Source: Hyphomonadaceae bacterium (GTDB lineage: Bacteria > Pseudomonadota > Alphaproteobacteria > Caulobacterales > Hyphomonadaceae). From it: a DNA stretch of 64,000 nt. A program made the position numbers and the translations under genes. The notes under the pieces were generated by a model. The model was not told the DNA's origin and searched no databases. It saw only the letters and a list, made by a program, of their open reading frames with translations. This document shows, piece by piece, positions 1 to 64,000 of this stretch (positions within the stretch are counted from its first letter, which is position 1; every line of letters starts with the position of its first letter). The stretch covers positions 1 through 64,000 of the forward strand of contig JAUYPV010000074.1 in NCBI GenBank assembly GCA_030697555.1, in the 5' to 3' direction.

Positions 1-369
1 GAACTTCGCGGCCGGCATCGGCTTGGTGGAATCGTAGAACAGATAGCCGCCCGGCACGATCTCCTTGAGATCATCGTCCCACGTTTGCGGGTTGAGGGGA
101 ACGGAAAGATCGACGCCGCCCCGGCGGCCGAGATGGCCCGCGCCGGAGACTCGCACCTCATACCAGGTCGGCAGCCCCTGGATATTCGACGGGAAGATGT
201 TGCGGGCGGCGACCGGCACGCCCATGCGGATGATAGCCTTGGCGAAGAGGCCGTTGGCGCTGGCCGAGCCCGAGCCGTTCACGTTGGCGAACTTCACGAC
301 GAAGTCGTTCACCGCCGTCAGCGAAGCGGGTGTCATGCTGCTGGCTTGCGTTACCGTGTCTGCCGGCAT
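1..369 (-). CDS. 2-oxoacid:acceptor oxidoreductase, alpha subunit (N-terminal part, cut by window edge)
   Basis: Translating the minus strand from the ATG at 369 gives an open frame to base 1. It reads VVKFANVNGSGSASANGLFA, then a conserved stretch with FPSNIQGLPTWYEVRVSG and GHLGRRGGVDLS. This is the gamma-type domain that starts the alpha subunit of 2-oxoglutarate/pyruvate:ferredoxin oxidoreductases, which convert 2-oxoacids to acyl-CoA while reducing ferredoxin. An AGGA about 9 nt upstream supports the start. It overlaps the 3' end of the flavoprotein gene by 19 nt, so the two are translationally coupled and probably work together. About 123 residues are present and the rest lies outside the window. 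The substrate (2-oxoglutarate, indolepyruvate or another) cannot be decided from this fragment. Confidence 0.85.
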   Translation of the reverse strand, partial: MPADTVTQASSMTPASLTAVNDFVVKFANVNGSGSASANGLFAKAIIRMGVPVAARNIFPSNIQGLPTWYEVRVSGAGHLGRRGGVDLSVPLNPQTWDDDLKEIVPGGYLFYDSTKPMPAAKF

Positions 370-2138
370 GCGGGTCCTGCCTGCGTAATGTCGATGATGT
401 ATTTCTGCATGTCCCACGCGCCGGTGGGACAGCGCTCGGCGCACAGCCCGCAGTGCAGGCAGACGTCTTCATCCTTCGCCATGATGCGGCCAGTGGGCAA
501 GCCGTCTGCGACATAGATGTCCTGGCCAAGGTTCATGGCAGGTGCGCTGAGGTGCGTGCGCAGCTCGGCCTCTTCGCCGTTCTCGGTGAAGGTGATGCAG
601 TCCATCGGGCAGATGTCGACGCAGGCATCGCACTCGATGCAGACTTTGGGCGAGAACACCGTCTGCACATCGCAGTTTAGGCAGCGCTGCGCTTCCTTGA
701 AGCTCACCGCCTGGTCATAGCCCAGCTCGACCTCGGTCTTCACGTTCTTGAGGGCGATGGCTTTGTCCTTGTGCGGGACCTTGTAGCGCTTGTCGTTGGC
801 GATGTCGTTGTCATAGCTCCACTCGTGGATCCCCATCTTCTGGCTGATCACCGTGACGCCAGGGGGAGGGCGAACGGCGACATCATCGCCGTTGAGCAGC
901 TTGTCGATCGAGACCGCGGCCGCGTGGCCATGCGCCACTGCCCAGATGATGTTCTTTGGGCCGAAGGCCGCGTCGCCGCCGAAGAAAACATGTGGGATGG
1001 TCGACTGCATCGTCTCCTGGCCGACGACAGGCATGCCCCACTTGTCGAAGTCCATGCCGATGTCGCGTTCGATCCAGGGGAAGGAATTTTCCTGGCCGAC
1101 GGCGACGAGAACATCGTCGCACTCGAAATGCTGGTCGGGCTCGCCGGAAGGGACGAGGCTGCGCTTGCCTTTCGCGTCCTTGATCCAGTTCATCTTCTGG
1201 AAGGTGACCCCGGTGAGCTTGCCGTTGGTGTGGGTGAACTCCTTGGGCGCCAGGAAGTTGAGGATCGGAATATCCTCCCCGATTGCGTCTTCCTTCTCCC
1301 ACGGCGACGCCTTCATCTCGTCAAAGCCGGAGCGGACGATCACCTTTACATCGTCTCCGCCGAGACGGCGCGATGTGCGGCAGCAGTCCATGGCGGTGTT
1401 GCCGCCGCCCAGCACGATGACGCGCTTGCCGATCTTGTTGATGTGCTCGAACGAGACGTTGGACAGCCAGTCGATGCCGATGTGGATGTTGGCGGCGGCT
1501 TCCTTGCGGCCCGGAATGTCGAGGTCGCGGCCGCGTGGCGCGCCGGTGCCGACGAAGATAGCGTCATAGCCCTTTGTCAGCAGCTCCTTGAGGCTGTCGA
1601 CCTGCTCGCTGAGATGCATGACCGGGCCGAGCGCGGTGATGTAGCCGACTTCCTCGTCGATTACTTCTTCCGGAAGCCTGAAGCGGGGGATTTGGCTGCG
1701 GATCATTCCGCCAGCCTTTTTGTCGCTGTCGTAGACGTGGACCTCATAGCCTAACGGGGCAAGGTCGCGCGCGACCGTCAGCGAGGCAGGCCCGGCACCG
1801 ACGCAGGCGATCTTCTTGCCATTTTTGGGAGAAACCTCGGGCAGCAGTGCCTGGATGTCGTCCTTGTTGTCGGCGGCCACCCTTTTCAGGCGGCAAATCG
1901 CCACCGGCTCCTCTTCCACCCGGCCTCGCCTGCAGGCGGGTTCGCACGGACGATCACATGTGCGTCCCAGGATTCCCGGGAACACGTTGCTCTTCCAGTT
2001 GATCATGTAGGCGTCGGTATAGCGCCGGTCGGCAATCAGGCGGATATACTCGGGCACCGGCGTGTGGGCGGGACATGCCCACTGGCAATCGACAACCTTG
2101 TGGAAGTAGTCCGGACGGCTGATGTCCGTAGCCTTCAA
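351..2138 (-). CDS. GltD-like FAD/NAD(P) oxidoreductase with C-terminal 2[4Fe-4S] ferredoxin domain
   Basis: This flavoprotein resembles the glutamate synthase small subunit but has an added ferredoxin tail. Domains in order: an N-terminal cysteine-rich Fe-S region (DCQWACPA, then CDRPCEPAC), an FAD Rossmann motif (CVGAGPASLTVARDL, about residue 111), an NAD(P)H motif (VLGGGNTAMDCC, about 240), and two 4Fe-4S motifs near the C-terminus (CIECDACVDICPMDC, about 500; CLHCGLCAERCP, about 560). Known relatives pass electrons between NAD(P)H and ferredoxin-type partners. The overlapping downstream gene is a 2-oxoacid:ferredoxin oxidoreductase subunit, so this protein probably re-oxidises or supplies its low-potential electrons. 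Start: TTG at 2138 has GAGGGG six nt upstream; a GTG at 2216 would add 26 residues but has a poor ribosome site. It follows gltD in the same direction. Confidence 0.85.
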   Translation of the reverse strand: MKATDISRPDYFHKVVDCQWACPAHTPVPEYIRLIADRRYTDAYMINWKSNVFPGILGRTCDRPCEPACRRGRVEEEPVAICRLKRVAADNKDDIQALLPEVSPKNGKKIACVGAGPASLTVARDLAPLGYEVHVYDSDKKAGGMIRSQIPRFRLPEEVIDEEVGYITALGPVMHLSEQVDSLKELLTKGYDAIFVGTGAPRGRDLDIPGRKEAAANIHIGIDWLSNVSFEHINKIGKRVIVLGGGNTAMDCCRTSRRLGGDDVKVIVRSGFDEMKASPWEKEDAIGEDIPILNFLAPKEFTHTNGKLTGVTFQKMNWIKDAKGKRSLVPSGEPDQHFECDDVLVAVGQENSFPWIERDIGMDFDKWGMPVVGQETMQSTIPHVFFGGDAAFGPKNIIWAVAHGHAAAVSIDKLLNGDDVAVRPPPGVTVISQKMGIHEWSYDNDIANDKRYKVPHKDKAIALKNVKTEVELGYDQAVSFKEAQRCLNCDVQTVFSPKVCIECDACVDICPMDCITFTENGEEAELRTHLSAPAMNLGQDIYVADGLPTGRIMAKDEDVCLHCGLCAERCPTGAWDMQKYIIDITQAGPACRQTR

Positions 2139-2264
2139 GGCATTCCCCTCGGCTCTTTTTCGGCTGGTTGCGCCGCTTTTGCCCGAGCCTACTACCTGCT
2201 TGTGGCGAAGGTCCACTGCCTGTTCAGCGCCTTCGGGAGTCTGCCGCAGCGCAGCAATATCAGT

Positions 2265-3728
2265 CTAGCGCGGCAGGTTGGTCGCGCCCATCAGGTATTC
2301 ATCGACCGCGCGTGCGCACTGCCGGCCTTCGCGGATCGCCCAGACCACCAGCGACTGCCCGCGCCGCATGTCGCCGCAGGCAAAAATGCGCTCGGAGCTG
2401 GATTTATAGTCCTTCACATTGGCCGCGACATTACCGCGTGAGTCGAGCGTCGCCTTGGTCTGGTCGATCAGCCCCGGCACGATCGGTCCGGTGAAGCCCA
2501 TGGCCAGCAGGACGAGATCGGCCTTCAATTCGAACTCGCTGCTGGGGACTTCCTTCATCTCCGTCCGGCCATTCGCGCCTTTCACCCACTCGGTGCGGGC
2601 GCAGATAAGCGCCTTCACTTTCCTCACTTCACCGCCAGTCCCGCCGATGGCGCGCTTCGTGATCATCGACCAGTCGCGATCGCAGCCTTCTTCCTGCGAG
2701 GAGGACGTGCGCAGTTTCAGCGGCCAGTCCGGCCAAGTGAGCGCCTTGTCTTCCATCACGGGCGGCTTCGGCATGATTTCAAGCTGAGTGATCGATGCCG
2801 CGCCCTGCCGGTTGGACGTGCCGATGCAGTCGGAGCCGGTGTCGCCGCCGCCGATCACCACGACGTGCTTGCCTTCGGCGGAGATGGTTCCGCCCGGTGC
2901 TGAGGTTTTCTCATCGTCGCCCGCGACGCGTTTGTTCTGTTGCGTCAGGAAATCCATCGCGAAATGCACGCCGTCCAGCTCGCGCCCCGGAATGGTGAGG
3001 TCGCGCGGCTGCTCCGCCCCGCCCGCGAGGACGAGAACCTGATAGTCGTCGAGCAGGCGCTGCACCGTCACGTCGATGCCGACATACATGCCCGTCCGGA
3101 AGATGACGCCCTCGGCCTCCATCTGCTTCACGCGACGGTCGATATGGCGCTTCTCCATCTTGAAGTCCGGAATGCCATAGCGGAGCTGGCCGCCGATGCG
3201 GTCGCTCTTTTCGAATACCGACGGCGCGTGGCCTGCGCGCGCGAGTTGCTGGGCGCAGGCGAGCCCGGCCGGTCCCGAACCGACCACGGCGATACGCTTG
3301 CCGGTGCCGCGCGGCGCCTGCTGCGGCTTGATCCAGCCTTCATCCCAGCCGCGATCGACGATTTCGCACTCGATGGTTTTGATCGAGACAGGGTTTTCAT
3401 CGATGTTCAGCACGCACGACGCCTCGCACGGGGCGGGACAGACGCGGCCGGTGAATTCCGGGAAGTTGTTGGTGGAGTGCAGGTTGTCGAGCGCCGCCTT
3501 CCACTGGTCGCGATGGACCAGGTTGTTCCAGTCGGGGATCTGATTGTTGACCGGGCAACCATTGTGACAGAACGGAATCCCGCAATCCATGCAGCGCGCG
3601 GCCTGCTCGCGCACTTCGCCTTCCGGCATGCGCTTCAGGAATTCCTTGTAGGTTTTCGTGCGCACTCCCGGCTTCTCGTAGCCGCGATCCTTGCGTTCGA
3701 ATTCGAGGAAGCCAGTCGGCTTGCCCAT
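2265..3728 (-). CDS. gltD: Glutamate synthase (NADPH) small subunit
   Basis: The small subunit of GOGAT takes electrons from NADPH through FAD and Fe-S clusters and passes them to GltB for synthesis of two glutamates from glutamine and 2-oxoglutarate in the cytosol. The 487 residues match the family length. The N-terminus has the cysteine pattern [17 protein letters not shown] followed by CPAPCEASC. An FAD motif ([16 protein letters not shown]) lies at about 148, an NADPH motif ([14 protein letters not shown]) at about 290, and a C-terminal flavin motif ([18 protein letters not shown]) near 455. It starts 17 nt after the gltB stop, so gltBD form one transcription unit with gltB first. Confidence 0.96.
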
Positions 3729-3745
3729 GCTTGTCTTCCCAAACT

Positions 3746-8386
<4,641 letters not shown>

Positions 8387-8666
8387 TCGGTCGAACCTGT
8401 CGAAACTCACCGTATCAAAAATCGCGTAGCAGGACGGCGCCCGGATTCAAAGCATTAGCGTGGCTGAGGTGTCTGGGATCGCGCCGACTCGCCTCGGCGC
8501 TTGGCGCCTGTGGCGGGTTGTGGCGTGCGCATCGCCAGCCTGATCTGGAATCTGCTAACGTGCGAGGCGCGCCCCGGCCAAGGCCATGCCTGAAACGCGG
8601 CGACAGACGAAAAATTTCACTTGGGCGGACGGCCAGTTCTCCCAAGGTAAATTCCGGCAATGGTAA

Positions 8667-10217
8667 ATGGAGAGCGGCTTGAAGCTTCGCGGTGCAGTGC
8701 TTGGCGGGTTTGCGGCTCTCCTTTCCGCGTGCGGCACTGCCGCCATGCCGCCGGCGGGGACCGACCCTGACACGCAAGCGTGGTGGAAGATCACCGGCGA
8801 ACTGTCGTCCGGCGCCATGGAGGGGCGTGATACCGGCTCGTCCGGTTACGACCGAGCGGCAAAATATGTGGCGGCCCGGTTCGAAAAGGCCGGGCTGAAG
8901 CCGGCCGGCGAGCGCGGTACTTGGTTCCAGACACTGCCGATCAACGAGGTGCGGGTCGAAAAGGACGGGACGCGTTTCGAGATCGTTGGCGCCAGTGCCG
9001 CGACCGACCTGAAATTCCTCCACCAGATCAGCGTCCGCGCCACCGGCGATCTGCCGGCGGCAATCGACGCCCCTCTCAGTTTTCGCGGCTATTGTTCGGC
9101 CGCCGAGATGGGACCGGACATGCGCGGCAAGGTTGCGGTCTGCTTCGGCGGACGGCGACGCGGAGTTCCGGGCGGCGCTGACCGGCTGAGGGCGGCAGCG
9201 GATGCCGGAGCGGTCGGCCTGATCGCCGTCGACGATCCCGGTTTCACCATCGAGCCCGCGCGCTGGCCGGACGCCTATGCGCGCTCGCTCAGCCTGCGCG
9301 GCGCCGCGCCGATCGCTTCGCCGCAACTCGCGGTGATGCGGCTCAGTCCGGAAGCGTTCGTTACCGTGCTTGCCGGGTCGGGCCACGCCGCGAAGGACAT
9401 TCTCGACGCGGGCGCTGCGTCGAAGCCGCTCCAGGCTTTCGACATTCCCAATCGCCTCCGCGCTTCGTTTCGGGTGTCACGGCGGGAGCTGGCGTCGGAC
9501 AATGTCCTCGGCCTCCTGCCGGGAACCGATCCCACATTGTCGCCGGAAGTCGTCGTCGTAGCGGCGCACCTCGACGGCTATGGCTTTGGCGAAGCGGTCG
9601 GCGGCGACACGCTCTACAACGGCGCGTTCGACGATGCCGCCTATGTGGCGACGCTGATCCGCCTTGCCGAACAGCGTCAGGGCAAAGGCTTCAGGCGCAG
9701 CGTCTTGTTCGCGGCCTTCACCGGCGAGGAAAAAGGCCTGCTCGGCGCGACTTGGTTCACGCAGCATCCGACCGTGCCCAGGGCCAATCTCGCTGCAAAC
9801 ATCAACCTCGATCAGCTGCGCCCGCTGTTCCCGCTGAAGATCCTCACCATGCACGCCATCGACGACTCGACGCTTGGCGCCGCGGCGAAAGGCATCGCGG
9901 CCAGCATGGGGATCGAGATCCGGCCCGACCTGGAGCCAGAGCGCAACCTCAACAGCCGAGCGGACCACTATCCGTTCCTACGCATCGGCGTGCCGGCGAC
10001 CGGCTTCGTCTTCGGCTTCGAGCCTGGCACGGAAGCCGAGCGGCGCTACCGCGAATGGTATCAGGTCCGCTATCATCGTCCGCAGGACGACATGACCCAG
10101 CCACTCGACTTCAAGGCCGCCGCCGACATGAACACGTTCTTCTACCGGCTGACGGAAACGGTCGCGAACGCCGACCAGCGCCCGGCGATCCTGCCGGGCA
10201 GCCCGTTCAGGCAATGA
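8667..10217 (+). CDS. M28-family zinc metallopeptidase, lipoprotein
   Basis: This is a predicted secreted aminopeptidase or carboxypeptidase-like enzyme. The N-terminus is a lipoprotein signal with lipobox LLSAC, so the mature protein is probably anchored in the outer membrane facing the periplasm. A PA-like insert precedes the peptidase domain. M28 metal ligands are visible: VVVAAHLDGYG, NGAFDDAAYV, FTGEEKGLLGATWF (catalytic Glu pair) and INLDQ, with a late His in the motif RADHYPF. Two starts are possible: ATG at 8667, or TTG at 8679, which has GGAG 7 nt upstream and would give a shorter, more typical lipoprotein signal. The gene converges with the hydroxylase gene, the stop codons being one base apart. 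Substrate unknown. Confidence 0.88.
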   Translation: MESGLKLRGAVLGGFAALLSACGTAAMPPAGTDPDTQAWWKITGELSSGAMEGRDTGSSGYDRAAKYVAARFEKAGLKPAGERGTWFQTLPINEVRVEKDGTRFEIVGASAATDLKFLHQISVRATGDLPAAIDAPLSFRGYCSAAEMGPDMRGKVAVCFGGRRRGVPGGADRLRAAADAGAVGLIAVDDPGFTIEPARWPDAYARSLSLRGAAPIASPQLAVMRLSPEAFVTVLAGSGHAAKDILDAGAASKPLQAFDIPNRLRASFRVSRRELASDNVLGLLPGTDPTLSPEVVVVAAHLDGYGFGEAVGGDTLYNGAFDDAAYVATLIRLAEQRQGKGFRRSVLFAAFTGEEKGLLGATWFTQHPTVPRANLAANINLDQLRPLFPLKILTMHAIDDSTLGAAAKGIAASMGIEIRPDLEPERNLNSRADHYPFLRIGVPATGFVFGFEPGTEAERRYREWYQVRYHRPQDDMTQPLDFKAAADMNTFFYRLTETVANADQRPAILPGSPFRQ

Positions 10218-10218
10218 T

Positions 10219-11484
10219 CTAGCGAACCTTGTTGTAGTCCCACGCAGCGGCCGCGAGGGCGCGGACCACATCGCGCTCCTCTTTTGCCAGCAGTGGATTC
10301 CACACGTCGAAGATCAGCACGATGCGCAACTCGTCGCTGTCATTGCGGGCGGTGTGCTCGATCGTGTCGTCGAAGATCAGCAGCTCGCCTTCCGTCCAGG
10401 TGCGATGCTCGAAGCCGACGCGGTAGGTGCATTTCTCCGGCACCACCAGAGGCAGGTGCGCCACCAGCCGCGCATTGGTCTCGCCGGTGTGCGGTGGAAT
10501 TTCCGTGTGCGGCGCCAGCGCCGAGAACATGGCGTTCGGGCACAGTCCGCCGATCTCCGCCATGTCGACCGCCTCAAGCGCCTTGCGCGTTTCGGGGCAT
10601 TGCGAGAGATGCGCCTCATCCGGCTGGCCGTTGCGCCACAGGGAGTAATGGCTCCATTTGGTCGACCGGTTGAGGTCCGCCCACTGGTCCACCGGCTGCC
10701 CCGCGCGCACGTCGATGTAGGGCTTGAACTCCTTGCCTTCCTTCGCCAGCGCCGCTTTCAGCTCGTCCCGGATCACATCGGTCTTCGCTTCCAGATCCGC
10801 CGCCCACGGGAACATCGAGCGGTCATAGAACGGGATCGCGGGCAGGCGCGGCACGTAGAGCTGGTTCGCATCCTGCCTATAAGGCGTGGACAGCCCGGAC
10901 ATGATCGACGCCGCCTCGCGCCATCGCCCGGCTGTATCCGGCGGGAGACTCGACAGCATCGGTTTCAGCGCGGCATCCAGCGACGCCCCCATCCCGCGTG
11001 CATGCTTTTCGGCATAGGCCTTTGCGTGCTGAAGCTGGGGCCGGAACACCTCAGGCCAATGCGTCTCCGGCGGAGCGATCTTCATCGCATTGCGATAGAA
11101 CATCGCCGCGGACGCTTCCGCCCCCAGCCGCTCCAGCCTCTGCGCCTTGCCGAGCAATGCAGGCAGGTAATAGGGATCGACCGCCAGCGCCCCCTCCAGC
11201 GCTTCGCCTTCACCGGCATCGTCGCCCTTTTCCCGCCGCGCCTTCGACAGCGTCAGCAGGGTGAACAAATCCTGCGGGTTCGCGGCGCGCGCCTCTTCCA
11301 GAAAGGCGCAGGCCTCGGCAAAATCCCGGCGCTGCATGGCATGCACGCCAAGGCTGAAAGTCGCACGCGCGTTTTTCGGATCGCGCCGGCGCACCTCGGC
11401 CCAGATGGTCTCCGCCTCGCTCCAGCGCCCGGCATTCACCGCCGTCTCGGCCGCCCGTACGAGCTGTTGGATATCGTCAGCCAT
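10219..11484 (-). CDS. TPR protein with aspartyl/asparaginyl beta-hydroxylase domain
   Basis: The first ~150 residues form tetratricopeptide-like helical repeats (AETAVNAGRWSEAETIWAEV and following units), and the C-terminal half is an Asp_Arg_Hydrox 2-oxoglutarate/Fe(II) dioxygenase domain. The presumed iron ligands sit in PPHTGETNARLVAHLPL and in LLIFDDTIEHTARND, and the Arg after them (ELRIVLIFD) is placed to bind 2-oxoglutarate. The architecture resembles animal aspartyl beta-hydroxylase and related bacterial proteins. No signal peptide is seen, so it is probably cytosolic, and the hydroxylated target is unknown. It is a single gene, convergent with the M28 peptidase and downstream of a TonB receptor transcribed in the same direction. 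Confidence 0.88.
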   Translation of the reverse strand: MADDIQQLVRAAETAVNAGRWSEAETIWAEVRRRDPKNARATFSLGVHAMQRRDFAEACAFLEEARAANPQDLFTLLTLSKARREKGDDAGEGEALEGALAVDPYYLPALLGKAQRLERLGAEASAAMFYRNAMKIAPPETHWPEVFRPQLQHAKAYAEKHARGMGASLDAALKPMLSSLPPDTAGRWREAASIMSGLSTPYRQDANQLYVPRLPAIPFYDRSMFPWAADLEAKTDVIRDELKAALAKEGKEFKPYIDVRAGQPVDQWADLNRSTKWSHYSLWRNGQPDEAHLSQCPETRKALEAVDMAEIGGLCPNAMFSALAPHTEIPPHTGETNARLVAHLPLVVPEKCTYRVGFEHRTWTEGELLIFDDTIEHTARNDSDELRIVLIFDVWNPLLAKEERDVVRALAAAAWDYNKVR

Positions 11485-11538
11485 CCTGCCAGCGTGCCCC
11501 GCGCCCGGGCTCCCCGCAACAGGCCGCCCGATAAAGTT

Positions 11539-11566
11539 GCGGCGGCCTCCCGAAGGAAGCCGCCGC
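11539..11566 (-). terminator. Hairpin after TonB receptor gene
   Basis: A GCGGCGGC-containing arm and its complement form a 12-bp stem with one mismatch and a 4-nt loop, lying about 27 bases beyond the receptor stop. The following bases on minus are only modestly T-rich (AACTTTAT), so termination efficiency is uncertain. Confidence 0.5.
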
Positions 11567-11592
11567 GTCAGTTCAGTCAGTCATCAGTCAGG

Positions 11593-14448
11593 CTAGAACT
11601 TGGCGGAAAGGCCAACGGTGAACACGCGGCCGAGGACGTCATACGTCGACGGATAGGTGTTGCCGCTGTTGTACGGCGTCGAACCGGTTTCGGTCTGCAC
11701 GAACGGCGCTTCCTCGTCGGTCACGTTGGTGATGCTGAGTTTCAGCTTCGCCCAGTCGGTGATCTGCCAGCTACCCGCCAGATCGATGTAGTTGTAGTCC
11801 GGGATCGACGCGGACGCGGCGGCAGTGTCGGCCGCCTGTGTCGGATCGACGGTGGAGCCGCTCAGGTAGCGCCAGATATAGGACACGTCGAAATTGCCGA
11901 ACGTCCACGTCGTGCGCTGATTGAAGCGGTCTTCCGGCGTCGGTCCACCCGTCGAGCCCGAGACGGTCGAGGGCAGGCCGCACTGTTTGCCGTAGTGGGC
12001 GACGCAATCGACGCTGGCTGCACCCGGTCCCGGGATATAGCTGGCGTCGATGACGTGCGTGCCGTCGAGCGCGAACTCGAGGCCGCCCCATTGGTTCAGA
12101 TCCCAAGCGTAACGTATACCGTAATCGACGCCCTCGGCATGCACCTCACCGATGTTCCGGGTGACTTGCTGGATACCAAAGATCAGGTCGCCCTCGATCG
12201 TGCCGTTGGTCGTGTTGCGCGCGATCAGCAGGCAGTCCACGTCGGTCGCGGTCATCGTCGGATTGCGCGCCACATTGTAGCATCCATCGACGATGTCGTA
12301 GTTCGGGCGGATCGAGATCGCGTTGTCGACCTGGATGTCGTAGTAGTCGAGCGTCACCCCGAGGCCGGGGATGAAGTCCGGCTGCCACACCACACCGAAG
12401 GTCTTGGTGTCGGCTTCCTCAGGCGTGACATTTGGATTGCCGCCGAAGAACGCATTCACCTGGCCGGAGGTCGGCTGGGCCAGCGTGCCGCCGTTTATCG
12501 TACCGACTGGAACACCGGTCGCGATACACAGCGCACGAAGTTGGCCGGCTAGCGGAGTGGCCGGCGTTCCGTTGGCGCACGGATCGACAAGCAGATCGCC
12601 CGTTCCCGGCGTCACCGGGTTGAACAGCTCCGCAATGTTCGCGGCGCGCACGGCGCGCTGGAACATGCCGCGGAACCGCAAACCGTCAACTACTTCCCAG
12701 TCCGCGCCATACTTGAAGCTTTCCGTGACGCCGGAGGTTGAATAGTTCGAGTTCCGGAATCCGAGCTCCAGGTTGATAGCTCTTGCGAACGCTTTGTCCT
12801 CAACGAGGGGGATAATGCCCTCGACGAACTGCTCGAACACGTCATAGCGGCCTCTGGTCGGAAGCGTTTGACCAAAGCCCGGCGACTGTCCGGACTGCGA
12901 AGCGGCGTCCGGCCTGTAATCGGAAGACTCATCGCGATACTCGACACCGACGGAAACGGCCGCCGGCGTGTTGGCGAATGGGCTCTGGAGGAAGTCCAGG
13001 TCCCGGCTGGCGGACGCAGTAGCGTAATCCTGTTGCGTCAGCGACTGCACCTGCAGGTTCAGCGAGACGAACTGGGCGGCTGCGGAAGTGACAGGCACGC
13101 TCGGGCTGAAGATGTTGATCGGCGCGCACAGGCCTGAAGGATCTATGCAGGCCGTAGTGCTGGCAGCGAAGAGCGCCTGCTGGAATTTGCCGGCATCCAC
13201 GTCGTTGTTCTGCTGACGCTGCAGGCTGGTTTCGCCGTGAGCGGCGGCGATATCCCAGTTCCAGCCATAGAGTTCGCCGCGCGCACCGACCAGACCCTGG
13301 AAGGTGTCATAGGCAAACCTGTACTGCCGGGGACCGACCGGCACGGCGCGCCAGCGGACGCCGACATCGACGCACTGTCCAGCCGCCGCGACAGAGCACG
13401 GCGCAACAGGGTTGTTGGCGGCAAGATAAGTACTGGCTTGCGCGGTGAGGAAGGGGTTGGTCAGCGGCACTTCGAACGAGAAACCGAATGTGCCAGACGA
13501 GGCGAGCTGCGGAGCACTGACGGAGTTCGAATAAATAAACCGCGAGTAAAGCTCGACGTCGTCGGTGAGGTCGTACTTGGCCAAAGCGACTGCGTTCCAG
13601 CGCGTTTGCGGCGTCTGGTAAAGGTTCTGCGGGTTAAAGTCGAAGCCCTGATAAAATGGAACCAGGTTACCAGCTGCGCTGAACTGAGTGCGCCCGCCCG
13701 TGGCCGAGTCGATCGCAGAGGGGACGGTCGTCGAGCTGGCGCCTGGCGTCGCGGCGCCCGCACCTCGCGTCTGGTAGACTGCTTCCTTGTTAGCGTAGCC
13801 GAGGCTGAGCACGACGTTGCCGCGTCCATCGTCGAAGCCGGCGCCCATCGTGCCCTGGATGTTCTCCGTCTCGCCATCGCCGTGATCGGTGATCGAATAG
13901 GAGGTGTCGAGTTGCGCGCCGCGGAAGTCGTCATTGAGAATGAAGTTCACGACGCCGGCGACGGCGTCAGAACCGTAGACTGCTGAGGCGCCGCCGGTAA
14001 CGACATCCACGCGCTCCAGGAGAGCGAGCGGAATCGCAGTCACGTCGAACAGGCCATTCGGGTCGAAGCCGACCATTCGCTTGCCGTCGATGAGCGGCAG
14101 CGTGCGCGGCGTGGTGAGGCCGCGGAGGTCGAGGGTCGATGTGCCCGACGAGCCGTTGTTAACCTGGCCGCCGTTGCCAGGCTGGAACTGCGGCAGTGCC
14201 CGCAGTACTGCCTCGACATCAACAGGCTGCGTGAGCTGCAGCTCTTCGGCAGTGATCGTCGTGATCGGGCTCGAGGAGGCGTAGCCCTCCTGAACGATCC
14301 GCGTGCCCGTGATGACAACGATTTCGTTGTCTTCGGCCTGCGGAGGCGCGTTCTGGGCTGCGGCTGGGGCTGCTGCGATAAGCGATGCACTCGCTAGACC
14401 GAGCAGGGTTGTGCTGAGAAGCAATTGCTTCAGTGGTGGTTTTTTCAC
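11593..14448 (-). CDS. TonB-dependent outer-membrane receptor
   Basis: This is a 951-residue active-transport receptor of the outer membrane, energised by TonB-ExbBD. A Sec signal peptide ends near AAPAAAQ (about residue 31). It is followed by the probable TonB box region (EIVVITGTRI), the plug domain with the motif GSDAVAGVVNFIL, and a long beta-barrel ending in Phe (GLSAKF), as required for BAM recognition. The start is a GTG with GGAG six nt upstream. The substrate cannot be read from the sequence; no gene for a specific pathway is adjacent. Related in general layout to the two receptors at 41-47 kb, but clearly divergent from them. Confidence 0.95.
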   Translation of the reverse strand: MKKPPLKQLLLSTTLLGLASASLIAAAPAAAQNAPPQAEDNEIVVITGTRIVQEGYASSSPITTITAEELQLTQPVDVEAVLRALPQFQPGNGGQVNNGSSGTSTLDLRGLTTPRTLPLIDGKRMVGFDPNGLFDVTAIPLALLERVDVVTGGASAVYGSDAVAGVVNFILNDDFRGAQLDTSYSITDHGDGETENIQGTMGAGFDDGRGNVVLSLGYANKEAVYQTRGAGAATPGASSTTVPSAIDSATGGRTQFSAAGNLVPFYQGFDFNPQNLYQTPQTRWNAVALAKYDLTDDVELYSRFIYSNSVSAPQLASSGTFGFSFEVPLTNPFLTAQASTYLAANNPVAPCSVAAAGQCVDVGVRWRAVPVGPRQYRFAYDTFQGLVGARGELYGWNWDIAAAHGETSLQRQQNNDVDAGKFQQALFAASTTACIDPSGLCAPINIFSPSVPVTSAAAQFVSLNLQVQSLTQQDYATASASRDLDFLQSPFANTPAAVSVGVEYRDESSDYRPDAASQSGQSPGFGQTLPTRGRYDVFEQFVEGIIPLVEDKAFARAINLELGFRNSNYSTSGVTESFKYGADWEVVDGLRFRGMFQRAVRAANIAELFNPVTPGTGDLLVDPCANGTPATPLAGQLRALCIATGVPVGTINGGTLAQPTSGQVNAFFGGNPNVTPEEADTKTFGVVWQPDFIPGLGVTLDYYDIQVDNAISIRPNYDIVDGCYNVARNPTMTATDVDCLLIARNTTNGTIEGDLIFGIQQVTRNIGEVHAEGVDYGIRYAWDLNQWGGLEFALDGTHVIDASYIPGPGAASVDCVAHYGKQCGLPSTVSGSTGGPTPEDRFNQRTTWTFGNFDVSYIWRYLSGSTVDPTQAADTAAASASIPDYNYIDLAGSWQITDWAKLKLSITNVTDEEAPFVQTETGSTPYNSGNTYPSTYDVLGRVFTVGLSAKF

Positions 14449-14824
14449 GGTTTACTCCATCCTGATGACTGCCTCTCCTTCTGCTGTGATGACGCCTGAA
14501 AGCCTGACCCCACGCCTCACCAGAGAAGTGGCGGGTTCACAGTTCCGCCACACTTCCGGACCCGTCAATCGCGATGCCCCGGCGAAAAACGCCAATTTCG
14601 CAAGACAGCGGAACTGTGCAGCAATTTTGCATCAGGGCCGCCCTGGGGCCGATTTTATCCCTCGCTTCGCCTGATGCGCGACCTGTCATGCCCATAACGC
14701 GGCAGTCAGGCCTGACGCAGTGGATTCCCTTGCCCTGCCGGACGGTTTGCGGCCCGTTTACCGGCGTCCGCCAGCACAGATCTTGCTTCGTATACGCGTC
14801 AGCCGGACCTGGGAGGCGATGCCA
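14449..14824. other. Intergenic leader between TonB receptor (minus) and cpaA (plus)
   Basis: No convincing gene is seen in this 376-bp divergent spacer. It should hold promoters for both flanking genes. An 11-bp inverted repeat, CACAGTTCCGC (14538-14548) and GCGGAACTGTG (14608-14618), is separated by 59 bp and could be a regulator site, but this is inference. A GGGAGG ribosome site for cpaA is at 14811-14816. Confidence 0.5.
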
Positions 14825-15319
14825 ATGATGTCGGTCATCTGGATAGTGTTCGCCGGCCTGTTTGCGGCCGCGGCGTTCATCGACGGCCGTACCTACCGCA
14901 TTCCGAACTGGATACCGATCGCGCTGGCGGTCCTGTTCGCCATCGCCGCTTTCGCCAGTGGCGAGCCGGTTGTGGACTACTGGCAGAACGGCGCTCTGGC
15001 GGTGGGCGTGCTCGCGATCGGGTATCTGCTCTATGCCTTGACGGGGATGGGCGCGGGCGACGCCAAGCTCGGCGCCGTCGCGGTGCTCTGGGCCGGCCTG
15101 TCGGGCCTGTATGCCTGGACGTTCTGGCTCGCGGTGGCGATGGGTGTTCTGGCGTTCGGCCTGATCGCCGCGCGCAGACTCGCGAAGATGGCGACAGCGG
15201 ACGGCTTGCCCCGGCAGCGTATCCTGCAACGGGGAGCGCCGGTGCCGCTGGGCATAGCCCTGGCGGCGGCGGCGATCCTCGCTTCCTGGAAATTCGACCC
15301 GTCGATCTGGGCGTTCTGA
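14825..15319 (+). CDS. cpaA: Prepilin peptidase CpaA/TadV (A24 family)
   Basis: This small inner-membrane aspartyl peptidase processes Flp prepilins and the TadE/TadF pseudopilins. It is about 164 residues with several membrane segments. The first active-site Asp is in AAAFIDGRTYRIPNW and the second in the GXGD motif GMGAGDAKL. Three in-frame ATGs lie close together (14819, 14825, 14828); 14825 is chosen because GGGAGG lies 8 nt upstream of it. It lacks the N-terminal methylation domain of PilD-type enzymes, as is usual for Tad systems. It is transcribed convergently to the rest of the Tad locus, and its substrates are the two pilins at the far end (26.0-26.5 kb). Confidence 0.93.
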   Translation: MMSVIWIVFAGLFAAAAFIDGRTYRIPNWIPIALAVLFAIAAFASGEPVVDYWQNGALAVGVLAIGYLLYALTGMGAGDAKLGAVAVLWAGLSGLYAWTFWLAVAMGVLAFGLIAARRLAKMATADGLPRQRILQRGAPVPLGIALAAAAILASWKFDPSIWAF

Positions 15320-15342
15320 TCTGACCCGAAAGAGAAAGCCGC

Positions 15343-16206
15343 TTACTGCTGCGGCCTTCCTTCGGTGCTTTGCAGGCTCTTCAGGTTGTTGAACGCGAGG
15401 GCGTAGAAGGAAGGGTGTTCCTTCACGGCCGCTTCGTAGTAGCGCTTCGCATCCTCGTCGCGGCCCTGCAGCATCGCCACATAGCCGTAGTTGTTGAGCT
15501 TGCGGGCGCGGTCGCGCGCGTCGCCGTTGGCGATGTCCAGAACGGCGGGTTCGCCGCTGGCGGCGAGGGCGAGGTCGAGATTGGTCGAAGCGTGCGCCAT
15601 ACTGGAATCAGCAGCCACCGCCGCTCGGAACAAGGCGACCGCTGCGACTGGCTCGCCACGCGCCATCATCGACACTCCGTGATTGTTATAGACCACCGCG
15701 TGCTCTTTCGATGCAGCCAGAGCCAGGGCATAGGATTCGTCCGCTTTGCCCCACTGGCGATCGAGATCCTGAATTTGCGCGATGGCCAGCCAAGACTGCC
15801 ATGCGTCCGGATTGTCGGCGACTACAGCATTGAACTTCTCAAGAGCCGTGGCGCGGTCGCCACGCGAAAGCGCTACACGGCCGAGCCCCTCAACCGCGCG
15901 CGCTTTCCATTCGGCAACGTCTACGAGCTGGTAGTAGTCCGCCCAGGCTTCATCGAACTTGCCACTCATTCTTTCCGCTTCGGCAAGGCCATAGCGGGAA
16001 GAAAAATCGTCCGACTTGGTCACCAGGGCAGTGCGATAAGCGATCGCCGCCTTGTCGTAGTAGCCGCGCGCCATCAGTATCTCGGGCGTTGCGGTGTGCG
16101 TGACCTGTTGCAGCGGGGCGATATCGACCAGCTGGGGCGCCGGCGCACTGGCGCAGGCCCCGAGAAGACTGAAGGCGCTGACCGCAACTGCTGTCCTGAT
16201 GTTCAT
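15343..16206 (-). CDS. TPR lipoprotein, TadD-like pilus assembly factor
   Basis: A 287-residue protein with a lipoprotein signal (lipobox LLGAC) and at least four tetratricopeptide-type repeats, for example YYDKAAIAYRTALVTKSDDF, AIQAL-type helices in the middle and EDAKRYYEAAVKEHPSFY near the end. TadD proteins of this type help assemble or localise the CpaC secretin at the outer membrane. It is the last gene of the minus-strand Tad operon, 17 nt after tadC. Naming rests on context and TPR architecture rather than a unique motif. Confidence 0.8.
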   Translation of the reverse strand: MNIRTAVAVSAFSLLGACASAPAPQLVDIAPLQQVTHTATPEILMARGYYDKAAIAYRTALVTKSDDFSSRYGLAEAERMSGKFDEAWADYYQLVDVAEWKARAVEGLGRVALSRGDRATALEKFNAVVADNPDAWQSWLAIAQIQDLDRQWGKADESYALALAASKEHAVVYNNHGVSMMARGEPVAAVALFRAAVAADSSMAHASTNLDLALAASGEPAVLDIANGDARDRARKLNNYGYVAMLQGRDEDAKRYYEAAVKEHPSFYALAFNNLKSLQSTEGRPQQ

Positions 16207-16223
16207 CCGTAACTCCTGTTCGC

Positions 16224-17174
16224 TCAGCCGCCGGAAGCGGCTTTCGCCATCTCGCGAACGATCATGATGATCGAAGGGCCGATGAGAATGATGATTGTCG
16301 GTGGAACGGTGAAGAGGATGGCGCCCAGGGCCAGCTTCACCGGCATCATGTTGGCTTTTTCCTCGGCCCGCATGTAGCGCTTGTTGCGCATCTCGCTCGC
16401 ATAGATACGGAGCGTCTCCGCGATCGACACGCCGAACTGATCCGATTGGCGCAGGACGGTGACGAAGGCTTTGATGTCCGGTACGCCGGTCCGCCAGGCA
16501 AAGTCGCTGAGAACTTTCTCACGATCGCGGCCCGCTCTCAGTTGCTGGACTGCAAGCGTCATCTCGGTGGAGAGCACTGGCGCCGACTCGGCGAGTTCAA
16601 TAGCGACCCGGGCGATTGCCTGGTCGAGACCATGGCCGGCTTCAAGGCAGACGAGCAGGAGATCGAGGGAGTCGGGAAACGCCTTTTCGACTGAAAGGCG
16701 CCTGTAGACGATCCTGCGTTCCACCCACATGTCGGTCGCGAAGAAGGACATCACGACCACCAGCAGCACCGCTATGATCGGCAGCGTCGGTTTCGTGGGG
16801 TCCATGAACGTGGAAAACAGCATGGCGGCGATGAGAAAGCCGCCGATTGCGATGCTCCATTTGACGGCGAAATACGTGCGGACGGCCGAGTCGTTCCGGT
16901 ATCCCGCGAGCGTCAGCTTCGTCCTGATGCGGGTCGTACGTTCCTCGTTCCCGGGCGTGAGGTATTTTTCGAACGACCGTAGCGCGCCGTCTTCGGCCAC
17001 GAGCCGCTCGATCTTTTCGTTGGTGAAGGATCCAACGGCCCGGCGGGTGGCGCCAAAGAGGCGCCGCGCCATCCGTTGGCCGCCGACCATCCGATCCTGG
17101 ACGCTGAACCAGATAAACGCGATGGATGCGAGCCCGAAGGCGAGGGCGGTAAGGGCGGGAATGTACAGGGACAT
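16224..17174 (-). CDS. tadC: Tad pilus inner-membrane platform protein TadC
   Basis: Type II secretion F-family (GspF) protein of 316 residues. Hydrophobic segments lie at the N-terminus (TALAFGLASIAFIWF), near residue 115 and at the C-terminus (TVPPTIIILIGPSIIMIV). The central cytoplasmic domain carries the family motif SLDLLLVCLEAGHGLDQAI. With TadB it forms the platform on which the CpaF ATPase drives pilus polymerisation. It follows tadB by 7 nt. Confidence 0.93.
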   Translation of the reverse strand: MSLYIPALTALAFGLASIAFIWFSVQDRMVGGQRMARRLFGATRRAVGSFTNEKIERLVAEDGALRSFEKYLTPGNEERTTRIRTKLTLAGYRNDSAVRTYFAVKWSIAIGGFLIAAMLFSTFMDPTKPTLPIIAVLLVVVMSFFATDMWVERRIVYRRLSVEKAFPDSLDLLLVCLEAGHGLDQAIARVAIELAESAPVLSTEMTLAVQQLRAGRDREKVLSDFAWRTGVPDIKAFVTVLRQSDQFGVSIAETLRIYASEMRNKRYMRAEEKANMMPVKLALGAILFTVPPTIIILIGPSIIMIVREMAKAASGG

Positions 17175-17181
17175 GACTCGC

Positions 17182-18147
17182 CTAGACCTCGAGCTTCGTC
17201 ATCATGCGCATCGCGATGACGTTTACGACAAGGAGGAAGACGGTCACGGCAACCAGGTGCGGGAAGAAGGGATAGTCCATCACCTTCTCGTAGTACCGGG
17301 GCTGCAATGCGTTCATCGCGAAGATCATGACGACCGGGAAGCCGGACAGGAAATACGCCGAGAAGCGTCCCTCCGCGGTCAGCGCCTTCACCTTCCGAAA
17401 TAGCTGGAAGCGGGACCGGATGATCTTCGAAAGGCCAGCAAGAATTTCGCCGAGGTTGCCGCCGGCTTCCTGGTGAATCTGAACCGCGACCGAAAAGAAG
17501 CGGATGTCTGGCGAGGGTGCGCGCTGGGCGAATGCGTTGACCGCTTCCGCCGGCGTCTTTCCATACACGATCTGCCGGGCGATGATTTCGAATTCCGGTC
17601 CGGTGGGCGCGGGCATTTCGTGCGCGATCGTCTGGAGCGAAGTCGCGAGTGGATGTCCAATACGAAGGCTGCGAACGACCAGATCGAGAGAGTCCGGGAA
17701 CTGGTCGACGAGCTTCACGAGCCGGGCGGTCGCCTGCCCCTTCAGCCGCATGATCGGCAGGACCACCCCGACCACGACGGCTGCCAGGATGCGCAGCGCG
17801 ATAGGAATGCCAGAGCCCCCGATCAGCAGCAGCACGAACGTTGTCGCCGCAAAGAGACCCATCGACACGTAGACGTGGTCACGCGGCGTGGTGGAGCCGG
17901 CTTGCGCCAGGAGCTCATCCAGATAGTCGTTGGGCGAGAACGTGCGCTTGGGGCGTTCGTCGCGCGCGATCTTCTCGATTACTTCCGCCGCTGCGGCAGC
18001 CGCTCGGTCCCGCGCTGCAAGGCGCCGCTTGCGGCGAGCATCGCCACGGTCGCCAGAGTTGGCGACGATATATATGAGCCCGTCGATCAGCAGGAAGAAG
18101 CCGAGTACGACTGCGCCGCTAAGCAAAAGGACGGTGAACAGGTTCAT
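17182..18147 (-). CDS. tadB: Tad pilus inner-membrane platform protein TadB
   Basis: A 321-residue GspF-family protein. One membrane segment is at the very N-terminus, a pair lies near residues 95-135, and one is at the C-terminus (VAVTVFLLVVNVIAM). The conserved cytoplasmic motif is FPDSLDLVVRSLRIGHPL, followed by QIHQEAGGNLGEILAGLS, which is diagnostic of TadB. Its ATG overlaps the cpaF stop by four nt (ATGA). It partners TadC. Confidence 0.94.
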   Translation of the reverse strand: MNLFTVLLLSGAVVLGFFLLIDGLIYIVANSGDRGDARRKRRLAARDRAAAAAAEVIEKIARDERPKRTFSPNDYLDELLAQAGSTTPRDHVYVSMGLFAATTFVLLLIGGSGIPIALRILAAVVVGVVLPIMRLKGQATARLVKLVDQFPDSLDLVVRSLRIGHPLATSLQTIAHEMPAPTGPEFEIIARQIVYGKTPAEAVNAFAQRAPSPDIRFFSVAVQIHQEAGGNLGEILAGLSKIIRSRFQLFRKVKALTAEGRFSAYFLSGFPVVMIFAMNALQPRYYEKVMDYPFFPHLVAVTVFLLVVNVIAMRMMTKLEV

Positions 18148-19505
18148 CTGGCGATGCGCTCCGGTTCGACGCAGAAGAGCGATTCCGGCATCGTGTAGCC
18201 GAACTCACGCGCGCGCGTGGAGAAGCGGGGGCGAATGCCCGTTGGCACATGACGACCGATCACCTGCTCGTTCGCATCGACGCCGCGGCGTTCGAACCGG
18301 AAGATCTCCTGCATGGCGATGACGTCGTTCTCCATGCCGGTGATTTCCTGGAGACTGACGACCCGGCGGCGGCCATCGGAGAAGCGCTGAAGCTGCACGA
18401 TCACCTGGATCGCCGAGCCGATCTGGCCGCGTAGCGCGCGAACCGGGATGTCGAAGCCTGACATGGCCGTCATGTGCTCGAGACGGGTCAGCGCGTCGCG
18501 CGCCGTGTTGGCGTGAACCGTGGTCATCGAGCCGTCGTGGCCGGTGTTCATTGCCTGCAGCATGTCGAGCACTTCCGTGCCGCGCACCTCGCCCACGACG
18601 ATGCGGTCAGGCCGCATCCGCAGCGAGTTGCGGAGCAGGTCGCGCTGGGTGACCTCGCCGGCGCCTTCCATGTTGGGCGGACGGGCCTCCATGCGGGCGA
18701 CGTGTTCCTGCTGCAACTGAAGTTCGGCGGTATCCTCGATCGTGACGATCCGCTCCTTGTTGCCGATCAGGCTCGACATCGCATTGAGGATGGTAGTCTT
18801 GCCGGTGCCCGTGCCGCCGGAGATCAGCACGTTGAGGCGCGATTTGACGATGATCTCGAGAATTTCCGCGAGCTGGGCCGTGATCGTTCCGTTCTCGACG
18901 AGCCGGTCCATGTTGTACGGCATCTTGGAGAATTTGCGGATCGACAGCAGGGGACCGTCCACCGCGCAGGGAGGCAGGAGCGCGTTGACGCGCGAGCCGT
19001 CCTGCAGGCGTGCATCCACCCAGGGCTGGGATTCGTCTACGCGGCGGCCGACGCCAGAAACGATCTTCTGGATGATGCGCGTCAGGTGACGGTCATCCTT
19101 GAACTGCACAGCTGTTCTTTCGAGCTTGCCGAAGCGCTCGACGAAGACCTGCTTGTGGGTGTTGACCAGGATATCGGCGACCGTGTTGTCGTTCAGCAAG
19201 GGTTCGATCGGACCGAGTCCGAGAACTTCGTCCAGCAGCTCCTCGAGCAGGCGATCGTATTCGGCCCGATTTAGCGCTGTACGGTCTTCCGCGATCATCT
19301 TGCTGACGATCGGACTGAGCTGCTCGGCAACCTGTTCGCGGGTCATCTTCTCCAGAGCGGCAAGGTTGATCTTGTCGATCAGGCGCTGGTGAAGGGACAC
19401 TTTCAGGTCGAGCGAAACCGACGGCATGTCGCCGGGGCGAACCGTCCGCTCGACAGCTTCGGGGGCGGTAGAAATCTTGGTCGCTGAGGTGAAACGCTCG
19501 AACAC
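18144..19505 (-). CDS. cpaF: Tad pilus assembly ATPase CpaF/TadA
   Basis: Cytoplasmic secretion ATPase of the VirB11/GspE superfamily that powers Flp pilus extension (and retraction in some species). Length is 453 residues. Walker A is [13 protein letters not shown] (about residue 230), the Asp box lies in [14 protein letters not shown], Walker B in [19 protein letters not shown], and a His box in [15 protein letters not shown]. The start is GTG with a GGAGAAAA ribosome site, and it overlaps the cpaE stop by one base (TAGTG). It is tightly coupled with cpaE and tadB. Confidence 0.97.
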
Positions 19506-20797
19506 TATTTTCTCCCAAGTCGGGCAAGTGACGCGACGAAGCTACCGCGGCCTTTGGCGGGGCGTTGCGCCCCGATCACGGTGTCGAGGATCTCGGCGAT
19601 CGCCTGGCTCAGTTTCGATTGCGGTCTGAGCGTTGAGACGGGAACGCCCTGGTCGAGGCTCTCCATCACGAGGCGGTAGTCATTCGGCATCACGACGTTG
19701 ATTTCCCGGTCGAGTGCGCGCGCGGCCTGTTGGATCGGAAGGCGGTTGAACTCGACCTTGCTGCTGTAGCGGTTCGCGATAACCGTGATCGGCGCGCGGG
19801 TAACCCGCTCGTCGCGGATTGTTTCGAGAAGACGGCGCGCCGCCCGGATGGCAGGCACGTTGACTTCCGTCACCAGGAAAATGTGGTCCGCCTTATGGAG
19901 CGTCGTCTCCGTCCAGCGCGCCAAGGCCGCGGGCATGTCGACCACAACGTACCGGTAACGCCGGCGCGCGAGCGACAGGATACGTTCGATGGTTTCTTGC
20001 GACAGCGCATCCAGCGGCAACGGTGTCTCGGGCGTGGTCAGCACCTTGAGCCCGTTGGGTGCGCTGATCATCAGATCGTCTAGCATGCGGCGATCGAGCC
20101 GCTCCGGCGCCTTGAGAACGTCGAGGAGCCTTGAATGGTGGGAGAGATCGAGATGAAGGTGAACGTCCCCGAACTGCAGGTCGAGATCGATCAGGCAGGC
20201 GCCGCCTCGGCCATCCTTGATCCGTGACTGGAGCTGCACCGCAGTGTTGACCGCCAGCGTCGTTGCGCCCTGGCCGCCGGCTGCGTGGATGAAGACGATG
20301 AGGCGAGTGTCGAGGTCTTCCGGGCTTTCCGATCCGCGCGAAGCCAGAAACTCCTTGGTGACGGCCTTGGCGCGAACCAGCGTGCGCGTGATCTCCATGC
20401 TGTCCGGCCGCGTCGACATGACGTCGTCTGCGCCCGCCTGAAGCAGCTCGATGGTGGCTGTCTTGGTCGGTGAAGGCATGAGCACGACCAGATGGCGGTA
20501 GTAGCCGCCCGGCGCCGCCCGGATAGCCTGGATCCAGTTCGCGGCCTGGTCCTGGTCACGCGCTTCGAAGAAGAATGCGTCGGGCGCCCTCTCATGGGAC
20601 TTCAGCGCCGCCACTGGGATCATGCCAAAAGGCGCGAACTCGACGACGATGCCATCGATCTCGTTCAGGGCGGTGGACAGCGCAGCCTGGGTCTCTCGTT
20701 CGGCGACTGTAGCGAATACGTTCACGCCTTCCAGGTGAGCTGTATCGAATTGGGCCGGGGGCTGGCCGGTTTCGAGCCGCACGATGGTATCGCTCAT
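19505..20797 (-). CDS. cpaE: Pilus assembly protein CpaE/TadZ
   Basis: MinD/ParA-like ATPase with an N-terminal pseudo-receiver domain, used in Caulobacter and relatives to position the pilus machine at the pole. The 430-residue protein has a receiver-like region (about 25-150) followed by a deviant Walker A, HAAGGQGATTLAVNTA (about residue 172), then DLDLQFGDVHLHLDL and VVVDMPAALARW, typical of the family. Its ATG overlaps the upstream tadE stop by four nt. Confidence 0.93.
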   Translation of the reverse strand: MSDTIVRLETGQPPAQFDTAHLEGVNVFATVAERETQAALSTALNEIDGIVVEFAPFGMIPVAALKSHERAPDAFFFEARDQDQAANWIQAIRAAPGGYYRHLVVLMPSPTKTATIELLQAGADDVMSTRPDSMEITRTLVRAKAVTKEFLASRGSESPEDLDTRLIVFIHAAGGQGATTLAVNTAVQLQSRIKDGRGGACLIDLDLQFGDVHLHLDLSHHSRLLDVLKAPERLDRRMLDDLMISAPNGLKVLTTPETPLPLDALSQETIERILSLARRRYRYVVVDMPAALARWTETTLHKADHIFLVTEVNVPAIRAARRLLETIRDERVTRAPITVIANRYSSKVEFNRLPIQQAARALDREINVVMPNDYRLVMESLDQGVPVSTLRPQSKLSQAIAEILDTVIGAQRPAKGRGSFVASLARLGRK

Positions 20798-21384
20798 GGG
20801 GCTAGATCCTCTCCCGTCATTCCGGCTGATCTTGCGGGTAAAGTGGCGATCCCGCTGGGACCCTGCAGAACCAGCTCCAAAATGCCCGCCTGAAAAGGCA
20901 CTCCGGACACCGTGACAGTAACCATCGGCGCCACAGGTCCACCGGCAAATCCAATGCCAGCGTCGCTGTAGGTGACCGTGACGTCCTCAGCCTGGATCTG
21001 GCCGTTGAAGCGTCTCATGTGCTGAAGAATTCGATCGAAGTCGCCGGCTGTGCAGCCGGTGGCGCCTGTGCAGCTCGTGGTCGGAAAGGGCGCGCACGGC
21101 GCGCTTACGTGGCTGCACTTATAGCCGAATATCTGGGTGGGATCGCCCGGATCCTCTTTGGCGATCACCAGCGGAACGCCCGGCGCCACCGGGCTGGAAA
21201 CGACGGCGGCCCGTACACCGGCCTCAGAAGCCTTCTCCAGCGACGCCATGAAGAACATGTACAGCGTCACCTCGACGACGAAGAAGACGATGCCCATGAA
21301 CACGACGAAGATGATCACGAACTCGATCGTGGTCGACCCGGCCGTGTCTTTCAGCAAATCGGGGAGGGACCGGCGGCGAGCCAT
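20794..21384 (-). CDS. TadE/TadF-family pseudopilin (first of two)
   Basis: A 196-residue minor pilin-like protein. The N-terminal class III-type cleavage motif is AGSTTIEFVIIFVVF with the conserved Glu, followed by a hydrophobic helix and a Cys-containing periplasmic domain (SHVSAPCAPFPTTSCTG). CpaA would cleave it after the Gly. Its start overlaps the preceding stop by one base (TGATG). TadE and TadF cannot be told apart with certainty; its longer C-terminal domain would fit TadF. Confidence 0.85.
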   Translation of the reverse strand: MARRRSLPDLLKDTAGSTTIEFVIIFVVFMGIVFFVVEVTLYMFFMASLEKASEAGVRAAVVSSPVAPGVPLVIAKEDPGDPTQIFGYKCSHVSAPCAPFPTTSCTGATGCTAGDFDRILQHMRRFNGQIQAEDVTVTYSDAGIGFAGGPVAPMVTVTVSGVPFQAGILELVLQGPSGIATLPARSAGMTGEDLAP

Positions 21385-21830
21385 CAGCTCCCCACAAATC
21401 TGAGATCTTCGACGACCACGAAGGGGATCGTCGCCCGGTTGTCGCCAGCAAGGCTGAAGATGGAGAGAGGGTAGTCCACCCGCGTCCTGACCTCGAAGAC
21501 GTCTCCTGACTGCACCGACGCTGCTGCGGGCATGCTCACCGTCGCATTGATGGACGTCAGGTAGTTGGGCGTCGTGCCGCCGGCGAGCCGGCCGTTCCGC
21601 ACCATGTTGGTGGCCTTGGTGATGTCGGAAGCCGACATGTCGGACCGCGATAGATAGCGCGACGCTGCGCGCACATTGTTCACCGTGGCCTGGTGCGCGA
21701 CGAAGATATTGCCGAACTCGAAGGCAAAGGCGAGCGCGGCCAGGAACAGGGGCAGGGTGACCACGAACTCGATCGTGACCGCGCCGCTGTCCTGCGCGCC
21801 GAAGTCCACTGTGCGACGCTGCCTGCTCAT
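21384..21830 (-). CDS. TadE-family pseudopilin (second of two)
   Basis: A 148-residue pseudopilin with the motif DSGAVTIEFVVTLPLFLAAL near residue 15 and a single hydrophobic helix. The rest is periplasmic and contains no cysteine pair. Pseudopilins of this family are matured by the Tad prepilin peptidase and are needed for Flp pilus biogenesis. It lies 7 nt after tadG and overlaps the next pseudopilin gene by one base. Confidence 0.87.
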   Translation of the reverse strand: MSRQRRTVDFGAQDSGAVTIEFVVTLPLFLAALAFAFEFGNIFVAHQATVNNVRAASRYLSRSDMSASDITKATNMVRNGRLAGGTTPNYLTSINATVSMPAAASVQSGDVFEVRTRVDYPLSIFSLAGDNRATIPFVVVEDLRFVGS

Positions 21831-21837
21831 CGCGGCC

Positions 21838-23403
21838 TCACCGGTAGAGCACTGGATATTCCTTCAGCACGGACTGCTGAAGGTTGGGCCGGACGATGCC
21901 GATGATTTCGAGGAAAACGTCGTCGTTGTTTGCGTTCCACCAGTCGGTGTTGCCGACCGGCTCGGTCAGGAAGGCCTCGGCATAAGCTTCGACGGGTACA
22001 TCGTTGGCGCTGCCGTTAAGCAGCGCAGCGTTCTGGATGCAGTTGATCACGGCAATCGGGATCACACGGCGATCGCGTGTGGCATCCGAGATCGGCGTGG
22101 AGTTCGAGCAGCTTGGCGCGCCATCCTCCTGGGACGTGTCGACCATTTCCGGATGCTCGATCTCGTATCGGTAGACTTGATAGCGGCTCATCGAGCTATA
22201 GCCTGGCGGCTGCGGTCGACCGGCGTGGTTGCTCGACCAGTAGTCGTCGCGGTTCCAGTTGCCGTCGCCGCCGCGGCCCACTCCGCCGTAGTTGACGCAG
22301 CCCGTCCCTGCGCCGCTCGCAATACCGTTCGGCCATGCGCCGCTCGGCATGAAGCAGTTGTCGCGCGGCATAGGTGTCGAGGAATTCGATTTGTTGCCGT
22401 TGCAATTGTTGCGAAGGCCCTTCGTGACGTTGGCCGCCGGAGCGTAGTTGGCGTCGTTGCGGTCGCCGTTCATCGGGCCGTCATACATGTCGAAGCGGAC
22501 GTTCATGCCCTGGCTGACAGGCCCGGTGCTCTGGCCTGGCTTCACGTCCACGGTACCTTTGGTGCAGAACGTGTTCGGCGTCACGCGAGCCATGTACTCC
22601 CGGACAGCCGAAGCGCCGTGGCCATTCGGGGCATCGAGAATTCCAAAGACGCCTGGTCCCCAGCCAGCGCCGGCGCCTTGCATCTTGGAACGGATCATCT
22701 GTCCCGGCGTCGGGTTGAACGGCGCGCCCGAACCCTGCGTCGCTTCGTTGAGATTGCACATCATCAGCGGCGGCGCGTTGCAGACCTGGCGCTCGAATCC
22801 GGCAATCGCTTGCGGCGCCACCGTGGCGCTTGTCTCCATGCCGGGCGCCAAGGCGCCCAGCAATGGGAAGAACAGGTAGTTCTCTGTTTCGTCCGTCGTG
22901 TCGACGAGGACGAACCCGGTCTCCCTGTCAGCCACGACATCCGTCATGCCTGCGGCGTAGACAAGGCCGCCCACCGGCGTCCATGTAGCGGTGATCACGT
23001 CGCCGGCCACGGGCGAGCGCGTGTAGGGATTTTCCGGATCCGGCCCCAGGCTCGACATGAAGGTGAGCTTGGCCACGCCGACCGTGCTGTCGCCTGACAG
23101 GGTGATGCGGAAGCCCGCCTGCACTTCCGAGGGTCCGCCTTGCGCCGCCGTCACGCCGCGCGTGAGTGCATTGGGCCGGTTGTCGAGTTCGGTCGCGACC
23201 GCCAGGGCAACGCGGTCAGCGTAGGAGCTGGCCTGGCTGTGGACGTTCATCACGCGGCCCACATCCATGATGAGGCCGATGAGGACGATGAGCATCGAAA
23301 ACGCGATGACCGCGAAAATGGTCACGCCACCATTCTCGCTGGATGTAAATCCCGGCGCCCGAAGTTGCGGGAACCGGGAGCGACTGGGCGTTGGCCACTT
23401 CAC
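21838..23403 (-). CDS. TadG-like Flp pilus assembly protein
   Basis: A 521-residue protein. After a short basic N-terminus comes the TadG/TadE-like segment NGGVTIFAVIAFSMLIVLIG (about residues 25-44), which is the TadE-like motif with the conserved Glu replaced. A large periplasmic domain rich in Asn, Gly and Cys follows, in the length range of TadG proteins. These are inner-membrane anchored and may link to the outer-membrane part of the machine. The C-terminal half is poorly conserved and its function is not visible. Confidence 0.84.
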   Translation of the reverse strand: MKWPTPSRSRFPQLRAPGFTSSENGGVTIFAVIAFSMLIVLIGLIMDVGRVMNVHSQASSYADRVALAVATELDNRPNALTRGVTAAQGGPSEVQAGFRITLSGDSTVGVAKLTFMSSLGPDPENPYTRSPVAGDVITATWTPVGGLVYAAGMTDVVADRETGFVLVDTTDETENYLFFPLLGALAPGMETSATVAPQAIAGFERQVCNAPPLMMCNLNEATQGSGAPFNPTPGQMIRSKMQGAGAGWGPGVFGILDAPNGHGASAVREYMARVTPNTFCTKGTVDVKPGQSTGPVSQGMNVRFDMYDGPMNGDRNDANYAPAANVTKGLRNNCNGNKSNSSTPMPRDNCFMPSGAWPNGIASGAGTGCVNYGGVGRGGDGNWNRDDYWSSNHAGRPQPPGYSSMSRYQVYRYEIEHPEMVDTSQEDGAPSCSNSTPISDATRDRRVIPIAVINCIQNAALLNGSANDVPVEAYAEAFLTEPVGNTDWWNANNDDVFLEIIGIVRPNLQQSVLKEYPVLYR

Positions 23404-23424
23404 TGCCGGCTCCCTGCTTCTTCG

Positions 23425-23721
23425 TTACTTGGCGGCGGGTTGGCCGCCGCCTTGCGAACCGACGGACGTCGTTCCGGCCGAACCCGGCTTCTCGACCTTG
23501 TCGGCGGTGTAGGCCTGGATCGCCTTGGAGACGCGGGCGCCGCTGGCGGTCACATCCGCGCTCGAGCCTGCCGGGTTGACCGTTTGCGCGGCGATGTTCT
23601 GCCGCACGGCGTCGCCATGCTGCTCGTTAGCGGCCGACAGGCTGCCCGTGTGATAGCCGATCTCGCTGGCGCAGGCGCCGAGGGCGAGAAGGGCGAGGAA
23701 AGCGCTGGTTGTCTTAATCAT
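23425..23721 (-). CDS. Short CpaD-like lipoprotein
   Basis: A 98-residue lipoprotein (lipobox LALGAC) placed exactly where cpaD normally lies, between cpaC and the tadG/tadE genes. A stretch HGDAVRQNIAAQTVNPAG resembles the conserved CpaD segment in which a Gly/Cys-Thr-x-N-L-A-A-x-V-x-N-P pattern occurs. CpaD is usually about 200 residues, so most of the family domain is missing here. The C-terminus is Gly/Gln rich. It could be a minimal CpaD or an independent secretin-associated lipoprotein. Its ATG overlaps the cpaC stop by four nt. Confidence 0.7.
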   Translation of the reverse strand: MIKTTSAFLALLALGACASEIGYHTGSLSAANEQHGDAVRQNIAAQTVNPAGSSADVTASGARVSKAIQAYTADKVEKPGSAGTTSVGSQGGGQPAAK

Positions 23722-25091
23722 GGCTGCACATACCCATAGGTTCCATCGATACCGCCCGAAGCGCCGGCAGGCCGGACGGCTTCAGGTTTGCCGAACATGA
23801 AGAAAGCGACTTCGCTCGGCGGAAGGATCGTGTCGGTCGGGGCGGCGAGTTGCTTGCCCGAGACAGGTTTCACCAGACGCGCCGTGATCAACACGACCAG
23901 TTCCGTCTGGCGGCGCTCGAACTCTTCCGAGCGCGCCAGTGCACCGAGGATCGGCACGCTGCCGAGGCCGGGGATCGCGCGGATCTGGTTGGTCAGGTCG
24001 TCCTGGATCAGACCGGCAATCGCAAAGCTCTGGCCGTCGCGCAGTTCCACCGTCGTGTTGGTGCGGCGGACCTTGAGGCCGGGGATGCTGATATTGCCCA
24101 GCGTGGTGCTGACGGTCGGGTCGATCGAGGAGACCTCGGCCGAAAGTTCGAGGTTGATCGAGTCCTTGCCCGTCACGGTCGGAGTGAAGGCGAGGCCGAC
24201 GCCGAATTCCTTGAACTCGACGGTGATCGCGGTGCCTACCCCCGATGCGCCCGACCCGGAGGATTGAGCGACCGGGATCGGGAACTCACCGCCGGCGAGG
24301 AACTTGGCCGTATCGCCCGAAAGCGCGACCATGTTCGGCTCGGCAAGCGTGCGGACCAGGCCCTTCTGCTCCAGCATGTCGAAGGCGAAGTCGAGCCTGA
24401 AGTCGCCAGCCTCAACAAGCGAGAAAGCGCCGGCGACGTAGTTGAGCGGGTTGAGGCCATCCAGCGTGATGGCTCCAAACTCGCCTGCGTCGAGGTCCGT
24501 CAGCTCGAGCTGCGTGCCGATGTCTTTCAGCGCGGAGCGCTGCACTTCGGCGAACTTTACTTCCAGCATCACCTGCTGGCTGCCCGTGACGCCGATCATG
24601 TTGGTGATCTTGCCGGGAGCATAGCGCTCGGCAAGCGAAGCGATCGAGGCGGCGTGGCCAGCGTCGGCGACAGTGCCGGACAGAACGATGGAGTCGTTCG
24701 CGGCGCGAACCTCTACAGCGTCGTTCGGGTTGACCTCGAAGATCTTCCGCTTGAGGCCGTCCACATCATAGCCGATCGCTACGTCGTAGATACCGATGAC
24801 CGAGCCTTCGCGATCGCTGACGATCACGTTGGTCGATCCCACCGACTTGCCCAGGATGTAGAACTGGGTGCGCGAAAGCGCGACCACGTCCGCGACGGCG
24901 CTATTGCCGACCGAAAGCTCCGTGAACGGCCGGTCGGCCGTCACGATGCGCGACTTATTTAGCGCCAGCTGGATCTCAGCGGCGCTGTTCACCGGCGGCG
25001 TTTGCGCGCTGGTGGTCCCGGTCAGCGAGCCAGCCATTGCAAGGCTGGCGGCGCAGACCAGGAGCGATCTTTTCAGTGTAAACCGTCCCAC
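23718..25091 (-). CDS. cpaC: Tad pilus secretin CpaC/RcpA
   Basis: Outer-membrane secretin forming the exit channel for Flp pili, 457 residues. A Sec signal peptide ends around TSAQTPP. The N-terminal pilus domain (PFTELSVGNSAVADVVALS; GKSVGSTNVIVSD) is followed by a BON-like segment (IVLSGTVADAGHAASIASL) and the secretin core (VMLEVKFAEVQRSALKDIG; GQSFAIAGLIQDDL). The C-terminus has the short proline-rich tail common in this family. The position directly after cpaB is conserved. Confidence 0.95.
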   Translation of the reverse strand: MGRFTLKRSLLVCAASLAMAGSLTGTTSAQTPPVNSAAEIQLALNKSRIVTADRPFTELSVGNSAVADVVALSRTQFYILGKSVGSTNVIVSDREGSVIGIYDVAIGYDVDGLKRKIFEVNPNDAVEVRAANDSIVLSGTVADAGHAASIASLAERYAPGKITNMIGVTGSQQVMLEVKFAEVQRSALKDIGTQLELTDLDAGEFGAITLDGLNPLNYVAGAFSLVEAGDFRLDFAFDMLEQKGLVRTLAEPNMVALSGDTAKFLAGGEFPIPVAQSSGSGASGVGTAITVEFKEFGVGLAFTPTVTGKDSINLELSAEVSSIDPTVSTTLGNISIPGLKVRRTNTTVELRDGQSFAIAGLIQDDLTNQIRAIPGLGSVPILGALARSEEFERRQTELVVLITARLVKPVSGKQLAAPTDTILPPSEVAFFMFGKPEAVRPAGASGGIDGTYGYVQP

Positions 25092-25138
25092 GTACTACTC
25101 CCTACTCACACAACTCTGCTCTGGCCGGCGAACCCGGT

Positions 25139-25975
25139 TCAGCGCGTCACTTTTTCCTGCTCGACTTCCGTACCCTTGCGGACCCGGACGTAGAGCGAGT
25201 TATCCCTGGCCGGGGCGGGCGCGCTTCTGGGCGCCGGCGCCGAGGCTTTCTTCTCGCCGAGGTCGCTGGCGGCGATCTGCGAGGTTTTTTCTTCCGTCAG
25301 CGCCGCGTAGTTGCGCAGCGAGAGGCTGAGGGTTCCGACCTGCGCGGCCAGGGCCAGCTTCTGCGCCTGCTCGGGCGTGACTTCGAAGGTGGCGGATTTA
25401 CCGAGCACCGGCGCTTCCGTATTTTCGTTGGAGAGCTGGTCGATGCCGAGGACGGAGACGTTCTGAAGAATGACGTCCGTCGCGAGGTTGTCGCGGCCGC
25501 TATTGTTGAGCTGACGCGTCAGCAGGATATCGACCCGATCGCCGGGAAGGATGAAGCCGCCGACGCCTGAGACGTCGTTGATGCGGACTGTGAAGGCGCG
25601 CATGCCTTCCGCAAGTTTCCTCGACAGGATCGGCCGTTCGCCGAAACCCGAAACCTTGGACTTGAGATAGGGTTCGCCGGCCGTCATCGGGCGCAGGGCG
25701 ATGCGAGGCGCTTCGGGGCCTTCGAGCAGGTCGGCGCGTGTGAGGATGGCGTCTTTCGGAACGGACGCTTCCGGCCAGTCGACCATGCGGACGTAGTCGG
25801 GAACGATCTTGTCGCCGTACGCGATGTCCTTGGCGGCCACCATGACCTTGGTGGTTGCGATGACCGGAACATCGGCGTTCGCCGCTTCGGTCTGCGGACG
25901 ATTGGTGAAGAGTAGAAAGAGAGCCACGCCGGCGAAAACCACACCGATGATCAGGCTGTAGATTGACCTACGCAT
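25139..25975 (-). CDS. cpaB: Flp pilus assembly protein CpaB/RcpC
   Basis: A 278-residue protein with one N-terminal membrane anchor (SLIIGVVFAGVALFLLF) and an SAF domain (VMVAAKDIAYGDKIVPDYVR), followed by the RcpC region with GVGGFILPGDRVDILLTRQL. It is thought to bind peptidoglycan and support the secretin. It is the first gene after the pilins and lies 47 nt ahead of cpaC. Confidence 0.94.
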   Translation of the reverse strand: MRRSIYSLIIGVVFAGVALFLLFTNRPQTEAANADVPVIATTKVMVAAKDIAYGDKIVPDYVRMVDWPEASVPKDAILTRADLLEGPEAPRIALRPMTAGEPYLKSKVSGFGERPILSRKLAEGMRAFTVRINDVSGVGGFILPGDRVDILLTRQLNNSGRDNLATDVILQNVSVLGIDQLSNENTEAPVLGKSATFEVTPEQAQKLALAAQVGTLSLSLRNYAALTEEKTSQIAASDLGEKKASAPAPRSAPAPARDNSLYVRVRKGTEVEQEKVTR

Positions 25976-26040
25976 GTTTCGACCGCCAAAAAAATCTCTA
26001 GACCGTCACATAAAGTGCAAGTCGCGCGCCGCGCCTGATT

Positions 26041-26226
26041 TCAGGGGGTTACGCTGTCTGCCGCGGTGCTCATCTGAGTGGCGACCGCACCGCCAAGTTG
26101 GTCAGCGCTCTGCAGGACCATGTTGGATATGCCTAGCGCAGCGAGCATCACGACCGCGCACAGCACCACCCACTCGATGGTAGTGAGGCCGTCGTCTTTC
26201 TCGAAAAATCGAAGCAACTTTTGCAT
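26041..26226 (-). CDS. Flp-family type IVb pilin (second)
   Basis: A 61-residue prepilin. The cleavage motif DG|LTTIEWVVL has the conserved Glu after four residues but Trp instead of the usual Tyr next to it. A single hydrophobic helix forms the rest of the mature core (VMLAALGISNMVLQ). The C-terminal tail is short and Thr/Ser rich. It lies between the terminator after the first pilin gene and cpaB, so its mRNA may come from read-through or its own promoter. Confidence 0.92.
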   Translation of the reverse strand: MQKLLRFFEKDDGLTTIEWVVLCAVVMLAALGISNMVLQSADQLGGAVATQMSTAADSVTP

Positions 26227-26243
26227 TCGTCCGCCCTCGACCT

Positions 26244-26278
26244 GAAAAGAAAAGCGGCCGCCCGTTTTCGGGCGGCCG
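26244..26278 (-). terminator. Rho-independent terminator between the two flp pilin genes
   Basis: A perfect 10-bp stem (CGGCCGCCCG at 26255-26264 with CGGGCGGCCG at 26269-26278) and a 4-nt loop are followed on minus by CTTTTCTTTTC. This would uncouple high expression of the first pilin from the machinery genes. Confidence 0.85.
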
Positions 26279-26288
26279 TTTGTCGACG

Positions 26289-26498
26289 TTACAGGCCGTC
26301 GCCGAACGTGCCGGGGCCGCTCGGAGTGGCGGCGTCCGTGGCAACGACGTTCAGGCCGTCCTTGACGCTTTTGCCGGCGACGTCAGCGCCTTGCATCACG
26401 AAACCGGTGATCGCGATCGCAGCGAGCACCATCACAGCCGCGATGCCGACCCACTCGATCGTCACCAGGCCGTCTTCACTGTGAACAAACTTCTTCAT
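26289..26498 (-). CDS. Flp-family type IVb pilin (first, likely major pilin)
   Basis: A 69-residue prepilin with a short basic leader (MKKFVHSEDG) and the cleavage motif DG|LVTIEWVGI, the Tyr after Glu again being replaced by Trp. The helix is VMVLAAIAITGFVMQ and a Gly/Pro-rich tail follows. It is closest to the upstream promoter region, has a GAGG ribosome site 6-7 nt before ATG, and is followed directly by a strong terminator. By analogy with other Tad loci, this suggests it is the abundant pilus subunit. Confidence 0.93.
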   Translation of the reverse strand: MKKFVHSEDGLVTIEWVGIAAVMVLAAIAITGFVMQGADVAGKSVKDGLNVVATDAATPSGPGTFGDGL

Positions 26499-27043
26499 GT
26501 CAGTCCTCGTCCCTTGCTACTTTGAGCCTGCGCCAAAGCGCCCGTGCCCCTTGAAATGAGTCTGCGCCAGCCGCTCAGACCGTTTGAGGGTATGCAAACG
26601 CAGCGCCGAAGCACTTCGATTCATCCCGGGCGATTCTTGCGAGCAGCGAGGGATGCACGCGGCGCGCGAACATTTTCGAGCGGCGCCCAAGCAGCGCGCG
26701 AATTTATGAAGCGGATGGAGTGCTTTTTTTGCTGTCGGGAGATTTGCGGAAGGATCAGGATTCCTCCGCGCCGCCGGGCTACATTTCCGTTCCGCAAGAT
26801 GAGTGGAAGGCGCAGAAGAGCGAACAACCCCGCATATTCTCGTGCGCTGCGCCGGGCAGGTTAACCATTCTCTCGCGGCGCGAGCGGATTGTGGCGTTTC
26901 GCAGGATATCAGTGGCTTACGCGAGGCGGTGGCTTGGTTTGCCGTGCAATTCCGAACACTTCAGTGTCCGGTTTCAGCACATGGGGTGACCGCCCTGCCA
27001 GCTCTGCCATAGGCTGTCGCTGGATATGGTATTCGAGGAAAAC
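26499..27043. other. Long intergenic leader upstream of the Tad/Flp locus
   Basis: No supported gene is present in this ~545-bp divergent spacer. It must carry the promoter of the pilin gene on minus and that of the DsbA-like gene on plus. A TTAACCAT octamer at 26861-26868 matches the half-site bound by CtrA in Caulobacter, which controls pilA there; it is about 365 bp from the pilin start. No clear sigma-54 element was found. Confidence 0.4.
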
Positions 27044-27709
27044 ATGGCCACGCCGCTTCGCATCGATTTCGTTTCCGACGTTGCGTGCCCGTGGTGCGTT
27101 ATCGGCCTCAGGTCCCTGCTGACGGCCATCGAAAGCGTTGGCGATGATGTCGATGTCGAGATCCGTTTCCAGCCGTTTGAATTGAACCCAGACATGCCGC
27201 CCGAAGGCGAGAACACGTTCGAGCATGTGCAGAAGAAGTATGGCTCGAACGAGGAAAGATCGGCGGCGTCGCGCAAGGCGCTGAAGGACAGCGGCGAGGC
27301 GCTGGGGTTCACGTTCAATTACGGTCCGAAGAGCCGAATCTGGAACACGTTCGATGCGCATCGGCTCCTGCATTGGGCGGCGCAGGAAGGCAAGCAGCTC
27401 GAGCTGAAGGAGGCGCTGTTCAAGGCCAACTTCACCGACCAGCTTTCGACATCGGATCACGAAGTGCTGGTGCGGGCGGCGACCGAGGCGGGGCTCGATG
27501 CACGGAAAGCGCGGGCGGTCCTCACTAACGGGGATTTCGCCGGCGAGGTTCGCAAGGATGAAGAGCTCTGGCGCAATCGCGGCATCAACGCGGTGCCGTC
27601 GGTGATCTTCAACCAGCGCTGGATGATCCAGGGTGGACAGCCGCCGGAAGTGTTCGAGAACGCCATCCGCCAGATCATCGCCGGCACGGCGACCGAAGCG
27701 CGAGCCTAG
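27044..27709 (+). CDS. DsbA-family oxidoreductase (FrnE-like)
   Basis: Thioredoxin-fold protein with the active site CPWC in the motif VACPWCVIG, close to the N-terminus (about residues 13-16). The layout matches the cytosolic FrnE/2-hydroxychromene isomerase-like branch of the DsbA family, including the late motif NAVPSVIFNQRWMIQGGQ with a cis-Pro. No signal peptide is present, so it probably acts on thiols or polyketide-like substrates in the cytosol. The ATG at 27044 has GAGGAA just upstream; an in-frame ATG at 27026 has no ribosome site. A terminator follows. Confidence 0.9.
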   Translation: MATPLRIDFVSDVACPWCVIGLRSLLTAIESVGDDVDVEIRFQPFELNPDMPPEGENTFEHVQKKYGSNEERSAASRKALKDSGEALGFTFNYGPKSRIWNTFDAHRLLHWAAQEGKQLELKEALFKANFTDQLSTSDHEVLVRAATEAGLDARKARAVLTNGDFAGEVRKDEELWRNRGINAVPSVIFNQRWMIQGGQPPEVFENAIRQIIAGTATEARA

Positions 27710-27721
27710 GGGCCAAACAAA

Positions 27722-27749
27722 AAAGGCCGGCTCCTGAGAGCCGGCCTTT
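27722..27749. terminator. Bidirectional terminator
   Basis: A perfect 12-bp stem (AAAGGCCGGCTC and its complement) with a 4-nt loop is flanked by A-rich sequence on the left and TTTG on the right. It sits between the convergent DsbA-like and SRPBCC genes and can end transcripts from both sides. Confidence 0.85.
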
Positions 27750-27771
27750 GTCGTTCGCTGTCCGGCTTCTT

Positions 27772-28326
27772 TCAGCCGCCTTCGGCCATCTTCTTCATGT
27801 TGGCGAGGGCGCCTTCGAACATCTTGCGGCGGGTGCTGACGTCGGCGTCCTTGGCGGCCTGGTCGGGCTTGTCGGAGACATCGAGCATCAGCGTGTAGAC
27901 GAGCTTGGACGACTTGACGTCGACCGGCTTGGCTTCGAGGAAGCCGTGATAGAGGTTGTACCACTTACCTTCGACGGCGGGCTGAGTGTAGCCATAGCTG
28001 AGGTCTGTCTTGGCGGTGAGGACTTCGGTTACGCTATTGGCGATCTTGCGCACCGAGCCAACGCCGCCATTGCCCGAGGTGACCACGCAGGGAATTTCGG
28101 CGCCAGCGCGCAGCCATTTTCCAAGATCACAGTAGCCGCCGACCTTGGCCCAGACTTCGGCTGCCGGCTTGTTGACGGTGATCTCCATCGGGATCGCGAC
28201 GTATTCCGGCGCTTTCGCGGTCGCGGTCGCGGTCGCGGCCGGGGCGGCTGCACCCTGCTGCGCGGAGGCTGTTCCGACGAGGCCGATGCCGACCGCGGCG
28301 GCGGCCAGCGTTGTGATGAACTTCAT
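27772..28326 (-). CDS. SRPBCC-family secreted protein
   Basis: A 184-residue protein with a Sec signal peptide (MKFITTLAAAAVG through GTASAQ), then an Ala/Thr linker and a START/Bet v1-like SRPBCC fold: MEITVNKPAAEVWAKVGGYC, KWLRAGAEIPCVVT, GSVRKIANSVTEVLTAKTDL. This matches polyketide cyclase/dehydrase-like periplasmic proteins that bind small hydrophobic ligands; no catalytic function can be assigned. The ATG at 28326 has a GGGAGAG ribosome site. The linker is encoded by tandem GCGGTC hexamers. Confidence 0.85.
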   Translation of the reverse strand: MKFITTLAAAAVGIGLVGTASAQQGAAAPAATATATAKAPEYVAIPMEITVNKPAAEVWAKVGGYCDLGKWLRAGAEIPCVVTSGNGGVGSVRKIANSVTEVLTAKTDLSYGYTQPAVEGKWYNLYHGFLEAKPVDVKSSKLVYTLMLDVSDKPDQAAKDADVSTRRKMFEGALANMKKMAEGG

Positions 28327-28502
28327 GATGTCTCTCCCTTGCGCCGCCCGTGCGGCTGGTCCCGCATTCGCGGTTGAGGGGAAATTGCGCTGTCGGGCAG
28401 GGAAAGCGCCAGCGGTTTTTTCAGCAATGGCAGTCACGAACGCGCCAATAACGCGGGTGCGAACTGTAGAAAACGCTGGGGAAGTCGCGTCCTGGCCGGA
28501 AC

Positions 28503-30125
28503 TCAGGCCGCTTCGGCCTGCGCCTTGGACGCGCGGTTCGATGCGAGCTGGCCGGCGGAAAGGCTACGGACGCGGGTGATCTCGGTGATCAGGTCGCGTT
28601 CGGCGATCGGCTTGGCGAGATAGCCGTCCATGCCCATGCCCAGGTAGCGCTCCTTGTCGCCGCTCATGGCGTCGGCGGTAAGGGCGACGACGGGGATATC
28701 GGCGAAGGGTTCGGCGGAGGCGCGGATCGTCGCGATGGTCTCGACGCCATCCATCACCGGCATATGCACATCGAGCAGCACGAGGTCGAAATGTTCGCGG
28801 CGCAGAGCTTCGAGCGCTTCCTTGCCGTTGGTGGCTTCGACCACGCGCATGTTGAACGGGCGCAGGAAGAGCGAGGCGACCTGGCGATTGATCGGGTGAT
28901 CATCGACCAGCAGCAGGCGCAGGTTCTGGGTCTTCAGGGTCGAGCGGGATTCATCTTCCGACATCGAGACGCCTTCGTGGACGACGCGGTGCTGGGGCGC
29001 GGCTTCGCCGGCGAGGAAGGTCAGGGTGAATTCCGAGCCGCGGCCGATTTCGGATTTGACCGAGGCTTCGCCGCCCATGAGTTCGGCGAGGCGGCGGCAG
29101 ATCGAGAGGCCGAGGCCGGTGCCGCCGTAACGGCGCGATGTCGAGTCATCCGCCTGGACGAATGGGCTGAAGAGGCGGTCCATCGTCTCCTGGTCCATGC
29201 CGACGCCGGTGTCTGAGACGCGGACGCGCACGAGATACTGTCCGTCGGGGTGCTTCTTCGCGGTGACGAACACCTCGACGCGGCCCCTGTGGGTGAACTT
29301 GATGGCGTTGGAGACGAGGTTCGAGACGCACTGGCGCACGCGCACGGCGTCGAAGTTGAGGACCTGCGGCAGGTCGGCGTCGAGAGAGAGATAGAATTCG
29401 AGGCCGCTCTCCTCGGCTTTCGGTTTCCACAGGCGATAGAGGCGGCGCAGCGTGTGGGTGAGGTCGGTGTCGGCGCCGATGATGGCGATCTTGCCAGCTT
29501 CGATCTTGGAGAGATCGAGCACGTCGTTGAGCAGCGACATCAGGTTGCGGCCCGAGTCGAGAATGGTGGCGACCTGCTCGCGCTGGTCGTCGCTGAGCGC
29601 CGACATCTCGAGAACCTGCGCCATGCCGAGAATGCCGTTCAGCGGTGTGCGGATCTCGTGGCTCATGTTGGCGAGGAAAGCGGACTTGGCGTTCGAGGCC
29701 TGGACGGCGGCGGCCTGCGCCTTCTTGAGGTCCTTCTCGCGCTGGCGGAGTTCGGTGACGTCGACCGAGATCGCGACCTTCCGGCCATCGGCCATCGGGC
29801 GGTAGGTGATCTGGACAAGGCCGCCGTCGGGCGTCTTTACCTCATAGGTCTCGCCAGTCTCGGTGTAGGAACGGAACTTGTCGACCTGCCGTTCGACCTG
29901 TTCGTCGGTGTAGTCGGGGCGGGCCTGGCGCACGGAATGGCGCATCGCCTCGTCGTAGGTTTTGGCGCCGGCCGCGAAGGCGGCGTAGAGGTGGGGGAAG
30001 CGCTTCTCCGACATATGGTTGTGAAGGATCGGACGGCCGTCCGTGTCGAAGATCGAAATGCCGTCGGGCAGGTTCTCGATAGCCTCGAGAAATATCGGAT
30101 CAATATCGAGTTCGGTGGGCGCCAT
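28503..30125 (-). CDS. Hybrid sensor histidine kinase/response regulator
   Basis: A 540-residue soluble signalling protein. It has an N-terminal PAS-like domain (NLPDGISIFDTDGRPILHN; about 15-125) and a coiled-coil linker (QREKDLKKAQAAAVQA). The HisKA domain has phospho-His156 in NMSHEIRTPLNGILGMAQ, and the HATPase domain has N, G1 and G2 boxes (LVSNAIKFT, DTGVGMD, GGTGLGLSI). A C-terminal receiver has its phospho-acceptor at about Asp452 in LVLLDVHMPVMDG. No membrane segment is visible, so it probably senses a cytosolic cue. There is no Hpt domain or partner regulator next to it. Confidence 0.95.
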   Translation of the reverse strand: MAPTELDIDPIFLEAIENLPDGISIFDTDGRPILHNHMSEKRFPHLYAAFAAGAKTYDEAMRHSVRQARPDYTDEQVERQVDKFRSYTETGETYEVKTPDGGLVQITYRPMADGRKVAISVDVTELRQREKDLKKAQAAAVQASNAKSAFLANMSHEIRTPLNGILGMAQVLEMSALSDDQREQVATILDSGRNLMSLLNDVLDLSKIEAGKIAIIGADTDLTHTLRRLYRLWKPKAEESGLEFYLSLDADLPQVLNFDAVRVRQCVSNLVSNAIKFTHRGRVEVFVTAKKHPDGQYLVRVRVSDTGVGMDQETMDRLFSPFVQADDSTSRRYGGTGLGLSICRRLAELMGGEASVKSEIGRGSEFTLTFLAGEAAPQHRVVHEGVSMSEDESRSTLKTQNLRLLLVDDHPINRQVASLFLRPFNMRVVEATNGKEALEALRREHFDLVLLDVHMPVMDGVETIATIRASAEPFADIPVVALTADAMSGDKERYLGMGMDGYLAKPIAERDLITEITRVRSLSAGQLASNRASKAQAEAA

Positions 30126-30410
30126 TTACGTCGTGCCTCTTCGTTCCCCCGGTCCGGCATTCCGCCGGGCGTGGATCAGGCCTGTTCGCCGGGTTTCCCA
30201 TTCCTTCGCGGGAAGGGAGCAACCGGTCGCGGCCACGATTCCCGCGTGGACAATGAGTCATTATCCCTAAGAAAGACTGACCACTGGGCTTAATCGAAAG
30301 GGCTTCCAAATTTACCTATGACTTGGAAATGCCGGGTTCGTCGCCGCGCGGAGCGGGTCTCGCCGGGATTCGGACTAGCCCTTGATGGCCCGGTTGCGGC
30401 CCGGGCAGGC

Positions 30411-30484
30411 TGGAGCGGGTAGAGGGAATCGAACCCTCGTATTCAGCTTGGAAGGCTGCTGCTCTACCATTGAGCTATACCCGC
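30411..30484 (-). tRNA. tRNA-Gly(UCC)
   Basis: Reading the minus strand gives a full cloverleaf. The acceptor arm is GCGGGTA paired with TACCCGC, the D-arm is GCTCAATGGTAGAGC, the anticodon loop CTTCCAA has anticodon TCC, and the T-arm is GAGGGTTCGATTCCCTC. The discriminator T is followed by an encoded CCA. It is 74 nt and has no intron. It reads GGA and probably other Gly codons. Confidence 0.96.
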
Positions 30485-30536
30485 GAGCGGGGGTGCAGGT
30501 ACGCGAAATCGCCTGCGAAGTCGAGACGGGCGGGTC

Positions 30537-30586
30537 TTGCAGAATTGCATAGAATATGTTATCTAGTGCAAATCTGCACAGGAGGT
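30537..30586 (+). promoter_or_regulatory. Promoter and operator of the RES-Xre pair
   Basis: An inverted repeat, TGCAGAATTGCA (30538-30549) and TGCAAATCTGCA (30567-30578), matches at 11 of 12 positions around a 17-bp spacer. It overlaps a plausible -35 TTGCAG (30537) and -10 TATCTA (30560) at 17-bp spacing. GGAGGT at 30581 is the ribosome site. The arrangement fits autorepression by the antitoxin, which is inference. Confidence 0.65.
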
Positions 30587-30590
30587 CAGC

Positions 30591-31007
30591 GTGGCTGATC
30601 TTAGAGATGGCGAAGCGGCTTCCTTTCAACCGCGCATTGTGGCCGGCAAGGTCGACCCGCGCGATGCGCTGACCGGCTTTTTCGGCATCATGGAGCGCTG
30701 GGACATCGATAACGAAACGGCGCGCGTCCTTCTGGGCGCCCCGGCGGAGCGGACGTTCTTCGAATGGAAGAAGGGCAAGGCGGCGCGGGTGTCGGACGAT
30801 ACGCTGCGGCGCATCGGCTATGTCGCGGGCATCTTCAAGGGGCTGCAGATCGCCTATTCGGACGCGGCGCTGGCGGATGGCTGGCTGAGGCGGCCGAATG
30901 ACTTCTTCGGCGGGCAGCCGCCGCTGGAACGCATGAAGGCGGGAGACATCGTCGATCTCGCGGCTGTCCGGGAGTATGTGGATGCCGCCCGCGCACCCTG
31001 GTCCTAG
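30591..31007 (+). CDS. MbcA/ParS/Xre-type antitoxin (DUF2384)
   Basis: A 138-residue antitoxin of the RES-Xre type II system. An N-terminal helical DNA-binding region is followed by the C-terminal MbcA/ParS toxin-binding domain (IAYSDAALADGWLRRPNDFF and GDIVDLAAVREYVDAAR). The GTG start has GGAGGT four nt upstream. It is followed by the RES toxin gene, overlapping it by about 30 nt, so the two are co-translated. In characterised pairs the antitoxin caps the toxin active site and represses its own promoter; the inverted repeat upstream supports this here. Confidence 0.9.
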   Translation: MADLRDGEAASFQPRIVAGKVDPRDALTGFFGIMERWDIDNETARVLLGAPAERTFFEWKKGKAARVSDDTLRRIGYVAGIFKGLQIAYSDAALADGWLRRPNDFFGGQPPLERMKAGDIVDLAAVREYVDAARAPWS

Positions 31008-31710
31008 ACAGCGGGCGCCGAAGCTCCGGCGGGTGCGATGGAAGCAGGCCTGGCGCATCATCGCCTCGCGCTATCCGCCGATCGATGTGTTCGAGCGCGC
31101 CTCGAAGGACCCCGCGGCGCAGCAGGCGCTGATCGCGCTGGAGCAGATGACCAATCCGAGGCTGAGGAACGAGGCCGGCCAGATCGCGCTGGTGCCGCCC
31201 GGCCGCGCCGTGTTCGGCGCTGGGGCGAGCTATGTGATGGCGTCGTTCACCCACCTCAACCGGAAAGGCTCGCGTTTCAGCGACGGCGCCTATGGACTCT
31301 ACTACTGCGCCGAAAGCATGGAGACGGCGATCGCGGAGACGGTGCACCATTTCCAGCGGTTCGCGCGCGATAGCCACGATCCGGAACGCTATGAGGACAT
31401 GCGCGTGCTGGTTGGCGCGATCGACCACGAGTTCCACGACGTGGGAAGCGTTTCAAAGCAGCGGCTGGCGAGCATCATGGACTCGGACTCCTATGTCGAC
31501 AGCCAGCCGTTCGGAGCGGGCCTCCGGGCAGATGGCAGCGATGGCGTCGTCTATCCCAGCGCGCGGCGCGCGGAGGGAGAGTGCGTCGGCGCGTTCTGGC
31601 CAGATGCCGTGGGCCTACCGGCGCAGGAGAAGCATCTCAAATATCATTGGGATGGCGAGCGGGTGGCGAAGTATTTCGATTATTCGAAAGAACAGTGGGT
31701 TGGGCTCTAG
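30976..31710 (+). CDS. RES-family toxin (NAD+-degrading)
   Basis: RES domain toxins degrade cellular NAD+ by phosphorolysis or hydrolysis unless bound by antitoxin. This 244-residue protein has the family blocks FSDGAYGLYYCAESMETAIAE (containing the conserved Glu; the Arg precedes it in RKGSRFS) and GSDGVVYPSAR with the conserved Ser. These are the Arg-Glu-Ser triad that names the family. The frame appears intact, so the toxin should be active. ATG at 30976 or 30982 can start it; 30982 is better spaced (7 nt) from GGGAG at 30970-30974. Confidence 0.9.
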   Translation: MWMPPAHPGPRQRAPKLRRVRWKQAWRIIASRYPPIDVFERASKDPAAQQALIALEQMTNPRLRNEAGQIALVPPGRAVFGAGASYVMASFTHLNRKGSRFSDGAYGLYYCAESMETAIAETVHHFQRFARDSHDPERYEDMRVLVGAIDHEFHDVGSVSKQRLASIMDSDSYVDSQPFGAGLRADGSDGVVYPSARRAEGECVGAFWPDAVGLPAQEKHLKYHWDGERVAKYFDYSKEQWVGL

Positions 31711-31742
31711 CCCGCGTTGATGTCCCTTCTGGGTCGCTGCGG

Positions 31743-32108
31743 TCAGCCTTCGTGATCGGCCGGGTAGGGGAAGAAGAGTTCATTCCCGTCCGGATCTGCG
31801 ATGATCATCGTCTTATAGCCCCAATAGCCGTCGCGGATGGCGATGCCTTTGGCTTCGTAGTCGCGGCGGGTGGCTTCAAGCACGTCCAGATCGAGCGAGA
31901 TGAAGATTCGGCCGGCGCCGGCCTTCATGCGATCCTGGCAGCTGAAGATGAGTTCGCAGCCGAGGCGTTCCACCTGCACGATCTGCGTGGCGCCGCCCTC
32001 GTCGTAGCGCCAGCTTTCGTCAAACCCGAGCTGGCCGATGTAGAAGTCGAGCGTGCGCTTCAGGTTCGCCGCGTAGAGTATCGGACGTGAATACCAGTTG
32101 TCTCCCAT
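31743..32108 (-). CDS. VOC (glyoxalase/bleomycin-resistance) family protein
   Basis: A 121-residue single vicinal-oxygen-chelate domain. It starts with SRPILYAANLKRTLDFYIGQ and has the second beta-alpha-beta unit around GRIFISLDLDVLEATRRDYE and ADPDGNELFFPYP with the usual Glu. No specific substrate can be assigned; members act as metal-dependent lyases, dioxygenases or binding proteins. It lies 20 nt after the uracil-DNA glycosylase gene in the same direction. Confidence 0.83.
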   Translation of the reverse strand: MGDNWYSRPILYAANLKRTLDFYIGQLGFDESWRYDEGGATQIVQVERLGCELIFSCQDRMKAGAGRIFISLDLDVLEATRRDYEAKGIAIRDGYWGYKTMIIADPDGNELFFPYPADHEG

Positions 32109-32128
32109 GTCTCCTCCCTGGGCGCGCG

Positions 32129-32806
32129 TCAGCCGTCGAGATCTTTCCGCGCCGCGGCGAAAACCGAATGGAACATCTCCTCGGTCAGCCGGCCGGTGTT
32201 CGTGTTGTAGCGGCTGCAGTGGTAGCTGTCGTGGAGCACCAGCGGACCGCGCGGACTGCTCAAGACGTGGCGGCGGTTGTGGCCGAAAACTGCGACGGTA
32301 GGTTTGGCGCCGAGGGCACGCACGGTTGAATCGTGGGCGATGCGGCCGAGGGCGATCAGTACTTTCAGGTCAGGCAGGGCGTTGATGCGCGAGACCAGGA
32401 ACTGTCGGCAGTTCAGGATTTCCGCGCCGGTTGGCTTGTTCTCGGGTGGCACGCAGCGGACGGCGTTGGAGATCAGCGCGTCTTTGAGCTGGAGGCCGTC
32501 GTCGGGCCTTGCCTGGTAGGTCCCCGTCGAGAAGCCGAACTTCTTCAGCGTCGAATAGAGAAGGTCGCCGGCATAATCGCCGGTGAAGGGGCGGCCAGTG
32601 CGGTTGGCGCCCTGCAGGCCGGGGGCGAGGCCGACGATCAGCAAACGGCCGGAGGTGTCGCCGAACGAGGCGACGGGCGCGTTGAACCAGTCCGGATGCG
32701 CCTTGGCGTTGGTGGTACGGAAATCAAACAGGCGGGGGCAGAGAGGGCAGTCGAGGGGGGCTTCCGGCGGCGCTTTTGCCTGCGCTGCTTTGATCCCCGT
32801 CGGCAT
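32129..32806 (-). CDS. Uracil-DNA glycosylase family 5 (UDGb-like)
   Basis: Base-excision repair enzyme, 225 residues. An N-terminal CPLCPRL motif contributes to the Fe-S cluster cysteines. Motif A is GLAPGLQGANRTGRPFTGDY, lacking the polar Asp/Asn of UDG families 1 and 4 as is typical of family 5. Motif B is HDSYHCSRYNTNTGRL near the C-terminus. UDGb enzymes remove uracil, hypoxanthine and xanthine from DNA. Its start overlaps the NYN gene stop by one base (TGATG). Confidence 0.88.
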   Translation of the reverse strand: MPTGIKAAQAKAPPEAPLDCPLCPRLFDFRTTNAKAHPDWFNAPVASFGDTSGRLLIVGLAPGLQGANRTGRPFTGDYAGDLLYSTLKKFGFSTGTYQARPDDGLQLKDALISNAVRCVPPENKPTGAEILNCRQFLVSRINALPDLKVLIALGRIAHDSTVRALGAKPTVAVFGHNRRHVLSSPRGPLVLHDSYHCSRYNTNTGRLTEEMFHSVFAAARKDLDG

Positions 32807-33408
32807 CAGTCTTCCTCTTCGTCGTCCTCGTCGTTGGCGGCTCCGGCATGCGCCGAGGCCATCTGCATCTGCGGCTGGCGTGGCGGACGCCCCACGAGTT
32901 CGGCGAGGTCCGCCAGCTCGATAAAGGTGTCGGCCGCCCGCCGCAACTCGTCCGCGATCATCGGCGGCGACGTCTTCACCGTGGACACCACCGACACCCG
33001 GACGCCCCTTTCCTGTACTGCCTGCACCAGCCGGGTCAAATCCCCGTCGCCTGAGAACAGGACGACATGGTCGACGTGGGCGGAGAGGTTGAGCATGTCG
33101 ACCGTGATCTCGACGTCCATGTCGCCCTTCACCCGGCGGCGGCCGGAAGCGTCGGTGAACTCCTTGGCCGGTTTGGTCACCACCTTGAAGCCATTGTACT
33201 GGAGCCAGTCGACCAGTGGGCGGATAGGCGAATAGTCCTCGTTCTCGATGAGCGCGGTGTAATAATAGGCCCGGACGAGCTGTCCCCGCCTGCGGAACTC
33301 CTCGAGCAGCTTGCGATAATCGACCTCGACCCCAAGGTTTTTGCCTGCGGAATAAAGGTTCGCGCCGTCGATGAAGAGGGCAAGGCGCTCGGTCTTGTAG
33401 AAAGCCAT
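32806..33408 (-). CDS. NYN-domain protein (LabA/DUF88-like, putative RNase)
   Basis: A 200-residue PIN-like NYN domain. Conserved acidic residues are seen in LALFIDGANLYSAG, KGDMDVEITVDMLNL and VVLFSGDGDLTRLVQAV, arranged to bind Mg2+ as in RNases of this superfamily. The C-terminus is a poly-acidic tail (DEDDEEED). It is the first gene of a three-gene unit with UDG and VOC. The RNA or DNA target is unknown. Confidence 0.88.
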   Translation of the reverse strand: MAFYKTERLALFIDGANLYSAGKNLGVEVDYRKLLEEFRRRGQLVRAYYYTALIENEDYSPIRPLVDWLQYNGFKVVTKPAKEFTDASGRRRVKGDMDVEITVDMLNLSAHVDHVVLFSGDGDLTRLVQAVQERGVRVSVVSTVKTSPPMIADELRRAADTFIELADLAELVGRPPRQPQMQMASAHAGAANDEDDEEED

Positions 33409-33641
33409 GGTTTAACCCTGCGGGAGCAGCCCTCCGCCGGCTCGGGCAGGCCCGTCCGGTCGATCCTGTCTTGGCGATATTGGCCGGTATCGGAGGTCGG
33501 CAATGGGGTGTTCATGCGGGCCTGAACGCCGCGTCCGGGCCTGATTTGGCCGGGTTCGGGGCTGAAATCAGTGTTCCGCAGGCTTATGTTGCGATAGCGA
33601 ACCTGTTCCTGTAAGAACCACGGTCCCCAAAGGAGACTCGA

Positions 33642-33992
33642 ATGGCGCGTGTGACGGTTGAAGACTGCGTGGAAAAGGTGCCGAACCGGTTCCAGCTCGT
33701 GCTTCTGGCGTCGCATCGTGCGCGCGTCATCCGGCAGGGCGCTCCGATCACCATCGACCGTGACAACGACAAGGACCCGGTTGTGGCCCTTCGCGAGATC
33801 GCCGACGAAACGGTGGACCTGGAAACGATCCGCGACAGCCTGGTGGCGGAACTGCAGGAAGTCCGCCCGAACGAAGAAGCCGAACGCGAAGCAGACAAGC
33901 GCGCTCTGACCGCGGCGCCTGCTTCTTCGGAAGAGGAAGTTCTCAAGGCTTACCAGGTCGAGCTGGAGTCGGCGCGCGAAGAGCGCTTCTGA
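33642..33992 (+). CDS. rpoZ: RNA polymerase omega subunit
   Basis: A 116-residue small subunit that helps assemble beta' into RNA polymerase. It has the family block [19 protein letters not shown] and the binding motif [18 protein letters not shown]. An AAGGAGA ribosome site lies 5 nt before ATG. As usual it is directly followed by the RSH gene (26 nt gap), linking the ppGpp-responsive polymerase subunit to ppGpp metabolism. Confidence 0.97.
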
Positions 33993-34018
33993 CGCGCCCT
34001 AGCTTAAGGGCTTGAACC

Positions 34019-36250
34019 ATGGGCCAGCCGTCGAACGTGGCCCCCTTCAAGAAGACAGAGAAGGCTGCGGCCGTCGCGAAGCCGCGCGCGCGCTTTCTGC
34101 GTCAGTACGAACTCGTCGAGAAGGTAAAAGCCTACCAGCCTGACGCCGACGAAGAGGCGCTGGGCGCCGCTTACGTGTTCGCGGTCATGAAGCATGGCGA
34201 GCAGAAGCGCCATTCGGGCGACCCGTACTTCGCGCACCCGGTGGCGGTGGCCGGCCTGCTGACCGACCTCAAGCTCGACCAGGCGACGATCATGGCCGGG
34301 TTGCTGCACGACGTGGTCGAAGACTGCGACGTGAAGATCCCCGAGATCAAGAAACTGTTCGGCAAGGAAGTGGCCGAGCTGGTCGACGGCGTCACCAAGC
34401 TGCCGAAGATGAAAGAGGACGAGGGCGTGACGCGCGCCCAGCAGCAGGCGGAAAACTTCCAGAAGTTCATCCTCGCCACCACCAAAGACATCCGCGTGCT
34501 TCTCGTGAAGCTGGCTGACCGGCTGCACAACATGCGGACGATCGAGTTCATGCCGACGGACGAATCGCGCCTGCGTGTCTCTCGCGAGACGCTGGAGATC
34601 TATGCGCCGCTGGCGCGGCGGGTGGGCCTCTCGCTGTTCGCGGGCGAACTCGAGGATCTGGCGTTCAAGCAGGTGAACCCGGAAGCGTTCAGCGCGATCG
34701 TCAAGCGGCTTGAGGAGCTGGTGTCCGACGACACATCGGTGCTCGACCGCATCCGTTCGGACATCGAGACGGTGATGTCGGCGCGTGGCGTGAAGGGCGA
34801 GCTCGAAGGCCGGATGAAGCGGCCTTACTCGATCTGGCGGAAGCTTGAGACCAAGTCGATCTCGTTCAAGGATCTGGGCGATGTGTTCGCCTACCGGTTC
34901 ATCGTGCCGACGGCGGAGGAATGCTATCGCGCGATGGGCGCGGCGCACCAGCAATGGGCGGCCCTGTCTGAACGGTTCAAGGACTATATCTCCGTGCCGA
35001 AGCCGAACGGCTATCGGTCGCTGCACACCACCTTCCTCGGGCCAGGCAACAGGCGCGTCGAACTGCAGATCCGCACGGCGGAGATGGAAGCCATCGCCGA
35101 ACGCGGCGTGGCGGCGCACTGGAAATACAAGAACTCGCTATACGGATTCGACGCCGAAGCCGCGCGCGAGGCCGGCCTCGACGCCGAGGCGGAGCTGACC
35201 GCCTTCTCCGAAATGCTGAAGCATGGCGCGGAGCCCGAGGAGTTCCTCGAGCACGCCAAGCTGCAGATGTATCAGAACAGCGTGTTCGTGTTCACGCCGA
35301 AGGGCCAGCTTGTGCGCCTGCCAGCGGGATCGACCCCGCTGGACTTTGCCTATGCGGTCCACACGGAGATCGGCGACACGACCATCGGCGCACGCATCAA
35401 CGGACAGGAGCGTCCGCTGCGCACCGCGCTGGAGAATGGCGACCGCGTCGAGATCCTGCGCGGCAAGAAGCCTGCAGCGCAGCCGCACTGGGAGAGCCTT
35501 GCGGTGACAGGCCGCGCGCGGTCGGCGATCCGCCGGCTGACACGGTCGGCGGAGCGCGGTGAGTTCATCGCCATCGGCCAACGGTTGATCGAGCACGCGC
35601 TGCGCCGCATCGGGCTGGAGCCGAGCGAAGTCGACCAGCAGGAAATGACCGAGCGGACTGGCTTCGAGAGGGCGGACATGCTGGCCGAAGCGATCGGCCG
35701 CGGGCGCTTGTCGACGGCGGACATGTTGGAGAAGGCGTTCCCGGGCCTGGAAGATCCTGGCCGCTCCGCCGAGCACAATCCCGATGTCGACGCGCCGAGC
35801 CTGATCGCCGGTGGCGAGATGACGGCGGGTGTGACCATGCACCTGGCCGAATGCTGCTCGCCGCTCCCGGGCGACCGCATCGTCGGCGTGCTGATCCCGG
35901 AGAAGGGGATCGAGGTGCATGTGATCGACTGCGCGCGCCTTGCCGAATACGAAGGCGTCGCCGACCGCTGGATCGACCTGCGCTGGAAGCCGAAGGCTGA
36001 CAGCGAGGTGAAGGCGGTGGGCCGCATCCACGTCACCACGGCGAACCGCCGCGGGGCTCTGGCGCTGCTGGCCAAGACGGTGTCGGACGCGCAGGGCAAT
36101 ATCATCAACGTGAAGACGTTGAAGCGCTCGCCAGACTTCTTCGATTTCGAGTTCGACGTGGAGGTCGAGAGCAACCGGCGGCTGACGCAGATCGTAGCGG
36201 CGCTGAGGGCGCTGGCCGTGGTGGATTCGGCGGAGCGTATTAAAGGATGA
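34019..36250 (+). CDS. spoT: Bifunctional (p)ppGpp synthetase/hydrolase (RSH)
   Basis: Stringent-response enzyme making and degrading (p)ppGpp; 743 residues, full length. The HD hydrolase domain has LLHDVVEDC with His97-Asp98. The synthetase domain contains RFKDYISVPKPNGYRSLHT (about 320-338). A TGS domain (VFVFTPKGQLVRLPAGST) is followed by a helical/zinc-finger region with ECCSPLPGD and a C-terminal ACT domain. Both enzymatic halves look intact, as expected for an alphaproteobacterial single RSH (Rsh/SpoT). It follows rpoZ and overlaps a small gene by four nt. Confidence 0.96.
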   Translation: MGQPSNVAPFKKTEKAAAVAKPRARFLRQYELVEKVKAYQPDADEEALGAAYVFAVMKHGEQKRHSGDPYFAHPVAVAGLLTDLKLDQATIMAGLLHDVVEDCDVKIPEIKKLFGKEVAELVDGVTKLPKMKEDEGVTRAQQQAENFQKFILATTKDIRVLLVKLADRLHNMRTIEFMPTDESRLRVSRETLEIYAPLARRVGLSLFAGELEDLAFKQVNPEAFSAIVKRLEELVSDDTSVLDRIRSDIETVMSARGVKGELEGRMKRPYSIWRKLETKSISFKDLGDVFAYRFIVPTAEECYRAMGAAHQQWAALSERFKDYISVPKPNGYRSLHTTFLGPGNRRVELQIRTAEMEAIAERGVAAHWKYKNSLYGFDAEAAREAGLDAEAELTAFSEMLKHGAEPEEFLEHAKLQMYQNSVFVFTPKGQLVRLPAGSTPLDFAYAVHTEIGDTTIGARINGQERPLRTALENGDRVEILRGKKPAAQPHWESLAVTGRARSAIRRLTRSAERGEFIAIGQRLIEHALRRIGLEPSEVDQQEMTERTGFERADMLAEAIGRGRLSTADMLEKAFPGLEDPGRSAEHNPDVDAPSLIAGGEMTAGVTMHLAECCSPLPGDRIVGVLIPEKGIEVHVIDCARLAEYEGVADRWIDLRWKPKADSEVKAVGRIHVTTANRRGALALLAKTVSDAQGNIINVKTLKRSPDFFDFEFDVEVESNRRLTQIVAALRALAVVDSAERIKG

Positions 36251-36453
36251 TACAGGCGGCGGAAATCGAGGAAGGCGTGGGGTGCTGGACTTCGATATCT
36301 GCGAAAGACGCGCTGAAACTGCCGCGCAATACATTTCTCCGGTGTCCGCTGTGTGGGGAGCGCGTTTCCGTGCACAAGGCCGGTCGCGATGGCTCCGCAC
36401 CGGATCACTTCGAGCACTGGCCGAATAGTGGCGGGTGCGGGGTCACCGATTGA
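36247..36453 (+). CDS. Small Cys/His-rich putative zinc-binding protein
   Basis: A 68-residue open frame whose ATG overlaps the RSH stop (ATGA). It contains [20 protein letters not shown] and GGCG, giving four Cys (13, 33, 36, 64) and three His that could bind zinc. The similarity to short alphaproteobacterial proteins with a CPxCG...HFEH pattern is my recollection, not a search. The tight overlap and coding-like composition favour a real gene. Its function is unknown. It precedes pyrE by 31 nt. Confidence 0.6.
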
Positions 36454-36484
36454 GCCCGCGCCTCAGAGGCGCTACAGCGAGCGC

Positions 36485-37069
36485 ATGAACACGCAAGACG
36501 TACTCGATGAGTTCCGCAAAGTCGGCGCCCTGCTGGAGGGGCATTTCATCCTGTCCTCGGGGCGGCGGAGCCCGGTGTTCTTGCAGAAGGCGCTGGTGTT
36601 TTCGCATCCACAGACGACGGAGCGGTTGTGCGCAGCTCTGGCGCGGAAGCTGGAGGGCGTGTTCGGCAAGATCGACGTGGTGGTCGGCCCCGCCGTCGGC
36701 GGTCTGATCCCGGGATATGAGACGGCGCGGGCGCTGGGCTGCCGCTCGATCTACACCGAGCGCGAAGGCGGCGTGATGAGCCTGCGGCGCGGATTCACGG
36801 TTGATCCCAAGGAGCGCGTGGTGATCGTCGAGGATATCGTGACGACGGGCATTTCGATGCGCGAGACTCTGGAAGCGTTGAAGGGTGCAGGGGCCAATGT
36901 GATCGGCGCGGCTTGCATCGTCGATCGCGCGAACGGCAAGGCGGATGTGGGCGGGCTGAAGCTGGTATCGCTCGCGGCGGTGGATTTCCCGGACTATGAC
37001 GCTAACGATCTGCCGCCGGAGCTGGCGAAGCTTCCTGCGGTGAAGCCGGGTTCTCGGGGGCTGAAATAA
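36485..37069 (+). CDS. pyrE: Orotate phosphoribosyltransferase
   Basis: Fifth step of de novo UMP synthesis, transferring phosphoribosyl from PRPP to orotate. The 194-residue protein has [21 protein letters not shown], the substrate-binding [19 protein letters not shown], and the PRPP loop [21 protein letters not shown]. The start is ATG at 36485; an upstream in-frame ATG at 36353 would give an unsupported 44-residue extension overlapping the small gene. Its stop overlaps the pdxJ start by one base (TAATG). Confidence 0.96.
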
Positions 37070-37815
37070 TGGAACGTGCTCGGCTTGGCGTAAACATCGA
37101 CCACGTCGCGACCATACGCAACGCGCGGGGCGGCTCGCATCCCGAGCCGGCGAAGGCGGCGGCGATTGCACAGGCGGCGGGCGCGGACGGCATCACCATC
37201 CACCTGCGCGAGGACCGGCGGCATATCCGCGACAACGATCTTGAGGCGGTGCGCAAGACGGTGAAGCTGCCGATCAACCTCGAGATGGCGACGACGGACG
37301 AGATGCTCTCCATCGCGCTGGCGTTCAAGCCGCACGCGGCGTGCCTGGTGCCGGAGAAGCGCGAGGAGCGGACAACCGAAGGTGGGCTCGACGTCGCGCG
37401 CCTGCACGATCAGGTGGAGCCGTATGTAAAAAAGCTGCGCGACGCCAAGATCCGCGTCTCGCTGTTCATCGAACCGAGCAAGGTGCAGGTCGCGGTGGCC
37501 GAGGCGATCGGCGCGCCGGTGGTGGAGCTGCATACGGGCAAGTATGTTGAGCTGGTGTTTGCCGGCGACAAGTCGGGCGCGGCGGAGGAGCTGAAACGGC
37601 TACGCGAGGCGGCGGAGCATGGCGCGGCGCGTGGGATCGAGATCCATGCGGGGCACGGGCTCACCTACGACACGGTGCGGCCGGTGGCGGCGATCGCGCA
37701 GGTGAAGGAGCTGAACATCGGACACTTCATCATGGGCGAAGCGCTGTTCGTCGGGCTGGAAGCCGCGGTGAAGCGGATGCGCCAGGAGATCGATGCGGCG
37801 CGTGGGGCCGCATGA
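37069..37815 (+). CDS. pdxJ: Pyridoxine 5'-phosphate synthase
   Basis: Final step of DXP-dependent vitamin B6 synthesis. The 248-residue TIM barrel has [20 protein letters not shown] at the N-terminus, [30 protein letters not shown] and [13 protein letters not shown], all characteristic. It overlaps pyrE by one base and acpS by four (ATGA). Confidence 0.98.
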
Positions 37816-38225
37816 TCATCGGGCTCGGCCAGGACATGTGCGATATCCGGCGGATCGAAAAGTCGCTGGAGCGGTTCGGCGAACGGTTCACCAATCGCGT
37901 GTTCACCGAGGTCGAGCGGCGGACGGCTGACCGACGCAAGCAGCGCGCGGCGACCTATGCAAAGCGCTTCGCGGCGAAGGAAGCCTGCGCTAAGGCGCTG
38001 GGTACGGGCGTGCCGAGGCGTGGCGTTCATTGGCAGCATATGGGCGTCGTCAACCTGCCGAGCGGCAAGCCGACATTCGCGCTGACGGGCGGCGCGGCGG
38101 AGCGTCTGGCGAAGCTGACGCCACCGGGCATGACGTGCGTGATCCACCTAACCATCACGGACGAGTATCCTTACGCGCAAGCGCAGGTGATCATCGAGGC
38201 GCTGCCCTCCGCGGTGGGCGCGTGA
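37812..38225 (+). CDS. acpS: Holo-[acyl-carrier-protein] synthase
   Basis: Transfers 4'-phosphopantetheine from CoA to ACP. At 137 residues it has the Mg-binding motif [20 protein letters not shown] at the N-terminus and [15 protein letters not shown] with the conserved Lys-Glu. Translationally coupled to pdxJ and to rnc, which starts with GTG inside its stop (GTGA). No signal peptidase gene lies between acpS and rnc, unlike in many alphaproteobacteria. Confidence 0.96.
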
Positions 38226-38983
38226 CCAAGCCGAATTCCAGCCACACAGGGAAGCGCAGGCGCAACCGCGCGCGGGGCGAGCCAGCGCCGTCGCTGACCA
38301 AAGAGCTGCGCGCTGCTTGCGAGGAAGCGGTCGGCCACAAGTTCAAGGAGCCGATCCTGCTCGATCGGGCCATGACCCACCGCAGCGCGGCACAAGGCAA
38401 GGCGGCCGAGTGGAGCAACGAACGGCTCGAATTCCTGGGTGATCGCGTGCTGGGCCTCGTGATCGTCGAGGCGCTGATGGAGCGATTTCCGACGTCGCGC
38501 GAGGGCGAGCTGGCGCCGCGCCTCAATGCGCTGGTGAGCCGCGAGACGTGCGCTGTGATCGGAGCAGAGATCGGGCTGGGCAAGTTCCTGATCGTGGACC
38601 GGTCGGAACGGTCGACGGGCGGAGCGAACAAGCCGTCGCTGCTGGCGAACGCGGCGGAGGCGGTGATCGGGGCGGTCTATATGGACGCGGGGCTGCCAGC
38701 TGCGCGAAAATTCATCCTGAAGCACTGGGCGGATATGCTGAAGGCGGCGGCGGAGAAGCCGCGCGATCCCAAATCCACGCTGCAGGAATGGGTGCAGGCC
38801 AAGGGCCTGCCGACACCGAGCTATCGCCATGACTCGCGCGAAGGCCCCGATCATGCGCCTGTGTTCACCGCGACGGTGCATGTACAGGACAGATCTCCCG
38901 CCACGGGAACCGGTCCATCGAAACAGGATGCTGAGCGCGAGGCGGCAAAGGCCATGCTCGCCGCCATCGGAGGGCAGTCATGA
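38222..38983 (+). CDS. rnc: Ribonuclease III
   Basis: Double-strand RNA endonuclease for rRNA and mRNA processing, 253 residues. The catalytic domain has the signature [16 protein letters not shown] with the acidic pair, and [17 protein letters not shown]. The C-terminal dsRNA-binding domain runs from [14 protein letters not shown] to [14 protein letters not shown]. The GTG start at 38222 overlaps the acpS stop; an ATG far upstream in the same frame would lie inside acpS and is not plausible. A basic N-terminal extension (KRRRNRARG) is unusual but short. Confidence 0.95.
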
Positions 38984-39921
38984 TCATCGAGACGCGCGCG
39001 GGCTTCGCCGCGATCATTGGAGCGCCCAACGCCGGGAAATCCACGCTGGTGAACCGGCTGGTCGGATCGAAGGTTTCGATCGTCACCCATAAGGTGCAGA
39101 CGACGCGCTTTCCGGTGCGGGGCGTGATGATGCGCCACCAGGCGCAGGTCATACTGGTCGATACGCCCGGTATCTTCGCGCCGAAGCGGCGGCTGGATCG
39201 CGCCATGGTGCAGTCGGCCTGGGAGGGAGCGACCGATGCGGATGCGGTGGTACACCTGATCGACGCGCGCCACTGGACCGGCGCGGCGACCAAACCGGAG
39301 GGCCCGGACGAATATGAAGGACCGGACGAGGACGAGGCGATCATCTCCCGGCTGAAGCAGCTTGGGACAAAAGCGATCCTCGCGCTCAACAAGATCGACC
39401 TGGTGGAGCGCCCGGCGCTTCTGGCGGCGGCGAAGACGCTGTTCGACATGGGCGTCTATTCCGACGTGCTGATGATCTCGGGCCTCAATGGCGACGGCAT
39501 CGACCAGCTGGCCGACATGCTGGCGTCGAAAATGCCGCTCGGGCCGTATCTTTTCCCCGAAGACCAGGCGGCGGACATCCCGGTGCGGCTGCTGGCGGCG
39601 GAGGTCACGCGCGAGAAGCTGATGCTGCGGCTTCACCAGGAACTCCCGTACCAGCTCACGGTCGAGACCGAGACGTGGGAAGCGCACAAGAACGGCGCGG
39701 TGAAGATCGAGCAGATGATCCACGTCTCGCGCGAGGGTCATCGCAGTATCGTGCTGGGCAAGGGCGGTCAGACGATCAAGGAGATCGGCATGGCGTCGCG
39801 CAAGGAGCTGGCGAGCATCCTTGGCCGGCCGGTCCACCTGTTCCTGCGCGTTAAGGTCTCGGAGCGCTGGCAGGAGAGCCGCGAGCGCTTTTCAGCGCTG
39901 GGGCTCGACTTCGACGCCTAG
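38980..39921 (+). CDS. era: GTPase Era
   Basis: Ribosome-assembly GTPase binding 16S rRNA 3' end, 313 residues. G1 is GAPNAGKSTLVNRL, G2 region is KVQTTRFPVRG, G3 is DTPGIF, G4 is LNKIDL, and the C-terminal KH domain carries IVLGKGGQTIKEIGMASR. In the G1-G3 linker there is a short acidic insert (GPDEYEGPDEDEA). It overlaps rnc by four nt and ends the rpoZ-era operon. The usual next gene recO is not here. Confidence 0.97.
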   Translation: MIIETRAGFAAIIGAPNAGKSTLVNRLVGSKVSIVTHKVQTTRFPVRGVMMRHQAQVILVDTPGIFAPKRRLDRAMVQSAWEGATDADAVVHLIDARHWTGAATKPEGPDEYEGPDEDEAIISRLKQLGTKAILALNKIDLVERPALLAAAKTLFDMGVYSDVLMISGLNGDGIDQLADMLASKMPLGPYLFPEDQAADIPVRLLAAEVTREKLMLRLHQELPYQLTVETETWEAHKNGAVKIEQMIHVSREGHRSIVLGKGGQTIKEIGMASRKELASILGRPVHLFLRVKVSERWQESRERFSALGLDFDA

Positions 39922-40021
39922 CCAAAAGCTAACGGCCGCATGCGATTTGCCCAGGTCTGGGTGAACACCGTTTTCATGATTTGCCGGTAATCTTTGTTGG
40001 TTAAGGCTTCGGGGAACAGCC

Positions 40022-40405
40022 ATGTCTGGCGGCAGCAAACAGATGGGCGTGAAGGACCTACGCGCCCAGTTCGGGACGTCGGGTGGAAAGCCCATGCGCG
40101 TTCCGGCCGAGATCAAGGCGCCGCCGCTGCGTCCGAAACAGAAGGACAGATCGGACGAGCAAGCCGAGAAGGCCGAGAAGATGGCGCAGATCCATCACCA
40201 GACGTCGCTGTTGTCGCGCAATCCGAAGAACGACCGCTCGAAGCCGTTCAAGGAAAAGAAGAAGACGGGCATCCTGCTCCAGCTTCTCGTCGTCGTGCTG
40301 CTGGCAGGCGGCGGCGCCTATCTCGTTGATCCGAGCATTGCGTCGAACATCGACCTGCAGCCGGCGAAAGACTGGATCGACCAGCAGATCGCGTCGTTCG
40401 ACTAA
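40022..40405 (+). CDS. Hypothetical single-pass membrane protein
   Basis: A 127-residue protein with no recognised domain. The first ~80 residues are hydrophilic and highly charged (EKAEKMAQ; FKEKKK), then one membrane segment (GILLQLLVVVLLAGGGAYLV, about 83-102) and a short C-terminal tail. The positive side before the helix suggests the N-terminus is cytosolic. It lies 100 nt after era and its last bases overlap the convergent sulfotransferase gene by four nt. Confidence 0.7.
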   Translation: MSGGSKQMGVKDLRAQFGTSGGKPMRVPAEIKAPPLRPKQKDRSDEQAEKAEKMAQIHHQTSLLSRNPKNDRSKPFKEKKKTGILLQLLVVVLLAGGGAYLVDPSIASNIDLQPAKDWIDQQIASFD

Positions 40406-41193
40406 CGCGGCCCGTAGCCGAGCAGTTCGCGCAGGCCTGGCGCGGCGTAGTTCACCAGCCGCTTCTGTACATCGGGAAGTTCGTCGGGCAGCTCGAGAGC
40501 ATCCGCCTGCAGGTTTTCGCGGGCAGTGGCGCTCTGCTTGCGGTCCGAGCCGACGCGGACGCGCTCACGCCAGTCGGCGGGGACGTCAATTCCGCAGGCA
40601 TGGAAGAGGCGGGCGAAATAGAGTTCGGATTCCTTCGAGTCCAGCTTCTTCAGATGCGCGACCATTTCCTCGTAGCGGATGAGAAAGGTCGTCGTGCCGA
40701 GCCAGGCGGCGGCATTGAAGCGGAAAATCTCTTCCATGTTCGGCGCTTTGCCGTGAATGCCGAAGATCATCATGTTGAGGATGTCGTTGACGTCGGCGCC
40801 GCCCCTCTTGAGGTTCTCGGTCATGCCGTCGAAGTTTTCCGAAAGGAAGAAGCGCGCGCGGGCAAGCACCCAATCATAGGGGTCTCGCACCATCAGGATG
40901 TGGCGCGTGCGACGCGTCAGGATGGCGCTGTCGTCGCTGAAAAGCAGGTGGCCCCAGCTCAGCATCGGCTTGTCGGGAGAAAGGGCGTGCCCGTGCTGGC
41001 GCAGCAGCGGGATCTGGATGAAGGCGGTGTGATACTGCTGGGGGACAGGCACGAACATCCGCATTACGTTGCGGACGAGGTGCGTGCCGCATTTCGGCAC
41101 CGAGTTCAAGAAAATCGGATGCTTCAGGGGCGCCTGGGCGAACTCGGCGTTGCGCTCGTTGAGATTGTCGGCGCGCATCGTGATGCGGGGCAA
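40402..41193 (-). CDS. Sulfotransferase-domain protein
   Basis: Predicted PAPS-dependent sulfotransferase, 263 residues. The 5'-phosphosulfate loop is in PIFLNSVPKCGTHLVRNVMR near residue 25 and the 3'-phosphate motif in ILMVRDPYDWVLARARFF near residue 100. Its acceptor is unknown. The start is a TTG with GGAG about 10 nt upstream; an ATG five codons later lacks a ribosome site. It is transcribed in the same direction as the two TonB receptors upstream, but a terminator separates it from them. Confidence 0.83.
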   Translation of the reverse strand: MPRITMRADNLNERNAEFAQAPLKHPIFLNSVPKCGTHLVRNVMRMFVPVPQQYHTAFIQIPLLRQHGHALSPDKPMLSWGHLLFSDDSAILTRRTRHILMVRDPYDWVLARARFFLSENFDGMTENLKRGGADVNDILNMMIFGIHGKAPNMEEIFRFNAAAWLGTTTFLIRYEEMVAHLKKLDSKESELYFARLFHACGIDVPADWRERVRVGSDRKQSATARENLQADALELPDELPDVQKRLVNYAAPGLRELLGYGPR

Positions 41194-41255
41194 GGGCGGT
41201 CTCCGGATGGCTTCCTGCCAGTCTAGCCGTTGATTTCCTTGCCCGCAAAAGAAAG

Positions 41256-41277
41256 AGGCGGCGGATCGCTCCGCCGC
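41256..41277 (-). terminator. Terminator after first TonB receptor of the pair
   Basis: A 9-bp perfect stem (GGCGGCGGA / TCCGCCGCC) with a TCGC loop is followed on minus by TTTCTTTT. The same stem and loop recur at 44512-44533 behind the paralogous receptor. Confidence 0.85.
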
Positions 41278-41305
41278 CCCTCGAAGGCCTCTCCCTCTCG
41301 AAATG

Positions 41306-44275
41306 CTAGAAAGTGTACCCCGCGCGGATGAAGAACGTCCGTCCGCGGAGGTCGTACTGGGTCGCCGCGAGAGCGTAGTTCTGCAGCCGCTGGCCGCCGT
41401 TGAGGGAGATCACCGGCGGTTGGGCGTCGAAGATGTTGGACACGCCGCCCGTCACCGTGAGGTTGTCGCCCTGCCAGCGGACGGAGACGTCGTGCGACAG
41501 CCACTCGTCGGTGCTGTTGATGATGCGGCCCGTACGGCCGAAATAGGCCAGCGTGTCGGGGAAGAAGACTTCGTTGTCCGTCTCGCCGATATAGTCGACG
41601 AACCAGGAATAGGTGTAGTCGCCCCGACGCAACTGGACGGTCGCATCGCCTACCCATTCAGGATCGCCGATCGTGCCGTTGAAGTCGTTCGTGGCGAAGC
41701 CCGAGGAGAGGTTCGGGTCGAACAGGTTGAGCACGTCCTCGAGCGTCCTGGTCGCCGACAGGTCGACGGACAGGTCACCGAAGTCGAACTCGTGCTCGTA
41801 CCGAACCGTGATGTCGACCCCGCGCGTCGATTGGCTGTTCACGTTGATGTAGCTGTCGTTGACCGTCGCGATGTGGAACGCGCTGGTCGGCGCGTTGCCA
41901 GGGTTTCGCGTGAACAGGTTGCAGAACTCGTTCGGGAACACCGGAGCGCCGTAACAGCCGCCGAGGATGGCGCCTGGCCCGAGCTGGGCGACCTGATCGT
42001 CGACGGTGATGTCGAAATAATCGATCGCCACGCTTAGGTCGAGGAAGGACGGCGTCCAGATCACGCCGAGCGTCTTCGCCTCGGATGTTTCCGCTTCCAG
42101 AATGCCGGCCCCGCCGCCCGAGACGATGAGCGCCGAGTCGCCGCCAAGGCCGTTGTAGTTGGAGGGAATGCCGACCGCCGCACAGTTGGCCTGGATGTTT
42201 GGGTTGGAAGAGTTGCCCCAGTCGATGCAGGGATCGATCAGCGTCTGGTCCTGGAAGCCGGTCAGGTTTCCCAGAAACAGCTCGTAGAGTGCGGGTGCGC
42301 GATAGGACGTGCCGGTCGTGCCGCGAATGCGGACACTGGGAATGACCTGCCAGTTGAGGCCGGCCTTCCATACGCTATCCGAGCCGTAGCTATCGTATTC
42401 AAATGCACGGGCGGAGCCATCGAGAGTGAGTTCCTCGAAGAACGGCTGGCCCTTCAGGAGCGGAATGTTCACCTCGGCGAACACTTCGGACACCGTATCC
42501 TCGCCGCGCGTGATCTTCGCCGAGCTGGTGTTCCAGAACTCGTCGTTCTGTTCGCGGATGTCGGGCGTGTCGTCGATCTCGAAGTTGCGCCACTCGGCGC
42601 CGACGGCGAGGCCGACCGGGCCGGCCGGCAGTTCGAACAGGTCGCCCGCAAGGACGCCCTGCACGATCGTCTGCTCGTAGGTCGTTGTGCCCACCGGGTA
42701 CGCGCTCAGCAGATCGTAGACCGCCTGGGAATAGTTGCCCGACAGGAAGGCGGGATCGAACGGGTTGTATTCCGGACCGTGATAGAGCCCGTCCGACGGG
42801 CTGACGTAGCGCCAGTCGCCGGCCTTTTCCTTCGTGATTTCGTTGCCGGTGTATTCGGCGTCGGACAGCGAATAGGAAGCGTTCAGCGACCACGTCCACC
42901 CGGGCAGGAGGAAGTCTCCCTTCAGGCCGGAGTTCGCGTAGTAATAATCCACCGTCGCCTGCTGGTCCGCCGGCCAGATCGTGATCGGTTGGGTGAGCTG
43001 CAGCGGACCAAAAGGCGATGCGACGGCGGTGAATCCGTTCGCCGTAAATGGACCTGGGACGTTGTAGCCGTTGGCGCTGGCGATCTGAGGGAAGAACTGG
43101 CGCCAGGCTTTGTGTTCGAATTCGCGGCGCGTGAGCAGCACTTCGGTCGACCAGTCCACTCCGCCGAAGAGCGTGAAGTCGGCCTTGCCGTAGAGGCTGG
43201 TGCGCTCGAGCGCCGAGATGGCGTAGCCCTCGCCGAACTTCGGCGAGTTGAGAACGTCCTCGTAGTACGCGAAGCCGGTGGGCGAGTTCAGGAAAGTCCG
43301 GTTCGCTCTCGGCCGATAGCCCGCAATGGGGCCGACCGTGACGCCGTTGGGCGAGGGCACGTAACGCTGGCCGCCGAACGCGTCGATGACCGTGTTGTGA
43401 TAAATGTTGGTGCAGTCCCCGAGAGACGTTCCACGCAGAATCGAGAAGTCGCGGCGATCAATGCGCTGGCCAGTCGTGGCGTCGTAGGTGAGGTCGTTGG
43501 AGCAGGCGAGGTTCTTGCGGTCCTTCCATTTGAGGGGATCGCGGTCTTCGTATTCGGCCGCCAGCATGATGTTGCCGCCGAAGAGGTCGAAGCCGATCGC
43601 GCCGTTGACCTGCAGCGTGTTGCCGCCGCCGTCTTCAGTGGCGTTGTACTGGATGTTGAGCTCCGGCTTGTCGACCGAGGTGCGGGTGATGATGTTCACG
43701 ACACCGGCGACGGCGTCCGAGCCGTAGATCGACGAGGCGCCGTCCTTCAGGATCTCTGCGCGTGCGATGATCGAGTCGGGAATGACGTTGAGGTCGAAGG
43801 CGCCGACCTGGCCGCGGGCGCCGGCAGGGCCCGGGCGCTGGCCGTTGAGCAGCACGAGCGAGCGCTGGGCGCCGAGGCCGCGCAGCGAGACCGAGTTGAT
43901 GCCGGGGCCGCCCTCGATGACGAAGTTGCCGAAGGTGTTGTTGAACTGCACCGAGCCTTGGGCGATCGACGAGCCCTGCAGGATCTCCGCGGTGTCGACC
44001 AGGCCTTCGAGCGTGGCGGCTTCCGCCGTGATCACCTGGATCGGCGCGGTCGAGGTGAAGGTGTCGCGCGGGATGCGCGAACCGGTGATGACTACCCGTT
44101 CGCCTTCCTCCTGATCATTCTGTTCGGCAGGCTGGACGGTATCGACCGCGGGTGGCGGGGTCTGCGGGGGATTTTGGGGGGCGTTCTGGGCGAAGGCTGG
44201 CGCGCAGCTAGTTGCGAGTAGCGCGCCTATTGCCGCGGACCGGCGGAGCCGGACGGCCAGGGAACCGCTTTGCAT
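41306..44275 (-). CDS. TonB-dependent receptor (paralog A)
   Basis: A 989-residue outer-membrane receptor. The signal peptide is MQSGSLAVRLRRSAAIG with cleavage near APAFAQ. A Pro/Gln-rich linker (VDTVQPAEQ) precedes the TonB-box-like RVVITGSRI and the plug domain (SLRGLGAQRSLVLLNGQR; GSDAVAGVVNIITR). The beta-barrel ends in aromatic Phe (RAGYTF). An excellent GGAGAG site lies before ATG. It closely resembles the next receptor in signal peptide, linker and plug, indicating duplication. The ligand is unknown. Nearby genes (sulfotransferase, Cfa) do not define it. Confidence 0.95.
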   Translation of the reverse strand: MQSGSLAVRLRRSAAIGALLATSCAPAFAQNAPQNPPQTPPPAVDTVQPAEQNDQEEGERVVITGSRIPRDTFTSTAPIQVITAEAATLEGLVDTAEILQGSSIAQGSVQFNNTFGNFVIEGGPGINSVSLRGLGAQRSLVLLNGQRPGPAGARGQVGAFDLNVIPDSIIARAEILKDGASSIYGSDAVAGVVNIITRTSVDKPELNIQYNATEDGGGNTLQVNGAIGFDLFGGNIMLAAEYEDRDPLKWKDRKNLACSNDLTYDATTGQRIDRRDFSILRGTSLGDCTNIYHNTVIDAFGGQRYVPSPNGVTVGPIAGYRPRANRTFLNSPTGFAYYEDVLNSPKFGEGYAISALERTSLYGKADFTLFGGVDWSTEVLLTRREFEHKAWRQFFPQIASANGYNVPGPFTANGFTAVASPFGPLQLTQPITIWPADQQATVDYYYANSGLKGDFLLPGWTWSLNASYSLSDAEYTGNEITKEKAGDWRYVSPSDGLYHGPEYNPFDPAFLSGNYSQAVYDLLSAYPVGTTTYEQTIVQGVLAGDLFELPAGPVGLAVGAEWRNFEIDDTPDIREQNDEFWNTSSAKITRGEDTVSEVFAEVNIPLLKGQPFFEELTLDGSARAFEYDSYGSDSVWKAGLNWQVIPSVRIRGTTGTSYRAPALYELFLGNLTGFQDQTLIDPCIDWGNSSNPNIQANCAAVGIPSNYNGLGGDSALIVSGGGAGILEAETSEAKTLGVIWTPSFLDLSVAIDYFDITVDDQVAQLGPGAILGGCYGAPVFPNEFCNLFTRNPGNAPTSAFHIATVNDSYINVNSQSTRGVDITVRYEHEFDFGDLSVDLSATRTLEDVLNLFDPNLSSGFATNDFNGTIGDPEWVGDATVQLRRGDYTYSWFVDYIGETDNEVFFPDTLAYFGRTGRIINSTDEWLSHDVSVRWQGDNLTVTGGVSNIFDAQPPVISLNGGQRLQNYALAATQYDLRGRTFFIRAGYTF

Positions 44276-44504
44276 TGGGTCTCTCCAGGAGAATGTGCAT
44301 GTGGATTGACCCCTTGCTGCTCATTCGCCCCGGGATAGACGCCGAATGCCATCAGCGCCGCCGTGGTGGGACGTAGATTCCTGAATATTCAACAATCGGA
44401 CGAAGTCCAACCTCCTTTTTTCGATTTTCGATAAGATGTGACCTGCGGGTCACGGCTGCCGCGCAATCCGGCGCCGCGAGTCCGGGAAAGCTCCAAGCGC
44501 AGCA

Positions 44505-44538
44505 AACAAAGGGCGGCGGATCGCTCCGCCGCCCTTCA
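44505..44538 (-). terminator. Terminator after second TonB receptor of the pair
   Basis: A 10-bp perfect stem (GGGCGGCGGA / TCCGCCGCCC) with a TCGC loop is followed on minus by TTTGTTTGCT. Its core is identical to the hairpin at 41256-41277. The rest of the 283-bp spacer to the next gene holds the upstream region of paralog A; no gene is seen. Confidence 0.85.
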
Positions 44539-44558
44539 ACTATGTTTCTCGGACAGTC

Positions 44559-47500
44559 TTAGAACGTCTTGGCGACATTCAGGAACACGGTGCGTCCGAA
44601 GAAGTCGTAGTTCGACACCACCGGCACGTTGCCGATCGTCGAGTTGAACTCACCGCTGAGTTCGGTCACGAACGGCGGCTTCTCGTCGAGCACGTTTGAG
44701 ACGCCGAGACGGACGGTAAGGCCCTCGTCGGGCTCAACCGCGACCGAGATGTTGTGGTAGACGAACGAGTCCGTTCCCAGCACATAGCGAACCGGCTGAA
44801 GCTGATAGGTCTGCGGCTGCGTGCCGAACCTTTCCGCGTTCGAGGTCTCGCCGACATAGCGCGCGCTGTAGAAGAACTCGAACGGACCGGTCTCAAGCGT
44901 GGCGTCGAAATTGCCCACCCATTCCGGATCGCCGATGAGGCCGTTGTTGTCCAGCGGATCACTGCTCGGCAGCAACTTCACCTCGTCTTCAAGCTGGTAA
45001 GCAGCTTGGCCACGGAGGGTCAGCTCGCCGAATCCGAACTTGTGTTTGTAGATCGCGTCGAGGTCGATGCCGCGGTTCTGTTGGGTCGAGATGTTTAGGT
45101 AGTTGTCCGTCACTTCCTCGACCAGGAACTGCGTGGCTGATCCGCCGGGGCTGCGCGTGAACAGATTGCAGAGCGGCTCACTTGCGAAATTCAGCGAGTC
45201 GTAACAGCCAAACATGATGTTCGTTGCGCCCAGCAGCGTGACCTCGTTCTCGACTTCGATATCGAAATAGTCGATCGATACAGACAGATCGATGAACTCG
45301 GGCGACCAGATGAAACCGAAGCTTTTCGATGTGGATGTCTCCGCATCGAGCGTGCCGAAGCCGCCCGATGTGATGGTCGTTGCGTCATCGCCCGAGCCGT
45401 TGTGGTTGTTGGGGATGCCGTCTGCGGCGCAGTTGTCGGCGATCCGCTGGCTGATGCCGCCGCTCGCAAGGTTGGCGCCCCAATTGATGCAGGGGTCGAT
45501 AACCCGCTGGCCGACGAAGGCCGTCTGTGCCTGCAGGAACAGTTCGAACAGGGCGGGCGAGCGGAACGATGTTCCCTGCGATGCGCGAACGCGGAAGGTT
45601 GGCGTAACCGCCCAGTTCAGGCCGACCTTGTAGGTCGACTCCGCGCCGTAGGAGTCGACGTCGTTGTAACGGCCGGAAGCCGTTAAAGTCAGTTCTTCGA
45701 CGAACGGAAGGCCCTTGAACAGCGGCACGCCAACCTCAGTGTAGACTGCGGTTGTCGTGTCTTCGCCGCGCGTGATCTGCGCGCTGGAGCTGCCCCACGC
45801 CTGTCCGTCTTGGACTTCCTGGGCGGGCACGTCGTCGATCGAGTCTTCCTGATAGAGGGCCCCGAACACCACGCCGATCGGTCCGGCCGGAAGCTGGAAC
45901 AGGTCGCCGGTGACGTAACCTTCGAGCGAGGTCTGTTCGTAGACCGTGTTGCCCGTGACAGTGCCGAACAGGAAGGCTTCCTGTTGCGGCGTGAAAACGC
46001 CGTTCAGGAAGTTCGGGTCGTACCACGGAATGTCCACGCACGGCGCGCCGCGATAGACGGTGACTTCGCCAGCGCAGAGATCGTTGCGGAATTCCTCGGC
46101 GCTGATCGCATCATCCCAGACGATGTCGGACTTGTAGTCGCCATCCGAGCGCGAGAACTGGGCGGAGACGTCCCATGTCCAGGTATTGAAGGGCAGGTCG
46201 CCACGCGCGCCGCCGACGAAGCGCATATAGTCGACGGTGATCGTGTCGTTGGCGTGGTCCGTGATCGACAGCGGGCTGAGGCCGATATTGACGCCCGTAA
46301 AGCCGGCGGCGATTGCCTGCTGGTCGCCGACGAAGCCTCCGGCGCCGTCCTCTGCGACATACTGATAGGTCCAGAACTGGCGGTATCCGTACGATCTGGT
46401 CGTGCGGCGGTTGAGGAGCGCCTCGCCGTAAAGCTTCATGCCGTCGTTGATGTCGTATTCGCCGCTGCCCATGATGGTCATGCGCTCGACTTCAGGCGAG
46501 AGCGACACGAGGTCCTGATACGGGTGCTTGTAGTCGATCAGCGCTTCGGAGATCCTCGCCGAGGGTTGATAGAATGGATCCGGCGTGGCGGTGGGGCGGT
46601 TCAGTTCGCCATAGCCGACGGGGAACCAGTTGGCGCCAAAGGTCGCCGGGTTCGTGGTCGGGCCGAAGCCGGGCAGGTATTGCTGCAGCTTGTTGCCGTA
46701 GTTGTACTGGATGAACTGCGGCCGCGCCTGCCACGGGCGGGTGATCGCGCCGGGCTCCTCATAGTCGTAGTACCAGATCTGGCCCCAGGGCAGGTCACCG
46801 CTACAGATGTAGCTGCCGGTGCGCGGATCGACGAGATCGGCGCGCGAGCCATCGGCGCGGAACACGTAAGGCTGCGAGCAGGAGAAGAAGTCACGATCGC
46901 CACGGCGGAGGGCTTCCTGCTTGAAGTAGTCGGCAGTGACGCGCACGCGCAGGTTCTCGCCGAACGTCTCGCCCCACGAGCCGTTGATGCGGAATTGCTC
47001 GCCGCCGCCGTCCAGCGGCGCGGAGCCGAAGATATCGATATCGGCGCCATCGCCTTTCTTGGTGATGATGTTGACGACGCCGGCCACGGCGTCCGAGCCG
47101 TAGATCGATGAGGCGCCATCCTTCAGGATCTCGACACGCTCGATGGCCGAGAGGGGGATGACGTTCAGGTCGAAGGCGCCGACGGCGCCGCGAGTGCCGG
47201 CCGGACCGGCGCGCCGGCCGTCGAGCAGCACGAGGGTGCGGTTGGCACCGAGGCCGCGTAGCGAGATCGATTCAGAGCCGATGCCGCCGTTCTGCACGAA
47301 GGCTGTCGAGGTGATCGCGGTGATCTGCGGCGAGCCGGCCGCAACCGTGGTCGACCTCAGGAGCGATGCGACGTCGGTGATGCCCTGAGACTCGGCTTCT
47401 TCCGCGGTGACGATGTCCATCGGCGCCGAGCTGGAAAACTGGTTGGCCAGGCGCGAACCGGTGATGACGACGCGGTCGCCTGTCTGCTCATCCTGCGGCT

Positions 47501-47633
47501 CGGCAGGCTGTACGGTATCGACCGTCTGCGTAGATGGCGTTTGCTGCGCATAGGCATGATAGCTGGTTGCGGCAAGCAAAGCGCCAATCGCCGCTGACCG
47601 GCAAAGCCGGGCGGCCAGAGTACCGGATTTCAT
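44559..47633 (-). CDS. TonB-dependent receptor (paralog B)
   Basis: A 1024-residue receptor. The start at 47633 has GGAGGG eight nt upstream; an in-frame ATG 63 nt earlier lacks this and would spoil the signal peptide (MKSGTLAARLCRSAAIGAL ... AYAQ). The plug shows SISLRGLGANRTLVLLDGRR and GSDAVAGVVNIITKK. The barrel ends in Phe (VFLNVAKTF). The VDTVQPAE linker is shared with paralog A. The perfect palindrome about 200 bp upstream may be its regulator site. No substrate can be inferred. Confidence 0.95.
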   Translation of the reverse strand: MKSGTLAARLCRSAAIGALLAATSYHAYAQQTPSTQTVDTVQPAEPQDEQTGDRVVITGSRLANQFSSSAPMDIVTAEEAESQGITDVASLLRSTTVAAGSPQITAITSTAFVQNGGIGSESISLRGLGANRTLVLLDGRRAGPAGTRGAVGAFDLNVIPLSAIERVEILKDGASSIYGSDAVAGVVNIITKKGDGADIDIFGSAPLDGGGEQFRINGSWGETFGENLRVRVTADYFKQEALRRGDRDFFSCSQPYVFRADGSRADLVDPRTGSYICSGDLPWGQIWYYDYEEPGAITRPWQARPQFIQYNYGNKLQQYLPGFGPTTNPATFGANWFPVGYGELNRPTATPDPFYQPSARISEALIDYKHPYQDLVSLSPEVERMTIMGSGEYDINDGMKLYGEALLNRRTTRSYGYRQFWTYQYVAEDGAGGFVGDQQAIAAGFTGVNIGLSPLSITDHANDTITVDYMRFVGGARGDLPFNTWTWDVSAQFSRSDGDYKSDIVWDDAISAEEFRNDLCAGEVTVYRGAPCVDIPWYDPNFLNGVFTPQQEAFLFGTVTGNTVYEQTSLEGYVTGDLFQLPAGPIGVVFGALYQEDSIDDVPAQEVQDGQAWGSSSAQITRGEDTTTAVYTEVGVPLFKGLPFVEELTLTASGRYNDVDSYGAESTYKVGLNWAVTPTFRVRASQGTSFRSPALFELFLQAQTAFVGQRVIDPCINWGANLASGGISQRIADNCAADGIPNNHNGSGDDATTITSGGFGTLDAETSTSKSFGFIWSPEFIDLSVSIDYFDIEVENEVTLLGATNIMFGCYDSLNFASEPLCNLFTRSPGGSATQFLVEEVTDNYLNISTQQNRGIDLDAIYKHKFGFGELTLRGQAAYQLEDEVKLLPSSDPLDNNGLIGDPEWVGNFDATLETGPFEFFYSARYVGETSNAERFGTQPQTYQLQPVRYVLGTDSFVYHNISVAVEPDEGLTVRLGVSNVLDEKPPFVTELSGEFNSTIGNVPVVSNYDFFGRTVFLNVAKTF

Positions 47634-47832
47634 GTAGTCGTCCCTCCACCGAAAGCTGACACCGACCGTCGCTTCCAGCTCACCGCGAAATGCCATTCAC
47701 GGAGGCGAGATGTGAGTACGACGGTCCAATGACGAACCAATTCCGCTCCGGCGGAGACGTCAACACAGGTTAGGGGTAATTCGCCTCGAATATTTTTCGA
47801 GTGGGCAGGAACCGGCCACAAAGCGAAGCGTA

Positions 47833-47852
47833 TTGGGCCAGATCTGGCCCAA
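47833..47852. promoter_or_regulatory. Perfect 20-bp palindrome upstream of TonB receptor B
   Basis: TTGGGCCAGATCTGGCCCAA reads identically on both strands. It lies 40 bp past the cfa stop and about 200 bp before the receptor start. It lacks a following T-tract, so an operator is more likely than a terminator. A second shorter inverted repeat, CTCGAA-N5-TTCGAG, is at 47785-47801. Confidence 0.5.
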
Positions 47853-47891
47853 ACGGGTCGAGACGACGGATTGCCTTGGCGGCAAGCCGGC

Positions 47892-49130
47892 TCACATCGG
47901 CTTGGTCAGCACGAACTGGCCGACGTCGATTCGACCGGTGCGGAAGCCCGCCTGGCAATACGCCAGATAGTAGAGCCAGAGGCGGCGGAAGCTTTCGTCG
48001 AACTTGCCGCCCCTGATCCGGTCCCAGCTCATTTCGAAGCGTTTCGCCCATTCCCCCAGGGTGCGGTCATAGGATTGACCGAACATCGCATCGACCTCGA
48101 AGCCGAGCCCGACGGCGTCGGCCTCTTCGCGCAGCCGGCGCTCGGAGGGCAGCATCCCGCCCGGGAAGATGTATCGCTGGATGAAGTCGGCGCGCCGGCG
48201 ATAGCCGTCGAAATATTTGTCCTGGATCGTGATGATCTGCAGGGCTGCGCGTCCGCCGGGTTTCAGGACCTCGGCAATCTTGCTGAAATAGCTGGGCCAA
48301 TAGGTCTCGCCCACCGCTTCGAACATTTCGATGGAAGCGACAGCGTCGAACTTTCCTTCGACATCGCGATAGTCGCGCATGACGATCTCGACCTGATCCG
48401 AAAGGCCAGCATCCGCGATGCGCCTGGTTGCGTAGGCGTGCTGCGCGTCCGAGATGGTGATCGAGGTGACCTTGGCGCCGTATTCCTTCGCCGCGACTTC
48501 CGCGAACCCGCCCCAGCCCGAGCCGATCTCGAGCACATGGTCTCCCGGCTTCAGCTTCAGGTTGCGGGCAATGGAGCGATACTTGGCAAGCTGCGCATCC
48601 TCGAGGCTCTGATCCTTCGAGGAGAAGATCGCCGACGAATACGTCATCGTCGGGTCGAGCCAGCTCGAATAGAAATCATTGCCGAGGTCGTAGTGCGCCA
48701 GGATGTTGCGCTTCGAGCCCTTTTTGGTGTTGGCGCGGAGCATATGGCCCAGCTTCGTGAAGAAGCGGGCGATCGCGCCCCCGATGGCGAGCTGGCCTGC
48801 GTCTTCCCAGTTGTCGTTGAAGTACTGCAGCACGGCGGCGAGATCCGGCGTGTCGAACTTCTGGTCCATGAAGGACTCGGCAAAGCCGATGTCGCCCTTT
48901 GACAGGACCGGCCGGGTGAAAGCCAGGTCACGTGCAATGATTTCGCCATGCGGACCAGGTTCGGTTCCCTGGAACCGCAGCGTTCGTCCGTCAGGCAAGG
49001 TGATATCGAGACGGCCCTTCTTGAGCCTTGAGATAAGCAGGGCTGCGATGCGCAGGCTCGCAGGCATCCTGTCCAGCTTGTGGAGGTCGGTTGAGCCTAC
49101 CTCCTGGACCATTCTGTCCAGACGGGTCAT
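47892..49130 (-). CDS. cfa: Cyclopropane-fatty-acyl-phospholipid synthase family methyltransferase
   Basis: SAM-dependent enzyme that methylates double bonds of membrane lipid acyl chains, 412 residues. SAM binding motif is HVLEIGSGWGGFAEVAAKEY (about 195). The family block LAHYDLGNDFYSSWLDPTMTYSSAIF and the bicarbonate/substrate region QIITIQDKYFDGYR are present. The N-terminal ~100 residues form the usual lipid-binding part. It is the last gene of the FAD oxidoreductase-DUF1365-cfa operon and overlaps the DUF1365 stop by four nt. The exact product (cyclopropane, methyl-branched or other) is not known. Confidence 0.93.
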   Translation of the reverse strand: MTRLDRMVQEVGSTDLHKLDRMPASLRIAALLISRLKKGRLDITLPDGRTLRFQGTEPGPHGEIIARDLAFTRPVLSKGDIGFAESFMDQKFDTPDLAAVLQYFNDNWEDAGQLAIGGAIARFFTKLGHMLRANTKKGSKRNILAHYDLGNDFYSSWLDPTMTYSSAIFSSKDQSLEDAQLAKYRSIARNLKLKPGDHVLEIGSGWGGFAEVAAKEYGAKVTSITISDAQHAYATRRIADAGLSDQVEIVMRDYRDVEGKFDAVASIEMFEAVGETYWPSYFSKIAEVLKPGGRAALQIITIQDKYFDGYRRRADFIQRYIFPGGMLPSERRLREEADAVGLGFEVDAMFGQSYDRTLGEWAKRFEMSWDRIRGGKFDESFRRLWLYYLAYCQAGFRTGRIDVGQFVLTKPM

Positions 49131-49933
49131 GCACGTTTCCTCAGATCTTCTCGCGCGGCCGGATTTTCTTCCGGTCTGGCGAGGGTCGAACGCCTCGTCC
49201 GCCGTTGAGGCTTAGCACGATACTGCGCCCCTTTCAGCCAGAGTCTCAAGGCCTGCCAGTGAATCGCGAGCATCACTCCAATCCCGGAGAACGGCATCCC
49301 GATCAGCCAGCGCAGGATCGCGCGGTCCGTTAATACATGAGGTTGGACGTTGAGGCTTGCAACGTGGCTGCGGCCGTCGGCGCTGAGGTTTTCAACGATC
49401 AGGGCCATGTTCTCCCCCGGCTGCCGCAAGGTGAAGCGATACTCTCCGGTCACATCGAAAAACGGGGAGACGTAGAACTCCTTGTACGCCTTCGCGCGCA
49501 CGTCGGTATTGAACGCGCTGACATAGGAATGGGTTTCACCGAAAGTGTTGTGAATCTCGTAGATAACGCCGCGCAACTCGCCCGCGGGGCTATAGCCGAA
49601 CCACAGCGATATCGGGGAGAACCCGTAGCCAAGCACGCGCGGGAAGGCGAACAGGCGGATCGCCCCCTTGTCCAGGTAGATGCCGGCTTCGGCGAAGCGA
49701 GCTTCAGCCCACAGGCGAAGCGGCACGGACGCCTGCCTTGCGCCATGGTCGGCCTGGCGGAAAGAAATGGCGGCGCGGCGATCGACTTTGAAGAGCGAGG
49801 CGAGGGCGCCGGCTTCATCGAGCCGATCGACGTCGACTTCGAGCATCGCAATGCGGTGCGTGAAGCTGCGGCGGAAAGGCGTGAGGCGCGTGTGGCTGGT
49901 ACGCCCCAGCCAGAGACATGCGGGCGCACTCAT
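49127..49933 (-). CDS. DUF1365 family protein
   Basis: A 268-residue protein of unknown biochemical function that is regularly found between an FAD-dependent oxidoreductase and a Cfa-type methyltransferase, so it probably acts on the same lipid substrate. Family features seen are FRRSFTHRIAMLEVDVDRL at the start, PRVLGYGFSPISLWFGYSP in the middle, and KEFYVSPFFDVTGEYRF after it. A hydrophobic stretch (LIGMPFSGIGVMLAIHW) lies near the C-terminus. The ATG at 49933 overlaps the upstream stop by four nt. Confidence 0.9.
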   Translation of the reverse strand: MSAPACLWLGRTSHTRLTPFRRSFTHRIAMLEVDVDRLDEAGALASLFKVDRRAAISFRQADHGARQASVPLRLWAEARFAEAGIYLDKGAIRLFAFPRVLGYGFSPISLWFGYSPAGELRGVIYEIHNTFGETHSYVSAFNTDVRAKAYKEFYVSPFFDVTGEYRFTLRQPGENMALIVENLSADGRSHVASLNVQPHVLTDRAILRWLIGMPFSGIGVMLAIHWQALRLWLKGAQYRAKPQRRTRRSTLARPEENPAAREDLRKRA

Positions 49934-51279
49934 CCGCCAGCCGCCATCGATAGCGGCGCGATCGAATGAGGCGCCTGGCTGAACAGCGAATGGGAGAGCG
50001 TGTGCGTATGCTGCGTGGTCGCCTCCCACGGGACCGACCCGCCAAGCGCGAACGCTGCTTCGAGACCGGTGCGCAGGCCGGCTTCATGGAAGCCATCGCC
50101 CAGCCACGAGCCGGCGAAGAACAGGCCGTCGCGGCCCTGGATACGCTGAACCGAACGGCGCGCGGCGGCTGAAGGCGCATCGTACATCGGGTGGTCGAAC
50201 TCATAGACGCCGAACGTCTTGTCCTTCGCGGGCGGCCGCGTCGGGTTCAGCGTCACGAACACCGGTTTGTCGTTGGGGAGCTTCTGCAGCCGGTTCATCC
50301 AGTATGTGATGCAGACCTTGTTGTCCTCGCCCTTGAGAACGTTCCACGAAGCCCACGCGGCGCGGCGCTCCGGCATGAGTGACGCATCGCGGTGGAGATA
50401 GGCGGTGTTGGACGAGAAGCGCACCGAACCCAGCGCGAGGCGCTGGTCTTTATAGCAGCCGTCCAGCATGCGCTTCGACTGGTCTGCGTGGCAGGACAGG
50501 ATGACAGCATCGAACGCCTGCGACGGCTTTCCGCGTTCGACGATCTGGATACGGCCGGGACCGGCGGGGCGGATGGTCTCAATGTGCGCGGCCGGTCGTA
50601 GCGATGGCGATAGATCGTGCAGCATCTTGCCGACATAGGCGCGGCTGCCGCCTGCGACGGTCCGCCAGATCGGACGCAGTGTATGCATCAGACGATGGTT
50701 GTCGAAGAAGGTAAGGAAGCTGCCGACCGGATAATCGAGCATCAGCTTTTCCGGCGTCGACCAGATCGCGGCGCTCATCGGCAGCAGGTAGGCGATGCGG
50801 AAAATTTCCGAGAAGCCGTGCGCGTCCAACCAGTCGCCCAGCGTCTGCTCCGGGATGTCGCCTGCGATCAGTTCGCGGCGCGCAATGTTGTTGAAGATGA
50901 GGATCTCGTTGAGCAGGCCCCGGAACTTTGCGTCCAGCATGTTGCGCTTCCACGCGAACACGCCCCAAGGATCGGACGACCATTCATAGCCCTTGGGGTC
51001 CGACACGGAGAAGCTCATGTCGGTCCAGACCGTCTTCACATCGAGGTGCTGCAGCAGGTTGGTGAAGTTGGGATAGTTCGGCCGGTTGAAGCAGATAAAT
51101 CCGATGTCCACCGGCATCGGCGCGCCGTCATAGTCGATGTCGACCGTCCACGCATGGCCGCCGAACCGCGGCGCACGGTCATAGAGCGTCACATCCGCGT
51201 TCTGGCGCAGGGCCCACGCGGCCCCAAGGCCCGCGACCCCTCCGCCAACAACCGCTACGCGCCTGCGACGAGAGATCAT
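49930..51279 (-). CDS. FAD-dependent oxidoreductase (amine-oxidase/desaturase type)
   Basis: A 449-residue flavoprotein with an N-terminal dinucleotide motif VAVVGGGVAGLGAAWALRQ and the Arg-Gly-Gly block RAPRFGGHAWTVD, as in phytoene-desaturase-like and amine-oxidase-like enzymes. The C-terminal flavin motif is GLFFAGSWLGDGFHEAGLRTG. Homologues in this cluster are linked to lipid modification. The ATG at 51279 (GGGAA upstream) is preferred over a TTG 18 nt earlier. It starts the operon that continues into DUF1365 and cfa. Confidence 0.9.
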   Translation of the reverse strand: MISRRRRVAVVGGGVAGLGAAWALRQNADVTLYDRAPRFGGHAWTVDIDYDGAPMPVDIGFICFNRPNYPNFTNLLQHLDVKTVWTDMSFSVSDPKGYEWSSDPWGVFAWKRNMLDAKFRGLLNEILIFNNIARRELIAGDIPEQTLGDWLDAHGFSEIFRIAYLLPMSAAIWSTPEKLMLDYPVGSFLTFFDNHRLMHTLRPIWRTVAGGSRAYVGKMLHDLSPSLRPAAHIETIRPAGPGRIQIVERGKPSQAFDAVILSCHADQSKRMLDGCYKDQRLALGSVRFSSNTAYLHRDASLMPERRAAWASWNVLKGEDNKVCITYWMNRLQKLPNDKPVFVTLNPTRPPAKDKTFGVYEFDHPMYDAPSAAARRSVQRIQGRDGLFFAGSWLGDGFHEAGLRTGLEAAFALGGSVPWEATTQHTHTLSHSLFSQAPHSIAPLSMAAGG

Positions 51280-51346
51280 GGACAAGGTTCCCGACAATTG
51301 CTGTCGGGGTTCCTACGCGCCGGAGTGGCCGGTGGATCAGATTGGC

Positions 51347-52198
51347 TTAGCTGCGTGCTTTTGCGGCGGCGTAAGCCTGTGTTCCGCGATGGAGAACACC
51401 ATCGTCGGGCAGCACGGCCTCGGGCCGGAAGCTGATATCGTCAGCCAGCCGCTCATAGAGCGGCGCGAAGTCGGTATCGACCGTCGCCCGGAACAGCTCG
51501 TCATAGGAGCGGATGATGAAATAGGTTTGCTGGAAGTCGTCGATCCGGTAGTCGGTGCGCATCACGCGCTCGAGGTTGAAGCGCAGCCGGTTGGGTGAGG
51601 GGTCTTCCAGCGCGAAGATCGATTCGTCCTTCGAGGAGGAGATGCCGGCGCCGTAAATGCGCAGGCCCTTCGGCGTCTCGATCAGGCCGAACTCGACCGT
51701 GTACCAGTAAAGCGCCGAGAGGTTCTTCAGCCGGCCGAACTTCATCGCCCGCAGGCCGCCCTTGCCATAAGCCTCCATGTAGTCTGCAAACACAGGATTG
51801 GTCAGCAGCGGCACGTGGCCGAAGACATCGTGGAAGATGTCCGGCTCCTGCAGGTAGTCCAGCTGGTGACGGCCCCGGATGAACTGGCCTGCCGGGAAGC
51901 GGCGGTTGGCGAGGTGGGTGAAGAACACCTCGTCCGGCACGAGACCTGGCACGGCGACCACGGTGAACCCTGTGCGCCGTTTCAGCTCTTCGTTCAGCAC
52001 CGCAAAGTTCGGAATGCCACCGCGGTTGAGGTCCAGCGCCTGGAGCCCGTCGAGCATCGCGGGATCGGCGCGGTCAGCCAGGATGTCTCGTTGCCGGCGA
52101 TACAGGAAATCCCAGACGGCGTGCTCATCGGCCGTATAGCCCGCCCAGTTCTGGTCGATGACGTAATCGTCGTCGCGGACTGTGACGTGCGTGGTCAT
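51347..52198 (-). CDS. phhA: Phenylalanine 4-monooxygenase
   Basis: Converts Phe to Tyr using Fe2+, tetrahydrobiopterin and O2. The 283-residue protein is a catalytic domain only. Iron ligands lie in EPDIFHDVFGHVPLLTNPVF (two His) and WYTVEFGLIETPKGLRIYG (Glu). The GQFIRGRHQLDYLQEPD block is diagnostic. No pterin-4a-carbinolamine dehydratase gene is next to it. Its start is 41 nt after the hspQ stop, so the pair may be one operon. Confidence 0.96.
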   Translation of the reverse strand: MTTHVTVRDDDYVIDQNWAGYTADEHAVWDFLYRRQRDILADRADPAMLDGLQALDLNRGGIPNFAVLNEELKRRTGFTVVAVPGLVPDEVFFTHLANRRFPAGQFIRGRHQLDYLQEPDIFHDVFGHVPLLTNPVFADYMEAYGKGGLRAMKFGRLKNLSALYWYTVEFGLIETPKGLRIYGAGISSSKDESIFALEDPSPNRLRFNLERVMRTDYRIDDFQQTYFIIRSYDELFRATVDTDFAPLYERLADDISFRPEAVLPDDGVLHRGTQAYAAAKARS

Positions 52199-52239
52199 GC
52201 CTTGAATGTAGGGTGTGTCGCGCCCGTCGTCACGGCGTG

Positions 52240-52572
52240 TCAGTGCGCCGACGTCGTCCGGATCTTGTAAAGCCCGTGATCGTCGATCTCGAACATTTCC
52301 GGAATCTGCGGGTGATTGACGGGCTCCGGCCCGTCATCCGGCAGCAGGTTCTGTTCCGAGACGTACGCGACGTAATAGGAGGAATCGTTCTCGGCCAGCA
52401 GGTGATAAAAAGGCTGCGTTTTCACCGGCCTTATCTCCGCTGGGATCGAGGTCCACCATTCGTCGGTATTGGCGAATTCCGGGTCAACATCGAAAATGAT
52501 TCCCCGGAACGGAAAAAAGCGATGCCGGACTTGCTGTCCGATCGCGAACTTGGCCGATCTGTTGACGTCCAT
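52240..52572 (-). CDS. hspQ: Heat shock protein HspQ
   Basis: Small hemimethylated-DNA-binding/YccV-like protein that in enterobacteria aids Lon and other proteostasis roles. At 110 residues it begins AKFAIGQQVRHRFFPFRGII and has EEW-type beta elements (FANTDEWWTSIPAEIRP) and SSYYVAYVSEQNLLPDD. The ATG at 52572 fits the family length; an in-frame TTG at 52626 would add 18 poorly conserved residues. It is divergent from the ppx gene. Confidence 0.92.
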   Translation of the reverse strand: MDVNRSAKFAIGQQVRHRFFPFRGIIFDVDPEFANTDEWWTSIPAEIRPVKTQPFYHLLAENDSSYYVAYVSEQNLLPDDGPEPVNHPQIPEMFEIDDHGLYKIRTTSAH

Positions 52573-52793
52573 GGTCACCGGCGCCCCTGCCTGATTACCC
52601 AGAAAGACTTGCCCCGCCGTGGGCAATGATTCGTCGGCGGCCCCAATAGGCGCGCCGCAATCCAGCCCGCGACAACCTCATTTGACCCAATACTTTGGGC
52701 CCCGCAACCGAGCGATACAGTAAAGACGCAGCGAGGCGTGCCAATGGCTGCAAGTCGGGCTATGGTTGCTGCAACAAGATCACGGATCGCTCC

Positions 52794-53912
52794 ATGGCGA
52801 AGCCTACCCGCACGCGCCGCGGCAATTCGCGCGGTGTGCGGTCCGGCGGCGCATCCAAGCTCTATGCGGCGCTGGACCTAGGAACGAACAACTGCAGGCT
52901 TTTGATAGCCGAGCGCTCGCCGTCAGGCGGGCTGCGCATTGTCGACTCATTCTCCCAGATCGTGAGACTTGGCGAAGGACTCGCCCGTACGGGGCAATTG
53001 TCAGACAAGGCGATGGGGCGGGCGATCGACGCCCTGCGGCGTTGTGTCGACAAGGTGAAGAAGCACCAGCCGGTCGAGGCGCGCTACATTGCGACACAGG
53101 CGTGCCGCGCCGCCGGTAACGGCAAGTCGTTCCTCAACAATGTGCATCGCACGCTGGGCCTGCGCATGGAGACGATCACGCCGAAGGAAGAAGCCAAGTA
53201 TGCGCTGCTCGGATCGCTCGACCTGGTCGACAGCGGTCACGACTTCGCGCTGGTGATCGACATCGGCGGCGGATCGACGGAGCTGTGCTGGATCGACGCC
53301 AAGGCAGCAGCCGCGCGCGGGGTCGAAGGCTGCGCCGTGCGTCCGCCTATCCTGGGATGGGCGTCATTCCCGGTCGGCGTGGTGACGCTCGCTGAAAGCT
53401 TCGAGGACAGGGAACAGGGCTGGTATCCACGCATGGTCGAGCATGTGCGCCAGCTCCTGCTCGCCAATGACGCCGCGACGCGCTTCGGACCGCTGTTCGC
53501 CGCGGGGCGCGGGCAGTTGATCGGAAATTCGGGAACAGTCACCTCGCTTGCAGGCGTGCATCTCCGGCTCGACCGCTACCTGCGCGCGGCGGTGGACGGT
53601 ATCTGGTTGTCGCGCGAGGGCGCGGAGGAAGCGCGCCAGCGTCTGCACGACCTGACGCCGGAGGAGCGCGCGGCGGAACCCTGCATCGGACCCGAGCGCG
53701 CCGATCTCGTTCTCGCGGGCTGTGCGATCCTCGATGCCGTGTGGTCGGTGTGGCCGGCGGCGCGCTTGCGTGTCGGCGACCGCGGGCTGCGCGAAGGCAT
53801 ACTCTTGTCGATGATGCATGGAAGCGGCGGAGGCCGGCAGAAACGCAGGCGTCGCGGACGCCGCGGCGCACCGCAGGCTGGCGCGGCGCCCGCGCAGGGA
53901 GCGTCGACATGA
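52794..53912 (+). CDS. Ppx/GppA exopolyphosphatase-family phosphatase
   Basis: Hydrolyses polyphosphate or pppGpp; 372 residues. The actin-like fold shows phosphate-binding loops LYAALDLGTNNCRLLIAE (residue ~24) and ALVIDIGGGSTELCWID (~150), plus GNSGTVTSLAGVHL and RVGDRGLREGILL at the end. A basic Arg-rich tail (QKRRRRGRRG) closes it. The ATG at 52794 is preferred; an earlier in-frame ATG would add 33 non-conserved residues. The rlmE gene starts inside its stop codon (ATGA), an arrangement common in alphaproteobacteria. Choice between Ppx and GppA activity is not settled by sequence. Confidence 0.92.
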   Translation: MAKPTRTRRGNSRGVRSGGASKLYAALDLGTNNCRLLIAERSPSGGLRIVDSFSQIVRLGEGLARTGQLSDKAMGRAIDALRRCVDKVKKHQPVEARYIATQACRAAGNGKSFLNNVHRTLGLRMETITPKEEAKYALLGSLDLVDSGHDFALVIDIGGGSTELCWIDAKAAAARGVEGCAVRPPILGWASFPVGVVTLAESFEDREQGWYPRMVEHVRQLLLANDAATRFGPLFAAGRGQLIGNSGTVTSLAGVHLRLDRYLRAAVDGIWLSREGAEEARQRLHDLTPEERAAEPCIGPERADLVLAGCAILDAVWSVWPAARLRVGDRGLREGILLSMMHGSGGGRQKRRRRGRRGAPQAGAAPAQGAST

Positions 53913-54631
53913 CCGTTGAGGAAGACAGCAAGGGCCGCCGCCGCTGGAAGGCGCCCAAGGACGCCCGCGCGCCTATCGACGGCCGCACGATGGGCAAGAA
54001 GGAAAAGGTGCGGAAGAAGACGCTGGGCAAGTCGTCGCGCAACTGGGTCGACCGTCAGCTACGCGATCCCTACGTGCGCCGCGCGCAGGAGGCGGGCTAT
54101 CGCGCACGGGCCGCGTACAAGCTGATCGAGATCGACGAGAAATTTCACGTTCTGAAGAAAGGCGCGCGGATCATCGACCTTGGCTGCGCCCCGGGCGGCT
54201 GGCTGCAGGTGGCGTTCGAGAAGGGTGCGGCGCGCATTGCCGGCGTTGACCTGCTGCCGGTCGATCCGGTCGGCGAGGCCCGGATCTTCCTGGGCGACAT
54301 CACCGAGAAGGGCATGGAGCAGAAGCTGATAGCGGCGCTCGGCGACAGCCCGACGCTTGTCTTGTCCGACATGGCGGCCAACACATCCGGCCACAAGCAG
54401 ACCGATCACATCCGTACCGTTGGTCTGGCCGAGATCGCCGCCCAGTTCGCAATCGACAACCTGGCGAAGGGCGGGACGTTCGTCGCCAAGGTCTTTCAGG
54501 GCGGGGCACAGGGAACGCTGCTCGAGACGCTGAAGGCGAACTTCGCGGATGTCCGGCACTGGAAGCCTCCGGCCAGCCGTCCGGAGAGCCCAGAAACTTT
54601 TGTTATCGCAACCGGCTTCAAAGGCCGCTGA
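53909..54631 (+). CDS. rlmE: 23S rRNA (uridine-2'-O-)-methyltransferase RlmE
   Basis: FtsJ-type enzyme that methylates U2552 of 23S rRNA, 240 residues. Motifs: YKLIEIDEKFHVLKKGARII with the catalytic Lys, SAM loop IIDLGCAPGGWLQVAFE, VLSDMAANTSGHKQTDHIR with catalytic Asp, GGTFVAKVFQGG with Lys, and a final Glu in RPESPETFVI. The K-D-K-E tetrad is complete. The N-terminal ~40 residues are a charged extension. ATG at 53909 overlaps the ppx stop. Confidence 0.95.
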   Translation: MTVEEDSKGRRRWKAPKDARAPIDGRTMGKKEKVRKKTLGKSSRNWVDRQLRDPYVRRAQEAGYRARAAYKLIEIDEKFHVLKKGARIIDLGCAPGGWLQVAFEKGAARIAGVDLLPVDPVGEARIFLGDITEKGMEQKLIAALGDSPTLVLSDMAANTSGHKQTDHIRTVGLAEIAAQFAIDNLAKGGTFVAKVFQGGAQGTLLETLKANFADVRHWKPPASRPESPETFVIATGFKGR

Positions 54632-54711
54632 ATTCCTTCCCGAAATAGGCTAGAACCTGCCGCAACAGGACGATTCACGTCCGGCATTCAGGTCCTGGGA
54701 GGGAATACCCG

Positions 54712-55140
54712 ATGAGAACTGCACTTATCATCGCCTTGGCCGCGACGGCCTTGGCCGCCACCGCCTGCGACAGCGGAACGACGACAACCGCCCCGGCGGA
54801 AACGGCCCCCGCTGCTGCGCCACCCCCGCCGCCTCCGCCTCCCGCGCCGGCATCGACTGGCATGCCTGGCCTGTCGGAGCCTTACGCCACCGAGGCCGAC
54901 TGGGTCGCCGGCTGCACCACCGACGGCAAGATCGACAAGACGGTCTGCGAATGCGCCGGCAAGGCCATCACCGCCGATCAGGGCCAGAAGGCCTACTTCC
55001 AGTGGGCGTGGGAGGGCTACATCACCCGCTCCGGAATGGGCGCGGTCCGAGCCAAGAAATGGTTCACCGACAACGGCATGGACACCAAGGCCGAGCAGAA
55101 ATTCGCCAATGCGCTCGGCAAGTGCTTCGTGACTCAATAG
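54712..55140 (+). CDS. Hypothetical proline-rich lipoprotein
   Basis: A 142-residue protein with a lipoprotein-like signal ending AATAC (weak lipobox), a Thr/Ala segment and a run of eight prolines, followed by a small domain with Cys residues (WVAGCTTDGKIDKTVCEC; GKCFVTQ). No family was recognised. It probably sits in the periplasm or on the outer membrane. A good terminator follows, making it a single-gene unit ahead of guaB. Confidence 0.75.
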   Translation: MRTALIIALAATALAATACDSGTTTTAPAETAPAAAPPPPPPPPAPASTGMPGLSEPYATEADWVAGCTTDGKIDKTVCECAGKAITADQGQKAYFQWAWEGYITRSGMGAVRAKKWFTDNGMDTKAEQKFANALGKCFVTQ

Positions 55141-55163
55141 GTCCGCGGTTACCGAACTGAACG

Positions 55164-56736
<1,573 letters not shown>

Positions 56737-56782
56737 GGCGGCGACTGAACGAAATCGGGGCAGTCGGGGTGAGGTAAGTCAG

Positions 56783-57979
56783 ATGTTCGTTTTCATCGCC
56801 CATGCCGAGGCCGACCAGACGGCTGCGGACGATCTGAAGGCTTTCCTGAAGTCGCGCGGGCTGGTGGTCGAAACCGAGACGGGCGCCAAGGGCTTTCGCC
56901 ACCTGCAGCCATCCGACGTCGTGGTCGCGCTGTGGTCGCAGAAGAGCGTCTTCGCCGCGCATCGCATGCAGATTGAGCGGCGCATGCTGGAGGCGTGGGA
57001 GGACGAGCGGCTCGTTCTCGTCAAGCTGGATCATGCGTTCCTGCCGGTCGGGCTCCGCGACTTGCCGGCGGTCGATGCGAGTTTCGAGACGGGGCGCCAG
57101 CTCAGCGTATGGCCGCAGGTGGAGCGCGCGGCGCGCGAGGCGATGAACCGGGCGCTGGTATCGAGGCAAAGCCAGTCCGGCGCTCAGTCTTCGGGGTCGG
57201 GCGCCCCGCCTGCGCTTGGTGAAAAGATACTGCCCGCACCGTCCGTGGCCGACCGGCCTTCGCCGGGGGGGTTCAACGGCGGAGTTTCGCGGGAAAGGAC
57301 TGCGCCCGCGCCAGCTGCAGCGAAACGCGGATCGATCCTGCCGACCCTGTTCCTGATCATCGCGGCCGGCGCGCTTGGCTGGGCCGGATGGGAAGTCTTT
57401 CTGCGTCCGGAGTCGACGCTGCTGCTCACCAACCTGGCGTATGGCGTGGCAGGGCTCGGCGTTATCCTGCTGCTCTGGATCTTCGCCCAGGCGCTTCGCC
57501 CCGCGCCCAAGCCGAAAGGCGCCGCAAAGCGGGCGGAGGCAGCAGCGCCACCGCCGCCCGCCGCCGCCCCGGCGCCACAGCCGCTCGCAACCGCCGTGTT
57601 CATCTCCTACGCCCACGCGGACTCCGGCGCTGTCGAGCCGGTCGTGAAGATCGTCGAGCAGAGCGGACGCGAGGTCTGGATCGACAAGGGCGGCATCCAG
57701 GCCGGCGAGGGCTGGGCCGGGGAAATCGTCCGCGCGATCAAGGGCGCCAAGAGCGTCGTCGTGATGTGCTCCTCGCACGCCTTCGAAAGCGACCACATCA
57801 AGCGCGAAGTCTATCTGGCGGACCGCTACAAGAAGCCGATGTTTCCCGTCTTCCTCGAAGCCGCGAAGATGCCGGAGGATTTCGAATACTTCTTCGCCGG
57901 CGTGCAATGGCTTGAGCTGTTTCGCCTGTCAGAGGCCGACCGGCCGGGCGCCATCACCAAGGCGCTGGCGACAGCCTGA
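56783..57979 (+). CDS. Membrane protein with two TIR-like domains
   Basis: A 398-residue protein. The C-terminal TIR domain (about 270-395) shows VFISYAHADSG, EVWIDKGGIQAGEGWAGEIVRAI, KSVVVMCSSHAF and KREVYLADRYKKPMFPVFLE with the conserved Glu (about E342) of TIR NADases. The N-terminal 1-125 aligns with the same pattern (FVFIAHAEADQ, SDVVVALWSQKS, IERRM with E65, ERLVLVKLD) but is about ten residues shorter around the BB loop/alpha-B region, so it may be catalytically dead. Between them lie a Pro/Ser linker and two membrane helices (about 184-206 and 212-238), placing both TIR domains in the cytosol. It is 46 nt past guaB and 21 nt before DUF3088. Its role is unknown; NAD+ cleavage or signalling is inferred. 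Confidence 0.85.
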   Translation: MFVFIAHAEADQTAADDLKAFLKSRGLVVETETGAKGFRHLQPSDVVVALWSQKSVFAAHRMQIERRMLEAWEDERLVLVKLDHAFLPVGLRDLPAVDASFETGRQLSVWPQVERAAREAMNRALVSRQSQSGAQSSGSGAPPALGEKILPAPSVADRPSPGGFNGGVSRERTAPAPAAAKRGSILPTLFLIIAAGALGWAGWEVFLRPESTLLLTNLAYGVAGLGVILLLWIFAQALRPAPKPKGAAKRAEAAAPPPPAAAPAPQPLATAVFISYAHADSGAVEPVVKIVEQSGREVWIDKGGIQAGEGWAGEIVRAIKGAKSVVVMCSSHAFESDHIKREVYLADRYKKPMFPVFLEAAKMPEDFEYFFAGVQWLELFRLSEADRPGAITKALATA

Positions 57980-58000
57980 CCGCCGCGCTAAGAGGGCGCC

Positions 58001-58333
58001 ATGAAAGACCAACTTTTTATCCTCAAGGCCCCGTTCACCGACGGGCCGTTCGACTGGTACTGCAATGACTGCGCGACCATGGAAGGCGCGCTGCTCGCCA
58101 ATCCGCACTGGAATGACAGGATCGACGTGCGCCGGATCGGCTTCCCGCGTCCGCGCCAAGAAGTGATCGAGCTGGTGGGCGAGGAGAACCAGGGCCTGCC
58201 CATGCTGATCATGGATATCGAAGGCGCCCCCGGCGATGCTGTGCGCATCGGCAAGTATGCCGTGCTGAAGGACATACGCGCCATCGGCCGCGCGCTGGCG
58301 CATCGTCACGGCGGCGTAGGTCCACACCCGTGA
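58001..58333 (+). CDS. DUF3088 family thioredoxin-like protein
   Basis: A 110-residue protein with FDWYCNDCATMEGALLANP near residue 18, a CxxC within a thioredoxin-like fold, and FPRPRQEVIELVGEENQGLPMLI. This matches DUF3088 by recollection. No function is assigned. It follows the TIR gene by 21 nt and overlaps the MAPEG gene (GTGA), so these three could be co-transcribed with guaB. Confidence 0.82.
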   Translation: MKDQLFILKAPFTDGPFDWYCNDCATMEGALLANPHWNDRIDVRRIGFPRPRQEVIELVGEENQGLPMLIMDIEGAPGDAVRIGKYAVLKDIRAIGRALAHRHGGVGPHP

Positions 58334-58758
58334 TCGAGCTTTCAGATATCCAGCGCCAGATCGTGGTCGCCATGCTGGCGCAGGCCGCGCTGGCGGGCGT
58401 GTTGCTCTTGATGATGCCCGCGCCACGCATCGCCGCGCTCCGTGCCGGCAAGGTGAAGCGCGACGATCACGGCCGTCCGATCTTCCCGAAATGGACGACA
58501 CAAATTTCCGACGCCTTCAACAACCAGTTCCAGGTCCCGACGCTATTCTACATGCTGTGTCTGCTCATCCTGTGGCTGCACGCCGAATCGCCGTTGCTGG
58601 CCGGCATGGCGTGGGTATTCGTAGCGTTGCGCTGGGTGCATGCAGCAGTGTTCGTCACCCTCAACGTCGTGCCGATACGCTTTGCCGTGTTCCTGGCGTC
58701 GGGCCTGGTGCTCCTGTCGATGCTGGTGAACGTGACGCGGCGCGTGCTGGGCGTCTGA
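58330..58758 (+). CDS. MAPEG family membrane protein
   Basis: A 142-residue integral membrane protein with about four helices and the family hallmarks: VKRDDHGRPIFPKWTTQ, then SDAFNNQFQVPTLFYMLCLLI and ALRWVHAAVFVTLNVVPIRF. MAPEG proteins include microsomal glutathione transferases and leukotriene synthases; the bacterial ones are largely uncharacterised. GTG start inside the DUF3088 stop. Confidence 0.88.
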   Translation: MIELSDIQRQIVVAMLAQAALAGVLLLMMPAPRIAALRAGKVKRDDHGRPIFPKWTTQISDAFNNQFQVPTLFYMLCLLILWLHAESPLLAGMAWVFVALRWVHAAVFVTLNVVPIRFAVFLASGLVLLSMLVNVTRRVLGV

Positions 58759-58762
58759 GAGC

Positions 58763-60070
58763 ATGCGTGATGGCGGCAAGATAGCGGCGGCCATCGAAGT
58801 CCTTCGCGACGTGCTCGAACGGCGCACCCCTGTGAAGGACGCCGTGCGCGACTGGGGGAAGCGCTCGCGCTTCGCCGGCGCGCGTGATCGCGCGTGGATT
58901 TCCGGCCTGGTGCTGGATGCGCTGCGCAAGAAGAATTCGATCGAACACGCGATGGGCGCAACGGGTCCACGTCCGTTGGCGATCGGCGCGCTGAAGCACG
59001 CCTGGGGCTGGGACGTGCGCAAGATCGAGGAAGCGTTCAAGGACGAGCACGCACCAGCCGCCATGTCGGCGCAGGAGCGCGAAGGCGTGCTGCTCGCGCC
59101 GGATCCATCCGCGCCGCCGCACGTGCAGGGAGACTATCCCGAATGGCTGGCGCCGAGCCTGAAACGGGCATTCGGCGAGGAAGCCGTGATCGAGGCGATG
59201 GCGATGGCCTCCCGTGCGCCGGTCGACCTGCGGGTCAACACGCTGAAATCGGATGCGGACAAGGCAGGCCGGGCGCTGGAAAGCGTCAAGGCAAAGCAGA
59301 TGCCTGAGCTGAAATACGGCTTCCGCATTCCCGCGCCCGATGCGGTTGACCGCGGCGAAAGCGTCGAGGCGATCCCCGCTTACTCCAAAGGCTGGGTCGA
59401 AGTGCAGGACATGGGCAGCCAGATCGCTGCGGCCGCGAGCTGCGCGAAACCCGGCGAACAGGTGCTGGACTACTGCGCCGGCGGTGGCGGCAAGACCATC
59501 GCTATGGCGGCGATGATGGAAAACAAAGGCCAGATCTTCGCGCACGACGTCGATGGCCGTCGCCTCTCGGCCCTGATCCCGCGCATGGACCGTGCGGGCA
59601 TCCGCAACGTGCAGCTCCGCCATCCGAAAGAAAACGCCTCGCTCGACGATCTGGAAGGCAAGCTTGACCTGGTGATCATCGACGCGCCTTGCACGGGCGT
59701 CGGCACATGGCGGCGCAAGCCGGATTCAAAATGGCGCGTCAGCGAAGGCGCGCTGAAGAAGCGGATGGAGGATCAGGCAACGATCCTGCGCACCGCCTGC
59801 ACCTACGTGAGGCCCGGCGGCCGGCTGGTCTATGTGACGTGCTCCTTCCTGATGGAGGAGAACGAGGATCAGGTCGCGAGCTTCCTGATCGACCGCGACG
59901 ACTTCAAACAGGAAGACGCGGCCGATGCCGCGATCCGCTCCGGCCTGCTGACCGACGCCGGCGCCAGGCTGGTGAAGAAATGCAAGCGACCCGACGGCTC
60001 GCTGCGGCTCACGCCGCGCTCGGCCGGCAGCGATGGCTTCTTCGTCGCCACTATGCGGAGAGCTGGGTGA
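58763..60070 (+). CDS. RsmB/NOP2-type rRNA (cytosine-5-)-methyltransferase
   Basis: A 435-residue Sun/NOL1 family enzyme that forms m5C in rRNA. SAM motifs: VLDYCAGGGGKTIAMAAMM, FAHDVDGRRLSALIPRMDRAG, and the catalytic VIIDAPCTGVGTWRRKPD with the first Cys. The second Cys lies in LVYVTCSFLMEENEDQ. The N-terminal ~130 residues are NusB-like, as in RsmB, though weakly recognised. The next gene starts with GTG inside its stop. Confidence 0.92.
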   Translation: MRDGGKIAAAIEVLRDVLERRTPVKDAVRDWGKRSRFAGARDRAWISGLVLDALRKKNSIEHAMGATGPRPLAIGALKHAWGWDVRKIEEAFKDEHAPAAMSAQEREGVLLAPDPSAPPHVQGDYPEWLAPSLKRAFGEEAVIEAMAMASRAPVDLRVNTLKSDADKAGRALESVKAKQMPELKYGFRIPAPDAVDRGESVEAIPAYSKGWVEVQDMGSQIAAAASCAKPGEQVLDYCAGGGGKTIAMAAMMENKGQIFAHDVDGRRLSALIPRMDRAGIRNVQLRHPKENASLDDLEGKLDLVIIDAPCTGVGTWRRKPDSKWRVSEGALKKRMEDQATILRTACTYVRPGGRLVYVTCSFLMEENEDQVASFLIDRDDFKQEDAADAAIRSGLLTDAGARLVKKCKRPDGSLRLTPRSAGSDGFFVATMRRAG

Positions 60071-60504
60071 GCGAGGCGCTGCCCGATGAGGTGGTGCTGA
60101 AGGTCAGCCCCAAGATCCTGATCGGCGCGGCCGTCTGTTTTGCGGCAACCGGGGCCTTCATCTGGTTCGCCAGCGTAACCGGCCCCGCGCCATGGGCCGC
60201 GGCAGCGATAGCAGCCGCGGCGGTCGCTTTCGCGCTCGGCGCCATTCGCCTGATGATGCTGGGCGGCATGTGGGGCGGGCTGCGATTGCGGCGGGACGGG
60301 TTCGACTACCGCTATCTGTTCTTCCGCGAGCGCCGGACATGGGACGAGTGCTCAGAGTTCAAGGCGGAGGTGCGTCCTGTGGTTGTCAGCAGCGCCAGCG
60401 ACAGAAAGCGCATCGCCATCCCGGACTTCTATTCGCTCGACCGCGACGAGCTGGCGGTCCTGATGAATCGCTTTCGCATGCGGGCTCGTGGCGCCGCCAC
60501 CTAA
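60067..60504 (+). CDS. Small membrane protein with PH-like domain
   Basis: A 145-residue protein with two membrane helices at the N-terminus (LIGAAVCFAATGAFIWFASV; AAAIAAAAVAFALGAIRLMM) and a C-terminal domain in the beta-rich style of bacterial PH-like proteins (LRLRRDGFDYRYLFFRERRTWDE). The GTG start at 60067 overlaps the methyltransferase stop. No function is known. Confidence 0.8.
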   Translation: MSEALPDEVVLKVSPKILIGAAVCFAATGAFIWFASVTGPAPWAAAAIAAAAVAFALGAIRLMMLGGMWGGLRLRRDGFDYRYLFFRERRTWDECSEFKAEVRPVVVSSASDRKRIAIPDFYSLDRDELAVLMNRFRMRARGAAT

Positions 60505-60670
60505 CCGCACCCATCCGCAAGGGCAGGCGCCTTCACGACGCTCACAATCCGGCCGCGATGCTCCGTTTGAGGGCAGGATTCCTGCGGAAAGAATGCGTGA
60601 TCCCACAAGCTCTGGACGCCCCGTCGGCGGAAGCGCTGGTCGCCCCGGATTGCGCCACGTCGGAGGGGCC

Positions 60671-61681
60671 ATGACTGCAAGCGAGCCGAGCCCGGTTTCA
60701 GACGGATCGGCGGAGCTGCCCGTCCCGCCGCTAATGCCGTCAGCGCCGCTCGATGAAACGAAGGCGCTCACCCGCGTCTGCTTCGGCTCCTGCTATGCGC
60801 CGCAGTTCAAGCAGTCGCACGTCTGGCAGCATATCCTCGCGCTGAAGCCCGACGCCTTCCTCTACCTGGGCGACAATGTCTATCAGCGCGACGAAAACGG
60901 CCGGCCCGAACTCCTCGAACTCCGCGAAGCCTATAGTCTCCTCGCCGCCGAAGCGGACTTCGCCGCCCTGAGAGCCGCAACGCCTGTCCTTCCCGTTTGG
61001 GACGACCACGACTACGGCATGAACAACGCAGGCGCCGATTTCCCGGCCCGTCTCCAGACTGAAGCGCTGTTCAAGCAAGTCTGGGCCGTGCCACTCGACG
61101 ATCCGCGCAGGCACCGCGAAGGCGTCTACTATTCGCGGACCGTGGGTCCCACCGGGAAGCGTACCCAGCTCATCCTGCTCGACCTGCACTACTTCCTCAC
61201 CAAAAAATCTCTCCTTGGCGAGATCCAGTGGCGCTGGCTCGAACAGACGTTCGCGGAGTCTGCCGACCTCCGCATCTTCGCCTCTCCCATTCCAGTCCTG
61301 TGCGATGCCGATCGCCTCGATGGCTGGCACAAATATCCAGCGGAACGCGAACGGCTCTTCAAACTGATCGACCAGACGAACGGCGTCGTCATCGTCTCAG
61401 GCGACAGCCATGTCGGCGCGCACTATCGGCGAAGTGAGGGCGTGGCGTATCCGCTGCTCGAACTCACCGCGAGCTCGCTCAACTTCCCATGGCGGGAGGA
61501 TCTGCACATCCCGCCAGGGCCGCCTGACTCTGCGCGCATCGGTCCCGTATTCTGGGAGTCCAACTTCGGAGCGGTCGACATCGACTGGGACAAGGGCGAG
61601 ATCAGCCTCGCGCTCTACGACGACATTGGCCGCCTCGTGCACAAAGAACGCATCGCGCTTGCGGCGTTGCAAGGACGCTAG
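60671..61681 (+). CDS. PhoD-like alkaline phosphatase family protein
   Basis: A 336-residue metallophosphoesterase. Motifs: VCFGSCYAPQ, DAFLYLGDNVYQRDENG, PVLPVWDDHDYGMNNAG, and VIVSGDSHVGAHYRR, which hold the PhoD metal ligands (Asp, Asn, His). The N-terminus lacks a Tat or Sec signal, so it is probably cytosolic, unlike canonical PhoD. The ATG at 60671 has GGAGG a few nt upstream. The substrate is unknown. Confidence 0.88.
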   Translation: MTASEPSPVSDGSAELPVPPLMPSAPLDETKALTRVCFGSCYAPQFKQSHVWQHILALKPDAFLYLGDNVYQRDENGRPELLELREAYSLLAAEADFAALRAATPVLPVWDDHDYGMNNAGADFPARLQTEALFKQVWAVPLDDPRRHREGVYYSRTVGPTGKRTQLILLDLHYFLTKKSLLGEIQWRWLEQTFAESADLRIFASPIPVLCDADRLDGWHKYPAERERLFKLIDQTNGVVIVSGDSHVGAHYRRSEGVAYPLLELTASSLNFPWREDLHIPPGPPDSARIGPVFWESNFGAVDIDWDKGEISLALYDDIGRLVHKERIALAALQGR

Positions 61682-61685
61682 CGAT

Positions 61686-61776
61686 TGGGGAGCGCCGGGC
61701 GCCTGCCCGGCCAAGCTTTGCCGCGAGTTCGGTGGCTACTGATCCGTCTTGCCGGGCAGGCGCCCGGCGCTCCCCA
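61686..61776. repeat. Large inverted repeat before guaA
   Basis: Two 26-nt arms (61686-61711 and 61751-61776) are exact reverse complements around a 39-nt loop. The arms begin TGGGGAGCGCCGGGCGCC and end in GCCCGGC. It is GC-rich with no T-tract, so it is not a standard terminator. It may be a REP-like palindromic element or a hairpin between PhoD-like gene and guaA. Confidence 0.8.
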
Positions 61777-61834
61777 TTTGTGGATTCCGTGGCCGCCCGA
61801 TTGACGGGGCGCCCGAACTTCTTCATCTGACGCC

Positions 61835-63424
61835 ATGGCGAGTCTCACATCCCAAAATTCTTCCGGCGCCCCCCAGCATGAGCGGGTCCTGATTGTCGAT
61901 TTCGGTAGTCAGGTGACGCAGCTCATCGCACGCCGGCTCAGGGAAATGGGCGTCTACTGCGAAGTTCATCCCTACAACCGCGCTGATGCGGTCCTCGCCG
62001 CCGGCTTCAATCCGAAAGCGGTGATCTTCTCCGGTGGGCCCGCCAGCGTCACCACGAAGAATTCCCCTCGCGCCCCCAAGGCCGCGTTCGACCTGGGCGT
62101 GCCGATCCTCGCCATCTGCTACGGCCAGCAGACCATGGCCGTGCAGCTCGGCGGTGAAGTCGAGGGCGGACACGCCGCGGAATTCGGCCGCGCTGATGTC
62201 GAGATCAGGGAAGCCAGCCCGCTGTTCGACGGCTTCTGGAAAGTCGGCGGCAAATATCCGGTCTGGATGAGCCACGGCGACCGCGTCACGCAGCTTCCCG
62301 AAGGCTTCAAGGTGATCGGCACGTCCGAGAACGCGCCCTTCGCCATCGCTGTGGACGAGAAGCGCCGCTACTACACCACCATGTTCCATCCCGAAGTCGT
62401 CCACACGCCGGATGGCTCAAAACTGCTCGAGAATTTCGTCAAGAAAGTCGCCGGCCTCAAGGGCGATTGGACGATGGCCGCCCTGCGCGCCGAACAGATA
62501 CAGAAGATCCGCGCCCAGGTCGGCAAGGGCAGGGTGATCTGCGGCCTCTCCGGCGGCGTCGATTCATCCGTCGCCGCCGTGCTGATCCACGAAGCCATCG
62601 GCGACCAGCTCACCTGCGTCTTCGTCGACACAGGCTTGATGCGCGCCAACGAGGCCGACGAGGTCGTCTCGCTGTTCCGCAATCACTACAACATCCCGCT
62701 CGTCCATGTGGACGCCGGCGCCGACTTCCTCGGCGGCCTCAAGGGCGTCGATGACCCGGAGAAGAAACGCAAATTCATCGGCGCCAAGTTCATCGAGATC
62801 TTCGAGCGCGAAGCCAAGAGGATCGGCGGCGCCGGCTTCCTGGCGCAGGGCACTCTCTATCCCGACGTGATCGAGAGCGTCTCATTCGACGGCGGCCCCT
62901 CGGTGACGATCAAGTCGCACCACAATGTCGGCGGCCTGCCCGAGCGCATGAACATGAAGCTCGTCGAACCGCTGCGCGAACTCTTCAAGGACGAGGTTAG
63001 GGCACTCGGAAAGGAATTGGGCCTGCCGCCCGCCTTCATCGGCCGTCATCCTTTCCCGGGCCCCGGCCTCGCCATCCGCATCCCCGGCGAAGTCACCGCC
63101 GAACGCGTCGCTGTGCTCCAGAAAGCCGACGCCATCTATCTCGACGAAATTCGCAAGGCTGGTCTCTACGACAAGATCTGGCAGGCCTTCGCCGTCCTGC
63201 TGCCCGTGCGCTCCGTAGGCGTCATGGGCGACGGCCGCACCTACGATAACGTCCTCGCCCTCCGCGCCGTCACGAGCACCGACGGCATGACCGCCGATTT
63301 CTACCAGTTTCCCATGGACTTTCTCGGCCGCACCGCCACGCGCATCATCAACGAAGTAAAAGGCGTCAACCGCGTCGTCTACGACATCACCTCGAAGCCG
63401 CCCGGCACGATCGAGTGGGAATGA
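61835..63424 (+). CDS. guaA: GMP synthase (glutamine-hydrolysing)
   Basis: Converts XMP to GMP with glutamine and ATP; 529 residues. The N-terminal class I glutamine amidotransferase has the nucleophile Cys95 in [12 protein letters not shown], and [12 protein letters not shown] carries the His/Glu. The ATP pyrophosphatase domain has the PP-loop [18 protein letters not shown], and the C-terminal dimerisation domain ends in [11 protein letters not shown], a highly conserved end. The 3' end of guaA is a known integration site for genomic islands, and an integrase gene follows 315 bp later. Confidence 0.98.
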
Positions 63425-63532
63425 TTCAGTGCCTTTCCGGGCGGTTCGAAATCTATCGGCGAACTGTCTCAACGCCCTGAAACTCCATTAGAAATCCAAT
63501 CGATATCTATCGCCACCGCTCGCTGAGCAGCG

Positions 63533-63813
63533 TGACGGTCTGGCGGTACGCGCGACGGTATCTCGACATCGGTGCTCGCCGATTGATCCCATACCGTCAT
63601 GCACCTTTCCCGCCGTTTCCGCACGTCTGAGCTGAAATAGACTGCAAAACCAAGCGGATAGGCGAGTTCTGACGGTATTTTGGCTGACGGTATTTCAGCC
63701 CTGCTTTCGCGCCTCTCTGCATCCAACAGGAGCGGAAAAATGTTGACCGACACAGCACTCAAAAACCTGAAATCAAAGGACAAAACTTACAAAGTCGCAG
63801 ACCGTGACGGTAT
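63533..63813. repeat. Repeated TGACGGTAT boxes around the integrase start
   Basis: Exact TGACGGTAT occurs at 63670, 63685 and 63805 on plus and once inverted at 63591 (ATACCGTCA). Near copies are GACGGTAT at 63554 and TGACGGTC at 63533. Two of the plus copies are spaced 15 bp apart. This may be integrase/excisionase arm-type binding DNA or a regulator site. The rest of the 315-bp gap after guaA holds no supported gene. Confidence 0.55.
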
Positions 63814-64000
63814 GTACGCCCAGGTCAAACCCACGGGCACGATCGTCTTCCGATTTGACTACCGGCTACATGGAAGACGGGAGACGCTGACCCTTGGCCA
63901 ATACGGTCGCGATGGGATCACACTGTCTGAGGCACGCGAGCGATGCATCGATGCCCGCAAAGCCGTAAAGGCCGGCCAATCGCCAGCCCAGGAAAAGCAG
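63740..64000 (+). CDS. Tyrosine site-specific integrase (N-terminal part, cut by window edge)
   Basis: From the ATG at 63740 the frame stays open to the last base, 87 codons. It begins MLTDTALKNLKSKDKTYKV, then FRFDYRLHGRRETLTLGQYG and LSEARERCIDARKAVKAGQ. This is the N-terminal arm-binding (DUF4102) domain of P4-like/genomic-island integrases; the catalytic domain is beyond the edge. An AGGAG site lies 7 nt upstream. It lies directly downstream of guaA, which fits an island integrated at the guaA 3' end, with the integrase near the att site. Confidence 0.93.
   Translation, partial: MLTDTALKNLKSKDKTYKVADRDGMYAQVKPTGTIVFRFDYRLHGRRETLTLGQYGRDGITLSEARERCIDARKAVKAGQSPAQEKQ

Follow-up and report, generated by a model that had tools for sequence, protein, structure and literature searches.

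What does a protein with two TIR-like domains and a membrane hairpin do beside guaB, the gene for IMP dehydrogenase? The question is raised by a gene in the window, a 64,000-nucleotide stretch of a Hyphomonadaceae contig (JAUYPV010000074.1), whose product had been proposed in an earlier note to be an active NADase kept in check by a degenerate partner and perhaps a membrane-based stress or phage sensor. A literature search, in which coverage of subscription journals was thin, found no account of such a double-TIR family. The proposal was followed up by computational analysis of the gene, its relatives and their genomic surroundings.

Domains of the double-TIR protein

The gene lies on the same strand as guaB, and no terminator-like site was found in the 46 bp separating the two (Table 1). 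An antisense open frame of 418 aa (window 56651-57907, minus strand) overlaps most of the gene and resembles the shadow frames of GC-rich DNA. The window genome holds at least six further TIR matches, or seven when the double-TIR gene is counted.

Table 1. Coordinates of the double-TIR gene, its parts and neighbours, and of one relative; positions are those of the window unless a locus is named.
Feature	Position	Strand	Basis or remark
Double-TIR membrane protein gene	56783..57979	+	ORF with ATG start, 398 aa; TIR_2 in both halves; related genes
N-terminal TIR-like half, residues 1-130	56783..57172	+	Pfam TIR_2, AlphaFold model
Proline/alanine-rich linker including membrane hairpin	57173..57589	+	Sequence
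Hydrophobic helix 1, residues 189-207	57347..57403	+	KD19 mean 1.83
Hydrophobic helix 2, residues 213-231	57419..57475	+	KD19 mean 2.12
C-terminal TIR_2 domain, residues 270-398	57590..57976	+	Pfam, structure-profile matches, Foldseek
Glu342 codon, putative catalytic residue	57806..57808	+	Glu in 31/31 members
guaB (IMP dehydrogenase), upstream	55186..56736	+	Name assigned from sequence by eye
DUF3088 gene, downstream	58001..58333	+	Pfam
Cytochrome c-bearing member (CP051229)	L037 7869-9533 / L040 4654-6318		Domain complete, between two membrane helices

The protein scored 97.8 bits against Pfam TIR_2 (PF13676). The claim that both ends are TIR-like was confirmed when the halves were searched separately, as each exceeded the cut-off of 28 bits. 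The C half reached 75.2 bits, and the N half passed by a narrow margin over residues 3-102 (29.9 bits, E 9e-7). The N half alone had zero matches in NCBIfam or PADLOC, and its profile recovered no solved structure by sequence, the best E being 0.11. The C-domain profile matched Cat1, AbTIR and SARM1 at 8e-11 to 5e-9 (AbTIR, 4.8e-9; SARM1, 5e-9) and PdTIR at 1.1e-8. The related claim that the halves align with each other did not hold. Direct comparison gave no convincing similarity (BLASTP E 0.22; hhalign probability 9.8%), each half resembling TIR on its own. The N half is shortened around the BB loop and helix B, as had been noted from the sequence: in the AlphaFold models, 12 residues lie between strands B and C in the N half versus 19 in the C half, and 100 N-half residues span 115 TIR_2 positions versus 111 residues for 111 positions in the C half.

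Structure prediction of the two halves supported a TIR fold for the C half and was equivocal for the N half. The AlphaFold model built from a five-row alignment was usable in the N half (pLDDT 55-83 in 10-residue blocks), and comparison by VIA matched it to the TIR domain of Mal/TIRAP (Z 12.2) and to a receiver domain (Z 12.5), a tie that does not tell the two folds apart. Because receiver domains match this model equally, the identification of the N half as TIR rests on its sequence profile. Confidence was low for the full-length model (mean pLDDT 55; 35-59 in the C half). Foldseek gave three matches to it at E ≤0.001, led by an RpiR isomerase domain and followed by the TIR domains of MyD88 and TcpB. 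The C half was therefore modelled alone. At a pLDDT of only 66.6, 28 of the 30 Foldseek matches at E ≤0.001 were TIR chains, and comparison of this model by VIA gave a tie between the nucleoside hydrolase DNPH1 (10.8) and TIR (10.2).

The family and its distribution

Related genomes with the same double architecture belong to two families within the window's order, answering the call for such a search. In the window's own family (f1), 22 of 105 genomes were matched by the N half; 20 of these carry members, and the matches in the remaining two (G075 and G078) read as single-TIR proteins and were not counted. A profile search of the order matched 61 of 398 genomes, comprising 18 in f1, 39 of the 60 genomes in a second family (f3), three of them weakly, and four in family f5. 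The f5 matches were weak (E 1.9e-7 to 5.6e-6; open frames of 579-749 aa) and were not counted as members. Among 385 genomes drawn from the class, the window's own was the sole match, and the other 384 gave none. The only named records with relatives were a Hyphomonadaceae MAG, a Hyphomonas MAG and an uncultured alphaproteobacterium. Genus g23 has the N half in 28 of its 30 genomes; the remaining two are 57% and 65% complete. In 8 of the 28 the whole double-TIR gene was read through, and the other 20 are known from the N-half profile.

Thirty-one members were aligned, 17 of the 20 from f1 and 14 of 39 matched in f3. The alignment omits the copies interrupted in G006, G011 and G123 and the frame-broken end of G023 and, from f3, three weak or contig-end matches (G134, G229 and G304) and 22 whose wider regions lay outside the sequences fetched. 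A midpoint-rooted tree contained three supported groups, corresponding to genera g4 and g5, to genera g1 (that of the window), g6, g7 and g10, and to f3. We infer inheritance within clades, with the gene lost from some lineages and moved to new sites in others; transfer may also have brought gains. The four interrupted copies (G006, G011, G023 and G123) indicate that the gene can be lost.

Constraint on the two halves was compared by simple Nei-Gojobori pN/pS in six pairs, the more distant of which are partly saturated for synonymous change, and without a housekeeping control. The N-half and C-half ratios were 0.04 and 0.04, 0.15 and 0.11, 0.15 and 0.12, and 0.34 and 0.24 in four pairs of relatives, and 0.22 and 0.32, and 0.29 and 0.31, between the window protein and two relatives. 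Both halves are under purifying selection, and the N half is about as constrained as the C half. Thus, the N half is maintained. The linker was counted in two pairs of relatives (pN/pS 0.45 and 0.27) and was the least constrained part.

Active-site residues and the variable middle

Ser275, Asp301, Ser336, Glu342, Tyr344 and Tyr349 are invariant in the 31 aligned members. The Glu expected in the C-terminal copy is therefore kept throughout the alignment; it lies in helix C and aligns with the Glu of PdTIR and the Glu of AbTIR. Three equivalences with AbTIR were mapped by us from alignments (Ser275 with S140, Asp301 with D167 and Glu342 with E208), and, according to PMC11374754, altering any of these AbTIR residues inhibits its NADase. 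The C domain thus resembles the bacterial TIR NADases and SARM1 in keeping Ser, Asp and Glu. It differs from them in two respects: the chain adds a shortened second TIR and a membrane linker, and the Trp of the WxxxE motif is replaced at position 338 in all 31 members (His in 21, including the window protein, Asn in 10 and Trp in 0). In addition, Arg occupies the position of R151, a residue also needed in AbTIR, in 0 of 31 members. PMC11374754 cites the WxxxE Trp as required for cyclic products in AbTIR and describes it as dispensable in TcpC. Since the Trp is dispensable in TcpC, its loss does not decide NADase activity.

In the N half, Glu65 of the window protein sits near the catalytic place. 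This position holds Glu in 20 of the 31 aligned members and Thr in 11, all of the latter from g4 and g5. Because the Glu is kept in 20 members, the N half is possibly not inactive everywhere.

Single-TIR proteins of the same order provided a further comparison (loci L009-L029; n = 21, 19 scorable). They are 24-37% identical to the double-TIR protein over the C domain, to which the match is confined. Glu is kept in 19/19, and the WxxxE Trp is present in 7/19; ten of the 12 without it have Gln, Asn, Asp or His in its place. As Glu is kept despite the replaced Trp in these ten relatives, the pairing may belong to an active subgroup. Separately, a Trp at place 311, in helix B, was observed in 9 of the 12 relatives without the WxxxE Trp and in 0 of the 7 with it, the two never occurring together. 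The window protein itself has Trp at place 311 and lacks the WxxxE Trp. An exchange of Trp between the two places in the single-TIR relatives is possible, judging from these alignments.

These residues bear on whether the protein is an enzyme at all. A non-enzymatic scaffold, in which both TIRs would act by TIR-TIR contact alone and organise other TIR proteins or membrane partners, would fit the missing WxxxE Trp (31/31), the lack of Arg at the R151 place, the loss of much of the N-half BB-loop region and the six or more other TIR matches in the window genome. We consider this alternative doubtful, since the invariance of Glu342, Asp301, Ser275 and Ser336 in 31 members from two families exceeds what a scaffold needs, and since all 19 scored single-TIR relatives keep the Glu, including the ten with Gln, Asn, Asp or His for Trp.

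Between the two domains, KD hydropathy, a rough method, detected two hydrophobic segments separated by a turn of five residues. Lys and Arg lie mostly outside this turn, and both halves are therefore predicted to be cytosolic, in agreement with the hairpin topology first proposed. Two hydrophobic helices were found in 27 of the 31 members, one in a single member at the threshold used and none in three. Because three members lack helices, membrane sensing is not a function common to all. Nor is the membrane obligatory for the family.

The part between the helices varies. It consists of the five-residue turn in the window protein and of a conserved loop of 32-40 residues in genus g23. In a single genome, that of Hyphomonas sp. 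ih12 (G023, CP051229), it is a 205-residue loop holding a class I cytochrome c. The insert contains CQMCH and a later Met, matched a Paracoccus cytochrome c at E 9e-21 and is in frame with the flanking parts on both sides. Searched alone, it scored 22.4 bits against a cut-off of 21.3 for Pfam Cytochrom_C, and it fell under the cut-off on the longer protein. The end of this gene shifts frame, and the record, which derives from a MAG, is to be taken with caution.

Genomic sites and proposed function

The seven copies in g1, g7 and g10 all occupy the guaB-rsmB interval, three of them ≤125 bp and four 529-1164 bp after guaB. The gene is missing from this place in nine of the 14 g1 genomes with guaB; the next gene lies ≤122 bp away in five of these and 429-822 bp away in four, and the N-domain profile had no match in the four longer gaps. 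Together with the interrupted copies, this absence indicates that the gene is dispensable in the window's genus. In g4 and g5, 12 of 12 copies follow the enolase gene (eno), with pdhA downstream in 11. Among the g5 enolase loci (30 fetched of 41 found), 10 have the gene, 16 have eno followed by ftsB and 4 have neither arrangement. In f3, an enoyl-CoA hydratase gene follows in 10 of the 11 loci listed, as assigned by sequence and eye, with Pfam on one. The sites are clade-specific and lie among housekeeping genes.

Two side observations concern these surroundings. At f3 loci L091-L107, inspection by eye suggests that genes for a DUF3667 protein (identified by Pfam in L092) and for carboxylases (by Pfam in L095) recur beside the copies, and the surroundings seem to resemble a leucine-degradation-type cluster. 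In G034 (g6), a shorter protein combining an N-half-like domain with a single helix is encoded between guaB and rsmB (L105 5733-6293, minus strand), and the double-TIR gene is located away from that interval.

Many of the bacterial TIR NADases that have been studied defend against phage, and the hairpin might accordingly sense phage damage and the C-terminal TIR deplete NAD+ in an abortive infection response. Among PADLOC models, those for TIR defence proteins hit the C domain over the TIR part (best 6.5e-11), and occurrence is patchy in the window's genus and in g5. The protein resembles ThsB of Thoeris in exceeding the cut-off of Pfam ThsB_TIR (26.5 versus 21.2). It differs in having two TIR halves and helices, in its far higher TIR_2 score and in the lack of a ThsA model match among the nine neighbours checked with PADLOC. 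The type III Thoeris model ThcB4 (NCBIfam) scored under its cut-off (11.6 versus 220 bits). For the TIR-SAVED proteins of CBASS, Pfam found no SAVED domain in the chain, and the PADLOC SAVED_TIR model was matched only over positions 14-88 of 404, its TIR part. No defence gene was recognised among the nine neighbours; PADLOC matched mad2 models to the rlmE and rsmB products and QueC to the guaA product, which look like cross-matches of housekeeping enzymes. No match to the double-TIR family was found in phage, plasmid or IMG/VR collections, and of the 17 stretches that fitted a pattern in one of these searches, 0 were relatives. A mobile defence island is therefore unsupported. With these results, the clade-specific housekeeping sites and the N half in 28/30 g23 genomes, the suggested phage-sensor role found no contextual support. 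We regard anti-phage abortive infection as unlikely, with some probability left to it since presence in the window's genus is patchy.

The speculative link to NAD+ use by guaB fared worst: a stress or cell-death regulator coupled to purine/NAD metabolism through guaB, favoured by the 46-bp same-strand spacing without a terminator-like site and by the guaB-rsmB position of all seven copies in three genera, is highly improbable, and guaB was rejected as functional partner because other clades place the gene by eno or enoyl-CoA hydratase. Further points against the link are that four of the seven copies lie far enough from guaB to leave room for another gene and that nine of 14 genomes of the window's genus have guaB without the gene.

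The best reading of the data, which we hold tentatively, is that of an NAD-cleaving TIR that is tethered to the membrane and restrained by a pseudo-TIR, a resident chromosomal signalling protein; the earlier idea, an active NADase kept in check by a degenerate partner, is plausible as a hypothesis. The C-terminal TIR would be a probable NAD+-cleaving enzyme. Since His or Asn replaces the WxxxE Trp, its product is more likely to be linear ADP-ribose than a cyclic form. The N-terminal half, having lost much of the BB-loop/helix-B region, would be a pseudo-enzyme and built-in partner that probably keeps the C-terminal TIR inactive, whether within one chain or through dimerisation. Both domains would be tethered by the helices to the cytosolic side of the membrane, and the outer part, whether short turn, conserved loop or cytochrome c, may tune release, such that an envelope or redox change would trigger NAD+ cleavage. 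Partial parallels are described in PMC13142454: in Dictyostelium, a predicted N-terminal membrane helix tames the toxic NADase TIR of TirC, and TirE carries two diverged tandem TIR domains. Unlike the double-TIR protein, both are eukaryotic, TirC has a single helix and TirE has RCC1 repeats, and neither has the TIR-helix-helix-TIR order.

The restrained, tethered NADase is favoured by the C-domain residues invariant in 31/31, the shortened and constrained N half, helices in 27/31, the heme c domain in one member and the N half in 28/30 g23 genomes. Counted against it are the Trp absent in 31/31, the R151 place without Arg, the N-half Glu kept in 20/31, the three of 31 members without helices, the interrupted copies, the absence at 9/14 guaB loci, the occurrence of cytochrome c in one genome and the tie of the N-half fold with receiver domains.

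Toll-like receptors place a sensor outside the membrane and a TIR inside. They serve as a working analogy only, as they have a single span, an LRR ectodomain and one TIR, unlike the double-TIR protein. By extension, the family might be TIR receptors with an exchangeable extracytoplasmic sensor, in which periplasmic redox or respiratory state controls cytosolic NAD+ cleavage as resident physiology and not mobile phage defence; we think this improbable.

Bacterial TIR enzymes have been studied mostly as mobile anti-phage genes. A gene that is near-universal in one genus (by its N half), located at fixed places in metabolic clusters and maintained by purifying selection would suggest that TIR chemistry can serve a resident role. 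With its shortened partner TIR, the protein offers a one-chain system in which to study the restraint of TIR assembly, and the cytochrome c variant opens a possible connection between respiration and NAD+ cleavage to direct test.
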